Assembly (NCBI RefSeq): GCF_022557175.1
Contig: NZ_CP092915.1
Location: 558,001 to 622,000 of the forward strand
DNA: 64,000 nucleotides
From: Mycolicibacterium sp. YH-1
GTDB taxonomy: Bacteria; Actinomycetota; Actinomycetes; Mycobacteriales; Mycobacteriaceae
Reading direction: 5' to 3'
The translations under genes and the position numbers were made by a program. Within the stretch, counting starts at the first letter, position 1. Each line of letters starts with the position of its first letter. Under the pieces are notes generated by a model. The model saw only the letters and a list, made by a program, of their open reading frames with translations, searched no databases and had not been told where the DNA came from. Below, piece after piece: positions 1-64,000 of the stretch.

Positions 1-524
1 GTGACTTCGACGTCGCCGGTCGCCTCGTAGGTGGTGGCGGTCCCGAGTTGGGTCTCCCCGGCGCGGGTGGCCGCGCGCAGATCGCAGTCGGGCTCGCCGC
101 CGAAGCTGGTCTCGTCGGCGACGCCGATCTCGGGGGCCAGGGCCTCACGGGTGCGCGATACGGGTTCGACGAGGAGTCGGTCGCCGGGGAGGTCGGCGAG
201 ACGACGCAGTCCGTCGTCGTCGACCAGGAAGAAGGTCTCGGCGATGACGAGCAGGGTGTCCGGGCGTGCGTCGCGCTCAACGTCGGCCAGCGACCGAGCC
301 TCGATGACATCGACGCCGCGGTCACGCAGCAGGGACACCAGGGCCAGCGCACCGTCCGGCGATGTGGCCGTGGGGTCCATGCGGCCGCCGGGTCGCGGAG
401 CGGTCAGGTACGTGCTGAGCGTCGACACCGCGGCGATGATGACCAGGGCCAGCACCACCCACTTCGTCGTGCGCCAGGGCCCGGTCGCCTTGAGACCGGC
501 AGGCGCGGTGGGGGTCTGCGTCAT
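1..524 (-). CDS. DUF4350 membrane protein, C-terminus cut by window edge (Rv3691-like)
   Basis: The reading frame starts at an ATG at 524 and runs off the left edge after about 174 codons, so the C-terminus is missing. The start overlaps the stop of the upstream gene by four bases (ATGA), which indicates translational coupling. Residues about 20-45 form one hydrophobic segment. The next part, with sequence such as SPDGALALVSLLRDRG and LLVIAETFF, has the alternating beta/alpha pattern of DUF4350. Family knowledge: DUF4350 and DUF4129 proteins usually sit with a MoxR AAA ATPase and a DUF58 protein, a cluster of uncertain role in envelope protein maturation. The moxR gene would lie further left, outside the window. 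Family assignment is good; the biochemical role is unknown. Confidence 0.8.
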   Translation of the reverse strand, partial: MTQTPTAPAGLKATGPWRTTKWVVLALVIIAAVSTLSTYLTAPRPGGRMDPTATSPDGALALVSLLRDRGVDVIEARSLADVERDARPDTLLVIAETFFLVDDDGLRRLADLPGDRLLVEPVSRTREALAPEIGVADETSFGGEPDCDLRAATRAGETQLGTATTYEATGDVEV

Positions 525-1174
525 CGGATCTCGGCCCATCCGTCGGCCGCACCGGGCGTTGCCGGTGCCGTTGCGCCTGCGGCCCTGCGGGAGCGCAGGT
601 GGTCGTCGAGGTCGGCGATGGTGCGGTAGGCGGTCTCGGTGCCGGGGCGTTCGCCGTAGGTGACGTCGTTGAAGGTGACTGCGGCACGGCGTAGTTCGGC
701 CGCCAGGTCCGGCACGGCTGCCGCGGCGTCGCGGGCGAGTTCGGTGGCGGTGCGCCCCGGGACCGGATCGAGTATCGCGGTCTCCTCCAGGTGGCGGGCG
801 ACGGCGCGCAGGCGGTGGCGGATGGCTGCGGCCCAGTCGCCCTGCGCCGCGTACTGCTCAGCGGTGGCGCGATGCTCGGCCGAGGTCAGCTCGTGGGTGT
901 CGAACAGGGCGGCACTGCGGCCCCGGTTGGTGCGCATGGTCCGCATCGCCACCCGCACGGCCACCACGGCGGCGATCACCAGGATGATCAGCAGCACGGT
1001 GATGGTGAACCAGCCGCCGGGGATCGACGCGCCCTCCACCATGATCCTGTAGAGCAGCTCGTCGATCCAGTCGAAGAATCGTTCGGTCAGCGATGCGTTG
1101 GGGTACATCGGTTTCGAGAGTTCGCGCAGGGCGGCGTCATGCGCGGCGTCCCGGTCGATGTCTACGGTCGGCAC
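521..1174 (-). CDS. DUF4129 domain membrane protein (Rv3690-like)
   Basis: A 217-residue protein with a GTG start at 1174, one base after the TGA of the upstream gene. A single transmembrane helix spans roughly residues 54-77. The C-terminal part, with AAIRHRLRAVARHLEE at about 115-130 and later FNDVTYGERP, matches the DUF4129 domain, which resembles the tail of bacterial transglutaminase-like envelope proteins. The stop overlaps the start of the DUF4350 gene by four bases. It is therefore the middle gene of a tightly coupled three-gene operon. No catalytic residues are recognised; a scaffold or assembly role is possible but only inferred. Confidence 0.8.
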   Translation of the reverse strand: MPTVDIDRDAAHDAALRELSKPMYPNASLTERFFDWIDELLYRIMVEGASIPGGWFTITVLLIILVIAAVVAVRVAMRTMRTNRGRSAALFDTHELTSAEHRATAEQYAAQGDWAAAIRHRLRAVARHLEETAILDPVPGRTATELARDAAAAVPDLAAELRRAAVTFNDVTYGERPGTETAYRTIADLDDHLRSRRAAGATAPATPGAADGWAEIR

Positions 1175-1175
1175 G

Positions 1176-2504
1176 TCACCGATGCGGGGTCTGCGAGGTC
1201 AGCCACAGGTAGTCGGTGGAGTCCGGCGATGCACCGGGTGGGACCGTCGCCCCGGTCTGAAGGACGAGGTCGAAGGCCTCCGCGCGGATGCGACGATCGG
1301 CGTAGAGCAGCACGATCACACCCGCGTTGAACGGGGACGTGATGATCTGACCGATCGCCGATCCGATGGACATCAGAATCATCGCGATGACCGCTCCGGT
1401 CGCCGTGGCGGCGCCGACGATCAGCATCTCGCCAGCGATGCTGAAGGGTATTGATACGGCAGCCGCGATGATCCCAGCCACCAGCTGACTGAGCAGCCAG
1501 ATGCCAAGAACGCGCCAGAAGTCGTTCTTGACCAACGCGAACGAGCGCGTGATGGCAGGCATAACGCTGAGTTGTTCGAGCACCACCAAGGTGGGTGCGA
1601 AGACCAGCATCGTGCCCAGGTAGATCAGCCCCGCGATCACTGCCAGAACCACCGGCACACCGACGACGAAGGCAGCCACACCGCCGATGACGACGGCGAC
1701 CATGGCGATGATGCCCGCGGCGACGCTGATGATGACCACGGCGCCGACGATCTCGATCGCGACGATGCCGAACAGCGCGGGCAGGCGTCCTCGGACCCGC
1801 TCCCAGGCCTCCGCGATGGTGATCCTCGCGCCGAAGACCGCGCGGCCCACCACAACGGTGAGCAGGCCGCTCAGCACGATGGACGACACCAACGTGGTGA
1901 AGGCGCTCGCGAGGCCTGACAGCAGCGACCCGACCAGTCCGGCAGTGGTGGGCTCGCCGCCGTTCATGCCGACCGTGTTGTTCAGTTCTCCCATGGCGGC
2001 CAGGGGGCCGATCTGAAGCAGCAGCGCGACGATCTGCGCAACAATCACCACGACCGCTGTCAGACCGAGTGTGGCCTTGGGGTTCATCCGGATGTAGGCG
2101 ACGGCACCGTTGAAGATGTCCGAGACGCTCAGTGGCCGCAGTGGGATGACACCCGGCTTCAGCGCGGGCGGCACCGGTGAATAGCCCTGCGGGCCGTAAC
2201 CCTGCGGGCCGTATCCCTGTGGCGGGTACCCGGGTGGCGGATAGCCCTGCGGGGCGTACCCCGGTGGCGGATAGCCCTGAGGGGCGTACCCCGGTGGCGG
2301 ATAGCCCTGCTGCGCATACCCCGGTGCCGGATAACCCTGCTGCGGATAACCCTGTTGCGGATAGTCGGGCGGTGGATACCCGGGGTAGTTCTGCGGATAC
2401 GGCGCGGCCCCGCTCTGGTCCTGCCCGGGCGGCGGGTACCCGGGAGGCGGGTATCCCGACGGTGGCGGGCCGACCGGACCGAACCCACCGGCGTCGTTGC
2501 TCAT
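1176..2504 (-). CDS. Proline/glycine/tyrosine-repeat polytopic membrane protein (Rv3689-like)
   Basis: A 442-residue protein. The ATG at 2504 is preferred over the ATG at 2513 because a purine-rich ACAGG lies about nine bases upstream. Residues about 15-115 form a low-complexity cytoplasmic tail of GYPPPGYAPQ-type repeats. The rest begins at LSVSDIFNGAVAYIRMNP and has about six membrane segments, as in the glycerophosphodiester phosphodiesterase membrane-domain (YckC/GDPD-like) family; no phosphodiesterase catalytic domain is present. It is the first gene of the operon that continues into the DUF4129 and DUF4350 genes. Function is unknown. The repeat tail resembles those of mycobacterial proteins that form assemblies at the membrane, which is inference only. 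Confidence 0.8.
   Translation of the reverse strand: MSNDAGGFGPVGPPPSGYPPPGYPPPGQDQSGAAPYPQNYPGYPPPDYPQQGYPQQGYPAPGYAQQGYPPPGYAPQGYPPPGYAPQGYPPPGYPPQGYGPQGYGPQGYSPVPPALKPGVIPLRPLSVSDIFNGAVAYIRMNPKATLGLTAVVVIVAQIVALLLQIGPLAAMGELNNTVGMNGGEPTTAGLVGSLLSGLASAFTTLVSSIVLSGLLTVVVGRAVFGARITIAEAWERVRGRLPALFGIVAIEIVGAVVIISVAAGIIAMVAVVIGGVAAFVVGVPVVLAVIAGLIYLGTMLVFAPTLVVLEQLSVMPAITRSFALVKNDFWRVLGIWLLSQLVAGIIAAAVSIPFSIAGEMLIVGAATATGAVIAMILMSIGSAIGQIITSPFNAGVIVLLYADRRIRAEAFDLVLQTGATVPPGASPDSTDYLWLTSQTPHR
2233..2322. repeat. Three tandem 30-bp repeats inside the Pro/Gly/Tyr-rich tail
   Basis: Three consecutive 30-base units beginning GGTGGCGGATAGCCCTG start at 2233, 2263 and 2293, and more decayed copies follow to about 2380. 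They encode the decapeptide repeat GYPPPGYAPQ of the minus-strand membrane protein. Near-identity at DNA level points to recent repeat expansion, so copy number is probably variable between strains. Confidence 0.85.
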
Positions 2505-2604
2505 GCCCACCATCCTGTCGAGAGCGGACCGGATTGACAACGTGCACCGTCGTCGGGCCGATAACGTGTCCTCACGATCGCGGCCGATGAAGGGACGCAC
2601 CCAC

Positions 2605-3534
2605 ATGACCGACACCGGGCCCGCCGACGCGGCGCCGCTCGTCAACCGGGCGATCCGTCGCGACGTCGCGCGGGCGCTGACCGCGCTGACGCAGTGGCCC
2701 CATCCCGATGACGCGCAGCGCCGCGCCATCGCCGAACACCTGGTGTGGATGCTGAAACCGATTGCCCGCGAGGAAACTCCGGCCGCAGCTGCCGCAGCCG
2801 CGGTGATCAGCGCGGCGCGACGGTACGCGGATGACGCCGCACACCGAGAAGAGGTCGCCGACGCGCTCGGCGTGCTGGCCCCGCTGCTGAACGAGTTGCG
2901 CGTCGGGATGCCGACGTCGACCCTGGCGCTACCGTGGCTGGTCGATGACGCGCCCACCGCAGAACGCCACGCGCTGGGCGTGTCGAGGCGCCTCGAGCGT
3001 GCCTACCGGCGCCGGACCTACCGGTGCTGGTATCTGCCAGAACACTGCGGGCTCAAACGCAACCTGAGTGCCCACGTGAGCGTCGACGTGAATGCGCCCA
3101 CGGACGCCGTGTGGCGGGTGATCTCCGACCCGACCCGCACCGCGGAGTGGAGCCACGAGTGCAACGGTGCCCAGTTCCTGGACGGCGCAACCGAATCCGG
3201 GCTCGGCGTGCGTTTCAAGGGCGTCAACCGCTCGGGGCGTACCACGTGGTCGCGGGTGTGCACGATCTTCGCGTTCGAACCGGGCCGGGAGTTCGGCTAC
3301 GTCACCTCCAGTGGCACCGGCGATGCGACGGCGTGGCACTTCCGGGTCTCGCCGACACCGACTGGCGCTCGCCTCGAGCAGGCGTTTCAGACCGTCGCGC
3401 TGCCGGCGTGGATGTCGGCCATGGTGGGTGTCCTGATGCCATCGCACGACGATCGGACGGGCGCGCTGCGCGAGGACATGCGACGTGCCGGCGCATTGGC
3501 CGAGCTTTACCACCGCACCCAGTCCTCGGCGTAG
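2605..3534 (+). CDS. SRPBCC-domain protein with helical N-terminal region
   Basis: A 309-residue protein. The ATG at 2605 has an AAGGGA ribosome-binding site nine bases upstream; the ATG at 2587 has none. Residues 1-110 are alpha-helical and alanine-rich with no recognised domain. From about residue 157 (HVSVDVNAPTDAVWRVISD) to 300 the protein matches the SRPBCC/polyketide-cyclase fold, a helix-grip pocket that binds hydrophobic ligands. The short CWYLPEHCGLKRN linker carries two cysteines. It is transcribed divergently from the membrane operon and is followed ten bases later by the YqeY gene. The ligand is unknown. The SRPBCC assignment is good; the N-terminal region is unassigned. Confidence 0.8.
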   Translation: MTDTGPADAAPLVNRAIRRDVARALTALTQWPHPDDAQRRAIAEHLVWMLKPIAREETPAAAAAAAVISAARRYADDAAHREEVADALGVLAPLLNELRVGMPTSTLALPWLVDDAPTAERHALGVSRRLERAYRRRTYRCWYLPEHCGLKRNLSAHVSVDVNAPTDAVWRVISDPTRTAEWSHECNGAQFLDGATESGLGVRFKGVNRSGRTTWSRVCTIFAFEPGREFGYVTSSGTGDATAWHFRVSPTPTGARLEQAFQTVALPAWMSAMVGVLMPSHDDRTGALREDMRRAGALAELYHRTQSSA

Positions 3535-3544
3535 CCTCTCGGCC

Positions 3545-4009
3545 ATGGCGGAACTCAAGGAACGGCTGCGGGCAGACCTGACGACGGCGATGAAGTCGCG
3601 GGACAAGTTGCGCACCGCGACGCTGCGGATGCTGCTCGCGGCGGTGCAGGCCGAGGAGGTCTCGGGTAAGTCGTCACGCGAACTGTCCGACGACGACGTG
3701 CTGAAGGTGCTCGCCCGTGAGTCGCGCAAGCGTGGCGAGGCCGCGCAGATCTACATCACGAACGGTCGCGGCGAACTGGCGGCCAACGAGCGTGCCGAGG
3801 CCAGCGTGATCGACGAGTACCTGCCGACCCAGCTCAACGACGACGAAGTGGCCAACGTGGTGAACACCGCGATCGCGCAGGTGGCCGAGGAGATCGGGCA
3901 CGGTCCCGGCATGAAGCAGATGGGCCAGGTGATGAAGGCCGCGACGGCCATCGCCGACGGAAGGGTCGACGGGTCGCGTCTGTCGGCAGCCGTGAAGGAC
4001 CGGTTGTAG
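3545..4009 (+). CDS. GatB/YqeY domain protein (Rv3688c-like)
   Basis: A 154-residue protein starting at the ATG at 3545. It has the YqeY signature throughout: an N-terminal LKERLRADLTTAMKSRDK, then LRMLLAAVQ, then the VIDEYLPTQL segment, and ends with the tail-like SRLSAAVKDRL. The YqeY fold is shared with the C-terminal tRNA-binding domain of the GatB subunit of Glu-tRNA(Gln) amidotransferase. Stand-alone members have no proven enzymatic role and are thought to bind tRNA or RNA. The gene follows the SRPBCC gene closely and may be co-transcribed with it. Confidence 0.88.
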   Translation: MAELKERLRADLTTAMKSRDKLRTATLRMLLAAVQAEEVSGKSSRELSDDDVLKVLARESRKRGEAAQIYITNGRGELAANERAEASVIDEYLPTQLNDDEVANVVNTAIAQVAEEIGHGPGMKQMGQVMKAATAIADGRVDGSRLSAAVKDRL

Positions 4010-4046
4010 CCGTTTTCCCGGGCCGCGCCCGGGTATCCGGAAACCC

Positions 4047-5033
4047 ATGACGCGTTTCGGATACACCCTCATGACGGAGCAGAGCGGACCCAAACAACTT
4101 GTCGAGTACGCCGTTTCGGCGGAACGGGCGGGTTTCGACTTCGAGGTCTGCAGTGACCACTTCTCGCCGTGGCTGAGCGCGCAGGGGCATGCGCCCAACG
4201 CATGGACGGTGCTCGGGGCGGTCGCGCACGCGACGGACACCGTCGAACTCCTCACCTACGTGACGTGTCCGACGATGCGCTATCACCCCGCGGTGGTGGC
4301 CCAGCAGGCGGCGACGCTGCAGATTCTGGCCGACGGTCGCTTCACCCTCGGCCTGGGGAGCGGGGAGAACCTGAACGAACACGTGGTCGGTCAGGGCTGG
4401 CCGACCATCGCGCGGCGTCAGGAGATGCTCAGCGAGGCGATCCAGATCATCAGAGAGCTGTTCACCGGCGAGGTGGTCGACTGGAAGGGCGACTACTTTC
4501 AGGTGGACTCGGCCCGGCTGTGGGATCTCCCCGAGGTTCCAGTGGCGATCGCCGCCGCCGTGTCGGGGGACCGATCCGTGGAGGCGTTCGCACCGCTGGC
4601 CGACCACCTGATCGCCGTGCAGCCCGACAAGGACCTGGTGGACGCGTGGAGCCGTGCGCGCAAGGCGACCGGGCTGTCCGGCGAGGTCCGCGCCATCGGG
4701 CAGTTGCCAATCTGCTGGGATCCCGATCGCGATGCCGCTGTGGCGCGTGCTCACGAGCAGTTCCGGTGGTTCGCCGGCGGGTGGGCAGTCAACGCCGACC
4801 TGCCGACCACCGCGGGATTCGCGGGCGCGACCCAGTTCGTCACACCGGAGGACACCGCGTCGAACATCCCATGTGGCCCCGATCTTGAGGCGATCGTCAC
4901 CGCGGTCGACGAGTACCGGCAGGCGGGCTTCACCGATATCGCGCTGGTTCAGGTCGGCGACGACGGGCAGGACCGCTTCCTCGATAGAGCTGCCAAGCCG
5001 CTACTGGCGATGCTGCGCGAGGCGGTCGGCTGA
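4047..5033 (+). CDS. LLM-class F420-dependent oxidoreductase, FGD-like
   Basis: A 328-residue luciferase-like monooxygenase-fold protein. The N-terminus RFGYTLMTEQSGP, the SDHFSPW motif at about residues 37-43 and the LGLGSGENLNEHVVG segment near residues 100-115 are typical of the F420-dependent glucose-6-phosphate dehydrogenase-like branch of the family. Such enzymes use deazaflavin cofactor F420, which is abundant in mycobacteria, for hydride transfer. The true substrate cannot be read from the sequence; it is one of many FGD paralogues expected in such genomes and is not assigned as fgd itself. It ends 67 bases before a hairpin terminator and stands alone. Confidence 0.85.
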   Translation: MTRFGYTLMTEQSGPKQLVEYAVSAERAGFDFEVCSDHFSPWLSAQGHAPNAWTVLGAVAHATDTVELLTYVTCPTMRYHPAVVAQQAATLQILADGRFTLGLGSGENLNEHVVGQGWPTIARRQEMLSEAIQIIRELFTGEVVDWKGDYFQVDSARLWDLPEVPVAIAAAVSGDRSVEAFAPLADHLIAVQPDKDLVDAWSRARKATGLSGEVRAIGQLPICWDPDRDAAVARAHEQFRWFAGGWAVNADLPTTAGFAGATQFVTPEDTASNIPCGPDLEAIVTAVDEYRQAGFTDIALVQVGDDGQDRFLDRAAKPLLAMLREAVG

Positions 5034-5099
5034 GCCACCGTGTCCGCCCGTCAGGCCTGTGGCCGGCGCTGGCGACGTAGGCAGCCATTGCAGCAAGAA

Positions 5100-5127
5100 G
5101 CCCTGACCGGATAAACCGAATCAGGGC
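5100..5127 (-). terminator. Hairpin terminator downstream of tRNA-Pro
   Basis: GCCCTGA and TCAGGGC form a 7-bp stem with a further CGG/CCG pairing inside a short loop. Read on the minus strand it follows the 3' end of tRNA-Pro by about 20 bases and is followed by TTCTT. It also lies 67 bases after the oxidoreductase stop on the plus strand, so it could end both transcripts. Confidence 0.6.
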
Positions 5128-5145
5128 CTCTATCTGCCTACACGA

Positions 5146-5220
<75 letters not shown>

Positions 5221-5405
5221 AGTAAAGCCACGACAGCGTATCGCACGGGGCCCGACGGACGCCAAACGCCTGGTCTGCGCCGCGGTGTCGGATGGTGCCT
5301 GGGCGAGGGGTAACCGTTTGATCAACACGCGGCGTGGGATGAATTCGGCGCACCCCGGCGTTGTCACGATCAGAAATGCGCACCACACGAGGGAGGAGAG
5401 ATTCG

Positions 5406-5597
5406 ATGACCACCTTGGGAGCAGCTCTCTACGGCGGGTTCTTCGGTATCGCTGCGCTGTGGCTTTTCCTGACGTCGGACGCGGTCGGTAGTCGGCGCGG
5501 TCAGACCCAGGTGCCGGAGCGTTCGAACTCGGCCAGCACGGCCTTCGACGCCGAGGTGTCCAGCCCCGCGCTGGTCAGCCATTCGTCACTGAAATAG
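5406..5597 (+). CDS. Small putative membrane protein, 3' end antisense to the PLP enzyme gene
   Basis: A 63-residue open frame with a strong ribosome-binding site GGGAGGAGAG eight to nine bases before the ATG at 5406. The first 25 residues ([23 protein letters not shown]) look like one transmembrane helix, followed by a polar tail. The last 97 bases lie antisense to the 3' end of the convergent PLP-enzyme gene, so the tail sequence is constrained by two frames. It could be a genuine single-pass peptide; the RBS and the hydrophobic N-terminus are the only evidence. No family is recognised. Confidence 0.5.
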
Positions 5598-6607
5598 GTG
5601 TCGGCGTAGCGGTCGCCGCTGTCCGCGAGCAGCGTGATGACCGACCCGCTGCGCTTCTGCGCGATCATCTCGGCCAGCAGGCCGAAGGCGCCCCACACAT
5701 TGGTGCCGGTCGAGGGGCCGACACGCCGTCCCAGGACCGAGCCGACGTGATGTGCGGCGGCGATTGAGGCCGCATCGGGGACCACCATCATGCGATCGAC
5801 CACATCGGGCAGAAACGACGGTTCCACCCGCGGACGACCGATGCCCTCGATGCGCGACGACGCGCCCGTGACGATGTCACGCCTGCCCTGGGCATAGGAC
5901 GGGAAGAACGCCGAGTTCTCCGGGTCCACGACGCACAGCCGGGTGGGGTAGCGGCGATACCTGATGTAGCGCCCGATGGTCGCGCTCGTCCCGCCAGTCC
6001 CCGCTCCCACCACGATCCACTCGGGGCAGGGGTGCTGCTCCTCGCGCATCTGATCGAATATCGACTCGGCGATGTTGTTGTTGCCCCGCCAGTCCGTCGC
6101 GCGCTCGGCGTTGGTGAACTGGTCGAGATAGTGCCCGCCGGTCTCGGCGGCGAGACGTTCGGCCTCCGCGTACACCTGAGACGACTCGGCGACGAAATGG
6201 CAACGGCCACCCTGTGATTCGATCAGCTTGATCTTCGCCGTGCTGGTCGACGACGGCATCACGGCGATGAAAGGCAAGCCGAGCATCGCGGCGAAATATG
6301 CCTCGGAGACGGCCGTCGAGCCCGACGACGCCTCGATGACCGTGGTGTTCTCGCCGATCCATCCGTTGCACAACCCGTACAGGAAGAGCGATCTCGCCAA
6401 CCGATGCTTGAGGCTGCCGGTGATGTGCGTCGTCTCGTCCTTGAGATACAGCTCGACGTCGACACCGTCACACCACGCCGCGGGTAGCGGATACCGCAGC
6501 AGATGTGTGTCGGCACTACGGCGTGCGTCGGCCTCGATCAGGCGTACGGCGTTATCCACCCACTGACGAGGCTGAGTCCGCGCAGCGTCCGTGGCGCCGT
6601 CGCTCAC
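5501..6607 (-). CDS. cds1: PLP-dependent cysteine synthase-family enzyme, L-cysteine desulfhydrase type (Rv3684-like)
   Basis: A 368-residue protein with a GTG start that overlaps the stop of the metallophosphoesterase gene by four bases. It has the fold-type II PLP pattern: the Schiff-base lysine in GSLKHR (about residue 67), the substrate loop SSGST at 95-99 and the phosphate-binding glycine loop GAGTGGT at 201-207. The closest family is the divergent cysteine-synthase branch containing M. tuberculosis Rv3684, reported as the cysteine desulfhydrase Cds1 that releases H2S, pyruvate and ammonia. Synthase activity cannot be excluded from sequence alone. It is the last gene of a coupled pair and faces a small convergent ORF. 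Confidence 0.82.
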
Positions 6608-7563
6608 CGTGCCGCGACGGTCGACTGCGAGACACCTGCCCTGGTTCCGGCGTGACCGCCACCGGTGGGAGCGGCGACCAGTGTGAGAAGCGTGGCCTCC
6701 GGGCGGCAGCAGAACCGCAGCGGCGCGTACGGCGAGGTGCCGACGCCCGCCGAGACGTGCAGCTGGGTGTTGGTGCCCCACCGGGACGGTCCCTTGGCCC
6801 GTGACGGGTCAAGATCGCAGTTGGTCACCAGGGCGCCCTTGAACGGAAGGCAGAGCTGCCCGCCGTGGGTGTGGCCCGCCATGACCAGCTGGTAGCCGTC
6901 GGCGGCGAACCGGTCCAGCACCCGCGTGTAGGGCGCATGGGTGATGCCGAGCGTCAGGTTGGCCGCCGGGTTGGGGCGACCGGCGACGGTCTCGTAGCGG
7001 TCGCGCTTGAGGTGCGGGTCGTCGACACCGGCGGCCGCGATCACCAGACCGTTGACGTCGATCTCGCGCCGGGTGTGGGTCATGTCCAGCCAGCCGCGCT
7101 CGGTGAACGCCGCCCGCAGGTCCTGCCAGGGCAGCGGCACACCGGTGATGCGCTTGGACTTGTTGAAGATGTAGCTGGCGGGGTTCTTCGGCCGCGGCCC
7201 GAAGTAGTCGTTGCTGCCGAACACGAACAGTCCCGGCACCGACAGCAGATCCCCCATGGCCTGTACGACCGACGGCACGGCCTTCGGGTGCGCGAGATTG
7301 TCACCGGTGTTCACCACCAGGTCTGGGCTCCAGCGCGCCAGGTCGCGCAGCCAACCCTGCTTGCGTTGCTGTCCCGGGCGCATGTGGAAGTCCGACAGGT
7401 GCAGCACGCGCAGCGGCGACGAACCGGGCGTCAGCACCGGCATGGTCACTTCGCGAATCACGAACGCGTTGCGCTCGATGAGCGAACCGTAGGCGATCCC
7501 GGCGACCAGCGAGCCAGCGGCGACCGCCGCGGTGTTCTTCAGAATGGTCGATGGGTCGGGCAT
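6604..7563 (-). CDS. Membrane-anchored calcineurin-like metallophosphoesterase (Rv3683-like)
   Basis: A 319-residue protein from the ATG at 7563. Residues about 11-27 form an N-terminal membrane anchor. The five metal-binding blocks of the YaeI/calcineurin phosphoesterase family are present: LSDFH (D58, H60), NTGDN (85-89), GSND (116-119), GITHAPY and GHTHGGQ near residue 230. Such enzymes bind two divalent metals and cleave phosphomono- or diesters; related YaeI acts on UDP-diacylglucosamine, but the substrate here is unknown. It lies just downstream of ponA2 on the same strand and overlaps the PLP gene (GTGA), suggesting an operon ponA2-phosphoesterase-PLP enzyme. Confidence 0.87.
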
Positions 7564-7661
7564 GCTCGCAGCCTACTGCCAGATGGGTGCAGGCCGCCCA
7601 AAGCACAGCGAGCCGTTATCAACCCCACAGTCGATACCCCGCCCGTCGGGCGGGGTATCGA

Positions 7662-10118
7662 TCACGGTGGCGGCGGCGGTGGCGGCGGGGGTCCCAGGAC
7701 CGGCACGGTGATCGGCGGAAGGCCGGGGATCTGAATGACCGTCGAGCCAACGGGAGCGGGCGGCCCATCCATGCCCGGGATCGGCGGAAGGCCGATTGGC
7801 GGTGGCGGTGGTGGCGGCGCGATGCCATTGCTGACCTGGATCGTGATGATCGACCCCGGCACCGTCTGGCCGGCCGGCGAGGTTCCGACGACCGTGCCCA
7901 GCCGCAAACCGCTGTTGACCGGGTTGGACTGATCGGCCACCTGGAAGCCCGCGTCCTTCAGACGTTGACGGGCCAGACTCTCACTCATGCCGGCGATGCT
8001 GGGCACCTTCGAACCCGGTGCACCGTCGACGAAACGCGGGTCAGTGGGCGGCAACTGCACGGTGTCCGGCGTGAACTGCTTCATGGCGGTGAACCACGTC
8101 CGGGCGGGCTCGTTACCGCCGAACAGGTTGCCCGATCCGCATTGCCGCAACGGGAACGAGCACAACTCCGTGGGGGCGGTGGAGTCGTCGTAGATGTAGT
8201 TGGCTGCGGCGTACTCACTGGTGAAGCCCAGGAACGCGGACGACCGGTTCGCCTCAGTGGTGCCGGTCTTGCCCGACATCGGCAGGTTCCAGCCGACCGA
8301 TCCGGCCGCGCCCGCCGCGGTACCCGAGCCGGTGTCGTCCTTGCTCATCGCGTTGGCCAGGGTGTTGGCCAGGCCCTCGGGCACTACCTGTTCGCAGGTC
8401 TCGGTCGTGACCGAGACCTCTTGACCGGACCGGTCGAAGACCTTGTCGATCGGGTTCGGCGGGCACCACGTGCCGCCCGAGGCCAGCGTCGCCGCGACGT
8501 TCGACAGCTCGAGCGCGTTGACCTCGATGGGGCCCAGGGTGAAGGAGCCCAGGTTCTGGCGCTTGACGAAGTCGGCCAGGCTCTCGTTGCTCTCAGGGTC
8601 GTAGTCGCGCGCGGTGCCCGGCAGGGCGTAGGAACGCAAGCCCAACTTGACCGCCATGTCGACGGTGCGCTGCACGCCCACCTGGGAGATCAGCTTGGCG
8701 AAGGCGGTGTTCGGGGAGGTGGCCAGCGCGTCCGTGACGGTCATCGAGCCGCGGTAGTTGCCCGCGTTCTGCACGCACCAGGTGGCGGGCGGGCAACCCT
8801 TGGCGCCGCCGCTGCCCAGCCCCTTGGCCTCGAACCGGGAGGGCGCGTCCAACTGCGCGTTGATGCCCATACCCATGTCGAGGGCCGCCGCGGTGGTGAA
8901 GATCTTGAACACCGACCCCGCGCCATTGCCCACCAACGAGAACGGTTGGGGCTGCATGGTCTCGCCAGCGTCCAGGTTCAGCCCGTAGGTGCGGTTACTC
9001 GCCATCGCGACGACCGGATGCGATTCCTTGCCGGGCCTGATCACGCTCATCACGCTGGCGACACCGTCGAGGTCCGGCGGCGCGATCCCGTCAACCGAGG
9101 ACTTCACCGAGGCCTGCACGTCGGGATCGAGCGTCGTCTTGATGAGGTAACCGCCCTTGGCGACCTGCTCCTTGCTGATGCCCGCGCGTGCCAGGTACTC
9201 GAGTGCGTAGTCGCAGAAGAAGGCGCGGTCGCCCGCGGCGATACAGCCTCGCGGCAGCTCCATCGGTACCGGAAGCACGCCAAGGGGTTGCTCCTTGGCC
9301 TCCCGCAACGCCGACGCCTCGTGTGGCAGGTTCTCGATCATCGTGTCCAGCACGACGTTCCGCCGTGCCAGCGCACCGTCGGGGTTGGTGTACGGGTTGA
9401 GCGTGCTGGTCGACTGGACCATGCCCGCCAGCAGTGCGGCCTGTTGCCAGTTCAACTCGGAGGCGTTGATGCCGAAGTAGGTCTGGGCCGCGTCCTGCAC
9501 CCCGAACGCGTTATTACCGAAGGACACCAGGTTGAGGTATCGGGTGAGGATCTCGGGCTTGGTGAACGTCTTGTCCAGTGTCAGCGCCATCCGGATCTCT
9601 CGCAGCTTGCGTGCGGGAGTGGTCTCGATGGCCGCGCGCTTCTCTGCCTCGGTCTGCGCGACGACGAGGAGTTGGTAGTTCTTGATGTACTGCTGCTCGA
9701 GGGTCGAGCCGCCGCGGGTGTCGCTGGCGCCCGATAGGTAGCCAGAAAGGCCCGTCAGCGTGCCCTGCCAGTCGACACCGTTGTGGTCGGCGAACCTCTT
9801 GTCCTCGATCGAGACGATCGCCAACTTCATCGTGTTGGCGATCTGTTCGCTCGGAACCTCGAAACGTCGTTGGCTGTATAACCAGGCGATGGGGTTGCCG
9901 CGAGCGTCCACCATCGTGGAAACCGCGGGCACGTCACCCTCGACGAGTTGAGTGGATCCGTTGGCCACGACGTCGGACGCGCGGTTCGACATCAGGCCGA
10001 AGCCGCCGACGAGCGGAAACATGAAGGCGGCGGCCACGACGCTGGCCAAAACGCAGCACCACGCCAACTTGATGACCGTCACCGCAGTGGGTGGACGAGT
10101 CGGCGGGCGCTCAGACAT
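7662..10118 (-). CDS. ponA2: Bifunctional class A penicillin-binding protein PonA2 with PASTA domain
   Basis: An 818-residue peptidoglycan synthase starting at the ATG at 10118. A short cytoplasmic tail is followed by one membrane anchor (residues 16-42). The glycosyltransferase domain carries the catalytic Glu105 in SIEDKRF and RGGSTLEQQ at 135-143. The transpeptidase domain has SVFK (S402, K405), SPN (468-470) and KTGT (617-620). A single PASTA domain, residues 702-765, is thought to sense muropeptides. The C-terminal 50 residues are nearly all Pro, Gly and hydrophobic residues, ending in a proline run. PonA2 polymerises and cross-links peptidoglycan outside the membrane and is linked to stress and stationary-phase survival in mycobacteria. 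It is divergent from whiB4. Confidence 0.96.
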   Translation of the reverse strand: MSERPPTRPPTAVTVIKLAWCCVLASVVAAAFMFPLVGGFGLMSNRASDVVANGSTQLVEGDVPAVSTMVDARGNPIAWLYSQRRFEVPSEQIANTMKLAIVSIEDKRFADHNGVDWQGTLTGLSGYLSGASDTRGGSTLEQQYIKNYQLLVVAQTEAEKRAAIETTPARKLREIRMALTLDKTFTKPEILTRYLNLVSFGNNAFGVQDAAQTYFGINASELNWQQAALLAGMVQSTSTLNPYTNPDGALARRNVVLDTMIENLPHEASALREAKEQPLGVLPVPMELPRGCIAAGDRAFFCDYALEYLARAGISKEQVAKGGYLIKTTLDPDVQASVKSSVDGIAPPDLDGVASVMSVIRPGKESHPVVAMASNRTYGLNLDAGETMQPQPFSLVGNGAGSVFKIFTTAAALDMGMGINAQLDAPSRFEAKGLGSGGAKGCPPATWCVQNAGNYRGSMTVTDALATSPNTAFAKLISQVGVQRTVDMAVKLGLRSYALPGTARDYDPESNESLADFVKRQNLGSFTLGPIEVNALELSNVAATLASGGTWCPPNPIDKVFDRSGQEVSVTTETCEQVVPEGLANTLANAMSKDDTGSGTAAGAAGSVGWNLPMSGKTGTTEANRSSAFLGFTSEYAAANYIYDDSTAPTELCSFPLRQCGSGNLFGGNEPARTWFTAMKQFTPDTVQLPPTDPRFVDGAPGSKVPSIAGMSESLARQRLKDAGFQVADQSNPVNSGLRLGTVVGTSPAGQTVPGSIITIQVSNGIAPPPPPPPIGLPPIPGMDGPPAPVGSTVIQIPGLPPITVPVLGPPPPPPPPP

Positions 10119-10430
10119 GGGTTACAGAGTAGCGACGTCGGCTAACGACAGCTTTTCCGCCGCTGAATCGCCCCTGCTCGACACTTGGCGGGGTCCTGTA
10201 TGGCCTGCCAGAGCGGTATGCGACGCTGACGGTGCCTGCATAAGTCAAGTCACGGCACGGTCGTCCCAAAAATTCGTGATTTGACTGTTGCGCAAAACCC
10301 CCCTGACCACCTAGCTTGGACAGACAGTGCGATCTAGGTAACACTACCGGTCGCAATGTGGCGCAGCTCGCAACAGCGTGCTATCGCTTGGGGTTGACCG
10401 CCGAAATGGCGGCTGGAGGAGGGATCGCAC
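10119..10430. other. Divergent ponA2-whiB4 intergenic region (312 bp)
   Basis: No gene is seen here. The segment is less GC-rich than its surroundings and must hold the promoters of both flanking genes. A candidate whiB4 promoter is listed separately. No obvious Crp-type palindrome (TGTGA-N6-TCACA) was found. Confidence 0.6.
10316..10344 (+). promoter_or_regulatory. Candidate sigma-A promoter of whiB4
   Basis: TTGGAC at 10316-10321 and TAACAC at 10339-10344 are separated by 17 bp and would start transcription near 10351, giving a leader of about 80 nt. This is based on hexamer match and spacing only. Confidence 0.4.
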
Positions 10431-10790
10431 GTGTCAGGTACACGGCCGGCGGCTCGCAGGACAATCATGAGTTCCCCTGTAAATGCAGTTGTTGTTCAAA
10501 GTGTCGAGGCCGAGGCCCGCATCGCGTGGGTTTCGCAGGCCAGATGCCGGCAAGCCGATCCTGATGAATTGTTCGTGCGGGGGGCCGCACAGCGGAAGGC
10601 CGCAGTCATCTGCAGGCACTGCCCGGTCATCACCGAATGCGGCGCAGATGCACTCGACAACCGCGTCGAGTTCGGGGTGTGGGGTGGCATGACCGAGCGT
10701 CAGCGTCGCGCTTTGCTCAAGCAGCATCCCGAGGTCGTGTCCTGGGCGGACTTCTTTGCCGCTCAGCGTAAGCACCGCAGCGCGGTTTAG
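10431..10790 (+). CDS. whiB4: WhiB-family Fe-S redox regulator WhiB4
   Basis: A 119-residue protein. The GTG at 10431 is chosen because GGAGGAGGG ends eight bases upstream and the length agrees with the 118-residue M. tuberculosis protein. The four cluster cysteines are C39, C61, C64 and C70 (C-X21-C-X2-C-X5-C), followed by the GVWGG turn at 82-86 and a basic C-terminus that binds DNA or sigma-A. WhiB4 loses its 4Fe-4S cluster on exposure to oxygen or nitric oxide; the apo form condenses DNA and represses antioxidant genes. Its position beside the Get3/ArsA-like pair is the same as in M. tuberculosis (Rv3681c). Confidence 0.95.
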   Translation: MSGTRPAARRTIMSSPVNAVVVQSVEAEARIAWVSQARCRQADPDELFVRGAAQRKAAVICRHCPVITECGADALDNRVEFGVWGGMTERQRRALLKQHPEVVSWADFFAAQRKHRSAV

Positions 10791-10807
10791 TACCGAGCCG
10801 CCTCGGC

Positions 10808-11926
10808 TCAGGCGGCTTCCCCGGTGATCTGATCGGCGATGGCGCGCAGCGCCTCGAGGTCCGACACGTCGAACGGCAGCGAGGGTACGCCGACGATCGA
10901 GACGTGCGGGTTTGCTCCCGTGAAGCGGGAGAGCAGTCGCACCTCACGTTTGGCCGTTAGCGCGCGGTCGGCGTGAATCCTCAGCACCGCCGCGGTCAAC
11001 GCGTCGTCCTCGGTCAACGAGTCAGCCGCGGTGCTGGCCTGCTCGGGCTTCAGATCGCACAGCGTGGGGTGTGTGCGGTTGAGGATCAGCCCGGCAAGCG
11101 GCATCTTCTCCTGTGACAGACGGTCGACGAAGAACGATGCCTCCCGCAGCGCGTCGGGCTCGGCCGCCGACACCACCACGAACTGGGTGCCGCGTCGCTT
11201 GAGCAGTTCGTACGTGCGGTCGGCCTTCTCGCGGAATCCGCCGAATGTCGCATCCAGTGACTGCACGAAACTTGCCGCGTCGGAGAGCATTTGGGAACCG
11301 AGCACCGTCGACAGTGCCTTCATGGCCAGGCCGACGGCGCCGGTCACCAGGCGGCCGATGCCACGTCCCGGCGCGAGCAGCATCTTCCACAGCCGGCTGT
11401 CCATGAAACTGCCCAGGCGCTTCGGCGCGTCGAGGAAGTCAAGCGCATTGCGCGACGGCGGGGTGTCGACGACCACCAGGTCCCACTTGTCCTGGGCCAG
11501 CAGCTGTCCGAGCTTCTCCATCGCCATGTACTCCTGAGTCCCGGCGAGGGAGGTTGCCACGGTCTGATAGAACTGGTTCTCCAGAATCGCGTCTGCCCGA
11601 TCGGATCCCGAGTACTGGATCACCATCTCGTCGAACGTGCGACGCATGTCGAGCATCATCGCGTGCAACTCCCCGGTGACCTCGGGGGCCAGCGGTACCC
11701 GCTGCGGGGTGTTGCCCAGATCCTTGACGCCGAGGGCCTGCGCGAGGCGCTTCGCGGGGTCGATGGTCAGCACCACAACGGTGCGGCCGTACTCGGCGGC
11801 CCGCAGCGCCATCGCGGCGGCCGTGGTGGTCTTGCCGACACCGCCTGCGCCACAACACACCACGACGCGGTTGGAGGTGTCGGACAGGATTGCCTGCATG
11901 TCGAGCGTGAGCGGTGTGGTGCTCAT
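10808..11926 (-). CDS. Get3/ArsA-like ATPase, second subunit (Rv3680-like)
   Basis: A 372-residue P-loop ATPase. Its ATG follows the TAG of the first ATPase gene with no gap. The deviant Walker A motif GAGGVGKTT lies near residues 26-34, followed by [15 protein letters not shown], the switch segment typical of ArsA/Get3. Further in, [14 protein letters not shown] is the second nucleotide-contact strand. Such proteins are dimeric NTP-driven chaperones or ion-pump ATPases, but no ArsB or tail-anchored insertion partner is nearby. The two genes probably encode a heterodimer; M. tuberculosis Rv3679-Rv3680 has been described as a bacterial Get3-like pair linked to glycerol metabolism. Confidence 0.88.
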
Positions 11927-12967
11927 CTATCGGACTCCCTGCTGCGCGAGTTCTTCGGCGAGTTCATACAGGCTGCCCAGGTCGACGCCGTCGCGCAGGG
12001 CGGGCAGCTCCAGTCGTGGCACGTCGATCAGGTCGAGCTGCTCTGCGCTCTCGGCGCGCGCCGAGATCCGCGTGGCGTGCTGAATGGTCTCGGTCAACAG
12101 GCCCGCGAAGTCGGAGTCCGACAACGTGATTCCCGTCTTCGCGAGACCCGCTCGGACGGCGTCCGCGTCGACGTCACCCTCGGCCGCCTTGGCTAGATCG
12201 TCGGCACCGAGATAGGCCGGGATGTTGCGGTTCACGATGACGCTGCCGACATGCAGCCCCATCTCCTGCAGCTCCTCGATGGCCTCCACGGTCTCCTGAA
12301 TCGGCAGGGCCTCCAGCAGCGTCACCAGATGGATCGAGGTCAGATCCGAGTGCAGCAGCTTGACGACGCCATCGGCCTGCGAGTGCACGGGACCGCCCTT
12401 GGCCAGGTCGGACACCGCCTTGGTGACATCGAGGAAGCGAGCGATGCGACCGGTGGGCGGTGAGTCGACGACAACGGCGTCGTAGGCCTGGTGCTTGGCC
12501 TTCTCCCGCTCCTTCTCGTTGCGCACCACGATTTCCTTGATCTTGCCCGTCAGCAGGACGTCGCGAAGGCCCGGCGCGATGGTGGTCGCGAACTCGACGG
12601 CACCGATGCGACGCATTGCGCGGCCGGCGATACCGAGGTTGTAGAACATGTCGAGGTACTCCAGGAACGCCGCCTCGGTGTCGATGGCCAGCGCATTGAC
12701 CAGGCCACCGCCGTCGGCGGTCGCGATCTTCACCTCCTCGTAGGGAAGCGGCGGGACGTCGAAGAGCTGCGCGATGCCCTGGCGTCCCTCGACCTCCACC
12801 AACAGCACGCGGCGGCCACCCGCGGCGAGCGCCAGGGCAAGGGCCGCGGCGATTGTCGACTTTCCGGTGCCACCCTTTCCGGTCACGAAGTGCAGCCGGG
12901 CCTTGGTCGATCGCGAGGACCAGCCGACGGCGTTTCGGCCGGTGGATGCGGAGGAGGGGGGAGCCAC
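11927..12967 (-). CDS. Get3/ArsA-like ATPase, first subunit (Rv3679-like)
   Basis: A 346-residue P-loop ATPase with a GTG start at 12967; the nearby upstream ATG is out of frame. The Walker A motif GKGGTGKST (about residues 30-38) has the two lysines of the deviant MinD/Get3 type. LVEVEGRQGIAQLF follows, and VVVDSPPTGRIARFL forms the later switch region. It is directly fused by adjacent stop/start to the second ATPase gene, supporting a heteromer. It is divergent from the DUF4177 gene with only 48 bp between them, so the promoters must overlap. Confidence 0.88.
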   Translation of the reverse strand: MAPPSSASTGRNAVGWSSRSTKARLHFVTGKGGTGKSTIAAALALALAAGGRRVLLVEVEGRQGIAQLFDVPPLPYEEVKIATADGGGLVNALAIDTEAAFLEYLDMFYNLGIAGRAMRRIGAVEFATTIAPGLRDVLLTGKIKEIVVRNEKEREKAKHQAYDAVVVDSPPTGRIARFLDVTKAVSDLAKGGPVHSQADGVVKLLHSDLTSIHLVTLLEALPIQETVEAIEELQEMGLHVGSVIVNRNIPAYLGADDLAKAAEGDVDADAVRAGLAKTGITLSDSDFAGLLTETIQHATRISARAESAEQLDLIDVPRLELPALRDGVDLGSLYELAEELAQQGVR

Positions 12968-13015
12968 CTATGCATGCTAACCAAGCCGCACCGCCTGACC
13001 CGTAAGCTCAGCCGC

Positions 13016-13177
13016 ATGAGCGAACTGACTCGGTGGGAGTACGCCACGGTCCCCCTGCTGACACATGCGACAAAGCAGATCCTCGACCAATGGGGCGAGG
13101 ACGGCTGGGAGCTGGTTTCGGTGCTACCTGGCCCGACCGGCGAGCAGCATGTCGCCTATCTGAAGCGACCCAAGTGA
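13016..13177 (+). CDS. Small DUF4177 family protein (Rv3678A-like)
   Basis: A 53-residue protein starting at the ATG at 13016. The pattern WEYATVPLL followed by ILDQWGEDGWELVSV is diagnostic of DUF4177, a compact fold of unknown function. The stop overlaps the GTG start of the RidA gene by four bases (GTGA), so it heads a coupled operon DUF4177-RidA-MBL hydrolase. Confidence 0.88.
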   Translation: MSELTRWEYATVPLLTHATKQILDQWGEDGWELVSVLPGPTGEQHVAYLKRPK

Positions 13178-13647
13178 CGGCGTCCGGGACCTGGTCGGCG
13201 CGCCTGGCGGAGCTGGGCATCGAGCTGCCCGCCGTCGTCGCTCCGCTGGCCGCCTACGTGCCCGCCGTCCGCACCGGCAACCTGGTCTACACGTCCGGGC
13301 AGCTGCCGATGCAGTCGGGTGAGCTGCCGCGCACCGGCAAGGTCGGCGCCGACGTCGACCCCGCCGACGCCAAGGATCTCGCGCGGACATGCGCGCTCAA
13401 CGCGCTGGCCGCCGTGCACGCTCTGGTCGGCATCGATGCCGTCGTCCGGGTGGTGAAGGTGGTTGGCTTCGTCGCGTCCGCACCCGGCTTCAACGGACAA
13501 CCCGGCGTCATCAACGGCGCATCGGCGCTGCTCGGTGACGTTTTCGGCGAGGCGGGCGCGCACGCCCGCTCCGCTGTGGGGGTGTCGGAGCTGCCGCTGG
13601 ATGCGCCGGTCGAGGTCGAACTCATCGTGGAGGTCGCGGGGGCGTGA
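13174..13647 (+). CDS. RidA family protein, imine/enamine deaminase-like (Rv3678c-like)
   Basis: A 157-residue protein with a GTG start inside the previous stop. LVYTSGQLPMQSG near residues 35-47 is the RidA/YjgF core strand, and the later ARSAVGVSELPLDAPVEVELIVEV closes the barrel. The catalytic arginine of true RidA (in the RSAV position) is present, since the local sequence is ARSAVG. RidA proteins hydrolyse reactive 2-aminoacrylate from PLP enzymes. The longer N-terminus places it in a YjgF subgroup of less certain activity. The stop overlaps the start of the MBL gene. Confidence 0.85.
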   Translation: MTASGTWSARLAELGIELPAVVAPLAAYVPAVRTGNLVYTSGQLPMQSGELPRTGKVGADVDPADAKDLARTCALNALAAVHALVGIDAVVRVVKVVGFVASAPGFNGQPGVINGASALLGDVFGEAGAHARSAVGVSELPLDAPVEVELIVEVAGA

Positions 13648-14432
13648 CCTCCAACGCGGCATTGGAGCACCCCGCCTACGGGGCGCTGCGTCGCGTGACC
13701 GACACGGCGTCCGTCCTCCTGTGCGATAACCCCGGCCTGCTGACGCTCGACGGCACCAACACGTGGGTGCTTCAGGGACCGGGCAGCGACGAGATGGTGA
13801 TCGTCGATCCCGGACCCGATGACGACGCGCATGTCGACGCCATCGCGAGCCTGGGCAAGATCCCGCTGATCCTGATCAGCCACAAGCACGGCGACCACAC
13901 CGACGCCATCGACAAACTCGTCGATCGGACCGGTGCGACCGTCCGCGCGCTGGGTAGCGGATTCCTTCGCGGCCTCGGCGGTCCGCTGACCGACGGCGAG
14001 GTGATTGACGCCGCTGGCGTGCGCATCACCGTGATGGCCACGCCCGGCCACACCGCCGACTCGCTGTGCTTCCTGGTCGACGACGCCGTTCTGACCGCGG
14101 ACACGGTCCTCGGGCGGGGAACGACCGTGATCGACAACGAGGACGGCAGCCTTCGCGACTACCTGGAGTCCCTGCGCCGTCTGCGTGGATTGGGCAAGCG
14201 CACGGTGCTGCCGGGGCACGGTCCCGATCTGGGTGACATTGAGGCGGTCGCGGGGATGTATCTGGCGCATCGCGAGGAACGGCTCGACCAGGTGCGAGAC
14301 GCGCTAAAGGTGCTCGGTGAGGACGCCACCGCCCGACAGATCGTGGAGCACGTCTACACCGACGTGGACCAGAAGCTGTGGCCGCACGCGGAGTGGTCGG
14401 TCCAGGCGCAGCTGAACTACCTGCGCAGCTGA
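13644..14432 (+). CDS. MBL-fold metallo-hydrolase, LACTB2-like (Rv3677c-like)
   Basis: A 262-residue protein with a GTG start that overlaps the RidA stop by four bases. The metal motif HKHGDH (H80, H82, D84, H85) is followed by TPGHTADS, TADTVLG and LPGHGP, the full metallo-beta-lactamase-fold ligand set. The C-terminal winged-helix-like part (QIVEHVYTD..LWPHAEWSVQAQLNYL) matches the LACTB2/hydroxyacylglutathione-hydrolase-like group, where the human member is an RNA endonuclease. The substrate here is not known. The gene ends at a strong bidirectional terminator facing crp. Confidence 0.87.
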   Translation: MTSNAALEHPAYGALRRVTDTASVLLCDNPGLLTLDGTNTWVLQGPGSDEMVIVDPGPDDDAHVDAIASLGKIPLILISHKHGDHTDAIDKLVDRTGATVRALGSGFLRGLGGPLTDGEVIDAAGVRITVMATPGHTADSLCFLVDDAVLTADTVLGRGTTVIDNEDGSLRDYLESLRRLRGLGKRTVLPGHGPDLGDIEAVAGMYLAHREERLDQVRDALKVLGEDATARQIVEHVYTDVDQKLWPHAEWSVQAQLNYLRS

Positions 14433-14448
14433 CCTCTCCCCGCCCAGC

Positions 14449-14500
14449 AGTCGCAAAAGCCCCTCATTCACGTGGAGTGAAGTGAGGGGCTTGTGCGACT
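14449..14500. terminator. Strong bidirectional hairpin terminator between the MBL gene and crp
   Basis: An 18-bp inverted repeat with a single mismatch (AGTCGCAAAAGCCCCTCA against its complement) encloses a 16-base loop that itself contains TTCAC/GTGAA. It lies in the 78-bp gap between the two convergent genes and carries AAAA/TT flanks on both strands. Confidence 0.85.
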
Positions 14501-14510
14501 GTTCGCGCTA

Positions 14511-15185
14511 CTAGCGCGCTCGGCGGGCCAGACGCTCGGAATCGCTGATCAGAACGCTCTTGCCCTCGAGGCGAATCCAGCCGCGGTGGGCGAAGTCGGC
14601 GAGCGCCTTGTTCACCGTCTCGCGGGAGGCGCCGACCAGCTGGGCGATCTCCTCCTGGGTCAGGTCGTGCGTGACCCGGAGCGAGCCGCCCTCCTGGGTG
14701 CCGAAACGCTGGGCCAGCTGCAGCAGCTGCTTGGCAACCCGGCCGGGCACGTCGGTGAAGATGAGGTCGGCCAGGTTGTTGTTGGTGCGGCGAAGCCGGC
14801 GAGCCAGCACACGCAACAACTGATCGGCGATCTCGGGACGGTCCTTGATCCACGCCTTGAGGGCGTCGCGGTTCATCGCCACGGCGCGCACCTCGGTGAT
14901 GGTGGTGGCGCTCGAGGTCCGCGGACCGGGATCGAAGATGGACAGCTCGCCGAACATGTCCGACGGACCCATGATGGTCAGCAGGTTCTCGCGACCGTCG
15001 GGTGAGCGGCGACCGATCTTCACCTTGCCGGACATGATGATGTACAGCCGATCACCGGGCTCGCCCTCGGCGAACACCGTGTGTCCGCGCGGGAAATCGA
15101 CGGGCTGCAACTCCTTGGCCAGCGCCGATACAGCGGTCGGTTCGACGCCCTGGAAGATTCCGGCCCTAGCCAGGATCTCGTCCAC
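14511..15185 (-). CDS. crp: cAMP receptor protein Crp (Rv3676-like)
   Basis: A 224-residue transcription factor with a GTG start and GAGGGGC upstream. Residues 1-115 form the cyclic-nucleotide-binding barrel, with FGELSIFD and RTSSATT marking the phosphate-binding cassette. A long dimer helix follows. The HTH contains [21 protein letters not shown] at about 173-193. Mycobacterial Crp controls respiration, resuscitation factors and carbon metabolism at TGTGA-N6-TCACA sites; it binds DNA even without cAMP, less tightly than E. coli CRP responds. Two likely partners lie in this window: a membrane adenylate cyclase (42027-43652) and a candidate operator at acs (23429-23444). Confidence 0.97.
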
Positions 15186-15289
15186 GTTGCCCCTCTTTTT
15201 GTTCTCGGGTGATATGACACGCGCAGGCTAAGCCGCCGCGCGATAGCGAACGTCAGTCTAGTGGGTGCCCGGTTCGCGACGTGCCAACG

Positions 15290-15619
15290 CTACACACGAT
15301 CGGGCTGCCGGGTCGGCAGAAATTCGGGATTGCCCCGGTGATGGATGTAGATCCGGGCAGGCGCACGGTGCGATGCGGTGCTCGGAATCGACTCACTGAA
15401 GCGGGTGTGGAACGGCTCGTACACGCAGTCGGCGTCCAAATCGTCGTCGACGTCGTCGCGTGCGGGCGGACGTGCACAGTCGGCCTTGGCCCGGTCCAGG
15501 GCGGCGGCCACGTCCTTGTCGGAGACTGCGTCACCGACAAGATTCGATTCCAGGCGGTCAAGCCCGAAGGTCGCCAACATCAGCAACCCCGGGACGAAGA
15601 CAACCAGCAACCACGACAC
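15290..15619 (-). CDS. Small membrane protein (Rv3675-like)
   Basis: A 109-residue frame from a GTG at 15619. Residues 1-20 (SWLLVVFVPGLLMLATFGL) form one membrane helix. The remaining acidic, cysteine-containing tail (KADCARPP..DADCVYEPF) would be outside. No ATG is available; an in-frame ATT at 15643 would add the residues GRVYFSL, which look like a natural N-terminus, so the true start could lie there. Position between crp and nth equals that of Rv3675 in M. tuberculosis, annotated only as a possible membrane protein. Function unknown. Confidence 0.6.
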   Translation of the reverse strand: MSWLLVVFVPGLLMLATFGLDRLESNLVGDAVSDKDVAAALDRAKADCARPPARDDVDDDLDADCVYEPFHTRFSESIPSTASHRAPARIYIHHRGNPEFLPTRQPDRV

Positions 15620-15714
15620 AAGACTGAAGTAAACACGGCCAATATCTCGGCGTGATCACGAAATGCCACCGGTCTGTTCGCCGTGCTCGTTGACCCGTCA
15701 GTAGGCTGAATGCC

Positions 15715-16485
15715 GTGGCAGGACGCGTGCCCGCGAGCAAGCGGGCCTCCCAGAAAAAGTGGGCCGAAGAAACTCACCTCGGTCTGGTTCGTCGCGCGCG
15801 ACGTATGAATCGTGCTCTCGCACAGGCCTTTCCGCACGTCTACTGCGAACTGGACTTCACCAACCCGCTCGAGCTCACCGTCGCCACGATCCTGTCTGCG
15901 CAAAGCACCGACAAGCGGGTGAACCTGACCACGCCTGCGCTGTTCAAGAAGTACTCGACGGCGCTGGACTATGCCCAGGCTGACCGCGAGGAGTTGGAGT
16001 CGATTATTCGGCCTACCGGCTTCTACCGGAACAAGGCGACGTCCTTGATGCGGCTCGGCCAGGAGCTCGTCGAGCGGTTCGACGGCCAGGTCCCCGACAC
16101 GCTCGAGGAGTTGGTCACGCTTCCGGGTATCGGCCGCAAGACCGCAAACGTGGTCCTCGGAAATGCGTTCGACGTCCCGGGCATCACTGTGGACACCCAC
16201 TTCGGGCGCTTGGTGCGGCGCTGGGGCTGGACGACGCTGGAGGACCCGGTCAAGGTCGAGTTCGCCATCGGCGAGCTGATCGAGCGCCGGGAGTGGACGT
16301 TATTGAGTCATCGCGTCATTTTTCATGGTCGACGCGTCTGCCACGCCCGCCGTCCGGCGTGCGGCGTGTGCGTGCTGGCCAAGGACTGCCCCTCCTTCGG
16401 CACGGGCCCGACCGACCCGCTGACCGCCGCGGCCCTGGTCAAGGGGCCCGAGACGGAACACCTGCTGGCACTGGCCGGACTCTGA
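15715..16485 (+). CDS. nth: Endonuclease III, base-excision repair DNA glycosylase/AP lyase
   Basis: A 256-residue enzyme with a GTG start at 15715. LPGIGRKTA (136-144) is the helix-hairpin-helix with the catalytic Lys142, and Asp160 sits in ITVDTH. The C-terminal cluster ligands are C209, C216, C219 and C225 (C-X6-C-X2-C-X5-C) for a 4Fe-4S centre. The enzyme removes oxidised pyrimidines and nicks at the abasic site. Its TGA overlaps the ATG of the thioredoxin-like gene by one base, starting a four-gene chain nth-tlpA-like-nudL-like-marP in which every junction overlaps. Confidence 0.96.
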
Positions 16486-17135
16486 TGAGCAGTGGGGCGC
16501 GGTGGACGGCCGCGGTTCTGGTCGTCCTGGTGGCACTCGGCTTCGCGTTCTGGCAGGAACTGGGCGACGATGCCGACACCTCGACCAGCCCCACCGGATC
16601 ACCGGTCGCACGTGATCACCGCGACGCCGACACACCCGAAGCGCTGGCCCGGCCACGTGCCAGCGCCGACCTCGCGCCATGTCCTCCTGCCGGCCCCGGA
16701 GCCGGGCCGGAGGTGCTGCGTGGCATCTCGGTCGAGTGCGCGGCCGACGGGTCGACGGTCGATGTCGCCCGCGCGGTCGACGACCGCATCGTGGTACTGA
16801 ACCTGTGGGCCTACTGGTGCGGGCCGTGCGCCGACGAACTCCCGGCGATGGCCGAGTACCAGCGCCGCATGGGCTCGGAGGTGACGGTGCTGACCGTCCA
16901 CCAGGACGAGAACGAGACCGCCGCGCTACTGCGACTCGCCGAACTGGGCGTACATCTGCCGACGCTGCAGGACGGCAGACGCCTGATCGCCGCGGCACTG
17001 AAGGTCCCCAACGTCATGCCCGCGACGGTTGTCCTGCGTTCGGACGGTAGCGTTGCCCAAATTCTGCCCCGATCCTTCGCCACGGCTGACGAGATCGCGG
17101 AGGCTGTGAACCCACGGATGGGAGTGCCGGGTTGA
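16485..17135 (+). CDS. Membrane-anchored TlpA/ResA-like thioredoxin (Rv3673c-like)
   Basis: A 216-residue protein from the ATG in TGATG at the nth stop. A hydrophobic N-terminus (residues 8-23) acts as signal anchor. The extracytoplasmic thioredoxin domain holds WCGPC (C112, C115), preceded by VVLNLWAY. Two extra cysteines at about 66 and 85 may form a structural disulfide. Such proteins reduce or shuffle disulfides in secreted proteins or cytochromes. Directly downstream lies marP, whose protease domain depends on a disulfide, which is suggestive but unproven. Confidence 0.85.
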   Translation: MSSGARWTAAVLVVLVALGFAFWQELGDDADTSTSPTGSPVARDHRDADTPEALARPRASADLAPCPPAGPGAGPEVLRGISVECAADGSTVDVARAVDDRIVVLNLWAYWCGPCADELPAMAEYQRRMGSEVTVLTVHQDENETAALLRLAELGVHLPTLQDGRRLIAAALKVPNVMPATVVLRSDGSVAQILPRSFATADEIAEAVNPRMGVPG

Positions 17136-17920
17136 GTTCGGAGCGCGACGGCACTGGGGCCGAGTTCTTCCCCGATGCCGCCCCCGCGTGGCTCAAACCC
17201 CTCGTCGACAACATCGGCGAGGTACCCAGCGCCTACCGCAGCCACATTCCCCCGGACGTCGCGGCCGCGTTCAAGGTCGCCAACGCCGCCGCCACCCTGT
17301 CCGGCACGAAGCGCGATGCCGCGGTGCTGGTGCTGTTCTCGGGCGCGCAGGACGCGCCCGCCGGCGGGTTGCCCGACGACGCCGACCTGCTGGTCACCGT
17401 GCGCGCCTCGACGCTTCGGCACCACGCGGGGCAGGCGGCCTTTCCCGGCGGAGCGTCCGACCCCGAGGACAACGGTCCGGTGTCCACGGCGCTGCGTGAG
17501 GCCAACGAGGAGACCGGTGTCGACACCGGTCGACTTCATCCCCTGGCCACCCTGGAACGGATGTTCATCCCGCCGTCGGGCTTCCACGTCGTGCCAGTCC
17601 TGGCGTACTCGCCGGACCCAGGCCCCGTGCACGCCGTCAGCCCGGAGGAGACAGCCATTGTGGCGAGGGTTCCGGTGCGTGCCTTCGTCAACCCCGAGAA
17701 CCGGTTGATGGTGTACCGCAAGGAGCGCTCACGCCGGTACGCGGGCCCGGCGTTCCTGCTCAACCAGATGTTGGTATGGGGATTCACCGGGCAGGTGATC
17801 TCGGCGGCGCTCGACGTCGCGGGATGGGCCAAGCCATGGAACACCGACGACGTACTTGAACTCGACGCGGCAATGGCCCTCGTCGGGGCCACCAGCAGCT
17901 ACCGTGAAGGCCAACGATGA
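17132..17920 (+). CDS. Nudix hydrolase, CoA pyrophosphatase (NudL) type (Rv3672c-like)
   Basis: A 262-residue protein. The start is a TTG inside TTGA, overlapping the upstream stop by four bases; this coupling, not a separate ribosome-binding site, decides the start. The Nudix box lies at about 106-130 with GGASDPEDNG and ALREANEETGV, in the spacing seen in CoA pyrophosphatases of the NudL/UPF0035 group. It would cleave CoA or another nucleoside diphosphate derivative. The long N-terminal extension (residues 1-60) is common in actinobacterial members. The stop overlaps the start of marP. Confidence 0.87.
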   Translation: MSSERDGTGAEFFPDAAPAWLKPLVDNIGEVPSAYRSHIPPDVAAAFKVANAAATLSGTKRDAAVLVLFSGAQDAPAGGLPDDADLLVTVRASTLRHHAGQAAFPGGASDPEDNGPVSTALREANEETGVDTGRLHPLATLERMFIPPSGFHVVPVLAYSPDPGPVHAVSPEETAIVARVPVRAFVNPENRLMVYRKERSRRYAGPAFLLNQMLVWGFTGQVISAALDVAGWAKPWNTDDVLELDAAMALVGATSSYREGQR

Positions 17921-19104
17921 CTTCCTCTCAATGGCTCGATCTGGCCGTACTCGCCGTCGCCTTCGTCGCCGCCGTATCCGGCTGGCGTTCCGGGGCGCTG
18001 GGCTCGCTGCTGTCCTTCTTCGGCGTGATCCTGGGTGCGGTGGCCGGTGTGCTGCTGGCTCCCCACGTCGTCAGCAACATCGACGGGGCCCGCACCAAGC
18101 TGTTCGTCTCCCTGTTTCTGATCCTCGGCCTTGTCGTGATCGGCGAGATCGCGGGCGTGGTGCTCGGACGGGCGGTTCGCGGTGCGATCCGCAATCGCAC
18201 CCTGCGATCGTTCGACTCCGTGGTCGGCGTCGCCATTCAGCTGGTCGCGGTCCTGGTCGCGGCCTGGTTGCTGGCCACCCCGCTCACATCGTCGGATCAG
18301 CCGAATCTCGCTGCCGCCGTGCGAGGGTCGCGGGTTCTGGCTCAGGTCAATGATCTCGCGCCATCGTGGCTGCAGCGAGTACCCGCGCGCCTGTCGGGTC
18401 TGCTGGACACCTCCGGCCTGCCCGATGTCCTGCAACCGTTCGGCCGCACCCCGGTGGCCAACGTCGACGTGCCCGACGCCGCCCTGGCGACCGACCCCGT
18501 TGTCGCGGGCACGCGCCCGAGCGTGTTGAAGATTCGCGGCGTCGCGCCGAGCTGCCAGAAGGTGCTGGAGGGCAGCGGATTCGTCGTCGCCCCCAACCGC
18601 GTGATGTCCAACGCGCACGTGGTGGCGGGATCGGAGAGTGTCACGGTCGAGGCCGAGGGCAAGAGCTATGACGCCAGCGTGGTGTCCTATGACCCCAACG
18701 CCGACATCTCGATCCTCGACGTGCCGAACCTGCCGTCGGCGCCCCTGGTGTTCCACATGCAGGAGGCGCCCTCGGGAACCGACTCCGTGGTGATGGGCTA
18801 TCCCGGCGGCGGTGACTTCACCGCCACGCCCGCCCGGATCCGCGAGATCATCCAGCTCAACGGGCCCGACATCTACCACACCACGACGGTGACACGCGAG
18901 GTCTACACGGTCAGAGGCACTGTCCGGCAGGGTAATTCCGGCGGGCCGCTGATCGATCGCAAGGGCAGGGTGCTGGGCGTGGTGTTCGGCGCCGCCGTCG
19001 ACGACGCTGACACCGGGTTCGTGCTGACCGCCAACGAGGTGGCCAAGCAGATGGCCGGGGTGGGCGCTACTCAGAAGGTGCCCACCGGCACCTGCATCTC
19101 CTGA
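17917..19104 (+). CDS. marP: Membrane serine protease MarP, acid and oxidative stress resistance
   Basis: A 395-residue protein whose ATG overlaps the Nudix stop (ATGA). Residues 1-125 contain four predicted membrane helices of the CvpA-like type. The periplasmic trypsin-like domain has the triad H234 (SNAHVV), D263 (NADISI) and S341 (GNSGGP). Two cysteines, C213 and C393, occupy the positions of the regulatory disulfide in M. tuberculosis MarP (Rv3671c). MarP keeps cytoplasmic pH neutral in acid and activates the peptidoglycan hydrolase RipA. All catalytic features are intact. Confidence 0.95.
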   Translation: MTSSQWLDLAVLAVAFVAAVSGWRSGALGSLLSFFGVILGAVAGVLLAPHVVSNIDGARTKLFVSLFLILGLVVIGEIAGVVLGRAVRGAIRNRTLRSFDSVVGVAIQLVAVLVAAWLLATPLTSSDQPNLAAAVRGSRVLAQVNDLAPSWLQRVPARLSGLLDTSGLPDVLQPFGRTPVANVDVPDAALATDPVVAGTRPSVLKIRGVAPSCQKVLEGSGFVVAPNRVMSNAHVVAGSESVTVEAEGKSYDASVVSYDPNADISILDVPNLPSAPLVFHMQEAPSGTDSVVMGYPGGGDFTATPARIREIIQLNGPDIYHTTTVTREVYTVRGTVRQGNSGGPLIDRKGRVLGVVFGAAVDDADTGFVLTANEVAKQMAGVGATQKVPTGTCIS

Positions 19105-19112
19105 GCCGAGCG

Positions 19113-20075
19113 CTAAGCGCTGTCGTTCAGGAACCGGGTCAGCCGCTCGTTGACCGCCTCCGGTTGCTCCTCGTGCGCGAAATGGCCTGCACCGGAGATC
19201 GATACGTATCGCCCGTGAGGCGCGTAGTGGTGGGTGCGATTCACCGGGTCGGCCAGAACGTAGGGGTCGGCGTCGCCCCGCAGATGCAGGACCGGAACCG
19301 TCAGCGGGCGCTTCATCGATCTCATGAAGCGCATGCCCTCGCCGCGAAGCTGGCTGCGCACGGCCCATCGTTGATACTCCAGCGCGGAGTGTGCCGCCGA
19401 GGGAATCTGGATGGCTCGCCGCATGTGCCCGATCGTCTCGGTGAAGTCCGGTGAGGCCTGCCACTTCTCGCTAGCGCGGCTTCGGACCAGTGTTTCGAGA
19501 TCCGCGGCGTCACCGCGGGTCAACACGTGCTCGGGCCAGAACGGCAACTGGTAGCCCAGCATGCGGGGCAGCAGTGCCAGGCCCTGGTCGCGCCGGGTCA
19601 ACGCCGATGCCCGTAGCGCCACCGGATGGGGTGAACTCACCAAGGCGATGGCCCGCACCGCTCGCGGATGCAGCACCGAGGTCGCCCAGCACACCAGTCC
19701 GCCGTCGGCGTGGCCGATCAGTGTGGCGCTCTCGTGCCCCAGCGCGCGGACGAGGCCCGCGGTGTCGCCGGCCAGGGTCCAGCCGTCGTAGCCGCGCGGC
19801 GGCTTGTCGCTGCCGCCGTAACCCCTCAGATCGACGGCAACCACCCGGGCCCCGCGCAGTCCACGCAACTGGTGACGCCACGACCACCAGAATGAGCCGA
19901 ACCCGTGCAGCAGGATCACGAGCGGTCGGTCGGCCGCGGCCGTCTCGTCGGACTGCGCTTCCACGACGTGGAAGCGAATCCCGTTGGCGTGCACCTCCAG
20001 ATGCCGCCACGGACCCTCGATGCGTGTCACCGACGGGTCGGGCGGCGGCCGATTGCCGCGGCCCTTACGGGCCAT
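19113..20075 (-). CDS. ephE: Alpha/beta-hydrolase, epoxide hydrolase EphE type
   Basis: A 320-residue protein. The ATG at 20075 overlaps the TAA of the upstream holin-like gene by one base. The oxyanion region HGFGSFWW lies at 57-64. The nucleophile elbow GHADGG places Asp124 where lipases have serine, consistent with epoxide hydrolases and haloalkane dehalogenases. GDADPY supplies the acid region and GHFAHEE the histidine. It corresponds to Rv3670 by order. The usual ring-opening tyrosines of the lid cannot be placed with certainty, so hydrolase activity on epoxides is probable but not proven. Confidence 0.85.
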   Translation of the reverse strand: MARKGRGNRPPPDPSVTRIEGPWRHLEVHANGIRFHVVEAQSDETAAADRPLVILLHGFGSFWWSWRHQLRGLRGARVVAVDLRGYGGSDKPPRGYDGWTLAGDTAGLVRALGHESATLIGHADGGLVCWATSVLHPRAVRAIALVSSPHPVALRASALTRRDQGLALLPRMLGYQLPFWPEHVLTRGDAADLETLVRSRASEKWQASPDFTETIGHMRRAIQIPSAAHSALEYQRWAVRSQLRGEGMRFMRSMKRPLTVPVLHLRGDADPYVLADPVNRTHHYAPHGRYVSISGAGHFAHEEQPEAVNERLTRFLNDSA

Positions 20076-20584
20076 TACCAGCCTGATGGATCTGTGGTCG
20101 CCACCGCGCGGCCGTCACCGTTGGGGGAGGGCTTGTCACCACCGGGTACCAGGGCGACGCGCGCCTCCTTGACCGATTCGATGGTCTGCTGCGGTCCCCG
20201 GATCCGACGGACCTTCAGATATCCCAGGAATGCGAACGCGATGGTGGTCAGCACCATGAGCCCGAACACGATGAGGTAGGCGGCCCACGACATCAGCCAC
20301 AGGTTGAGCACCTCGGCGAGAAAGAAGAAGAAGAAGAACGTCGAGTAGAACAGCACGACCAGCGCGAGGATGAAGAAGACGCTGCCCGTGAGGCCCTTCT
20401 TCACATCACGGGTCACCTCGGCCTTGGCCAGGGCCACCTCGGCACGGACCAGTGTCGACATCTGCGTTGTCGCGTCTTTGACGAGATCGCCGATCGACGG
20501 ATCGGCCTTGGGTGCGTGCGGATCCACCAAGGGAATCGACGTCACGGTGGTCGGCACGCCGTTCTTACGGTCACCAGCGCTCAT
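20075..20584 (-). CDS. Phage holin superfamily III / YqjE-like membrane protein (Rv3669-like)
   Basis: A 169-residue protein from the ATG at 20584, preceded by GGGAGGA at seven bases. An amphipathic helix (LVRAEVALAKAEV) is followed by two membrane helices; the first contains an unusual run of six phenylalanines. The C-terminus is polar. Family members (Putative Actinobacterial Holin-X) are common next to core envelope genes and have no established phage link here. It is coupled to ephE. Confidence 0.83.
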   Translation of the reverse strand: MSAGDRKNGVPTTVTSIPLVDPHAPKADPSIGDLVKDATTQMSTLVRAEVALAKAEVTRDVKKGLTGSVFFILALVVLFYSTFFFFFFLAEVLNLWLMSWAAYLIVFGLMVLTTIAFAFLGYLKVRRIRGPQQTIESVKEARVALVPGGDKPSPNGDGRAVATTDPSGW

Positions 20585-20724
20585 GGACACGTCCTCCCGC
20601 GTCGAGGTCAATGCGGCCCATGTTGCCATGTCGCGTCGGGGGCAACGATCCCGGCCGACGATAGACTGACGGTGTTCTCCAAAACACGCGTCAAAAGAAC
20701 ATTGGGCCGGGGCAGACGATAGGG

Positions 20725-21453
20725 GTGCTGTTGAGACACCGCGAGTACGGCCCTGCTCAACGAGGTGCCGTTGCGGCGACCTTGGTCTTCCTGCTTGCAC
20801 TGATGGGCGTGTCCCTCGCGACGCCAGCGGGTGCCGCGGACCCGGTGCCGCTGGGCGGTGGCTCCGGCATCGTCGTCAACGGTGAGTCGTTCTGCACGCT
20901 GACCGCGATCGGCAACGACAACCGCGGGAACCTGATCGGCTTCACCTCCGCACACTGCGGTGGGCCGGGAGCCCAGGTGGCCGCGGAGGGTGCCGAGGAC
21001 CGTGGCGTGCTTGGCACGATGGTGGCAGGCAATGACGCGCTGGACTACGCCGTCATCCAGTTCGACCCGGCGCTGGTCGCACCGACCAACAACGTCAACG
21101 GATTCCAGATCGACGGCATCGGACCCGATCCGGCGTTCGGCGCGGTGTCATGCAAGCTCGGCCGCACCACCGGCTACTCGTGCGGCGTCACGTGGGGGCC
21201 GGGCAAGGATCCCGGCACGATCGTGAGCCAGGTGTGCGGTCAGCCCGGCGACTCCGGTGCACCTGTCACGGTGAACAACCGGCTGGTCGGCATGATCCAC
21301 GGCGCCTTCACCGAGGGACTGCCGACCTGCGTGATCAAGTACATCCCGCTGCACACACCGGCCGTGACGATGTCGATGAACGCGATTCTTGCCGATATCG
21401 CCGCCAAGGACCGGCCGGGATCGGGCTTCGTCCCGGTCGGCGCGGTCGCCTAG
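20725..21453 (+). CDS. Secreted S1-family serine protease (Rv3668c-like)
   Basis: A 242-residue protein with a GTG start. Residues 13-38 form a signal peptide ending at about ATPAGA|AD. The chymotrypsin-like triad is H77 (TSAHC), D107 (LDYAV) and S177 (GDSGAP), and three pairs of cysteines, including C57/C78, are spaced as in streptogrisin-type proteases. There is no pro-domain. It is likely exported and active in the cell wall or outside. It is divergent from the holin-like gene and convergent with acs. Confidence 0.88.
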   Translation: MLLRHREYGPAQRGAVAATLVFLLALMGVSLATPAGAADPVPLGGGSGIVVNGESFCTLTAIGNDNRGNLIGFTSAHCGGPGAQVAAEGAEDRGVLGTMVAGNDALDYAVIQFDPALVAPTNNVNGFQIDGIGPDPAFGAVSCKLGRTTGYSCGVTWGPGKDPGTIVSQVCGQPGDSGAPVTVNNRLVGMIHGAFTEGLPTCVIKYIPLHTPAVTMSMNAILADIAAKDRPGSGFVPVGAVA

Positions 21454-21472
21454 CGCGGTCGGCGAACAGGGG

Positions 21473-23425
<1,953 letters not shown>

Positions 23426-23428
23426 GAG

Positions 23429-23444
23429 TGTGAGGGTAGTCACC
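23429..23444. promoter_or_regulatory. Candidate Crp operator at the acs start
   Basis: TGTGA-GGGTAG-TCACC matches the mycobacterial Crp consensus TGTGA-N6-TCACA in nine of ten positions. It begins four bases upstream of the acs ATG and covers the probable -10 hexamer (TACCCT on the minus strand, 23438-23433). Binding here should hinder acs transcription. Match to consensus is seen; regulation is inferred. Confidence 0.6.
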
Positions 23445-23583
23445 CGAGGTTGCACGGAGGTTGGCGACTCACACTGTCAGCTGCGGACGGTGCCTGGTGA
23501 GCGACGAACGAGCGGCGTGGAGAGCCCAGCGGTCGATCGACCATGCGCGAGACGACGGACTGCAGGCATTACCGTGTGCTGTC

Positions 23584-24330
23584 GTGGCCGCACCCGATCC
23601 CCTAGCCCCGCTTGCGGAGCTGCCTGGCGTCGCCGCCGCCGGCGACGAGGCGCGCGAGGCGCTGGGCCGGGCGCACCGGCACAAGTACAACCTGCGTGGG
23701 TGGCCCGCGACGGCGGCCGAGTCCTCGGTCCGCGCCGCGCGGGCGTCGTCGGTGCTCGACGGCGGGTCACTCAACCTTGCCGATGCGGGTGAGGTCGACC
23801 CCGTGCTGACGGGGGCGTTGCGCGTTGCCGAGGCGCTTGAGGGTGGCGCCACCTCGTTGGTGGGTACCTGGCAGCGCGCGCCGCTGCAGGCCATCGCCCG
23901 GCTGCACGCGCTGGCGGCTTCCGACCTGACCGACGATGACCGGCTCGGGCGGCCCCGCCCGGAGGCCGACGTGGCCCGGCGGCTCGAACTTCTCGGCGAC
24001 CTCGTGATGGGCGGCACCCGGGTGCCGGCGCACGTGCTCGCGGCCGTCGCACACGGCGAGCTGCTCACGCTCGAGCCGTTCGGGGTGGCCGACGGTGTGG
24101 TGGCCCGCGCCGTGTCGCGGCTGATCACGATCAGCAGCGGCCTGGACCCGCACGGCCTCGGCGTCCCGGAGATCTACTGGATGCGGCAATCCGGCGACTA
24201 TCGCGCGTCGGCGCGGGGGTTTGCGTCGGGAACACCGGATGGCTTGACCGCCTGGCTGATCAACAGTTCGCGGGGTCTGCATGCCGGTGCACGCGAAGCG
24301 CTGTCGATAGCTCAGGCGATGGCGGGGTAG
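23584..24330 (+). CDS. Degenerate Fic-fold protein (Rv3662c-like)
   Basis: A 248-residue protein from a GTG at 23584. It reads as a Fic-domain relative: an inhibitory-helix-like SSVLDG at 55-60 (S-x3-D-G), helices with IARLHAL at 104-110, and at 164-175 EPFGVADGVVAR where an active Fic enzyme has HPFx(D/E)GNGRxxR. The catalytic histidine is Glu164 and the first arginine is Val172, so AMP transfer is not expected. M. tuberculosis Rv3662c is annotated as conserved hypothetical. The Fic link is my reading of the motifs and needs a structure comparison. The gene runs toward the Ms1 locus. Confidence 0.65.
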   Translation: MAAPDPLAPLAELPGVAAAGDEAREALGRAHRHKYNLRGWPATAAESSVRAARASSVLDGGSLNLADAGEVDPVLTGALRVAEALEGGATSLVGTWQRAPLQAIARLHALAASDLTDDDRLGRPRPEADVARRLELLGDLVMGGTRVPAHVLAAVAHGELLTLEPFGVADGVVARAVSRLITISSGLDPHGLGVPEIYWMRQSGDYRASARGFASGTPDGLTAWLINSSRGLHAGAREALSIAQAMAG

Positions 24331-24339
24331 ACGCCAGCA

Positions 24340-24654
24340 AACGCAAAGCGGGCGGCGTCCCGACTCACCTCACTGAGGTGGTTCAGGTCGCCGCCCGCTA
24401 GCACGAATACCGGTTACCATGCGTGCTGGGTGGGTTGCGTGGGTTGGCCTCGGCGTTCTTGCGATGCGCTACGGCTGCAACCTCACCCAAGAGGCCGACG
24501 TACCGTTCGCTCTCCGCAATTCCGCAGGCCCGCAACACTTCTGCCATTATCGCGGCTTGTGCTCCGCGTGGGTTCCGGAATTCGTGCTGGGTTGCTTGAG
24601 TTGGGAGACCGCGCCTTCTCTTCCGGCCCGGTCTTGGCCTTCCCAAGCTTCCGT
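24340..24654 (-). ncRNA. Ms1 RNA (MTS2823-type, mycobacterial 6S-like RNA)
   Basis: The 438-bp gap between the Fic-like gene and the HAD phosphatase gene has no credible protein. On the minus strand it holds a good sigma-A promoter (24689-24661), a predicted start near 24654 and a G+C-rich terminator at 24399-24347 followed by TTTGCGTTT, giving a transcript of about 310 nt. M. tuberculosis MTS2823 and M. smegmatis Ms1, about 300 nt, occupy the same place beside the Rv3661 gene and the same orientation. Ms1 binds RNA polymerase core lacking sigma factor and accumulates in stationary phase. Identity rests on position, length, promoter and terminator; the sequence itself was not compared. Confidence 0.75.
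24347..24399 (-). terminator. Terminator hairpin of the Ms1 locus
   Basis: AGCGGGCGGCG pairs perfectly with CGCCGCCCGCT (11 bp), and an inner CACCTC/GAGGTG pair extends the hairpin. On the minus strand TTTGCGTTT follows. On the plus strand it lies 16 bases after the Fic-like stop and may end that transcript too. Confidence 0.75.
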
Positions 24655-24660
24655 GCCTCC

Positions 24661-24689
24661 TTTGTACTCCGTGACGGCGGTCACATCAA
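24661..24689 (-). promoter_or_regulatory. Sigma-A promoter of the Ms1 locus
   Basis: On the minus strand TTGATG (24689-24684) and TACAAA (24666-24661) are exactly 17 bp apart. A purine start is expected near 24654. This is one of the clearest -35/-10 pairs in the window. Confidence 0.65.
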
Positions 24690-24768
24690 GTGGGAGGTGT
24701 TGGCGAGTCCCGATCGTTACGCCCACGCGTCTCAGCTACCCGGGCGGGGCCGCTGCCGGCGAGCCGAC

Positions 24769-25623
24769 TCACAAAGCGAATCGGCGCAGCAGCGAGTAGG
24801 TCAGTGCGCCCGCGGCGAGCGCGCTGGCGCCCACGGCGACGGTCGTGGCGACGGCAGCCCCAGACGGTGCCGGAATCCGGCCGCGCAGTGGAACGGGTCG
24901 GGAGAACGTCCGGGCCGGCCACCCGCGGGCGGCGGCCTCCTTGCGCAGTGCGCGGTCCGGGTTGACCACCGTCGGGTGACCGACCGCCTCGAGCATCGGC
25001 AGATCGGTGATCGAGTCGGAGTACGCGTAGCAGTGCTCGAGCGAATAGCCCTCGCGCGCAGCGAGTTCCCGGATGGCCTCGACCTTGCCCTCGCCGTAGC
25101 AGTAGAAGGCCACCTCGCCCGTGTACTTGCCGTCCTCGACGACCATGCGGGTCGCCATCGCGTGGGTGGCGCCCAGGGCGCGCGCGATGGGGGCGACGAT
25201 CTCCTCGCCCGAGGCGGACACGACGACGACGTCACGGCCGCACAGCTTGTGGTCGGCGATGAGATTCGCGGCCTCGGCGAAGACCAGGGGATCGACGATG
25301 TCGTGCAGGGTCTCAGCCACGATCGACTTCACCTGCTCGACGTTCCAGCCCGTGCACATGTTGGTGATGTAGGACCGCATCCGGTCCATCTGGTCGTGGT
25401 CAGCACCCGACATCAGGAACAGGAACTGGGCGTACGCGGACTTCAGCACGGTCTGCCGATTGATCAGCCCCTGATCGAAGAATGGTTTGCTGAAGGCGAG
25501 CGTGCTCGACTTTGCGATGACAGTCTTGTCGAGGTCGAAGAACGCAGCGGTGCGCACGGGGTGATCGGCGTCGGACTCGGGGACCGGGACCTCGCCGTGG
25601 CGGGCCGCGTCGGTTGCGGGCAC
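24769..25623 (-). CDS. HAD-IB family phosphatase, SerB-like, membrane-tailed (Rv3661-like)
   Basis: A 284-residue protein when started at the GTG at 25623; an in-frame extension to 25719 is possible but has no family similarity and would reach toward the 6C locus. HAD motif I is FFDLDKT (D30, D32), motif II is VVSASGEE, and the motif III/IV region is YSDSITDLPML. The helical cap lies between I and II as in phosphoserine phosphatase-like HAD-IB enzymes. The last 30 residues (VAVGASALAAGALTYSLL) form a membrane-like helix. The substrate is unknown. Neighbouring ssd has led some to link Rv3661 to cell division, without proof. Confidence 0.83.
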   Translation of the reverse strand: MPATDAARHGEVPVPESDADHPVRTAAFFDLDKTVIAKSSTLAFSKPFFDQGLINRQTVLKSAYAQFLFLMSGADHDQMDRMRSYITNMCTGWNVEQVKSIVAETLHDIVDPLVFAEAANLIADHKLCGRDVVVVSASGEEIVAPIARALGATHAMATRMVVEDGKYTGEVAFYCYGEGKVEAIRELAAREGYSLEHCYAYSDSITDLPMLEAVGHPTVVNPDRALRKEAAARGWPARTFSRPVPLRGRIPAPSGAAVATTVAVGASALAAGALTYSLLRRFAL

Positions 25624-25745
25624 GTTCTCAGCATAGGTGGCGGGTCGGCGGGCGAAGCGGTGATGACCCCCAACTGGCAGCGTCAGACACGTGCCGGTGG
25701 CTGCAACATTCCTGGTCACCGGGTGATTTCGTAGTCAAGCAGGAC

Positions 25746-25776
25746 TTGCGCCACGTCGGGCTCCCTTGTGTATAGT
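25746..25776 (+). promoter_or_regulatory. Promoter of the 6C sRNA
   Basis: A near-consensus -10 hexamer TATAGT at 25771-25776 is preceded by TTGCGC at 25746-25751 with a 19-bp spacer. Transcription would start near 25783, directly before the two C-rich hairpins. Confidence 0.55.
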
Positions 25777-25782
25777 GAGCAT

Positions 25783-25880
25783 TACTCGGCTTATGTCGGG
25801 TGTGTATCAGCCCGACCCCCCGGGGCTGATACACGACGACCTCCGCCTCCTCCCCCCCTGGCGGGGGTCGTCCCTTTTTC
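25783..25880 (+). ncRNA. 6C small RNA (B11 / ncRv13660c type)
   Basis: Two hairpins with C-rich loops are visible. The first has a 12-bp perfect stem GTGTATCAGCCC/GGGCTGATACAC (25802-25813, 25823-25834) with a loop containing six cytosines. The second has GACGACC/GGTCGTC (25835-25841, 25866-25872) with CCCCCCC in its loop and is followed by CCTTTTTCC, an intrinsic terminator. This is the definition of the actinobacterial 6C RNA. In M. tuberculosis the same RNA (B11) lies beside Rv3660c, the ssd homologue, as here. 6C RNAs base-pair through the C-rich loops with G-rich ribosome-binding regions and affect growth and cell division. Confidence 0.88.
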
Positions 25881-26062
25881 CGGGGGCTTTCTCCGGCGTG
25901 TGTCATCCGCCGTGAGGCATGTAAAACCGGAAGCGCCCCGATCGCGTTGCGGAAATCGCATGCCCCGGTGTGTTTATCCACAGTCGCGACTTGATGCACA
26001 TTTCGTTGCTAAACCTGCACGCGGCGTCGTGGTGGGCCACGAGACGCACGCACAGTTGGTCC

Positions 26063-27139
26063 ATGAGTTCTGCAGGCGGCCTGTTGGCGTTGATCGACGA
26101 CACCGGTCTGCGCGCCGACGCGGACCGCGTCGCGGCGGCGGTCGGCATGCGTGTGGTGCACGTGCCCGAGCCGTCCAACCGCAAGGTGTGGATGTCGGCT
26201 TCGGCGGTTGTGATCGACGATCACGCCGCGACGCGATGTGCGGAGTTCGGGCTGCCCCGCCGCGCACGGGTGTATCTGATCGGTCGCGGAGAAGCCGCTC
26301 CGGATCACTGGCGGGCCGCCATCGGTGTCGGCGCGCAGCGGGTGCTGATGCTGCCGGAGCAGGAGGACGAGCTCGCCGCGGAACTGTCCGATGTGGCCGA
26401 CGGTCACCGCACCGAGCGACGCGGCGCGATCGTCGCAGTCATCGGTGGGCGCGGTGGCGCCGGGGCGTCGGTGTTCGCCACCGCCCTCGCCCTCACCGCC
26501 GGCGATGCGTTGCTGGTTGACGTCGACCCGTGGGGTGGCGGCATCGACCTCGTGCTGGGCAGTGAGGCGCAACCCGGTCTGCGCTGGCCGGACCTGAGCT
26601 CTGCGGGCGGCCGGTTGAGTCACGCAGCGCTGCGCGAGGCGCTTCCTGTCCGCCACGGTGTCGCGGTGCTGTCGGCGGGCCGAAGCGTCAGCGATATCGA
26701 CGCCCGCGCCGTTGCCGCGGTGCTGGAGGCGGGGTGTCGAGGCGGTGCCACGGTCGTGTGCGACCTTGGGCGTCGCGACTCGCCCGCGGCCGAAACAGTC
26801 TTGGCGGCAGCGGATCTGGTCACATTGGTCAGCTGCGCCGACGTCCGATCGTGTGCCGCGTCGGCGGCGTTGGGGGCCTGGCTCGGCACGTCGAACCCGA
26901 ACGTCGGGCTCGTCGTGCGCGGGCCCTCGCCTGGCGGCCTGCGCTGCGCCGACGTCGAACGGATCACCGGCCTTCCGCTGTTGGTGGCGATGCGGCCGCA
27001 GCATCAGGTGGCGGTCGCGCTTGAGCACGGCGGGCTCGAGCTGCGTCGACGATCGCCGTTGGCCGTCGCCGCGCGGCGCGTGCACGCGGTGCTGGGGAGA
27101 CAGGCGCTGCCCCAAGCCGACGCGGTGGGTGTGGCGTGA
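26063..27139 (+). CDS. ssd: Ssd, septum-site-determining/CpaE-like protein of the tad locus
   Basis: A 358-residue protein from the ATG at 26063. It has a receiver-like N-terminal part (residues 1-110) and a MinD/ParA-like ATPase domain from about 120. The deviant Walker A is GGRGGAGAS (128-136), lacking both the signature and the catalytic lysine, so nucleotide hydrolysis is doubtful. LLVDVDPWGGGIDLVLG follows as in CpaE/TadZ. In M. tuberculosis the homologue Rv3660c affects septation and dormancy genes; by synteny it is also the TadZ-like localisation factor for the pilus genes. The stop overlaps the tadA start (GTGA). Confidence 0.87.
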   Translation: MSSAGGLLALIDDTGLRADADRVAAAVGMRVVHVPEPSNRKVWMSASAVVIDDHAATRCAEFGLPRRARVYLIGRGEAAPDHWRAAIGVGAQRVLMLPEQEDELAAELSDVADGHRTERRGAIVAVIGGRGGAGASVFATALALTAGDALLVDVDPWGGGIDLVLGSEAQPGLRWPDLSSAGGRLSHAALREALPVRHGVAVLSAGRSVSDIDARAVAAVLEAGCRGGATVVCDLGRRDSPAAETVLAAADLVTLVSCADVRSCAASAALGAWLGTSNPNVGLVVRGPSPGGLRCADVERITGLPLLVAMRPQHQVAVALEHGGLELRRRSPLAVAARRVHAVLGRQALPQADAVGVA

Positions 27140-28299
27140 GCGCATCGCTGGTTGAACGGGTCCGCGAGCGGCTGGCTGGTGAGTCGGCGGCCCTGCGTCC
27201 CAGCGTCGTCGCCGCGGCAATCCGCGCGGAGTCCGGCGGTGTGATCGGTGACGCCGAGGTGCTCACCGAGCTTCGGGTGATGCAGACCGAACTGACCGGC
27301 GCGGGCATCCTGGAGCCGCTGCTTCGAGCTGCGGGCACCACCGACGTTCTGGTGGCAGCACCCGACTCGGTCTGGATCGATGACGGAACCGGGCTGCGGC
27401 GCAGTTCGATCCGATTCGCCGACGAGGCGTCGGTGCGTCGCCTGGCGCAGCGGCTCGCACTCGCGGTGGGGCGACGCCTCGACGATGCGCAGCCCTGGGT
27501 GGACGGGCAGCTCACCGGATTCGGCGAGTTCACCGTCCGCCTGCACGCGGTCCTTCCCCCGGTTGCCGCCGCCGGAACATGCCTGTCGCTGAGGGTGCTT
27601 CGGCCCGCGATGCAGGACCTCGGCGCGCTCGTGAACTCGGGCGCCATCGCCTCGGACGCGGCTCGGTTGCTGCGCGGCGTCATCGCCGCGCGCCGAGCGT
27701 TCCTGGTCTCCGGCGGTACCGGTGCGGGAAAGACGACGCTGCTGTCGGCCGCGCTCGGTGCGGTGCCGGCTCGCGAGCGCCTGGTGTGTGTCGAGGACGC
27801 GCCCGAGCTGGCGCCGCGGCACCCTCACCTGGTCAAGCTTGTCGCGCGCGCCGCCAACGTCGAGGGCGTCGGTGAGGTGACCGTGCGGGACCTGGTGCGT
27901 CAGGCGCTGCGGATGCGGCCCGACCGGATCGTGGTCGGCGAGGTGAGAGGTGGCGAGGTCGTCGACCTGCTCGCCGCGCTCAACACCGGCCACGACGGGG
28001 GAGCAGGCACGGTGCACGCCAACAGTCCCGCTGAGGTGCCGGCCCGGCTCGAGGCGCTCGCCGCAGCCGGCGGGCTGGACCGGCCGGCGCTGCACAGCCA
28101 GCTCGCCGCCGCCGTGCAGGTCTTGCTACACGTCGGCCGCGACGTCAGCGGATGTCGACGACTGGAGGAGATCGCGGTCCTGCAACGCGGTGCCGACGGT
28201 CTGGTGTCGACCACGACCGCATGGCATTCCGACACCGGATACGGCAGCGGTATCGAGCGTCTGCGAAGCCTGCTTCACGGCCGCGGGACGCCATCGTGA
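27136..28299 (+). CDS. tadA: TadA-like secretion ATPase (Rv3659c-like)
   Basis: A 387-residue type II/IV secretion ATPase with a GTG start coupled to ssd. Walker A GGTGAGKTT lies at 193-201, the Asp box VCVEDAPEL follows, and ALRMRPDRIVVGEVRGGE contains the Walker B/His-box region with GTVHANS further on. It would power assembly of Flp-type pili at the inner membrane. The stop overlaps the tadB start by four bases. Confidence 0.93.
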   Translation: MSASLVERVRERLAGESAALRPSVVAAAIRAESGGVIGDAEVLTELRVMQTELTGAGILEPLLRAAGTTDVLVAAPDSVWIDDGTGLRRSSIRFADEASVRRLAQRLALAVGRRLDDAQPWVDGQLTGFGEFTVRLHAVLPPVAAAGTCLSLRVLRPAMQDLGALVNSGAIASDAARLLRGVIAARRAFLVSGGTGAGKTTLLSAALGAVPARERLVCVEDAPELAPRHPHLVKLVARAANVEGVGEVTVRDLVRQALRMRPDRIVVGEVRGGEVVDLLAALNTGHDGGAGTVHANSPAEVPARLEALAAAGGLDRPALHSQLAAAVQVLLHVGRDVSGCRRLEEIAVLQRGADGLVSTTTAWHSDTGYGSGIERLRSLLHGRGTPS

Positions 28300-29081
28300 C
28301 TGCGGCGGCGCTATTGCTTGCCGTCGCGGTGTTCCTCGCGTCGCCCTCACCGGGGCGTCGGCTGATGCCGCGGCGTGGGTCACCGATGACGTGGCCTCGT
28401 GGCTCGATGGGCACGGTGACCGCGGCCGCCGTGGCACTTTGCGCCGTCGTCATTCCGGTGCCTGTGGTGGTGGCCGCGGCGATCGTGGCGGCGACGTTCA
28501 CGGTGCGGCGGCGCCGGTCGGCATCAGACACGCGGCGTTCGCGGGAGTCTGACGCGTTGCAGGGCGCGCTGGCCGTGCTGATCGGCGAACTGCGTGTCGG
28601 GGTGCACCCGGTGGCGGCGTTCGATGTCGCGGCGCGTGAGGTGGACGGGCCGGTGGCTGACGGGCTGCGTGCAGTGGCGGCCCGCGCCCGCCTTGGTGCC
28701 GATGTCGCCGTCGGGCTGTCTGTCGCGGCGAGCTCGTCCGCGCTGGGTGCGCACTGGGAGCGGCTGTCGGTGTGTTGGCGACTGGCCGAGGCACACGGAC
28801 TGGCGATCGCGACTCTGATGCGGACGGCCCATCGCGACATCACCGAACGGGAACGCTTCGCATCCCAGGTGCTCGCGGGTATGGCCGGTGCCCGTGCCAC
28901 GGCCGCCGTGCTGGCGGGTCTGCCGGTGCTGGGCATCGGCCTTGGCCACCTCATCGGCGCCGAGCCGTTGTCATTCCTGATGTCCGACGGCGTCGGCGGG
29001 TGGCTGCTGGTCGTTGGTGTGACGCTGTCCTGCTGCGGGCTGCTGTGGTCGGATCGGATCGTCCGCGGGGTGTTGACATGA
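28296..29081 (+). CDS. tadB: TadB-like inner-membrane platform protein (Rv3658c-like)
   Basis: A 261-residue protein with a GTG start inside the tadA stop. Membrane segments lie near residues 1-15, 30-55, 200-220 and 230-255. The central cytoplasmic helical domain (ALQGALAVLIGELRVGVHPVAAFD) is the T2SSF (GspF-like) fold. The partner TadC gene overlaps its stop (ATGA). In the family TadB and TadC act as the platform on which TadA works. Confidence 0.88.
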   Translation: MTAAALLLAVAVFLASPSPGRRLMPRRGSPMTWPRGSMGTVTAAAVALCAVVIPVPVVVAAAIVAATFTVRRRRSASDTRRSRESDALQGALAVLIGELRVGVHPVAAFDVAAREVDGPVADGLRAVAARARLGADVAVGLSVAASSSALGAHWERLSVCWRLAEAHGLAIATLMRTAHRDITERERFASQVLAGMAGARATAAVLAGLPVLGIGLGHLIGAEPLSFLMSDGVGGWLLVVGVTLSCCGLLWSDRIVRGVLT

Positions 29082-29656
29082 GCTGGGCGGCACTGCTGTT
29101 GGCGCTGGCCGTCGTCGCCGGGGGCACGCCCGGTGGCACGCTTCACCGGCTGACTCCAACAGCTGGCGCGGGCGCTGCGAGCGCCCGGGCCCCCGAGATG
29201 GCCTGCGACCCGCTCGCCGTGGCGTCCGGGCTGGACGTTCTGTCGGCCTGCCTGTCGTCGGGAATGACGGTCGCGGGGGCGGCGGGGGCCGCGGCCGCGT
29301 CGGCACCCCGGGCGCTGGCCGACGTTCTGCACCGCGCCGCGGACCTCCTCGCACTCGGCGCCGAGCCTGCTCTCGCATGGTCGAACACCGCGGTCGACGA
29401 CAGGAGGGTGGCGGCCCTGCTGCGGCTGGCCCGGCGGTCGTCGGCATCGGGTGCCGCGCTGGCGCAGGGCGTCGCCGAACTGGCCGACCAGTCCCGGCTG
29501 GACGCGGCCGATACCGCGAAGGCGGCGGCCGAGCGCGCGTCGGTCTTGATCGCCGGACCACTGGGCCTGTGCTACCTGCCCGCGTTCGTGTGCCTGGGCA
29601 TCGTGCCCGTGGTGGTGGGTCTGGCCGGAGACGTGCTGAGGACCGGAGTGCTGTGA
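29078..29656 (+). CDS. tadC: TadC-like inner-membrane platform protein (Rv3657c-like)
   Basis: A 192-residue protein, shorter than typical TadC. An N-terminal hydrophobic segment is followed by a T2SSF-like helical bundle (VLSACLSSGMTVAGAAGAA..LARRSSASGAALAQGV) and a C-terminal pair of membrane helices (LIAGPLGLCYLPAFVCLGIVP). Coupled to tadB. Confidence 0.85.
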   Translation: MSWAALLLALAVVAGGTPGGTLHRLTPTAGAGAASARAPEMACDPLAVASGLDVLSACLSSGMTVAGAAGAAAASAPRALADVLHRAADLLALGAEPALAWSNTAVDDRRVAALLRLARRSSASGAALAQGVAELADQSRLDAADTAKAAAERASVLIAGPLGLCYLPAFVCLGIVPVVVGLAGDVLRTGVL

Positions 29657-29719
29657 CCGCACCGGGTTTCGCGGTGGCTGGCGGATCCGCCGCAGCCACG
29701 ACCGATGGGAGGAAACACG

Positions 29720-29923
29720 ATGATGGACACTGTGATTCGGCGGATACGCGCCCGGATGACGCTGCTGGCGGTCGACGAGTCCGGGATGTCGACTGTCGAG
29801 TACGCAATCGGGACGATCGCCGCGGCGGCGTTCGGCGCCATTCTGTACTCGGTGGTCACCGGCGACTCCATCGTCAGCGCGCTCACCAACCTGATCGGCC
29901 GGGCACTCACCACCAACGTCTGA
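29720..29923 (+). CDS. Flp pilin-like DUF4244 protein (Rv3656c-like)
   Basis: A 67-residue prepilin candidate. The ATG at 29720 has GGGAGGA six bases upstream; the next ATG at 29723 is also possible. A basic leader is followed by ESGMSTVEYAIGT: Gly at the -1 position and Glu five residues after it match the type IV/Flp prepilin peptidase site. A membrane-spanning helix follows. It would be the structural subunit of the tad pilus. No dedicated prepilin peptidase gene lies in the window. Confidence 0.85.
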   Translation: MMDTVIRRIRARMTLLAVDESGMSTVEYAIGTIAAAAFGAILYSVVTGDSIVSALTNLIGRALTTNV

Positions 29924-30252
29924 ACGGGGACGCGGGTGCCGTCACCGTCGAGGCCGCGCTCGCGATCGCGTCGCTGGTCGCGGTTCTGCTGTTGTGCGTC
30001 GCCGGACTTGTATCGGTGGCCACCCAGGTGCGGTGTGTCGACGCCGCGCGGGAGGCGGCCCGGCTGGCCGCGCGAGGTGATCGGGCCTCGGCGGAGGCGG
30101 CGGTACGCGGCGTCGGGCCGGACGGCGCCGACCTGCGTCTTCGCTCCGAGACCGGACACGTCATCGCCCGCGTCTCGGTTCCTGCACCCCTGCTGCCGGG
30201 TGTCGTCATCGCCGCGGAGGCAGTCGCCGCCGTCGAATCCGATTCGGGCTGA
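29920..30252 (+). CDS. TadE-like pseudopilin (Rv3655c-like), non-canonical start
   Basis: The frame encodes a TadE-like protein: VTVEAALAIASLVAVLL forms the N-terminal helix with the conserved Glu, and an extracytoplasmic domain of about 75 residues with RCVDAAREAARLAARG follows. No ATG, GTG or TTG stands before the helix. The most upstream reasonable start is a CTG at 29920 within CTGA, overlapping the pilin stop as in the rest of the operon; that gives 110 residues. In M. tuberculosis Rv3655c has been reported as secreted and anti-apoptotic. Confidence 0.75.
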   Translation: MNGDAGAVTVEAALAIASLVAVLLLCVAGLVSVATQVRCVDAAREAARLAARGDRASAEAAVRGVGPDGADLRLRSETGHVIARVSVPAPLLPGVVIAAEAVAAVESDSG

Positions 30253-30601
30253 CCGGGGCTCGGCGACTCTGGTCGCGGCGGCGATGCTCGTCGTGCTGGT
30301 GATGATCAGTCTCGGTGGTGTCGCCGTCGGCTCGGCGGTCATCGCCCGCCACCGCGCGCAGGCGGCCGCGGATCTGGCGGCGTTGGCGGCGGCGGGCCGG
30401 ATCGCTCTCGGGGGTGACGCGGCCTGCGCCTCGGCGGCGTCGATCGCGCGGCGCATGGGTGCGGCGATCGCGTCGTGCGCCGTTGACGGCCTCGACGTCG
30501 TGGTCAGTGTGGACGTCACTGCGGAACTGGGCCGCCTGCGTGTCGGCACGGCTCGCGCCGCGGCCCGGGCGGGACCGGTGGACAGCCAGGTCATTGAGTG
30601 A
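30242..30601 (+). CDS. TadG-like/Rv3654c-like secreted or membrane protein, non-canonical start
   Basis: The frame encodes ADRGSATLVAAAMLVVLVMISLG, a Flp-locus TadE/TadG-type signal helix, then RHRAQAAADLAALAAAG, the hallmark repeat region of helicase/secretion neighbourhood TIGR03816-type proteins. No standard start precedes the helix; an ATT at 30242 overlapping the TadE-like stop gives 119 residues. The first ATG is inside the helix. It is the last gene of the ssd-tad operon. The start is uncertain, the frame is not. Confidence 0.72.
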   Translation: MRADRGSATLVAAAMLVVLVMISLGGVAVGSAVIARHRAQAAADLAALAAAGRIALGGDAACASAASIARRMGAAIASCAVDGLDVVVSVDVTAELGRLRVGTARAAARAGPVDSQVIE

Positions 30602-30655
30602 TGCCCTCGGCGTCGTTCGCGGCTTCGGTGTTGTGGCTGTGGTCGCTGGAGGTCA

Positions 30656-31855
30656 TCAGAACAAGATTCGTAAGGCGGCGATGACCGCCAGTGTCGTTGT
30701 CGCCATGGAGAACACGTTGGCAATGAACGGGTGAAAATATGGCGAGAGTGGCCTCGCCAGCTGGCGAGCAGTCGGCGCGCCGAGTATCCCACCCAGTACC
30801 GAGCCGACGATCAGTGCTGGCCAGGAACCTTCAAACGCGATCACCGCGGTGGGGGCGGCGGACACCACCGGGACATAGGTCGCCGTCCACCCTCCGTCGC
30901 CGTACCAGCGCCGCCACAGCACGACACCCACGGCGGAGGCCAAGACTTGTGCGAACAGAATCTCCGGGATGAGTTCAAGACCGTACCCCGGAATCTGCGG
31001 GTTGATCAGATATCCGACACATACGCCCGCTATGAGAAGGCCACCTGCCCACTCATTGCCAATGAACTGAGCCTCGGAGAAGTCGGCTAGCACCCGACGC
31101 ATCGTCCACGTGAATTCGTTGTGTCGGCGCCGCTTTGGCCCGGGGAGCGTCGAGAGCGTCGGAATTGGTGCTCGGCGCATCCATGGCAACAACAGGCAGC
31201 CAGCGCAGGCAGCCAGCCCACCGATGCCCATAGCTGTGACGATACCGACGACATTCGGGATGCCTGCCGGTTGACAGATCGCCGCGATGAGCAGCATCGA
31301 GAGCGGCGGCACGGTAAGCACACCCAAGACCGCGGCGGTGACCAACACGGCCCATCCGCGCCCATACAGGATGACGAGAGCTGCGGGCACCGATGCCACC
31401 ACTACGAACGTGGGCTGCCATTGCCCGCCGTCGAGCAGACCGCGGAATACCACGTTCGAGATAACCAGCGACAAACCCGCAGATCCGAGCAACCACGGGA
31501 AGCGATCCCCGAAGCCATACGACACGGGGAAGCCGGCCCACCTCGACCCCCATCGCCACAGGAGGTACGCAGCGAGCGCGCCGGTTATCAGACCGAGCGA
31601 GGCCAGGGGACTCTTGTAGGAGCTGGGCTCTGACACGTCACCTATTACCCACAGCCCCCAAGCCGTCCATGACGACGTCGTGCTGTCGATCCACTGCTGA
31701 AAGGTGCTGCCGTTCAGGCGCGTACTCGCAACCGATTTCATGGCTACGCACACCAGTAGGGTGACGACAGCTAGCGTTGCCGCACCTGTGATCGTCTCCA
31801 GAGTGGAGGAGTGTCGGACTCGCTCGCTATCCAACTGTGGGGATGTTCCGCTCAT
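30656..31855 (-). CDS. Polytopic membrane protein of unknown family
   Basis: A 399-residue protein with roughly ten hydrophobic segments and a charged central loop (PKRRRHNEFTW near residue 240). There is a loose similarity between the halves (GFGDRFPWLLGSAG and later YGLELIPEILFAQ), as in transporters built by duplication. I do not recognise the family. It lies 146 bp after the amidase gene on the same strand, so it may be the uptake protein for the amidase substrate. Base composition is lower in GC than the flanks, which supports lateral acquisition together with the next two genes. Confidence 0.65.
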   Translation of the reverse strand: MSGTSPQLDSERVRHSSTLETITGAATLAVVTLLVCVAMKSVASTRLNGSTFQQWIDSTTSSWTAWGLWVIGDVSEPSSYKSPLASLGLITGALAAYLLWRWGSRWAGFPVSYGFGDRFPWLLGSAGLSLVISNVVFRGLLDGGQWQPTFVVVASVPAALVILYGRGWAVLVTAAVLGVLTVPPLSMLLIAAICQPAGIPNVVGIVTAMGIGGLAACAGCLLLPWMRRAPIPTLSTLPGPKRRRHNEFTWTMRRVLADFSEAQFIGNEWAGGLLIAGVCVGYLINPQIPGYGLELIPEILFAQVLASAVGVVLWRRWYGDGGWTATYVPVVSAAPTAVIAFEGSWPALIVGSVLGGILGAPTARQLARPLSPYFHPFIANVFSMATTTLAVIAALRILF

Positions 31856-32001
31856 GATGGATTGCCTTCCAATGACATGCCGAACAGCACTCGGGCGCCG
31901 CGAGGTACACGGGAGAACCCAAGCCAGCAGCGAACGAGATATTGGTAGTCGGCAGAAGACAGCTCAAGGAATCAAAGAGGCCCTGCCGTGAGCGTTGTCG
32001 G

Positions 32002-33480
32002 TCAGAGCTGGCGTGCCGCGGGAATGTTATAGCTGTCAACCCATGGTCGTGCTTGCTCGAAGGCCGCGATGGCAGCCATCACTCCGGCGTCGTCATGCCG
32101 ACGGCCAATCACCAACATGCCGACAGGCAGGCCGCCACAGAGTCCCGCGGGTACTGACGCACTCGGGTGACCGATGAAATTGGTGAAATACGTCATGCAC
32201 CAACCGATCAACGGGTCGACATCCTCACCGTTGATTTCGGTGGGTCCCTGTGTCTCGCCGTCGGTGCCGTTGAGGACGGGTAGGCACGCCAGAGTCGGCG
32301 CAACGATGAAATCAAATTTGGTGAATGCTTCCTGGAAGCAGTCAAAGATCTTGGTCCGGATGACCTGGTCGCGGATGAGATCGTCAATCGTCAGGCGAGC
32401 TGCCGAGTCAACCCACTGCATCATTGCCTGGGGGAGTTCGTCGGGGTAGGTGCTTCTGAGGTCAATGCCGTCGGCGGCCAAGGACTCGATGATCTCGTGA
32501 ACGCCCAGCGCCGTGGTTCGCGCCCACATGTCACTGAGGTCGTGCTGCGCGAAGGGGATGGACAGGTCGACTTCGTCCACCGATGCGCCGAGCCTCTCGA
32601 AGGCACGCACCGACTCAGACACGATGGTGCGAACTTCTCCCTGCACCGGGAAGATCCCGTAGTCGGCTGTGAAGCCGATTCGTTTCCCCCGTACACCGCG
32701 GGTGAGTGCATCGATGAAGTCGACCGAGTCGGCCTGGGAGTTGGGATCGCGTGGGTCGTACCCATGCAGTGCGGTCATCGCCAGCGCGGAGTCCTCAACC
32801 GTGCGGGTGATCGGGCCTTCGTATAGATAGTAGGAGACACCGAAAGCATTGGGGCGAGCGATGAATGGAACTCGTCCTGCGGACGGTTGAAAGCCGACTA
32901 CGCCGCTCCACGCCGAGGGGATGCGGATCGATCCGCCGCCGTCTGTCGCCCCGGCTAGAGGGACCATGCCGTCGGCCACGGCTGCCGCGCTACCTCCTGA
33001 GGAGCCGCCGGGGTTCCTCCTGGTATCGAACGGGTTCTTGGTTGCGCCAACAGCTTTGTTGTCGGTTGTGCCCCGAAAACCGAACGCGGGGCTGTTGGTC
33101 TGGCCAACGATGACCGCGCCGGCGGCTTCGATCCTGGCTGGATAGGTACTCCAGCTGTCGGCGATGTTGTCCTTGAGCGCGGAGAGCAGTCCTAGAGTCG
33201 CGGGCCACCCCGGCTTGAACCCGAACAGATCCTTCATGAGAGTGGGTACGCCAGCGAGCAGTCCTACGTCGGCGCCGTGTGTCAATCTGGATTCAAGTTC
33301 CCGTGCGCGGTCGAGTGCATCGTCATATCCCTTGTAGGTCACGGCATTCAGGGACGGATTGCGCTGTTCAATTCTCTCGATGGCGGCATGTGTTGTCTCC
33401 ACTGGCGACAACCGCTTGGCGCGCACCTCGCGGGCGATGTCTGCGGCAGAGAGCGTGTGCAGTTCGGAATCGAGAGTCAT
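32002..33480 (-). CDS. Amidase signature family hydrolase
   Basis: A 492-residue enzyme from the ATG at 33480 with a GGAG-containing ribosome-binding site. The Ser-cisSer-Lys triad is K83 (TLMKDLFG), S160 (NPGGSSGGS) and S184 (TDGGGSIRIP). Length and motifs match amidases of the AS family, which hydrolyse amides, often aromatic or aliphatic, to acids and ammonia. The substrate cannot be predicted. It sits between a LuxR-type regulator and a putative transporter; the three genes look like a small catabolic module. Confidence 0.92.
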   Translation of the reverse strand: MTLDSELHTLSAADIAREVRAKRLSPVETTHAAIERIEQRNPSLNAVTYKGYDDALDRARELESRLTHGADVGLLAGVPTLMKDLFGFKPGWPATLGLLSALKDNIADSWSTYPARIEAAGAVIVGQTNSPAFGFRGTTDNKAVGATKNPFDTRRNPGGSSGGSAAAVADGMVPLAGATDGGGSIRIPSAWSGVVGFQPSAGRVPFIARPNAFGVSYYLYEGPITRTVEDSALAMTALHGYDPRDPNSQADSVDFIDALTRGVRGKRIGFTADYGIFPVQGEVRTIVSESVRAFERLGASVDEVDLSIPFAQHDLSDMWARTTALGVHEIIESLAADGIDLRSTYPDELPQAMMQWVDSAARLTIDDLIRDQVIRTKIFDCFQEAFTKFDFIVAPTLACLPVLNGTDGETQGPTEINGEDVDPLIGWCMTYFTNFIGHPSASVPAGLCGGLPVGMLVIGRRHDDAGVMAAIAAFEQARPWVDSYNIPAARQL

Positions 33481-33654
33481 TGCCTACTCCTGTTGTGGCT
33501 GTGAGTAATTGCGCGAACGACGACGCCCTCACCAACTCAACGCCTCGTCTGCGTCGTGCTCATCGCGAAGATCTGACCGGTGATGTGGTCTACGTCACGA
33601 AGTGTCCGATGGGTAGAAACGTAGGCCGCCCGGCCCTGGAGATCGTCGGTGGAA

Positions 33655-34653
33655 TTACGTATTTTCGGGCAGGGTGACGAGACCCTCGCGGTCGGCGAGT
33701 AGTGCGGCGGCGGTGCGCGTGCCGACAGTGAGCTTCGCCAGAATGTGTTCGACGTGTGTGGTGACCGTTCGGGTGCTGGTCGACAGCTGATTCGCGATCT
33801 CACCGTTGGACAGCCCGGCCGTCAGGCCCGCCAGGACATCCAGTTCGCGCCTGGTGAGCCCGTAGGGAAGTGTCATGGGTTGCCAGCAGAGCAGCGCGCT
33901 GTAGTTGGCGTCGTGGAGCGGAATCAGCGACACGCCGACCGGATCACCCTTACGGGAGCGTCGCCCGCGGACATCATCGATCCAAGTGAATCGAACAGGT
34001 CGCTGCGCAGCCCGCAGGGCGTCGGTAGCTGCTTCGAGTAGTGCAGGAGGCGGCAGGTCGTCGCCGGTTAGCAAAACCCAGCCGCGAGCGTAGTCCAGCG
34101 CGGCGCAGCATTGGTTGGGCGCGATGAGGGCAGCGAACTGTCGTGCCGCAGCGAGTCGGTCAACGAGTGGAACAAGTCCGGATCCGACGATCTCCAACAT
34201 CTGCTGCTCGAACTCTCCTGGAGCCGTTGCAGATTCAAGATTTACAGTGAACATACCCAGATATGCCCCATGAGTCCCGCGCAGCAGCATTGTGGCGCCT
34301 TCTTTAAACCCGTTGGGTTCAATCGCTTTGACGTAGAACTCGGACTCGCGTCGATCGAACGGGCAGTCTCTCCAGAAGGTGGCGTCGTGCTGCCGCTCGA
34401 GAACCGGCCACACCTTGTCGTTGCGATAGACAGGGCCGTTCAGTGCGCTGCGCATGTAAGCCGTGTAGCCACGGCTGGCAACGGTGACGTGTGTCGATGC
34501 TCGGTCATCCCAGGCGGCGATCTGTGCGGCGGCGTACGGGAAGACGTTCGTCAGCTCGTCGAGCACCGCATTCGCCCGATCCTGCGCTGGCGCAGAGTCG
34601 GCGACGATCGCCGAGATTCGACGGATGGATACCAACGGCGATGGCCGCGACAT
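33655..34653 (-). CDS. GAF-like domain plus LuxR-type HTH transcription regulator
   Basis: A 332-residue protein. The N-terminal 170 residues (YAAAQIAAWDDRAS..MLLRGTHGAYLGMFTVNLE) resemble a GAF-type sensor. The C-terminus carries a complete LuxR HTH at about 265-325: LTRRELDVLAGLTAGLSNGEIA and TVTTHVEHILAKL. It is the first gene of the accessory module and is likely to control the amidase and the membrane protein below it. The ligand is unknown. It starts only 35 bp after the stop of the PAS-GAF gene on the same strand. Confidence 0.85.
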   Translation of the reverse strand: MSRPSPLVSIRRISAIVADSAPAQDRANAVLDELTNVFPYAAAQIAAWDDRASTHVTVASRGYTAYMRSALNGPVYRNDKVWPVLERQHDATFWRDCPFDRRESEFYVKAIEPNGFKEGATMLLRGTHGAYLGMFTVNLESATAPGEFEQQMLEIVGSGLVPLVDRLAAARQFAALIAPNQCCAALDYARGWVLLTGDDLPPPALLEAATDALRAAQRPVRFTWIDDVRGRRSRKGDPVGVSLIPLHDANYSALLCWQPMTLPYGLTRRELDVLAGLTAGLSNGEIANQLSTSTRTVTTHVEHILAKLTVGTRTAAALLADREGLVTLPENT

Positions 34654-34688
34654 ATCCCTAGCTTAGGGCGCCGGGTCAACTCCACGCT

Positions 34689-35756
34689 CTAGGTGCGCGT
34701 GGTCCTGCCCTTGAGCGTCAGGCGCCCGGAACGCCGGGGTTTGGCGCGGCCCTCGTACTCGGCGAGTTCGGCATCGGTGGGTTCGCGCAGTGAGAGCAGA
34801 CCACCGAACACCTCGTCCTCGAGCTCGACGCGGTGCACGGTGACGTGCACGGGTGTCCACCCGCCGCCGTTGGCGCGCAGCCGCAGCACGCTGGACACCG
34901 GCCCTCTGTCGAAGTCCGCGACCATGGCGGACACCTGGTCGTTGTCATCGGGGTGGGCAAGCGGCTCGCCGTCGGCGCGGCTGCGCCAGTCGTAGAACGG
35001 GCACGGCTCGTCGAGCCACTTCAGCAGTGTCCAGGACCTCAGGTCGACGATCGCACGATGCACTCCGGGCTCGGCCAGCCCGTTGAGGATTCGCTGCGCC
35101 AGGTCGTGCGGGACGATGGTGGACCGATCACGGACCGCACGCCAGTTCATCGCGCGGCAGATCATGCGTTCGGGTCCGCCGTCGCTCTCCAACAGGACTC
35201 GCGCGACGAACCCCACCGCGATCGGGTTGCCCTCATAATCGGTGACATCCCAGGTGCTGCAGAACGTCCGGCCGGGTTTGGGGTTGATCGCCACCGCGAG
35301 GACCCGAGTCTCACTCGGGTTGAGGTCGCGGGTGGGCAGATCCTCGGCGAAGGCCCGGCCCTGGGTGGCCTCGACCGTCGGGTTCATCCCGCTGTTGCAC
35401 AGCGATTCGGCTGTGTCCGTGGCGATTCTGTTGGTCAGATCCCACTTCAGGGCACCCGGCACAATGCGCTCCTGCGGCTCGAGGTCTGGCGGGCCGGACC
35501 ACACATGGACACCGTGTATCCGGCCGTCGGTCATCTGCACGACCTCCGTGCGAATCACGAGGTCGTTCTTGGGGGTGATGCTGCTGAGTCCATTGCCTGC
35601 CCGGACGGTTTCGCCGATCGCCGACTGGATCGCCATCAGATGGGGATCTCGTCGCAGGAAGGCGCTGATCGGGATCAAGTTCTTGGTCAGACTGCCCTGC
35701 GCGACCACCGCGGGCTCGGCGCCCAGCGTCTCCACGAGGAGCCAGTCGTGGGTCAT
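34689..35756 (-). CDS. PAS-GAF-PAS tripartite protein (Rv3651-like)
   Basis: A 355-residue protein from the ATG at 35756. Features include DWLLVETLGAEPAVVAQG at the N-terminus, TFCSTWDVTDYEGNPI near residue 175 and LRSWTLLKWLDEPCPFYDWRS near residue 245. M. tuberculosis Rv3651, the positional equivalent, was shown by crystallography to have a PAS-GAF-PAS arrangement without a known ligand or effector domain. No catalytic motif is seen. The C-terminal tail is very basic. Function is unknown, a sensory or scaffolding role is inferred. Confidence 0.83.
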   Translation of the reverse strand: MTHDWLLVETLGAEPAVVAQGSLTKNLIPISAFLRRDPHLMAIQSAIGETVRAGNGLSSITPKNDLVIRTEVVQMTDGRIHGVHVWSGPPDLEPQERIVPGALKWDLTNRIATDTAESLCNSGMNPTVEATQGRAFAEDLPTRDLNPSETRVLAVAINPKPGRTFCSTWDVTDYEGNPIAVGFVARVLLESDGGPERMICRAMNWRAVRDRSTIVPHDLAQRILNGLAEPGVHRAIVDLRSWTLLKWLDEPCPFYDWRSRADGEPLAHPDDNDQVSAMVADFDRGPVSSVLRLRANGGGWTPVHVTVHRVELEDEVFGGLLSLREPTDAELAEYEGRAKPRRSGRLTLKGRTTRT

Positions 35757-35780
35757 CGACCCATTCTACCGGGCAGGGGT

Positions 35781-35798
35781 GCGCAAACCGGTTCGCGC
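35781..35798. promoter_or_regulatory. Imperfect 18-bp palindrome upstream of the PAS-GAF gene
   Basis: GCGCAAACCGGTTCGCGC is a palindrome with one mismatched pair, 25-42 bp upstream of the start codon and in the 182-bp gap behind the helicase gene. It has the form of a dimeric repressor site, but no regulator is assigned. Confidence 0.35.
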
Positions 35799-35938
35799 GG
35801 GCCGCGAATCATGCCCTGTGGCCGATCCAAGAAAACTGGGAAAGTGCTGGTAGGGGTTGCGTGAGGCCCTGTCGGGAGGTATTTTTCGACTGCGCGTTGG
35901 CCGACGGCCGTCGAGGGGTAGGTCGTCACGCGGGTGGT

Positions 35939-38266
35939 TCACCGACTGTGTTCGGGCAGGTTTGCGAGTACCAGGCGCAGCACTGCGACGGCTCCTGCCT
36001 TGTCGAGCGGGTCATTCCCATTGCCACACTTCGGTGACTGCACACACGACGGGCAGCCCTGCGGACACTCGCACGCCTCGATGGCGGCCGCCGTGGCCGA
36101 CCACCACGTCGAGATCCGGCGGAAACCGCGGTCAGCGAAGCCCGCGCCGCCGGGATAGCCGTCGTAGACGAAGATCGTTGGGGCGCCGTCCTCGGGCCCC
36201 ACTGCCATGGAGACCCCGCCGATGTCACCTCGATCGCAACTGGCGACAAGTGGCAGCAGGCCGATGGACGCGTGTTCGGCGGCGTGCAGCGATCCGGGGA
36301 AGCGGATGGGGTCCAAACCGCTGTCCTGCAGGGCTTCCGGGGTGATGGTGCACATCACCGCCTTGGTGTCGAGGGTGTGGGTGGGCATGTCGACCTCGAC
36401 CGAGTCGATGATCTCACCGTTGAGCCTACGTCGCAGGTAGCCAACCACGGTGCTGGACACCGACACTGGGACAATGCCGATGGTGATCGGACCGTGGCTG
36501 CGCCGCTCGCCCTGGCCCGTGACGACGATGTCTGTCACCTCCCGCGCCGACGTGGTGTAGCCGGGGTCGTCGGGCCGTACGAACGCGACGCCGTCCTCGA
36601 AGTCGAGTGAGTCGACGACGTAGGTCTCCCCGCGGTGCAGGTAGACCGCGCCGGGATGCACCGAGGCGGGTGCCTGCCCAGCCCCCGTCGTGCCAAGCAT
36701 GCGGCCCGTTCCGGTCTCGAGAATCGCGATCTGACCACCCGATGAACCTCGAATGTCCACTGCCGGATGGGGATCGAGGCCGGGGGCGGGGTGATAGCCG
36801 GTGGGCCTGCGACGCAGCAGACCGTCGTCCACGAGTTCCGCGGCGACCGCCTCGGCGTTCCACGTCCGCACCTCCGCGTCCGTCAGAGGGAGTTCGGCCG
36901 CAGCACAGAGGAGTTGCGGGCCAAGCACATACGGGTTGGCGGGGTCGATGACGACGCGTTCAATGGGCTTGCCCAGCAGCGCCTGCGGGTGGTGTACCAG
37001 GTAGGTGTCCAGCGGATCGTCGCGGGCGATCATCACGACCAGTGCGCTTTGACCGCGCCTGCCGGCCCGGCCCGCCTGCTGCCAGAACGAGGCGACAGTC
37101 CCGGGAAAGCCAGCCAGGACCACGGCGTCGAGTCCTGCAATGTCCACGCCCAATTCGAGGGCGTTGGTCGTCGCCAGGCCCCGCAGGGTGCCCTCGGACA
37201 GTGCCCGTTCGAGCGCGCGCCGGTCCTCTGCCAGGTAACCGGCGCGGTAGGACCCGACCAACTCCACCAGATCGGGGGCCGTCGCCTCGAGTCGGGCGCG
37301 GGCGCCCAGCGCGGTGAGTTCGGCACCTCGGCGGGACCGGACGAAGGTCAGGGTCCGGGCACCCTCGGCCACTAGGTCCGCCATCACTCGGGCGGCCTCG
37401 GCGCCCGCCGAACGACGGACCGGTGCGCCGTTCTCGCCGGCCAGGTCGGTGCGCAGGGCGGGCTCCCACAGTGCGACGGTGCGACTGCCCTGGGGTGAGC
37501 CGTCCTCGGTCACCTCGGTGACGGTGTGCCCGAGCAGTTCTGAGGCGGTGGCCGCCGGTGCGGCCGTCGTCGCGCTGGCGAAGATCACCGTCGGCTCCGC
37601 CGAGCCGGCCGAGTACCTGGCGCACAACCGCACCAGCCGACGCAGCACCATCGCCACGTTGGAGCCGAATATGCCGCGGTAATAGTGACATTCGTCCACC
37701 ACGATGAAGCGGAGGTTGCGCAGGAACACCGCCCAGCGAGCGTGATTGCGCAACAGTGACAGGTGGATCATGTCCGGATTGGAGAAGATCCAGCGCGACC
37801 GCTCCCTGGCGAACTGCCGCGCCTCGGTGGTGCTGTCGCCGTCGTAGGGACTCGGGCCGACGTCGGCCAGCCGGTGCACGGCAGCGGTCAGGGACTGCGC
37901 GGCGCGCAACTGGTCGTGGCCCAGTGCCTTGGTGGGCGAGAGATAGAGCGCGCGGGCGCGCGGGTCCGATGCCATCGTGGACAAAATGGGTAGCTGATAG
38001 GCCAAGGACTTGCCCGACGCGGTGCCGGTGGACAGCACCACGTGGCGTCCGGAGTGCGCGAGGTCGGCCGCCGCGACCTGATGCGTCCACGGCTCGGCGA
38101 TGCCCCGCGCGACGAAGGCCGCCACGACATCGGCCTCTGCCCACCGCGGCCACGGGCGAGGGTGTGCACCACGCGCGGCGAGACCCTCGACGTGACGCAG
38201 CGGATGCTCGTCGGCGTCCGTGCCGCCGACCGCGCAGTCCAGCAGCTCGCGGCCGAAATCCGACAC
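35939..38266 (-). CDS. DEAD/H-box helicase of the MrfA/Hrq1 type with DUF1998 Cys cluster (Rv3649-like)
   Basis: A 775-residue superfamily 2 helicase, GTG start, GGAGG upstream. Walker A GTASGKS lies at 81-87, the DECH box at 191-194, FASATT is motif III, and QQAGRAGRRG is motif VI. The C-terminus carries five cysteines from C732 to C747 (CECPQGCPSC..KC), the DUF1998 zinc site. This architecture matches B. subtilis MrfA, yeast Hrq1 and mycobacterial SftH: 3'-5' helicases, with MrfA required for mitomycin C and crosslink repair. It is divergent from a cold-shock-like leader and topA region. Confidence 0.93.
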   Translation of the reverse strand: MSDFGRELLDCAVGGTDADEHPLRHVEGLAARGAHPRPWPRWAEADVVAAFVARGIAEPWTHQVAAADLAHSGRHVVLSTGTASGKSLAYQLPILSTMASDPRARALYLSPTKALGHDQLRAAQSLTAAVHRLADVGPSPYDGDSTTEARQFARERSRWIFSNPDMIHLSLLRNHARWAVFLRNLRFIVVDECHYYRGIFGSNVAMVLRRLVRLCARYSAGSAEPTVIFASATTAAPAATASELLGHTVTEVTEDGSPQGSRTVALWEPALRTDLAGENGAPVRRSAGAEAARVMADLVAEGARTLTFVRSRRGAELTALGARARLEATAPDLVELVGSYRAGYLAEDRRALERALSEGTLRGLATTNALELGVDIAGLDAVVLAGFPGTVASFWQQAGRAGRRGQSALVVMIARDDPLDTYLVHHPQALLGKPIERVVIDPANPYVLGPQLLCAAAELPLTDAEVRTWNAEAVAAELVDDGLLRRRPTGYHPAPGLDPHPAVDIRGSSGGQIAILETGTGRMLGTTGAGQAPASVHPGAVYLHRGETYVVDSLDFEDGVAFVRPDDPGYTTSAREVTDIVVTGQGERRSHGPITIGIVPVSVSSTVVGYLRRRLNGEIIDSVEVDMPTHTLDTKAVMCTITPEALQDSGLDPIRFPGSLHAAEHASIGLLPLVASCDRGDIGGVSMAVGPEDGAPTIFVYDGYPGGAGFADRGFRRISTWWSATAAAIEACECPQGCPSCVQSPKCGNGNDPLDKAGAVAVLRLVLANLPEHSR

Positions 38267-38370
38267 CTCTCACCTCCTCGGCCGCGGGTCGCGGTGGTCG
38301 GGATCCGCCCCGGCCATCGAAGCACGATGCGATCCCGTAGTAGTAGGCAGTATTAGAGGAAGGAAGGCAC

Positions 38371-38436
38371 ATGTCACAGGAGCCGTTGAGCGCTCGTACG
38401 GCCCGGCGGCACGATCGGACTGGCCTGCTGGCCTAG
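38371..38436 (+). CDS. 21-codon ORF at the cspA position, possible cspA remnant
   Basis: A strong ribosome-binding site GGAAGGAAGG is followed by ATGTCACAGG, then 18 codons to a TAG. Other mycobacteria carry the cold-shock gene cspA (Rv3648c) exactly here, beginning ATGCCACAGGG. The start region is similar but the cold-shock domain is missing. It may be a deletion remnant of cspA, or a leader peptide. Similarity covers about ten bases only, so this is tentative. Confidence 0.3.
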   Translation: MSQEPLSARTARRHDRTGLLA

Positions 38437-38446
38437 TGTCGTTTTC

Positions 38447-39037
38447 GTGAGTCAGCTGTCGTTCTTCTCGGCTGAGTCGGTGCCGCCTGCGGTCTCCGAC
38501 TTAACCGGGATGCTCGCTGCCTCGGGGCAGGTGGTCCTGGTGGGCAGCGGCGCAGCGCAGGCGGTCCGGTTGTCGGTGGTCGTCGATGCCGTGTGGCGGG
38601 CGGAGGCGCTGGCCGTGATGATCGCCGAGGCCGGACTCACCCCTGAGATCTCCCGCACCGACGAGGAAACGCCGTTGGTGCGCACCGACGTCGATCGGCG
38701 GCTGTTGCCGATTGCGGCCGACTGGACACGGGGAGCGGTCAAGACCGTACCGCCCCAGTGGCTGCCCGGGCCGCGCGAGCTGCGCGCGTGGACGCTGGCC
38801 GCGGGAACTCCCGAAGCCGACCGCTACCTGCTCGGACTGGACCCGCACGCGCCGGATACGCATTCCGCACTCGCCTCGGCGATGATGCGGGTCGGGATGG
38901 CACCAACATTAATCGGCACCAGGGGGGCACATCCGGCACTACGAATCAGCGGCCGCCGACGGCTATTGCGCCTGGTAGAGAACGTGGGGGAACCTCCAGC
39001 CGGTGACGAGGCGTTCCTGCAATGGCCGCGCTCCTAA
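38447..39037 (+). CDS. Conserved hypothetical protein (Rv3647c-like)
   Basis: A 196-residue protein with a GTG start. It begins SQLSFFSAES and contains a central WRAEALAVMIAEAGL helix and the C-terminal RISGRRRLLRLVENVGEPP. No recognised domain, signal or membrane segment. It precedes topA in all mycobacteria I can recall, so a role linked to DNA topology or housekeeping is possible but unproven. Confidence 0.8.
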   Translation: MSQLSFFSAESVPPAVSDLTGMLAASGQVVLVGSGAAQAVRLSVVVDAVWRAEALAVMIAEAGLTPEISRTDEETPLVRTDVDRRLLPIAADWTRGAVKTVPPQWLPGPRELRAWTLAAGTPEADRYLLGLDPHAPDTHSALASAMMRVGMAPTLIGTRGAHPALRISGRRRLLRLVENVGEPPAGDEAFLQWPRS

Positions 39038-39169
39038 TTCCCCTCGCCGGGTGAGCCGGTTTGCATAGGCTGCGCCAGAATGCGAAATTGACAGTTGCCA
39101 TGGGCCGAATCGCGCGTGCAAGCGTGACTGGTGACCGGGTGGCGGCACAGAAGTGGAGTGGGTACGAGG

Positions 39170-42016
<2,847 letters not shown>

Positions 42017-42026
42017 GCGGTTGGGG

Positions 42027-43652
42027 TTAGGCGTCTGACGGCGTCGGCTCCGGCTGGGGGGCTTCGGCCTCCGCGTCATGGCTTATCGGCGGTGGCGAGA
42101 ACAGGTTCGTCGGGCGGGCCAGCTGCGTCGGTGCGACGCGGCCGCGCAGTTCAACGATCTCGCCGACCTCCCAGCACAGCGCCTCGGCATCCACGGCACC
42201 GCTGACGGCGATGGCCGAGGCCAGCACGTGGCCCTCCTCGAGTTTGGCCAGCTCGGTGAGGCGGGCGGCCTCGTTAACCGGGTCACCGATCACCGTGTAC
42301 TCGAAGCGGGCCTGCGCGCCGATGTGGCCGGCGATGGCGCGGCCGGAGGAGACGCCGATACCGAACTCGGTCTGGCCCAGCACCGCCACCAGTTCGTCGT
42401 GCACCTCGCGGGATGCCGCCAGCGCGGCGCCCGAGGCATCGGGATGTTCGATGGGCGCGCCGAATATTGCCAGCGCCGCGTCGCCCTGGAACTTGTTGAC
42501 GAACCCGCCGTGGCGGTTCACGGTGTCGACGATGACGCGGAAGAAGTCGTTGAGCAGGCTCACGACCTCCGAGGCGGGCACCGTGGAGGCGAGCTGCGTC
42601 GAGCCCACCAGGTCGACGAACAGGACGGCGACATCGCGTTCCTGACCGCCGAGCTCGGTGCCGCGTTCCAGTGCGCGACGGGCCACGTCCTCGCCGACGT
42701 AGCGACCGAACAGGTCTCGTAGGCGTTGTCGTTCGGCGAGGTCACGGACCATGTCGTTGAACCCGGCCTGCAACAGGCCCAGTTCGCTGGCGTCGTAGAT
42801 CTGCATGTGCGCGTTGTAGTTGCCGCGCTGCACTTCGCCGAGCGCCCACCGCAACTGGCGCAGTGGGTCGGCGATGGACATCGCGACCAGCACCGTCCCG
42901 GACAGGCCGATGACGAGCCCGGCAATGGCCAGCAGCAGGATCGGTGTGGTCAGCCGATCGGCGGGTGCGGTGAGGATCTCGAACTTGCTTGCCACGACTG
43001 CCAGCACGATCGCGAGGATCGGCACGCCGGTCGACAGCACCCAGGTCAGGACCTGCCGCTGAATGACGCCGGGCGCCCGGAAGTTGGCAGGCACACCACC
43101 GCGCAGCGCGGCCACGGCCACGGGCCGCAACACCCGCTCCGACTGCAGGTAGCCGATGATGGCGGTCGCCGTGGCACCCAGCGCCGTGGCGACGGCCACG
43201 ACGGGAGCGGACTTGCTGGCCACCGGCCAGCTCGCGACGATGAAGACGATGGAGCCCAGCAGCCAGTTCGTCACGTTGATCAGGGACCGGTAGTACGGCA
43301 TCTTCAGCGCGCGTGCACGGGCGAGTTCGGTGATCGCGGGGTCTGAGCTACTCAGCAGGGTGTCGTTGCGCTGCCAGCGGATCACCGGCAGCAGCATGCG
43401 CAGGGTCAGATAGGCGCCCACGCCGAACGACACGAAGAGATAGATCAGGAAGACCGCCAGGTTGAACACCGGCAGGTCCTGCAGCTGGACGCGGTCCTCC
43501 GGCGGCAGGCCAAACCGCAGGAAACCCAGGACCAGCAGCGCGCCGATGATGTCGGCCTGCAGCATGCCGAGGGTGAACACCGGCCACGGGGTACGCGCCA
43601 CCCACCGGACGAATGCGGTGATTCGCCCGATCGGTCTGGCCCCTGTGGTCAT
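42027..43652 (-). CDS. Membrane adenylate cyclase with HAMP domain (Rv3645-like)
   Basis: A 541-residue protein from the ATG at 43652; a GTG at 43673 would add seven residues. About six membrane helices occupy residues 25-255, a HAMP domain follows (SIADPLRQLRWALGEVQRGNY). The class III catalytic domain has the metal aspartates D347 (FVDLVGS) and D391 (FQGDA), the adenine-specifying lysine K387 and the transition-state pair in NEAAR. Complete catalytic set, so activity as a homodimer is expected. In M. tuberculosis Rv3645 is a main cAMP source, tied to fatty-acid metabolism and drug tolerance. It is a likely partner of the Crp encoded at 14511-15185. Confidence 0.93.
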   Translation of the reverse strand: MTTGARPIGRITAFVRWVARTPWPVFTLGMLQADIIGALLVLGFLRFGLPPEDRVQLQDLPVFNLAVFLIYLFVSFGVGAYLTLRMLLPVIRWQRNDTLLSSSDPAITELARARALKMPYYRSLINVTNWLLGSIVFIVASWPVASKSAPVVAVATALGATATAIIGYLQSERVLRPVAVAALRGGVPANFRAPGVIQRQVLTWVLSTGVPILAIVLAVVASKFEILTAPADRLTTPILLLAIAGLVIGLSGTVLVAMSIADPLRQLRWALGEVQRGNYNAHMQIYDASELGLLQAGFNDMVRDLAERQRLRDLFGRYVGEDVARRALERGTELGGQERDVAVLFVDLVGSTQLASTVPASEVVSLLNDFFRVIVDTVNRHGGFVNKFQGDAALAIFGAPIEHPDASGAALAASREVHDELVAVLGQTEFGIGVSSGRAIAGHIGAQARFEYTVIGDPVNEAARLTELAKLEEGHVLASAIAVSGAVDAEALCWEVGEIVELRGRVAPTQLARPTNLFSPPPISHDAEAEAPQPEPTPSDA

Positions 43653-43735
43653 GCGATAACCGTATCGGTCCACGGCGACCGTTAGCGTCCCCGTTAGGCA
43701 GGTTGTGTCGCTGTCGGCACTAGGGTGGGCTCGAT

Positions 43736-44953
43736 ATGAGCGGTGTTTTCTCGCGTCTGGTTGGCCAGGACGCGGTCGAGGCGGAGTTGGTGGGTGCCGC
43801 CGTCGCCGCGCGCGGTGATTCGGCTCACAGGGCGGACATGCCGACCTCGAGCGGCACCATGACCCACGCCTGGCTGATCACGGGTCCGCCCGGGTCGGGC
43901 CGCTCGATCGCCGCACTGTGCTTCGCCGCTGCCCTGCAGTGCACGTCGGATGGCACCCCGGGGTGTGGTGAGTGCCGCGCGTGCACGACCACCATGGCGG
44001 GCACCCACGGTGACGTTCGCCGGATCATTCCCGAGGGGCTGTCGATCGGCGTCGGGGAGATGCGCGACATCGTTCAGATAGCGTCGCGGCGCCCAGGCAC
44101 TGGCCGGTGGCAGGTCGTGCTCGTCGAGGATGCCGACCGACTGACCGAGGGTGCGGCGAATGCGCTGCTCAAGGTGGTTGAGGAACCGCCGCCGTCCACG
44201 GTGTTCCTGCTGTGCGCACCGTCGGTGGACCCCGAGGACATCGCGATCACGCTCAAGTCCAGGTGCAGGCACGTGGCCCTGGTGACGCCGCGGCTCGAGG
44301 CGATCGCCCAGGTGTTGATGGACACCGACGGATTGCCCGAGGCCGACGCCATGTGGGCGGCCTCGGTCAGCGGCGGCCACGTCGGTCGGGCTCGCCGCCT
44401 GGCCACCGACGACGAGGCCCGGCGCCGCCGCGAACGCGCTCTGGGACTGGCACGTGATGCGGCCACGCCGTCGCGGGCCTACGCATCGGCCGAGGAGTTG
44501 GTGGTCACCGCCGAGGATGAGGCCAAGGCACTGACCGGTGAGCGCAATGAGGTGGAGACCGAGGAACTGCGCACGGCGCTCGGTGCGGGCGGCACCGGCA
44601 AGGGTGCCGCCGGCGCGTTGCGCGGCTCGGCGGGTGCGCTCAAGGACCTGGAAAAGAGACAGAAGTCACGTCAGACGAGGGCGTCCCGCGACGCTCTTGA
44701 CCGCGCTTTGATCGATCTGGCGACGTATTTCCGCGACGCGTTGGTGGTGTCGGCCGGGGCCGGGACGGTGCAGGCCAATCACCCTGACATGGCCGAGAAG
44801 GTGGGGGCCATGGCGGCGCACGTGCCCGCCGACCGGCTGCTGCGCTGTATCGAGGCGGTGCTGGAGTGCCGGGAGGCGCTGGCGATCAACGTCAAGCCGA
44901 AGTTCGCCGTGGATGCGATGGTCGCGACCGTCGGGCAGGCCCTGCGCGGGTGA
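43736..44953 (+). CDS. holB: DNA polymerase III delta' subunit, clamp-loader (Rv3644c-like)
   Basis: A 405-residue AAA+ family protein. N-terminal VFSRLVGQDAVEAEL and the zinc-finger cysteines C69, C77, C80, C83 (CGECRAC) are typical of DnaX/HolB. The P-loop GPPGSGRS (50-57) has Arg-Ser where active ATPases have Lys-Ser/Thr, as expected for the non-hydrolysing delta' subunit. LVEDADRLTEGAANALLKVVEEPP and LKSRCR (the SRC motif) are present. It opens and loads the sliding clamp with DnaX and delta. The gene is divergent from the cyclase gene. Confidence 0.92.
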   Translation: MSGVFSRLVGQDAVEAELVGAAVAARGDSAHRADMPTSSGTMTHAWLITGPPGSGRSIAALCFAAALQCTSDGTPGCGECRACTTTMAGTHGDVRRIIPEGLSIGVGEMRDIVQIASRRPGTGRWQVVLVEDADRLTEGAANALLKVVEEPPPSTVFLLCAPSVDPEDIAITLKSRCRHVALVTPRLEAIAQVLMDTDGLPEADAMWAASVSGGHVGRARRLATDDEARRRRERALGLARDAATPSRAYASAEELVVTAEDEAKALTGERNEVETEELRTALGAGGTGKGAAGALRGSAGALKDLEKRQKSRQTRASRDALDRALIDLATYFRDALVVSAGAGTVQANHPDMAEKVGAMAAHVPADRLLRCIEAVLECREALAINVKPKFAVDAMVATVGQALRG

Positions 44954-44974
44954 CTCCGACGGGGTAGGCGCGAA

Positions 44975-45004
44975 TTGGGTTGGCGGCGCGGCCTGCCGTA
45001 GACT
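44975..45004 (+). promoter_or_regulatory. Candidate promoter of tRNA-Thr
   Basis: TTGGGT (44975-44980), an 18-bp spacer and TAGACT (44999-45004) lie 61 bp before the mature tRNA, in the gap after the holB stop. Hexamer and spacing match only. Confidence 0.45.
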
Positions 45005-45064
45005 CTGCTGCGCCTGCCACTCGAACGCTTGGCTGCTCTTACAAGCGCTCATCGGCTGGGCATC

Positions 45065-45140
45065 GCCGCCTTAGCTCAGTCGGTAGAGCGTCTCACTCGT
45101 AATGAGAAGGTCGGGGGTTCGATTCCCCCAGGCGGCTCCA
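45065..45140 (+). tRNA. tRNA-Thr (anticodon CGT)
   Basis: Cloverleaf: acceptor GCCGCCT/AGGCGGC, D-arm TAGCTCAGTCGGTAGAGC, anticodon stem TCTCA/TGAGA with loop CTCGTAA (anticodon CGT), T-arm GGGGGTTCGATTCCCCC, discriminator T and encoded CCA at 45138-45140. Same place as the Thr tRNA next to holB in M. tuberculosis. Confidence 0.97.
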
Positions 45141-45147
45141 TGTTCAC

Positions 45148-45213
45148 TTCGCCGAACGTGACACCACGGCGATTCTCAGCCCCGATTCTCGCGCTCACGT
45201 CACGTTCGGCGAA
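45148..45213. repeat. 15-bp perfect inverted repeat downstream of tRNA-Thr
   Basis: TTCGCCGAACGTGAC (45148-45162) and its exact complement (45199-45213) flank a 36-bp spacer directly after the tRNA. It could be the tRNA terminator or processing hairpin, or a dispersed mycobacterial palindromic element; the window holds only this copy. Confidence 0.7.
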
Positions 45214-45223
45214 TGGGGCTGGG

Positions 45224-45601
45224 TCACACGTCCTCGGCGAGCGCTGCTTCGGCGATCTTCGCCGCGGTGGCGGCCGCCGGGAAGCCCGCATAGCCACTGG
45301 CGTGGTAGATGATCTCGGCCAGCTCGTCGTCGGTGAGACCGTTGGTGCGGGCGATCCTGAAGTGGGCGTGCAGCTCGTCGTTGGCCCGCAGCGCCATCAG
45401 GATGCCGAGCGTGACGAGGCTGCGGTCGCGTCGGCTGATGCCGTCACGGGCCCAGAGCCTGCCGAACACGCTCTCGACGCCGATGTCCATCAGTTCGGGC
45501 GCGAAGCCGCTGCTGAAGTCGACGTCACCGTCGTCGTCCGGGATGGAGCCTGGCAGCAGCTCGCGGAAGACCCGAAGGCCCTCATCGCGTAAGTTAGTCA
45601 T
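45224..45601 (-). CDS. Carboxymuconolactone decarboxylase (CMD) family protein
   Basis: A 125-residue protein from the ATG at 45601. Features: LWARDGISRRDRSLVTLGILMAL and ELHAHFRIARTNGLTDDELAEIIYHASGYAGFPAA, the standard CMD helices. The paired cysteines of AhpD-type peroxidases are absent (HAHF instead of CxxC), so it belongs to the decarboxylase-like rather than the peroxidase branch. The precise reaction is unknown. It starts 22 bp after the stop of the large membrane protein and may share its transcript. Confidence 0.87.
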   Translation of the reverse strand: MTNLRDEGLRVFRELLPGSIPDDDGDVDFSSGFAPELMDIGVESVFGRLWARDGISRRDRSLVTLGILMALRANDELHAHFRIARTNGLTDDELAEIIYHASGYAGFPAAATAAKIAEAALAEDV

Positions 45602-45623
45602 GCTTACTATTCTGGCACGACGG

Positions 45624-48415
<2,792 letters not shown>

Positions 48416-48428
48416 TCACAAAAAGATT

Positions 48429-48440
48429 GTGAGTACTCAC
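48429..48440. promoter_or_regulatory. Perfect palindrome GTGAGTACTCAC, probable TetR operator
   Basis: A 12-bp perfect palindrome 37-48 bp upstream of the amidohydrolase ATG, in the 62-bp gap after galE1. A TetR regulator is encoded directly after the amidohydrolase. Site form and distance fit autoregulated TetR control. Confidence 0.6.
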
Positions 48441-48477
48441 TTTCTGTTGTAGGTTGGCGTCGACCCAAGGAGGCGCC

Positions 48478-50265
48478 ATGACGTTCGACGTCATCATTCG
48501 CAACGGCCTGTGGTTCGACGGCACCGGTCGCGCGCCCGCGACCAGGACGCTCGGCATCCGTGACGGCATCGTCGCCGCGGTGTCTGCCGGACCGCTCGAC
48601 GAGGCCGGGTGTCCCGACGTCATCGACGCCGACGGCAAGTGGGTGCTCCCCGGTTTCATCGACGTGCACACCCACTACGACGCCGAGGTCCTGCTCGACC
48701 CGGGTCTGCGCGAATCGGTGCGCCACGGCGTCACCACCGTGCTGCTCGGCAACTGCTCGCTGTCGACGGTGTACGCCTCGTCTGAGGATGCCGCCGATCT
48801 GTTCAGCCGTGTCGAGGCGGTGCCCCGCCAGTACGTGCTCGGCGCGCTCGAGGCCAAGAAGTGCTGGACCACACCCGCCGAGTACGTGGCGGCACTCGAT
48901 GAGCTGCCACTGGGCCCAAACGTCGCCTCGATGCTGGGCCACTCGGACCTGCGCACCGCGGTGCTTGGCCTCGACCGTGCCACCACCGACGACGTGCGGC
49001 CGACCGACGCCGAACTGGACCGGATGGCGACAATGCTCGAAAAGGCGCTCGACGCAGGCCTTCTCGGTATGTCCGGGATGGACGCGGCGATCGACAAGCT
49101 CGACGGGGATCGGTACCGGTCCCGCGCGCTGCCGTCCACTTTCGCGACATGGCGCGAGCGGCGCAGGCTCATCGCCGTCCTGCGCAAACGAGGCAGAATC
49201 CTGCAGAGCGCGCCGAATGTGAAGAGCCCGATCTCCGCGCTGCTGTTCTTCCTGTCCAGCAGTCGCATGCTCGGCCGACGGTCGGGTGTGCGCATGAGCC
49301 TGCTGGTGTCGGCCGACGCCAAGTCCGCGCCCGCGGCCGTGCACGTATTCGGGCCCGGCACCCGGCTCCTCAACAAGCTGCTCGGCTCGTCCGTGCGCTT
49401 CCAGCACCTGCCCGTACCGTTCGAGTTGTACTCCGACGGAATCGATCTGCCCGTCTTCGAGGAGTTCGGCGCGGGGACTGCCGCACTGCACCTGCGTGAC
49501 CAGTTGGAGCGCAACGAGCTTCTCGCCGACACCGAGTATCGGCGTCGGTTCCGTCGCTCCTTCGACCGCAAGAAGCTCGGACCGAGCCTGTGGCACAGGG
49601 ACTTCCACGACGCGGTCATCGTGGAGTGCCCCGACGAGTCGCTTATCGGCAAGAGCTTCGGGCAGATCGCCGACGAGCGCGGTCTGCACCCGTTGGACGC
49701 GTTCCTCGACGTCCTGGTCGAGAACGGCGAGCGCAACGTCCGCTGGACGACCATCGTGGCGAACCATCGACCGAAGCACCTCGATCGACTCGCCGCCGAA
49801 CCGTCCATCCACATGGGCTTCTCGGACGCCGGTGCGCACCTGCGCAATATGGCGTTCTACAACTACGCGCTGCGGCTGCTCAAGCGCACCCGTGACGCCG
49901 ACCGGGCCGGCAGGCCGTTCCTGACCATCGAGCACGCGGTGCACCGGCTCACCGCCGAGGTCGCCGACTGGTTCGGCGTTCCGGCGGGCACCCTGCGCGA
50001 GGGCGACCGCGCCGACTTCGTGGTCGTCGACCCTGCGGGTCTCGATGCCTCGGTCGACGCCTACCACGAGTCGGAAGTTCCCTTCTACGGCGGACTCTCG
50101 CGGATGGTCAACCGAAACGACGCCGCCGTGGTCGCGACGGGAGTCAACGGCTCGGTCGTGTTCCGCAACGGCGAGTTCGTCGAGGGCTACGCCCGCGGCG
50201 CCGGGTCAGGCCACTTCCTGCGGGCGGGTGTCGCTCAGCCGAGGCGCGCGAGAACGACACTCTGA
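48478..50265 (+). CDS. Amidohydrolase, N-acyl-D-amino-acid deacylase-like
   Basis: A 595-residue enzyme with AAGGAGG just before the ATG. The composite beta-sandwich N-terminus (FDVIIRNGLWFDGTG) leads to the TIM barrel with HTHYDAE (H64, H66), the GNCS metal-bridging cysteine region near residue 92 and the MGFSDAGAHLR strand with the catalytic Asp. The family includes D-aminoacylases and dihydroorotase-like enzymes; the substrate here is unknown. The long central insertion (residues 200-330) is typical of the D-aminoacylase group. The TetR gene follows by one base. Confidence 0.85.
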   Translation: MTFDVIIRNGLWFDGTGRAPATRTLGIRDGIVAAVSAGPLDEAGCPDVIDADGKWVLPGFIDVHTHYDAEVLLDPGLRESVRHGVTTVLLGNCSLSTVYASSEDAADLFSRVEAVPRQYVLGALEAKKCWTTPAEYVAALDELPLGPNVASMLGHSDLRTAVLGLDRATTDDVRPTDAELDRMATMLEKALDAGLLGMSGMDAAIDKLDGDRYRSRALPSTFATWRERRRLIAVLRKRGRILQSAPNVKSPISALLFFLSSSRMLGRRSGVRMSLLVSADAKSAPAAVHVFGPGTRLLNKLLGSSVRFQHLPVPFELYSDGIDLPVFEEFGAGTAALHLRDQLERNELLADTEYRRRFRRSFDRKKLGPSLWHRDFHDAVIVECPDESLIGKSFGQIADERGLHPLDAFLDVLVENGERNVRWTTIVANHRPKHLDRLAAEPSIHMGFSDAGAHLRNMAFYNYALRLLKRTRDADRAGRPFLTIEHAVHRLTAEVADWFGVPAGTLREGDRADFVVVDPAGLDASVDAYHESEVPFYGGLSRMVNRNDAAVVATGVNGSVVFRNGEFVEGYARGAGSGHFLRAGVAQPRRARTTL

Positions 50266-50266
50266 C

Positions 50267-50860
50267 ATGGCCAGAACTCAGCAGCAGCGCCGCGAGGAGA
50301 CCGTTGCGCGCCTTCTCGACGCCTGCATCGACACCATCGTCGAGGTCGGCTACGCGCGGGCATCGGCCGCGGTGATCGCCAAGCGCGCCAAGGTGTCCGA
50401 CGGCGCGCTGTTCCGGCACTTCCCCACGATGGGTGACTTCATGGCCGCCACGGCTCACGAGGTCATGCGGCGCCAACTCGACGCGTTCACCAAGCGTGTC
50501 GCCGAGATCCCCGCCGACCAACCGGCCCTCGATGCCTCTCTGATAGTCCTGCGCGACGTCACCGGCAACGCGACGAACGCCGTGATGTACGAGCTGCTCG
50601 TCGCCGCGCGCACCGACGAGAGGCTCAGGGCGACGCTGCAGGTGGTCCTCGCCGAGTACGCCGCGAACATCTACGACGTCGCGAAGTCGCTGCCCGGCGC
50701 CGACCGATTCCCGCCGGACGTGCTGGCGGTAGTCGTCGCCACCCTGACGAACGCGTTCGACGGTGCCGCGATCGTGCGCGGCGTGCTCCCACAACCCGAA
50801 CTCGAGGACGGCCGCATCGCGCTGCTGTCGGCACTGCTCAACGGCACACTGCCGAGCTAG
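50267..50860 (+). CDS. TetR family regulator
   Basis: A 197-residue protein. HTH at about 20-55: IVEVGYARASAAVIAKRAKVSDGALFRHF. The C-terminal ligand domain is all-helical and unassigned. The gene begins one base after the amidohydrolase stop, so the pair forms one operon, presumably governed by the palindrome at 48429. Its stop codon overlaps head-on with that of the DUF2304 gene (shared CTAG). Confidence 0.9.
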   Translation: MARTQQQRREETVARLLDACIDTIVEVGYARASAAVIAKRAKVSDGALFRHFPTMGDFMAATAHEVMRRQLDAFTKRVAEIPADQPALDASLIVLRDVTGNATNAVMYELLVAARTDERLRATLQVVLAEYAANIYDVAKSLPGADRFPPDVLAVVVATLTNAFDGAAIVRGVLPQPELEDGRIALLSALLNGTLPS

Positions 50861-51198
50861 GCGTCCTCGGGTGCACGCGCACCGTCGAGTGCGACGGCCC
50901 GTGCCAACTGCGCGTACTTCAGTTCGAGGTCCTTGAAGCGCATGTAGGTGCTGAGGGTGGTGAACAGGAACGCCACGATCAGCGCGTATCCGAGCAGGTC
51001 GGACCCGCGGTCGACGCCGAGCCAGTTGGCCAGCACGGTCGTGTCGTCGGGTCGCACGATGGCGTATACCGCGGCCACCACGAACAGGACGTAGCCCACC
51101 TTCACCCACGCCCGGGCCTGCGCGCTGCGCCGTGACCGCAGCAGGTACACCAGCAGCGTGATGATGGCCGCGATCAGCAGGACCTGGATCCAGTTCAT
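50857..51198 (-). CDS. DUF2304 membrane protein, PpgS partner (Rv3632-like)
   Basis: A 113-residue protein from the ATG at 51198 overlapping the ppgS stop (ATGA). Three predicted membrane helices (WIQVLLIAAIITLLVYLL, YVLFVVAAVYAIV, LLGYALIVAFLFTTLS) and a short C-terminal helix DLELKYAQLARAVAL are typical of DUF2304. In M. tuberculosis Rv3632 stimulates the adjacent polyprenyl-phosphate GalNAc synthase PpgS. It is the last gene of a five-gene coupled operon. Confidence 0.9.
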   Translation of the reverse strand: MNWIQVLLIAAIITLLVYLLRSRRSAQARAWVKVGYVLFVVAAVYAIVRPDDTTVLANWLGVDRGSDLLGYALIVAFLFTTLSTYMRFKDLELKYAQLARAVALDGARAPEDA

Positions 51199-51899
51199 CG
51201 ACGCATCCTTCCGCGCAGCAGTCCGTCGAAGACGATGTTGACGCCGTTGACCAACGGCTGCCCCTTCGACATCGAGTAGTCGGTGTAGATGATCTCGACG
51301 GGTTCCTCGGCCACCCGCCAACCGTTCTCGACTATCAGCGCAATGATCTCGCTGGCGTGGCTCATCCCGCTCATGGTGATGTTGAGCGATTCGGCGACGG
51401 TCCTGTTGAAAACCCGCAGACCGTTGTGCGCATCGGTCAGCCCCAGCTTGCGGCTGGCCGGGCTGAGCTTGGCGATGAGAGGGAACAGCATCCGCCGCAG
51501 CGCGGGCATGCGCGCGGGCACACTGCCGCCGAAGCGGGTGCCGATGACGATGTCGAGGTTCTCGGCGACAAGACGGTCGATCATCCGGATGACGTCCTTC
51601 ACGCGGTGCTGACCGTCGGCGTCGAACGTCACGAACACCGCTGCGCCGGGCCGGGCGCGGGCGTACTCGACGCCGGTCTGGATGGCCGCGCCCTGGCCCA
51701 GGTTGACCGGGTGGCGCACCAGGTGTGCCCCGGCGCGCAGCGCTCGCTCGCCGGTGTCGTCGCGGCTGCCGTCATCGACGCAGACCACATTGGGAAATAC
51801 GGTGCGAACGTCGGCGATGACGTCGCTGATGACGCTCGCCTCGTTGAAGGCTGGGACGACGATCCACACGTCGCGGTACGGGCTGTCGATGCCGATCAA
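51195..51899 (-). CDS. ppgS: Polyprenyl-phosphate N-acetylgalactosaminyl synthase PpgS (GT2)
   Basis: A 234-residue GT-A fold glycosyltransferase. The only available start is a TTG at 51899, one base after the upstream stop. VVPAFNEAS, VVCVDDGSRDDTG and VTFDADGQH (the DxD metal site) are the canonical GT2 blocks. Equivalent to Rv3631, which makes the lipid-linked GalNAc donor for the galactosamine decoration of arabinogalactan; the final transferase is encoded elsewhere (Rv3779 in M. tuberculosis). Confidence 0.9.
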   Translation of the reverse strand: MIGIDSPYRDVWIVVPAFNEASVISDVIADVRTVFPNVVCVDDGSRDDTGERALRAGAHLVRHPVNLGQGAAIQTGVEYARARPGAAVFVTFDADGQHRVKDVIRMIDRLVAENLDIVIGTRFGGSVPARMPALRRMLFPLIAKLSPASRKLGLTDAHNGLRVFNRTVAESLNITMSGMSHASEIIALIVENGWRVAEEPVEIIYTDYSMSKGQPLVNGVNIVFDGLLRGRMRR

Positions 51900-51900
51900 G

Positions 51901-53172
51901 TTACACGCTTACGCTGGGTGCGCCCTTGCGCAGCGCAACCAGGTGCACGCCGATTCCGACCAGCGGTCCGCACATCAGGGCCACCACTGTGCGGGTCGCG
52001 AGATCCAGGGGTAGCAGCAGAAGAAGGGTCGAGGCCAGCGTCGCCCCGACCCAGCCGGCGGCGTACGCGCGGTGCAGTGCGGCGGCGACGGCGGCGGCAC
52101 CTGTCAGGGTGAGCAGCGCGATGGCTATCGCCGCCGCGGTGAGCCACGCCAGCAGCGTGCCGCTGGCCTGATACTGGGGACCGAACGCAGCCGTCAGCAG
52201 CCACGGTCCGGCCAGACCCGCGATCGCCACCGCCAGTGCGCCGAGACCGATGACCACCAGGGTCGGCATCAGCAGGGCACGCAACCGGGCCTCGCGCTGG
52301 TCGACGAAGTAAGCGATCAGGTTGCCCTGCATGGCAGTCAGCGGTACCAGCAGCGGTGCGCGGGTCAGCGTGACCGCCAGTATCACCACACCACCGGCCG
52401 CGCCGAGGTCGGCTGAGGTGGCCTTCAGCAGCACCGGGAAGCCCATGACGAGAATCGCACTTGCGCCAGCCGCGGCGATGGAGTGCGTCGCCCCCCGCAG
52501 GAAGGTGCCGACGGTACCGGGCGTCAGCAGCCGCGCCGCGGCGCGCGACGCCGGGGAGGCCAGCAGCAGGATCAGCCATGCCATCGAGCCCGCGACGGTC
52601 GCCCACAGGTAACCGACCAGCGCCCACCCGACCAGGAAGGTGGTGATCGCCACCGCGACCCGGCCGATGGCGTCACCGACGATCAGCGCCCCGTACTGGC
52701 TCCACCGGTTAACCCCGGCCAGCACCCCCAACAGCGTGGCGTGCACACAGAAACCAGCTATGCCTGCGGCCAGCAGGCCCACGCTCAGCCACCGGGACTC
52801 GACGAAGACGTGGCTTGACCACAGCGGCGCGGTGACGGCGACAGTCGCCGCGGAGGCCAGACCGACAAGCACCGCCACCCGAATCGGACGGATCCGCGGA
52901 CCGGTGGGGTACCGCGCCGCACCGGCTTGTGCGACCTCGCGCACCTCGCGGGTGGACTCCTGGAGCAGGCCGTTGGCGGCCCCGGCCAGCAACCCGAAAG
53001 CACCCCAGAACACCGCGAACACCGAGAATCCCGCCGGTTCGAGGTCGCGCGCCGCGAGGTAGAGCACCAGGTACCCGCACACCGCGCTGATCAGCGTGGC
53101 GATACCGACCCTGACGACGCTGCCCCTGGTGACCGGCCCCAGCGCGGGAACGGGCGACGCGCCGTCGGTCAC
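51901..53172 (-). CDS. Flippase-like polytopic membrane protein (Rv3630-like)
   Basis: A 423-residue protein. The GTG at 53172 overlaps the stop of the M1 peptidase gene (GTGA). It has about twelve membrane helices; the first, VVRVGIATLISAVCGYLVLYLAARDL, and the FGAFG/GLLQE region resemble the MATE/Wzx oligosaccharidyl-lipid flippase superfamily. By position between the lipid-GalNAc synthase and the upstream genes, flipping polyprenyl-P-GalNAc across the membrane is an attractive role. This is inference; no residue proves a substrate. Confidence 0.78.
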   Translation of the reverse strand: MTDGASPVPALGPVTRGSVVRVGIATLISAVCGYLVLYLAARDLEPAGFSVFAVFWGAFGLLAGAANGLLQESTREVREVAQAGAARYPTGPRIRPIRVAVLVGLASAATVAVTAPLWSSHVFVESRWLSVGLLAAGIAGFCVHATLLGVLAGVNRWSQYGALIVGDAIGRVAVAITTFLVGWALVGYLWATVAGSMAWLILLLASPASRAAARLLTPGTVGTFLRGATHSIAAAGASAILVMGFPVLLKATSADLGAAGGVVILAVTLTRAPLLVPLTAMQGNLIAYFVDQREARLRALLMPTLVVIGLGALAVAIAGLAGPWLLTAAFGPQYQASGTLLAWLTAAAIAIALLTLTGAAAVAAALHRAYAAGWVGATLASTLLLLLPLDLATRTVVALMCGPLVGIGVHLVALRKGAPSVSV

Positions 53173-54500
53173 AGGTCCGGTAGCGCGGTGGAGTACAGCC
53201 AGGCCTGCCACAGCGGGCGCAGCGACTCGTCGGAGTAATTGGCGGCCAGACCGGTGAAGTCGTCAGTCACGGCGGTCGAGTGACGGTACCGGGTGGTCCA
53301 CTCCCGGAGCAGGTCGAAGAAGTTCTCGTCACCGATGGTGCGGCGCAACACGTGCAGCGTCACCGCGCCCCGCTTGTACACCCGGTCGTCGAACATGTCG
53401 CGTGGGCCGGGGTCGGCCAGAAGCAGGTCCTGACGTGAGGACGCGAGCTTCTGATAGTAGTACCGGGCGCGCTCGTCGGCGGTGCGGTCACCGGACTCCT
53501 CCGACCACAACCACTCGGCGTAGCAGGCGAAACCCTCGTGCAACCAGATGTCGCGCCAGCGTCGCGCCGTCACCGAATTGCCGAACCACTGATGCGCCAT
53601 CTCGTGGGCGACGAGTCGCTCGGCGCGGCGCGTACCGTCGCAGTGGTTGGCGCCGAATATCGAGATTCCCTGTGCCTCAAGGGGAATCTCCAAGTCATCG
53701 TCGGTGATCACCACGGTGTAGCCGCTCGAGAGGGGATACGGGCCGAAGAGCTTGACGAAGAGCTTCATCATCTGCGGCTGACGCCCGAAGTCATGGTCGA
53801 AGTTGGCGCGCAGACGCTCCGGCAGCACGACGCTCATCGGCACCGGCGTCTTGGTGACCCGGTGCTCCTCGTACTCGCCGATCTGCAGCGTGACGAGGTA
53901 GGTGGAGGTGGGTTCGGCCTGCTCGTAGGTCCACGTCGTCATCGCCGCGCGGGTGCGACGCGACACCAGCTTGCCGTTGGCCACCGCGTGGTAGGGATTC
54001 TCGGTGGTGATCGCGATGCGGTAGCTCGCCTTGCTGCTCGGGTGGTCATCACACGGGAACCACGATGCCGCCCCGTTGGGCTGGCCCGCCACCAGCGCCC
54101 CGCTGGACAACTCCTCGAATCCGACTTCGCCCCACAGGGTTCGGATGGGCCGGGGGGTTCCGCCGTAGCGCACCACCACGGCCATCGCGGCACCCGCGGG
54201 TAGCGCGGAGGCCAAGGTGATCTGAAGCTTTCCGCGTGAGGTGTGAAACGACGCGGGCCTGCGCCCGTTGACCGACACCTTGGACACCGACAGCGTGTCG
54301 GCGAGGTCCAGGGTGAACGTCTTGAGCGACGCCAGGGTCGTCGCCGTGATGGTGGCGGCACCCGACAGCCGGTTGATGTTGACCTTGTACTCGATGTCGA
54401 GCTCGTACCGCGACACCCGGTAGCCAAAGTTCCCGTTTCCGGGCAGGTAGGGGTCGATCACCGGGGGAGATGCCTTGAGCGCCTTCTTGAACCGGGTCAC
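53169..54500 (-). CDS. M1-family zinc aminopeptidase, candidate polylysine-degrading (Pld-like) enzyme
   Basis: A 443-residue protein with a GTG start inside the stop of the Pls-like gene (GTGA). The zinc site is HEMAH (299-303) with the third ligand E322 in HEGFACYAE, spacing x18. The exopeptidase motif, usually GAMEN, is LEAQG here (E275), a variant found in actinobacterial M1 proteins. The C-terminal helical domain is short. No signal peptide is seen. In epsilon-polylysine-producing Streptomyces a Zn aminopeptidase (Pld) protects the producer; coupling of this gene to the Pls-like synthetase suggests the same role, which is not shown. Confidence 0.87.
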   Translation of the reverse strand: MTRFKKALKASPPVIDPYLPGNGNFGYRVSRYELDIEYKVNINRLSGAATITATTLASLKTFTLDLADTLSVSKVSVNGRRPASFHTSRGKLQITLASALPAGAAMAVVVRYGGTPRPIRTLWGEVGFEELSSGALVAGQPNGAASWFPCDDHPSSKASYRIAITTENPYHAVANGKLVSRRTRAAMTTWTYEQAEPTSTYLVTLQIGEYEEHRVTKTPVPMSVVLPERLRANFDHDFGRQPQMMKLFVKLFGPYPLSSGYTVVITDDDLEIPLEAQGISIFGANHCDGTRRAERLVAHEMAHQWFGNSVTARRWRDIWLHEGFACYAEWLWSEESGDRTADERARYYYQKLASSRQDLLLADPGPRDMFDDRVYKRGAVTLHVLRRTIGDENFFDLLREWTTRYRHSTAVTDDFTGLAANYSDESLRPLWQAWLYSTALPDL

Positions 54501-57500
54501 GCGGCGGAGGCTCCGGACTTCTTCGACTTCGCCGCGCGGCCGCTGCGCTTCTTGCCCAACGGGTTCCATGGCGCGATCGGGTTGCCCTGCCATCGGGTCG
54601 AGGCCGGGACCTCGTCGCCGCGCATCACCAGGGAGGCGGGTCCCACCGTGGCACCCGCGCCGATCCTCGCGGCGGGTAGCGCCACACAGTGCGGCCCGAG
54701 CGTCGAACCGGCCTCGAGTGTGACGGTGTCCATCCGCATGATGCGGTCGTGGAACAGGTGCGTCTGCACGACGCAGCCACGGTTGACCGTCGCGCCCGCG
54801 CCCAGCTCGACCAGGTCGGCCTCGGGCAGCCAGTACGTCTCGCACCACACCCCGGCCCCGATCTTCGCGCCGAGCGCCCGCAGCCAGAGGTTCATCACGA
54901 ACGTGCCGCTGGCGGCGCGGGCGAACCAGGGTGCGGCGACCGTCTCGACAAAGGTGTCCGACACCTCGTTGCGCCAGACGAACGACGACCACAGGGGATG
55001 CTCGATGGCGCGAATCCTGCCGATCACCAACCACTTCGCCACCACCGCGATGGTTCCGGCGATCGCGCCGGCCACCAGCAGGATGATCCCGCCACCCAAC
55101 GCGGCCCACACGTAGCCGAACTCACCGGCCAGGTACTGCAGCGCACCGAGCACCGCGACGCCGATCGCGAACGTGACGATGAGCGGGATGACGCGGCACG
55201 TCTCGACCAGTGAGCGCAGCAGCTTCAACCGCGGCGACGGATGGAATGTGCGCAGTGCGTCGGCCGGGGCCGGTTGGCGGCGCAACCGGATCGGGGGGCT
55301 GCCCAACCACGACGAGCCCGCCTTCGCCTTGTGCGGTGCCGCGCTCAGCACCGCGACCAGACCGTCATCGGGTACCCGTCGGCCGGGTTGGGTGATACCG
55401 GAGTTGCCGAGGAACGCCCGCTTGCCGATCGTCGCCTTGGCGACGTGAATCCAGCCGCCGCCGAGTTCGTAGGAGGCCACCATGGTGTCGTCGGCCAGGA
55501 ACGCGCCGTCCTCGATGACGGTGAACTTCGGGGTGAGCAGCGCGGTCGAGATCTCGGTTCCGCGACCGACTTTCGCGCCAAGCAAACGCAGCCACCACGG
55601 GGTGAGCAGGCTGGCGTAGATGGGGAACAGATAGTTGCGCGCCGCATCCATGAGCCGTTCGGTGGCCCACAGCTGCCAGCCGACGCGGCTGCGCACCGGG
55701 TGATAGCCCTCGTACAGCCCCAGTGCCAACACGCGGACACCGATCACCGTCAACCCGGCGTAGGCGACAACCGCGGCCAGCGTGGCCACCGGTGTCCAGA
55801 TCAGCGCGGGCACGATCGCGTCGGTGAGAGACGCGGTGTCCCGGATCGCCCAGCCCAGCACGGCCAGTCCGGTACCAAGCGCGACGAGGGGCACACCGCC
55901 GAGCAGTACCGAGGTGAGGCCGTACATGAGCACCCAGAACGGGGCGCGGCGCGGTCGCTCGTCGGGCCACGGGTGCCGGGCCTTGCCCGACTTGAGCGCC
56001 GGTGAGCCCTTCCAGAACTGACCCGCCTTGACCTTGCCCACCACGCCGGAACCCGGTGCGACGTCGGCATTCTTGCCCACCACGGCGCCAGGCAGCAGGG
56101 TCGTCCGCGCCCCGATCGTGGCGTCGTTGCCGATCTCGATGCGACCGACGTGGAAGTGGTCGCCGTCGATCCAGTGCCCGGTGAGGTCGACCTCCGGCTC
56201 GATCGAACACCGGTGGCCGAGGGTCAGCATGCCGGTGACGGGAGGGGCGGAGTGCAGGTCGACACCCTTGCCCACCCTGTTGCCCAACATCCGGGCGTAG
56301 TAGACGAGCCATGGCGCACCGGCCTGGTTCTCGGCCCCGCTGGCCTCGCCGAGTCGCTCGGCCAGCCAGACGCGCAGATGCACCGATCCACCACGTCGGT
56401 AGGTGCCCGGTTCGAGCCCGCCGAGCAGCATGCGTGCGCACAGCACCGCGATACCCATCCGGCCCGGGGGCGTGACGAAGACCAGGAACCCCGCCAGGAT
56501 CCACCACCAGTTGACCGGCACGGCCCACGACAGCAGGCCCAGACCCGCGGCGATGTTGTTGAACAGCGCCAGCCACACCACCCACTGCATACCGGTCAGG
56601 GTCGCCAGCGGCAGCGACATCCCGACCTGCGCCAGCTGCGTCAGACGCGGCACCTTCTTGACGGTCCGCGTGATGACCGCGGGCGGCGGGTCGAGTTCGT
56701 CGAGGTAGCCCGCCAGCGATCCCAGCCGGGGATGGTCGTACAGGTCGGCGACCGTCACCTGCGGGTAGCGCGCCCGCAGCGCGGCGACCAACTGCGCCGC
56801 CGACAGCGAGCCTCCGCCGAGCGCGAAGAAGTCCTCCTCCGGTCCCGCGACGGGTGCGGCGAGCACATCGCGCCACAGTCCGGCGAGCCAGCCGGTGGTG
56901 CCCGCGAGATCGGGGTCGTCCGCACCGGTGTCGCCCGCCACGGGCCACGGCAGCGCGTCGCGGTCGACCTTGCCCGACGTGCGGGTGGGCAGCTCGTCGA
57001 CCAGGACCAGGCGCGGCACCAGCGCGGCGGGCAGCGACTCGGCCAGCGCAATGCGCGCCGCGGCGACGTCGAAGTCCGGGTCGGCGCTCGCGATGTAGCC
57101 GACCAGAAGTGGTGTGCCGCTTGCGGTCTTGCGCACCGCCGCGGCGCCGCCGCTGACTCCGGGCAGGTTGACCAGCGCCGAGTCGACCTCGCCGAGTTCG
57201 ATGCGGCGCCCGCCGACCTTGACCTGATCGTCGGCGCGCCCCTGGAAGTAGAGCCCGTCGGACTCGAGGCGGACCAGGTCGCCGCTGCGGTAGGCCCGCG
57301 CCCAGCCCAGCGTGGGCATCGGCGCGTACTTCTCGGCGTCCTTCTCCGGGTCCAGGTAGCGCGCGAGCCCCACCCCGCCGATCACCAGCTCCCCGGTCTC
57401 GCCCACGGGCACCGGAAGGCCGTCCTTGTCGACGACGGCCAGGTCCCAGCCCGGCAGCGGCAGGCCGATGCTGACGGGACCGCGCCCGTCCAGCTTGGCC

Positions 57501-58438
57501 AGGCACGCCACGACAGTCGCCTCGGTGGGGCCGTAGGTGTTCCACACCTCGCGGCCCGCCGAATCGGGGCCGGCCGCGAGCCGTTCGGCCAGTTCCGGCG
57601 GGCATGCCTCGCCGCCGAAGATCAGCAGGCGCACCGCCTCCAGCGCCTCGGCGGGCCACAGCGCGGCCAGCGTCGGCACCGTCGAGACCACCGTGATGTC
57701 GCGCGCCACCAGCCACGGCCCCAGATCCATGCCGCTGCGCACCAGCGAACGGGGCGCAGGCACCAGACATGCGCCGTGCCGCCAGGCCAGCCACATCTCC
57801 TCACATGACGCGTCGAAGGCCACCGACAGCCCGGCGAGTACCCGGTCGCCGGGCCCTAGCGGATTGGCCTGCAGGAATATCTGGGCCTCGGCGTCGACGA
57901 ACGCCGCCGCGTTGCGGTGCGTCACCGCGACGCCCTTGGGCGTTCCGGTCGAGCCGGACGTGAAGATGATCCACGCGTCGTCGCGACCGAGCGGCCTGGC
58001 GGCGCGCCAGCCCCGCGACGACCCGTGACCGCGGATGAGGCCGGCCTCGGTGATGACGCCGACGACGCCGGCCTCGCCGAACACCAGGGCGGCCCGCTCG
58101 TCGGGGTCGTCAGCGTCGACCGGCACGTATGCCGCGCCTGCGGCGAGGGTGGACAGGATCGCCACGTACAGCGCGTAGCTGCCCGACGGCATGCGGATGC
58201 CGATGCGGTCGCCGCGCCCGATGCCCCGGGCGGCCAGCCACTCCACGCTCTCCTCGACGTCGGCGATCAGCTCGGCGTAGGTGAGCTGAACGTCACCGTC
58301 GTCGAGCGCGGGTGCGTCCGGATGGCGCTCGGCGGTGGCGTAGAGGATGTCGATCAGCGTGCGTGGCTCCGTCGCCGCCGAGGACAACAGGTACTGGGCG
58401 GGGATGCCGAACTCCGGAGGTCCCTCGTCTGCTGTCAC
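54497..58438 (-). CDS. Pls/PosA-type single-module NRPS: epsilon-poly-L-lysine synthetase-like
   Basis: A 1313-residue protein; Streptomyces albulus Pls has about 1319. GTG start at 58438 with no Shine-Dalgarno; TAGTTT lies six bases upstream, fitting a leaderless mRNA. Adenylation domain about 25-500: FTSGSTGTPKG (159-169), NTYGPTEAT (300-308), YRSGDL (383-388), GRADDQVKVGG (400-410), Lys490. Carrier domain about 510-580 with LGGGS at 540-544. Then six membrane helices in three pairs (about 615-655, 838-900, 1085-1138) separating three hexapeptide beta-helix domains (about 738-812, 955-1050, 1185-1290), the Pls architecture that couples monomers without a thioesterase. Pocket residues D209, A210, E213, S252, I273, G275, T301, V309, V310 and K490 read DAESIGTVVK, close to the lysine code of bacitracin synthetase as I recall it. 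Product is inferred. Confidence 0.9.
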   Translation of the reverse strand: MTADEGPPEFGIPAQYLLSSAATEPRTLIDILYATAERHPDAPALDDGDVQLTYAELIADVEESVEWLAARGIGRGDRIGIRMPSGSYALYVAILSTLAAGAAYVPVDADDPDERAALVFGEAGVVGVITEAGLIRGHGSSRGWRAARPLGRDDAWIIFTSGSTGTPKGVAVTHRNAAAFVDAEAQIFLQANPLGPGDRVLAGLSVAFDASCEEMWLAWRHGACLVPAPRSLVRSGMDLGPWLVARDITVVSTVPTLAALWPAEALEAVRLLIFGGEACPPELAERLAAGPDSAGREVWNTYGPTEATVVACLAKLDGRGPVSIGLPLPGWDLAVVDKDGLPVPVGETGELVIGGVGLARYLDPEKDAEKYAPMPTLGWARAYRSGDLVRLESDGLYFQGRADDQVKVGGRRIELGEVDSALVNLPGVSGGAAAVRKTASGTPLLVGYIASADPDFDVAAARIALAESLPAALVPRLVLVDELPTRTSGKVDRDALPWPVAGDTGADDPDLAGTTGWLAGLWRDVLAAPVAGPEEDFFALGGGSLSAAQLVAALRARYPQVTVADLYDHPRLGSLAGYLDELDPPPAVITRTVKKVPRLTQLAQVGMSLPLATLTGMQWVVWLALFNNIAAGLGLLSWAVPVNWWWILAGFLVFVTPPGRMGIAVLCARMLLGGLEPGTYRRGGSVHLRVWLAERLGEASGAENQAGAPWLVYYARMLGNRVGKGVDLHSAPPVTGMLTLGHRCSIEPEVDLTGHWIDGDHFHVGRIEIGNDATIGARTTLLPGAVVGKNADVAPGSGVVGKVKAGQFWKGSPALKSGKARHPWPDERPRRAPFWVLMYGLTSVLLGGVPLVALGTGLAVLGWAIRDTASLTDAIVPALIWTPVATLAAVVAYAGLTVIGVRVLALGLYEGYHPVRSRVGWQLWATERLMDAARNYLFPIYASLLTPWWLRLLGAKVGRGTEISTALLTPKFTVIEDGAFLADDTMVASYELGGGWIHVAKATIGKRAFLGNSGITQPGRRVPDDGLVAVLSAAPHKAKAGSSWLGSPPIRLRRQPAPADALRTFHPSPRLKLLRSLVETCRVIPLIVTFAIGVAVLGALQYLAGEFGYVWAALGGGIILLVAGAIAGTIAVVAKWLVIGRIRAIEHPLWSSFVWRNEVSDTFVETVAAPWFARAASGTFVMNLWLRALGAKIGAGVWCETYWLPEADLVELGAGATVNRGCVVQTHLFHDRIMRMDTVTLEAGSTLGPHCVALPAARIGAGATVGPASLVMRGDEVPASTRWQGNPIAPWNPLGKKRSGRAAKSKKSGASAA

Positions 58439-58605
58439 GAGTACAAACTACTAAGGCTCGGGGGGTTCGGCTGACGGCGCACGGCGGCGCGATCACATCG
58501 ATATCGCGATCCCGTCGATGTCGCGTGTGAATTCCGCGGAAATGCGGATTCCGTTGGACTCTGGCTGATCACAAACATCGCACCTATCCACACGGAGGGC
58601 CTAGC

Positions 58606-59001
58606 GTGGCGGTGGTGCGGATCTTTGTGGCTGATGAGGCAGGCGAGGACGTCAGCGAGCTGACCTCCGGTGGACAACCCGTGGTGAGGCTCACAGCCCC
58701 CGATCTGCAGTGGGCCAAGCGCGGTACCGCCAGAATCCACGCCGACGGCGGTGGCGTGGCGGTGATCCTCGATGTCTCGGTCGCGGTGCCTGGTGACTTC
58801 CGGGTGCCTGCGGCCTCCGAAACGGTGCACTATGCGGGCACCGTGGCGGGGCTGGCGGGGCTGATCGCCGACATCGGCTTGGCGGGCGTCGCCGACGGCG
58901 TCACCCTGGTCCCCGCCACCGAACTGGGCCCCGGGGAGCTGCGCCAGCTCGGGCAGGACGTGCTGCGCCGCCTCGCCGATCGCGAGCCGAAGTCCGCCTG
59001 A
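58606..59001 (+). CDS. Small conserved protein of unknown function
   Basis: A 131-residue protein from the GTG at 58606 with GGAGGG seven bases upstream. It is divergent from the Pls-like gene with a 167-bp shared upstream region. The C-terminal half (AGTVAGLAGLIADIGLAGVADGVTLVPATELGP) resembles the tail of luciferase-like oxidoreductases, but no catalytic domain precedes it. No signal or membrane segment. Function unknown. Confidence 0.6.
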   Translation: MAVVRIFVADEAGEDVSELTSGGQPVVRLTAPDLQWAKRGTARIHADGGGVAVILDVSVAVPGDFRVPAASETVHYAGTVAGLAGLIADIGLAGVADGVTLVPATELGPGELRQLGQDVLRRLADREPKSA

Positions 59002-59054
59002 TCGGCTGAGTCACCGCCGCCGCGGAACCCCCGGCGGCCCTAGAGTTTCCTGCG

Positions 59055-60242
59055 ATGGCTCGTTACCGCTTCTGCGTGATCGGCGCAGGCATTGTCGGAC
59101 TCGCGACAGCACACCGACTGCTGAGTGAGCACCCTGGCGCCTCCGTCGTGGTCATCGAGGCCGAGGATGACGTGGGCCGGCACCAGACCGGGCACAACAG
59201 CGGCGTCATCCACTCCGGCATCTACTACGAACCGGGCAGCCTCAAGGCGACGTTGTGCAAGGCGGGGGAGCAGGCCACCAAGGAGTTCTGCGCCGAGCAC
59301 GCCATCGAGTTCGACGAGTGCGGCAAGCTCATCGTGGCCACCGACGCAGGCGAGGTCGCGCGATGCGACGCCCTGGCCGAGCGCGCAGTGATCAACGGCA
59401 TCGAGTGCCGCCGGGTCAGCGGCGCGGAACTGACCGAGATGGAACCCAACGTCACCGGTCTGGCCGCGTTGTACCTGCCCCGCACCGGCATAGTCGACTA
59501 CCGCAGGGTGTGTACGACGCTGGCCGGCCTGATCCTGGACTCGGGCGGGGAACTGCGCACCGGTGAACGCGTCGTCGCGATCGAGGAGGGCGCCGCAGGC
59601 GTCACGGTCGGCACGACGTCGGGCACCGTTGCCTGTGAGCGTCTGATGGTGTGTGCGGGCCTTCAGGCCGACCGCCTGGCCCGGATGGCGGGCCTGCGGG
59701 TCGACGTCCAGATCGTGCCATTCCGCGGCGAGTACTTCCGGCTGCCGCCTGGCCGGTCCGGGTTCGTGCAGCGGCTGATCTACCCGGTGCCCGACCCGGC
59801 GCTGCCGTTCCTCGGCGTGCACCTGAGCCCAACGATCTCCGGCGATATCACCGTCGGGCCCAGCGCGGTGCTCGGTCTCGCGCGGGAGGGCTACCCGAAG
59901 TTCTCGGTGAACCTGCGCGACGTCGCGTCGATGGCCACCTTCCCCGGGGTGTGGCGCGTCGCGGCGGCGAACATCGCCCTGGGTTGCAGGGAGATCGGCA
60001 ACTCGGTGTTCAAGGGCAGATACCTGACGGAGTGCCGCAGGTACGCGCCTGAGCTGACCAAGGCCGACCTGCTGGCCCATCCCGCGGGTATCCGCGCCCA
60101 GGCCGTCGGCCGCGACGGGACGTTGCTGCACGACTTCGTCATCGAGCGGACCGACCGGATGATCCATGTGCTGAACTCGCCGTCGCCAGCGGCCACCGCG
60201 GCGTTGCCCATCGGGCGCCACATTGCCGCGCTGGCCGCGTAG
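59055..60242 (+). CDS. lhgO: L-2-hydroxyglutarate oxidase/dehydrogenase
   Basis: A 395-residue FAD-dependent protein. The dinucleotide motif is VIGAGIVGLATA at 8-19; QTGHNSGVIHSGIYY at about 44-58 is the flavin/substrate signature of LhgO, and GREF-like YFRLPPG and SGDITVGPSAV follow. It oxidises L-2-hydroxyglutarate to 2-oxoglutarate and is membrane-associated, feeding electrons to quinone in E. coli. It stands alone between two unrelated genes. Confidence 0.92.
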   Translation: MARYRFCVIGAGIVGLATAHRLLSEHPGASVVVIEAEDDVGRHQTGHNSGVIHSGIYYEPGSLKATLCKAGEQATKEFCAEHAIEFDECGKLIVATDAGEVARCDALAERAVINGIECRRVSGAELTEMEPNVTGLAALYLPRTGIVDYRRVCTTLAGLILDSGGELRTGERVVAIEEGAAGVTVGTTSGTVACERLMVCAGLQADRLARMAGLRVDVQIVPFRGEYFRLPPGRSGFVQRLIYPVPDPALPFLGVHLSPTISGDITVGPSAVLGLAREGYPKFSVNLRDVASMATFPGVWRVAAANIALGCREIGNSVFKGRYLTECRRYAPELTKADLLAHPAGIRAQAVGRDGTLLHDFVIERTDRMIHVLNSPSPAATAALPIGRHIAALAA

Positions 60243-60606
60243 CCGAGGCCGAAACGGACGGATCAATTTCAGTCGATGCAGTTAGCTGCTGCTGGAGATC
60301 GCAATCATTCTTGGTGTTCGGCAGGCGTCGATGCCGGCGATATCCATAGCCAGAACCCGGGGTCGTCGTCGTTGGCGCCACCTGGCGGTGCGGCTCGCTC
60401 GGCAGGGAATGGCCCTCGGATGCTGCGTCGGTCGAGCTTTTCAGCTAGCGTTCTCCTGCTGGCAAAATTCGATAAGACCAAGATCGAGAGGCGTTCCGAC
60501 TCGAACTGTCCTCGAAACAGCAAACTATAGGTACGGAATGCGGCGACGCTTCCAAGCCTCGGGTGCGAATCCCCGGCTCGGCGTGTATTGGACGAAAGGG
60601 ATCGTT
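60243..60606. other. Intergenic region before the acyltransferase gene (364 bp)
   Basis: No protein or RNA is supported here. An in-frame ATG at 60538 could extend the acyltransferase by 23 residues but lacks a good ribosome-binding site. TATAGG near 60527 could be a -10 element; no matching -35 is convincing. The stretch is AT-richer than the coding DNA. Confidence 0.5.
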
Positions 60607-61911
60607 GTGGGTTCAACCGAGACGCCCCCCGCGTCGGGTGGCGCGAAGTTGCGGGCTCGGATCATCGGGCTCGACGGCGTGCGCGGTCTGCTCTGCCTGT
60701 CGATCGCCATCACCCACGTAACCACGCACTACACACCCAAGACCGCGGAGACGTGGATGACGAGCCTGCTGGGGTTCTCCCTGGTGTACTTCTTCGTCCT
60801 CAGTGGCTTTTTGCTGTTCCTGCCGTACGTGCGGAATCTCGTCGTGGATCGCGCCGCCGCGAAGATGCCGGGCGTGCGTGACTACGCGCTGCACCGGATC
60901 GCCCGGATCATGCCCTGCTATCTGGTGATCTTCCTGATCGTCAACTACGTACTGCAGGTCGCGTACGTCCAGAATCCCGCGCTGCAGCCGCTCGGCACCG
61001 ATGACGGCACCGGAATGATCACCGACCCCGGAATGCTGCTCGCCAACCTCACCCTGACCCAGACCTACTTTCCCGCCTACATCCAGACCGGCATCAACCC
61101 CGCGTGGTCGCTGACGCTGGAGTACGCGTTCTACGCGTCCCTGCCGCTGCTCGGCATGATCCTGTTCGCGCTGCGCAAGCGGATCAACCTCAACCCCTTC
61201 GTGCTGGCGGCACTGGCACCTGCCCTGCTGCTCATCGTGGGGCTGGTCGGCCGGTCGCTGATCCCCGTCGTGTTCGCCCACGCCGGGACGACGGACTTCA
61301 TGTTGCTCAACTGGGGGCCGAACTGGGCCGCCGTCTTCACCAAGAGCTTCTTGACCAATGCGGACAACTTCGCCCTCGGGATGTTCGCCGCCGTGGTGTT
61401 CGTGGCGATCGAACGCGGTGCGCTCGTCGAGCGATGGAGCGCTCGGGTGCGGACGATCAGCGCGGTGGCGATCCTGCCGACATTCGCGGTGTCCGCGGTG
61501 CTGCTCGTGGTGGCCAACCAGTTCGTCACCGCAGGCGTCGCCGTGGTCGCCGCACTGATGATCCTGGTGATCGTGGCACCGCTGGCGCGTGGTGAGCGGA
61601 CCAGGCTGGCGGTGTGGCTGGACAGCCGCCCCATCCGCTACGTCGGCGAGATCTCGCTGTCGGCCTACCTGTGGCACTTCCCGGTCATGCTCATGCTGGA
61701 CCGCTTGAATCTGATGGCGGGTGACACCGCAGCGGGCATGTGGCGCAACGTCGTGCTGCTGCTGGCCGTCACCATCGCGGTCGCCTCGGTGACCTACTAC
61801 GCCGTCGAGAAGCCCGTCATGAGGTGGATCAAGAGCCGTCGAACCAGGAGGCTCGCGCTAGGGCAGGACGCGAAGCCGGTACCCGCCGAACCTGCGCCCA
61901 GCGCGCCGTAG
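60607..61911 (+). CDS. Acyltransferase-3 (OafA/YrhL-type) membrane protein
   Basis: A 434-residue protein from the GTG at 60607 with AAAGGG six bases before. Ten membrane helices; GLDGVRGLLCLSIAITHV with the essential His, YFFVLSGFLL, RIARIMPCYL and WSLTLEYAFY are the acyltransferase-3 signature blocks. It probably transfers acetyl or another acyl group to an envelope glycan or glycolipid. The target is unknown. There is no SGNH domain. Confidence 0.9.
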   Translation: MGSTETPPASGGAKLRARIIGLDGVRGLLCLSIAITHVTTHYTPKTAETWMTSLLGFSLVYFFVLSGFLLFLPYVRNLVVDRAAAKMPGVRDYALHRIARIMPCYLVIFLIVNYVLQVAYVQNPALQPLGTDDGTGMITDPGMLLANLTLTQTYFPAYIQTGINPAWSLTLEYAFYASLPLLGMILFALRKRINLNPFVLAALAPALLLIVGLVGRSLIPVVFAHAGTTDFMLLNWGPNWAAVFTKSFLTNADNFALGMFAAVVFVAIERGALVERWSARVRTISAVAILPTFAVSAVLLVVANQFVTAGVAVVAALMILVIVAPLARGERTRLAVWLDSRPIRYVGEISLSAYLWHFPVMLMLDRLNLMAGDTAAGMWRNVVLLLAVTIAVASVTYYAVEKPVMRWIKSRRTRRLALGQDAKPVPAEPAPSAP

Positions 61912-61939
61912 CCTGATCTGCTCCTCGCGTGCGCGGCAC

Positions 61940-62455
61940 TCACCAATTGTGGTATCCGCCTTCGGGTCCCAGCATTCGCTCCAGCCGACTCCGGTTGACC
62001 TTCGCGAGTTCGTTGCGGACCACCTTGCGTTCGGTCTCGAGGTCGTTGTGCATGCGGTCGATCACCGATGCGGTCACGTCTGCGGCGCACAGCCCGTTGA
62101 CGAACATCACGAATCCGAACCCGAACCGCTGCGCGTAGGCCCCGGCCGCCGATGACAGGGCCGCCATCACGGCGGTGTCGTCATCCCACACCGAACACTG
62201 CTCGGCGCGGCTGCGGGGGCTGCGGGGCCGGCGACCGACGTCGGGGCACGCCTCCAGGATCTGATCGATCGCGGCCTCGGGCATGGCGAACAGCAGCGCA
62301 TCGGCTTGCCGAAACAACGTGGCGTGGTCGGGGTAGGGCCGCCCACGCGCAAGGTCGCGCGACAGTCTCAGGCAGTTGGCGCACTCGTACAACGCGTAGG
62401 CAGCCCTGCGCTCAGGCCACGCGTTGAACGCATCGAGGCCAACCCCCTGATACAT
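61940..62455 (-). CDS. OHCU decarboxylase-like protein (UraD family)
   Basis: A 171-residue protein from the ATG at 62455 with GGAG eight bases upstream. LYECANCLRLSRDLARGRPYPD, then ACPDVGRRP, SRAEQC and YAQRFGFGFVMFVNG match the 2-oxo-4-hydroxy-4-carboxy-5-ureidoimidazoline decarboxylase fold. The catalytic His of HPxxG in true UraD is Cys-Pro-Asp here, so activity may differ. No other purine-degradation gene is nearby. Function therefore uncertain. Confidence 0.75.
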   Translation of the reverse strand: MYQGVGLDAFNAWPERRAAYALYECANCLRLSRDLARGRPYPDHATLFRQADALLFAMPEAAIDQILEACPDVGRRPRSPRSRAEQCSVWDDDTAVMAALSSAAGAYAQRFGFGFVMFVNGLCAADVTASVIDRMHNDLETERKVVRNELAKVNRSRLERMLGPEGGYHNW

Positions 62456-62547
62456 GAACACAACTCCATGATCGAAGGCGCAGAGAACACCTGGGTTACC
62501 CCGTGTAACGACGGTGCTAAATCAGCCCCGGATCGGGGCCGCGGATC

Positions 62548-63036
62548 TCAGTGACCGCTGTTCTTGAACCGCTCGATGGAGGCCTTCACCTCGGCCTCGG
62601 CCTCTTCGCGTCCGACCCAGTCGGCGGCCTTGACGTACTTGCCCGGCTCGAGATCCTTGTAGTGCACGAAGAAGTGCTTGATGGCCTCGAGTTCGAACTC
62701 GTTGACGTCGCCGACGTCCTGGACGTGGTCCCAGCGCGGATCGCCTGCGGGGACGCACAACACCTTGTCGTCGCCGCCCTTCTCGTCGGTCATCCGGAAC
62801 ATCGCGACCGGACGGGCATCCAGCGCCGCCCCCGGGAACAGCGGCTCAGGCAGCAGCACCAGCGCGTCCAGCGGGTCCCCGTCCTCGCCGAGGGTGTCCT
62901 CGATGAAGCCGTAGTCGGCCGGGTAGCCGAAGGCCGTGTAGAGGTAGCGGTCCAGCTTCAGCTTGCCGGTTTCGTGATCCACCTCGTACTTATTGCGCGA
63001 GCCCTTTTGGATCTCGACGACAACCTCGAACTCCAC
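62548..63036 (-). CDS. ppa: Inorganic pyrophosphatase
   Basis: A 162-residue family I enzyme with a GTG start at 63036 and AAGGAG nine bases before. [21 protein letters not shown], the signature DGDPLDALV and DEKGGDDKV contain the metal-binding aspartates. Length equals the M. tuberculosis enzyme (Rv3628). It hydrolyses PPi and drives biosynthesis; the His-containing active site of mycobacterial Ppa is consistent with this size class. Divergent from dacB. Confidence 0.96.
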
Positions 63037-63168
63037 CGTCGCGGCTCCTTCGTCTCTAAAGTCTGTGGCTCGTCGGGTGACGGCGCGGGTCCACCATAGA
63101 CGAGCGATACCCTGGCCAATACGGGTTGCTCGGCAGCCCGGGTCTCGCAATCGCATCCCAGGAGAGTC

Positions 63169-64000
63169 ATGCGGCCCACTCGGTGGCGTCGGTCCACCCA
63201 CGTACTCGTGGGTGTCGCGGTGCTGCTGCTCGTCACCGCGGTGGTGGCGGTGGGCGCCATGCTCACCACAGGCGGTCCCGCATCCGACGCGGCGCAGGCC
63301 GTCGACCGGCAGCCGGATCCGGCCGTCGCGGAGCCCGCTGTCTTCGGGCTCGCGCACACCGCCCCCGAGCCGAAACCCACCCTGCTCGCGGCCAGGCTGG
63401 CCCCGGTTGTCGCCGATCCGAATCTCGGACGGTTCACCGGCCGCGTCACCGACGCCGTCACCGGGACCGAGCTGTGGACCCAGGGTGCGTCGATCCCGAT
63501 GCAGCCGGCCTCGACCAACAAGACACTCACCGCAGCGGCCGCGCTGCTCGCGCTCGATCGCGACGCCACGCTGAGAACCACGGTGCACACCGACGTCGAC
63601 TCGCCGGGCGTGGTGATCCTCAAGGGCGGTGGTGATCCGACACTGTCGGCGGCAGGCCCCAAGACGCAGACCTGGTACCGCAACGCGGCCCGGATCGCCG
63701 ACCTCGCCGATCAGGTGCGCGCGTCCGGTACCGCCGTCAGATCAGTGATGGTGGACCTGAGCGCCTACAGCGGCCCCACCATGGCGCCCGGCTGGGATCC
63801 GTTGGACATCCAGAACGGCGATATCGCCCCAATCGAGTCGGTGATGCTTGACGGTGGTCGCACCCAGCCGGTGAGCGTCGAGTCGCGACGGTCGAACACG
63901 CCTGGCCTGGACGCCGGACGGGCACTGGCCGTGGCGCTGGGCGTCAACCCGGCGAAGGTCGGTGTCGTGCCCTCGACGGTGGTTGAGGGGGACGAGATCG
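63169..64000 (+). CDS. dacB: D-alanyl-D-alanine carboxypeptidase/endopeptidase DacB, C-terminus beyond the window
   Basis: The ATG at 63169 has AGGAGAG three bases before it; 277 codons are visible. Residues 10-32 form a signal anchor. PASTNKTL holds the active-site SxxK (S115, K118) of the PBP4/S13 family, and LKGGGDPTL and [12 protein letters not shown] follow as in Rv3627c. SxN and KTG motifs would lie beyond the right edge. It trims or cleaves peptidoglycan cross-links in the periplasm. Divergent from ppa. Confidence 0.92.

Follow-up and report, generated by a model that had tools for sequence, protein, structure and literature searches.

The window analyzed here (the whole 64,000-nucleotide stretch) contains a long open reading frame resembling the synthetase of epsilon-polylysine (Pls), a strongly cationic antimicrobial polymer, and it raises the question of what a mycobacterium would make with such an enzyme. 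Our analysis indicates, with a probability of about 80%, that the synthetase makes epsilon-poly-L-lysine and that an M1 metallopeptidase encoded by an overlapping gene likely trims or degrades the chain. The same lysine chain is likely made because the gene is a close relative of the epsilon-polylysine synthetase. The synthetase gene and its domains were located as follows:

54497..58438, minus strand: Pls-type synthetase gene (ORF of 1313 aa, GTG start at 58438, TGA stop at 54497).
56939..58339, minus strand: adenylation domain (residues about 34–500; 315 of 482 residues identical to PDB entry 7wew).
56702..56890, minus strand: carrier domain (residues 517–579; carrier Ser544 in LGGGSLS).
54575..56629, minus strand: polymerizing region (NRPS_term_dom; residues 604–1288, from the TIGR02353 match and the AlphaFold2 model).

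The coordinates and the length of 1313 residues had been given correctly in the preliminary description, which did not name the strand; the plus-strand reading of the same interval contained five stops. Judged by its sequence, the ORF is a peptide synthetase of the Pls/PosA family, predicted to be seated in the membrane. The NCBIfam model of this family, TIGR02353, aligned to residues 604–1288 from model position 3 to 695 of 695 and scored 741.7 bits, where the curated cut-off is 423.1. The adenylation model TIGR01733 (AA-adenyl-dom, residues 53–429) also scored above its cut-off (325.2 vs. 317.4 bits). Pfam domains of the synthetase were AMP-binding (34–360), PP-binding (517–579), and Hexapep only; neither condensation nor thioesterase domains were found in it by the Pfam scan. 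In the alignment, at least 98% of 106 rows conserve Ser544. The organism's own genome (7.27 Mb, one contig) yielded four matches, one of them above the cut-off; of 14 control genomes, 1 gave a match above the cut-off in the same search. TIGR02353 being a curated NCBI model, these genes may well be named in genome annotations.

Residues 589–1313 were modeled with AlphaFold2 from 33 aligned sequences (the window and 32 of 80 loci), with a mean pLDDT of 82.1 and a pTM of 0.84. Membrane-helix pairs were predicted at about 598–671, 834–905, and 1083–1138, alternating with three strand-repeat (beta-helix) domains. This model, Pfam, and TIGR02353 agree with the build proposed earlier: an adenylation domain, a carrier domain, six helices in three pairs, and three beta-helix domains. 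By hydropathy alone, helix pairs two and three were clear and pair one was weak; two further weak peaks lay within the adenylation domain, which are not known to be membrane helices in any relative. The best fold matches of the C-terminal half were hexapeptide-repeat acetyltransferases, which were weak (best E-value 2.6e-3, none at or below 0.001), and our literature search for a published structure of the polymerizing domains returned nothing relevant.

The substrate pocket of the synthetase was read as DAESIGTVVK (residues 209, 210, 213, 252, 273, 275, 301, 309, 310, and 490). Among PDB entries, the closest by sequence was 7wew, epsilon-poly-L-lysine synthase (the adenylation domain of Streptomyces albulus Pls), with 631 bits over residues 11–500; the runner-up reached 378 bits. 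The two adenylation domains were 65% identical, and their pockets coincided at 10 of 10 residues. The alignment with Pls, proposed earlier as a check, thus left the pocket lysine type, as first described, with no shift from a Lys/Orn-type code. The same pocket was present in 109 of 112 aligned rows, the remaining three being contigs that end short of it; the rows comprised the window, 7wew, and loci L005–L114, of which L005 is the copy from the window itself, while L006 and L008 duplicate L035 and L036. Distant orthologues from the family (55–67% identical) carried DAESIGTVVK in 11 of 11 cases, as did each of four orthologues belonging to other families in the class (58–63% identical overall; 64–65% to 7wew over its domain), each with an M1 match downstream.

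The residue at pocket position 2 is reported to follow the length of the substrate, being Ala in lysine enzymes, Met in ornithine enzymes, and Phe in those for diaminopropionate or diaminobutyrate; in PosA, the Glu at position 3 is reported to be essential (PMC10522769). The window has Ala at position 2, i.e., neither Met nor Phe. Second-copy synthetases from eight family genomes (L117–L125) served as a control: DFEYLGTVTK was read in 9 of 9, and they were 32–36% identical to the window synthetase, depending on the alignment. No M1 peptidase was found beside any of the nine within roughly 2 kb on each side; these second copies are perhaps diaminopropionate or diaminobutyrate enzymes. The pocket of the window synthetase is of the lysine type, and the enzyme is very likely one for lysine.

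Downstream of the synthetase, the following features were found:

53169..54500, minus strand: M1 metallopeptidase gene (443 aa; Peptidase_M1 and Peptidase_M1_N domains).
54497..54500, minus strand: GTGA overlap (GTG start of the peptidase over the TGA stop of the synthetase).

The peptidase gene lies directly downstream of the synthetase and encodes HEMAH followed by Glu 18 residues on (HEMAH-18-E), which we take to be the mark of M1 peptidases. PldII is presumably also an M1-type peptidase. In S. albulus, pldII encodes the major polylysine-degrading enzyme, an aminopeptidase located outside the membrane, and is translationally coupled to pls (PMC9223678). The window's peptidase, which can be set alongside PldII by description, gene position, and M1 type, is likely its counterpart. 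The assignment to a Pls-like enzyme class, made before from the sequence, is borne out by the TIGR02353 score, by the pocket shared with S. albulus Pls, and by a peptidase overlap in line with the coupling reported for pls and pldII (PMC9223678).

An in-frame peptidase start within the 4-base overlap was found at all 67 scorable mycobacterial loci (60 GTGA, 6 ATGA, and 1 TTGA); this set includes the window's own copy and MAGs counted as mycobacterial by identity, two duplicates and one contig-end locus having been dropped. The other 40 loci all had an M1 match, which was at most 150 bases away in 34 and overlapped by 4 bases in 15. Among the 297 genomes of the genus, 218 encoded both genes, 76 neither, two the synthetase only (G183 and G257), and one the peptidase only (G126). 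G183 is a complete single-contig genome; G126 is 63% complete. Joint loss of the two genes is expected of an operon and is not independent evidence, because the genes overlap. Five lysine-pocket synthetases from small-genome members of the family (L126–L130) had no M1 match within about 3 kb, and these count against the paired-enzyme explanation. In L126, the next ORFs were enoyl-CoA-hydratase-like and polyphosphate-kinase-2-like, as labeled by reading the sequence.

The wider neighborhood contained the following genes:

51901..53211, minus strand: third gene (at most 436 aa; overlaps the 3' end of the peptidase gene).
51195..51899, minus strand: gene of glycosyltransferase family 2, next after the third gene.
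58606..59001, plus strand: divergent 131-aa ORF with no Pfam match.

The third gene, which like the peptidase adds to what had been described before, has a predicted transporter fold of the MOP superfamily (MATE/Wzx/MurJ type). From this predicted fold it is possibly an exporter, and it may belong to the synthetase–peptidase system. Eight further neighbors were counted at 65 loci of at least 19 kb, as matches at the locus and not all of them adjacent: the third gene was present at 26, the glycosyltransferase 2 gene at 16, an OHCU decarboxylase gene at 15, and the 131-aa ORF at 12, and the remaining four neighbors gave 5, 5, 0, and 0 matches. A wider fixed gene cluster was rejected, the best further neighbor reaching 26 of 65 loci against 65 of 65 for the peptidase. 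Taken together, a synthetase in one operon with a likely degrading enzyme, and in a subset of species with a third gene of transporter fold, most likely represents an addition to the known Pls type.

The gene is not confined to a single mycobacterium: the synthetase was found in 220 of 297 genus genomes at an E-value of 1e-100 (205 of the 275 of good quality). Within the family (GTDB sense; own genome counted), 109 of 121 genomes and 28 of 31 genera carried it. A phylum-wide sample, searched at a different threshold (1e-150) from the genus, gave 8 of 149 genomes, with 4 of 144 outside the family among the matches listed. Holders listed among the best 80 loci included Mycolicibacterium septicum, M. 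vanbaalenii, M. sphagni, Mycobacterium asiaticum, M. angelicum, and Mycolicibacter engbaekii, as well as Rhodococcus, Nocardia, Tsukamurella, Williamsia, and Dietzia; the closest relative among the matches listed was Mycolicibacterium sp. P9-64 (88% identical). The synthetase is near-core in the family, with wide vertical retention, and is under purifying selection (pN/pS of 0.16–0.31 against eight relatives).

A gene tree was built by a quick method from 48 chosen rows, in which the S. albulus row fills 37% of columns only. The window was placed within the mycobacteria, followed outward by a relative, L135, then Tsukamurella and Williamsia, and then Nocardia and Rhodococcus; from this level down, the order fits vertical descent. 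A recent transfer from Streptomyces was rejected, the synthetase nesting among mycobacteria. In the deep part of the tree, whose order is tentative, the family did not stay together: Dietzia and the family rows L126, L128, and L130–L133 fell outside a starred group in which Kribbella, Compostimonas, Humibacillus, and Solihabitans are joined with the core genera.

The S. albulus Pls shares with the window its domain build, the adenylation-domain identity and pocket given above, and a coupled metallopeptidase gene, pldII, directly downstream of and adjoining pls (PMC9223678). It differs in its host and in that the window's gene is widely and vertically retained in its family; the identity figure covers the adenylation domain. 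Corynebacterium variabile we take to belong to the same family as the window organism in the GTDB sense. Its Pls, 51% identical to the Streptomyces enzyme, is also encoded in an operon with a peptidase gene and makes epsilon-polylysine in S. coelicolor (PMC8117764), in contrast to the window's enzyme, which is known from sequence. This is the sole demonstration of a product that we found for the family, and it was obtained in a foreign host. Presence of the gene does not equal production, because neither C. variabile in culture nor C. glutamicum carrying the cloned gene yielded the polymer, according to the same report (PMC8117764). PosA, the delta-poly-L-ornithine synthetase of Acinetobacter baumannii, resembles the window's enzyme in its Pls/PosA build, in its reaction type, and in having Asp at pocket position 1 and Glu at position 3, but its pocket reads DMEHNGTVSK, with Met in place of Ala, and its substrate is ornithine (PMC10522769).

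Homologues of pls are reported from coryneform bacteria of cheese and skin, Rhodococcus included (PMC8117764), and the antiSMASH class for such polymers from 218 of 263 Nocardia genomes (PMC12153302). The main text of PMC8117764 contains no word beginning with "mycobact"; the lone mention of Mycobacterium in PMC10522769 is a reference to GlmU, and PMC9964534, which has NAPAA in its abstract and names Mycobacterium in its text, reports clusters of this class only from Arthrobacter, Methylobacterium, and Microbacterium. We failed to find a description of mycobacterial epsilon-polylysine or its synthetase in the titles and abstract starts of the open-access literature.

By analogy with the Streptomyces Pls, L-lysine would be activated with ATP by the adenylation domain and held as a thioester on the carrier domain, and the epsilon-amine would attack the thioester repeatedly within the membrane-flanked beta-helix domains, without a thioesterase. 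The chain would exit across the membrane, perhaps helped in some species by the transporter of the third gene. Translation of the peptidase is likely coupled to that of the synthetase, and the enzyme may protect the producer or recycle the chain.

The main competitor to the free polymer is a lysine isopeptide, short or capped, that would be coupled to an envelope component via the neighboring transporter and glycosyltransferase. The synthetase being near-core in the family is unusual for an antibiotic and would suit such a role, as would the MATE/Wzx-fold gene at 26 of 65 loci and the glycosyltransferase 2 gene nearby in 16; yet both genes are missing from most of these loci, and neither an enzyme nor a signal for attachment was seen, which makes this explanation improbable. 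Attachment of the product to the cell wall, suggested in the preliminary description, was set aside: no supporting feature was found. A shade less probable still is that this Pls/PosA-family enzyme builds its homopolymer from a basic amino acid other than L-lysine (ornithine, diaminobutyrate, diaminopropionate, or beta-lysine). Enzymes of this kind are included in the Pls/PosA family (PMC10522769), and related genomes carry the second copy with a Phe-type pocket, but the window's pocket, compared with the codes for lysine, ornithine, and diaminopropionate/diaminobutyrate, equals that of Pls at every position, with Ala at position 2.

It is very improbable that the locus has fallen silent or is decaying and yields no product. 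The gene can be lost, as 77 of 297 genus genomes had no match, and C. variabile with a working pls gave no polymer in culture (PMC8117764); against this, the 1313 codons are open, the carrier serine and the pocket are intact, and the pN/pS values are low, as given above. An epsilon-poly-L-lysine synthetase with its coupled peptidase remains our preferred explanation. Broader and more tentative, with the odds somewhat against it, is the proposal that epsilon-poly-L-lysine, rather than being a Streptomyces specialty, has long been kept by the mycobacterial family as a near-core product, which the coupled pair makes and trims, a subset of species exports via a dedicated MATE/Wzx-type exporter of the same operon, and the cell uses for its own envelope or surface physiology. 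We lowered our estimate for this proposal slightly, because the deep order of the tree speaks against a simple vertical history in the family.

Two things make the locus notable: the third gene, and a near-core distribution under purifying selection within a family for which the one product demonstration that we found was made in a foreign host. If the proposed function is correct, a strongly cationic antimicrobial polymer would be a normal, overlooked product of many mycobacteria, encoded at a single locus that lends itself to deletion or expression. Consequences would follow for the surface charge of environmental mycobacteria and for how they compete, and many natural synthetases would be on offer for polymer production. 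The question would then shift from which strain makes polylysine to why a whole family has kept the enzyme.
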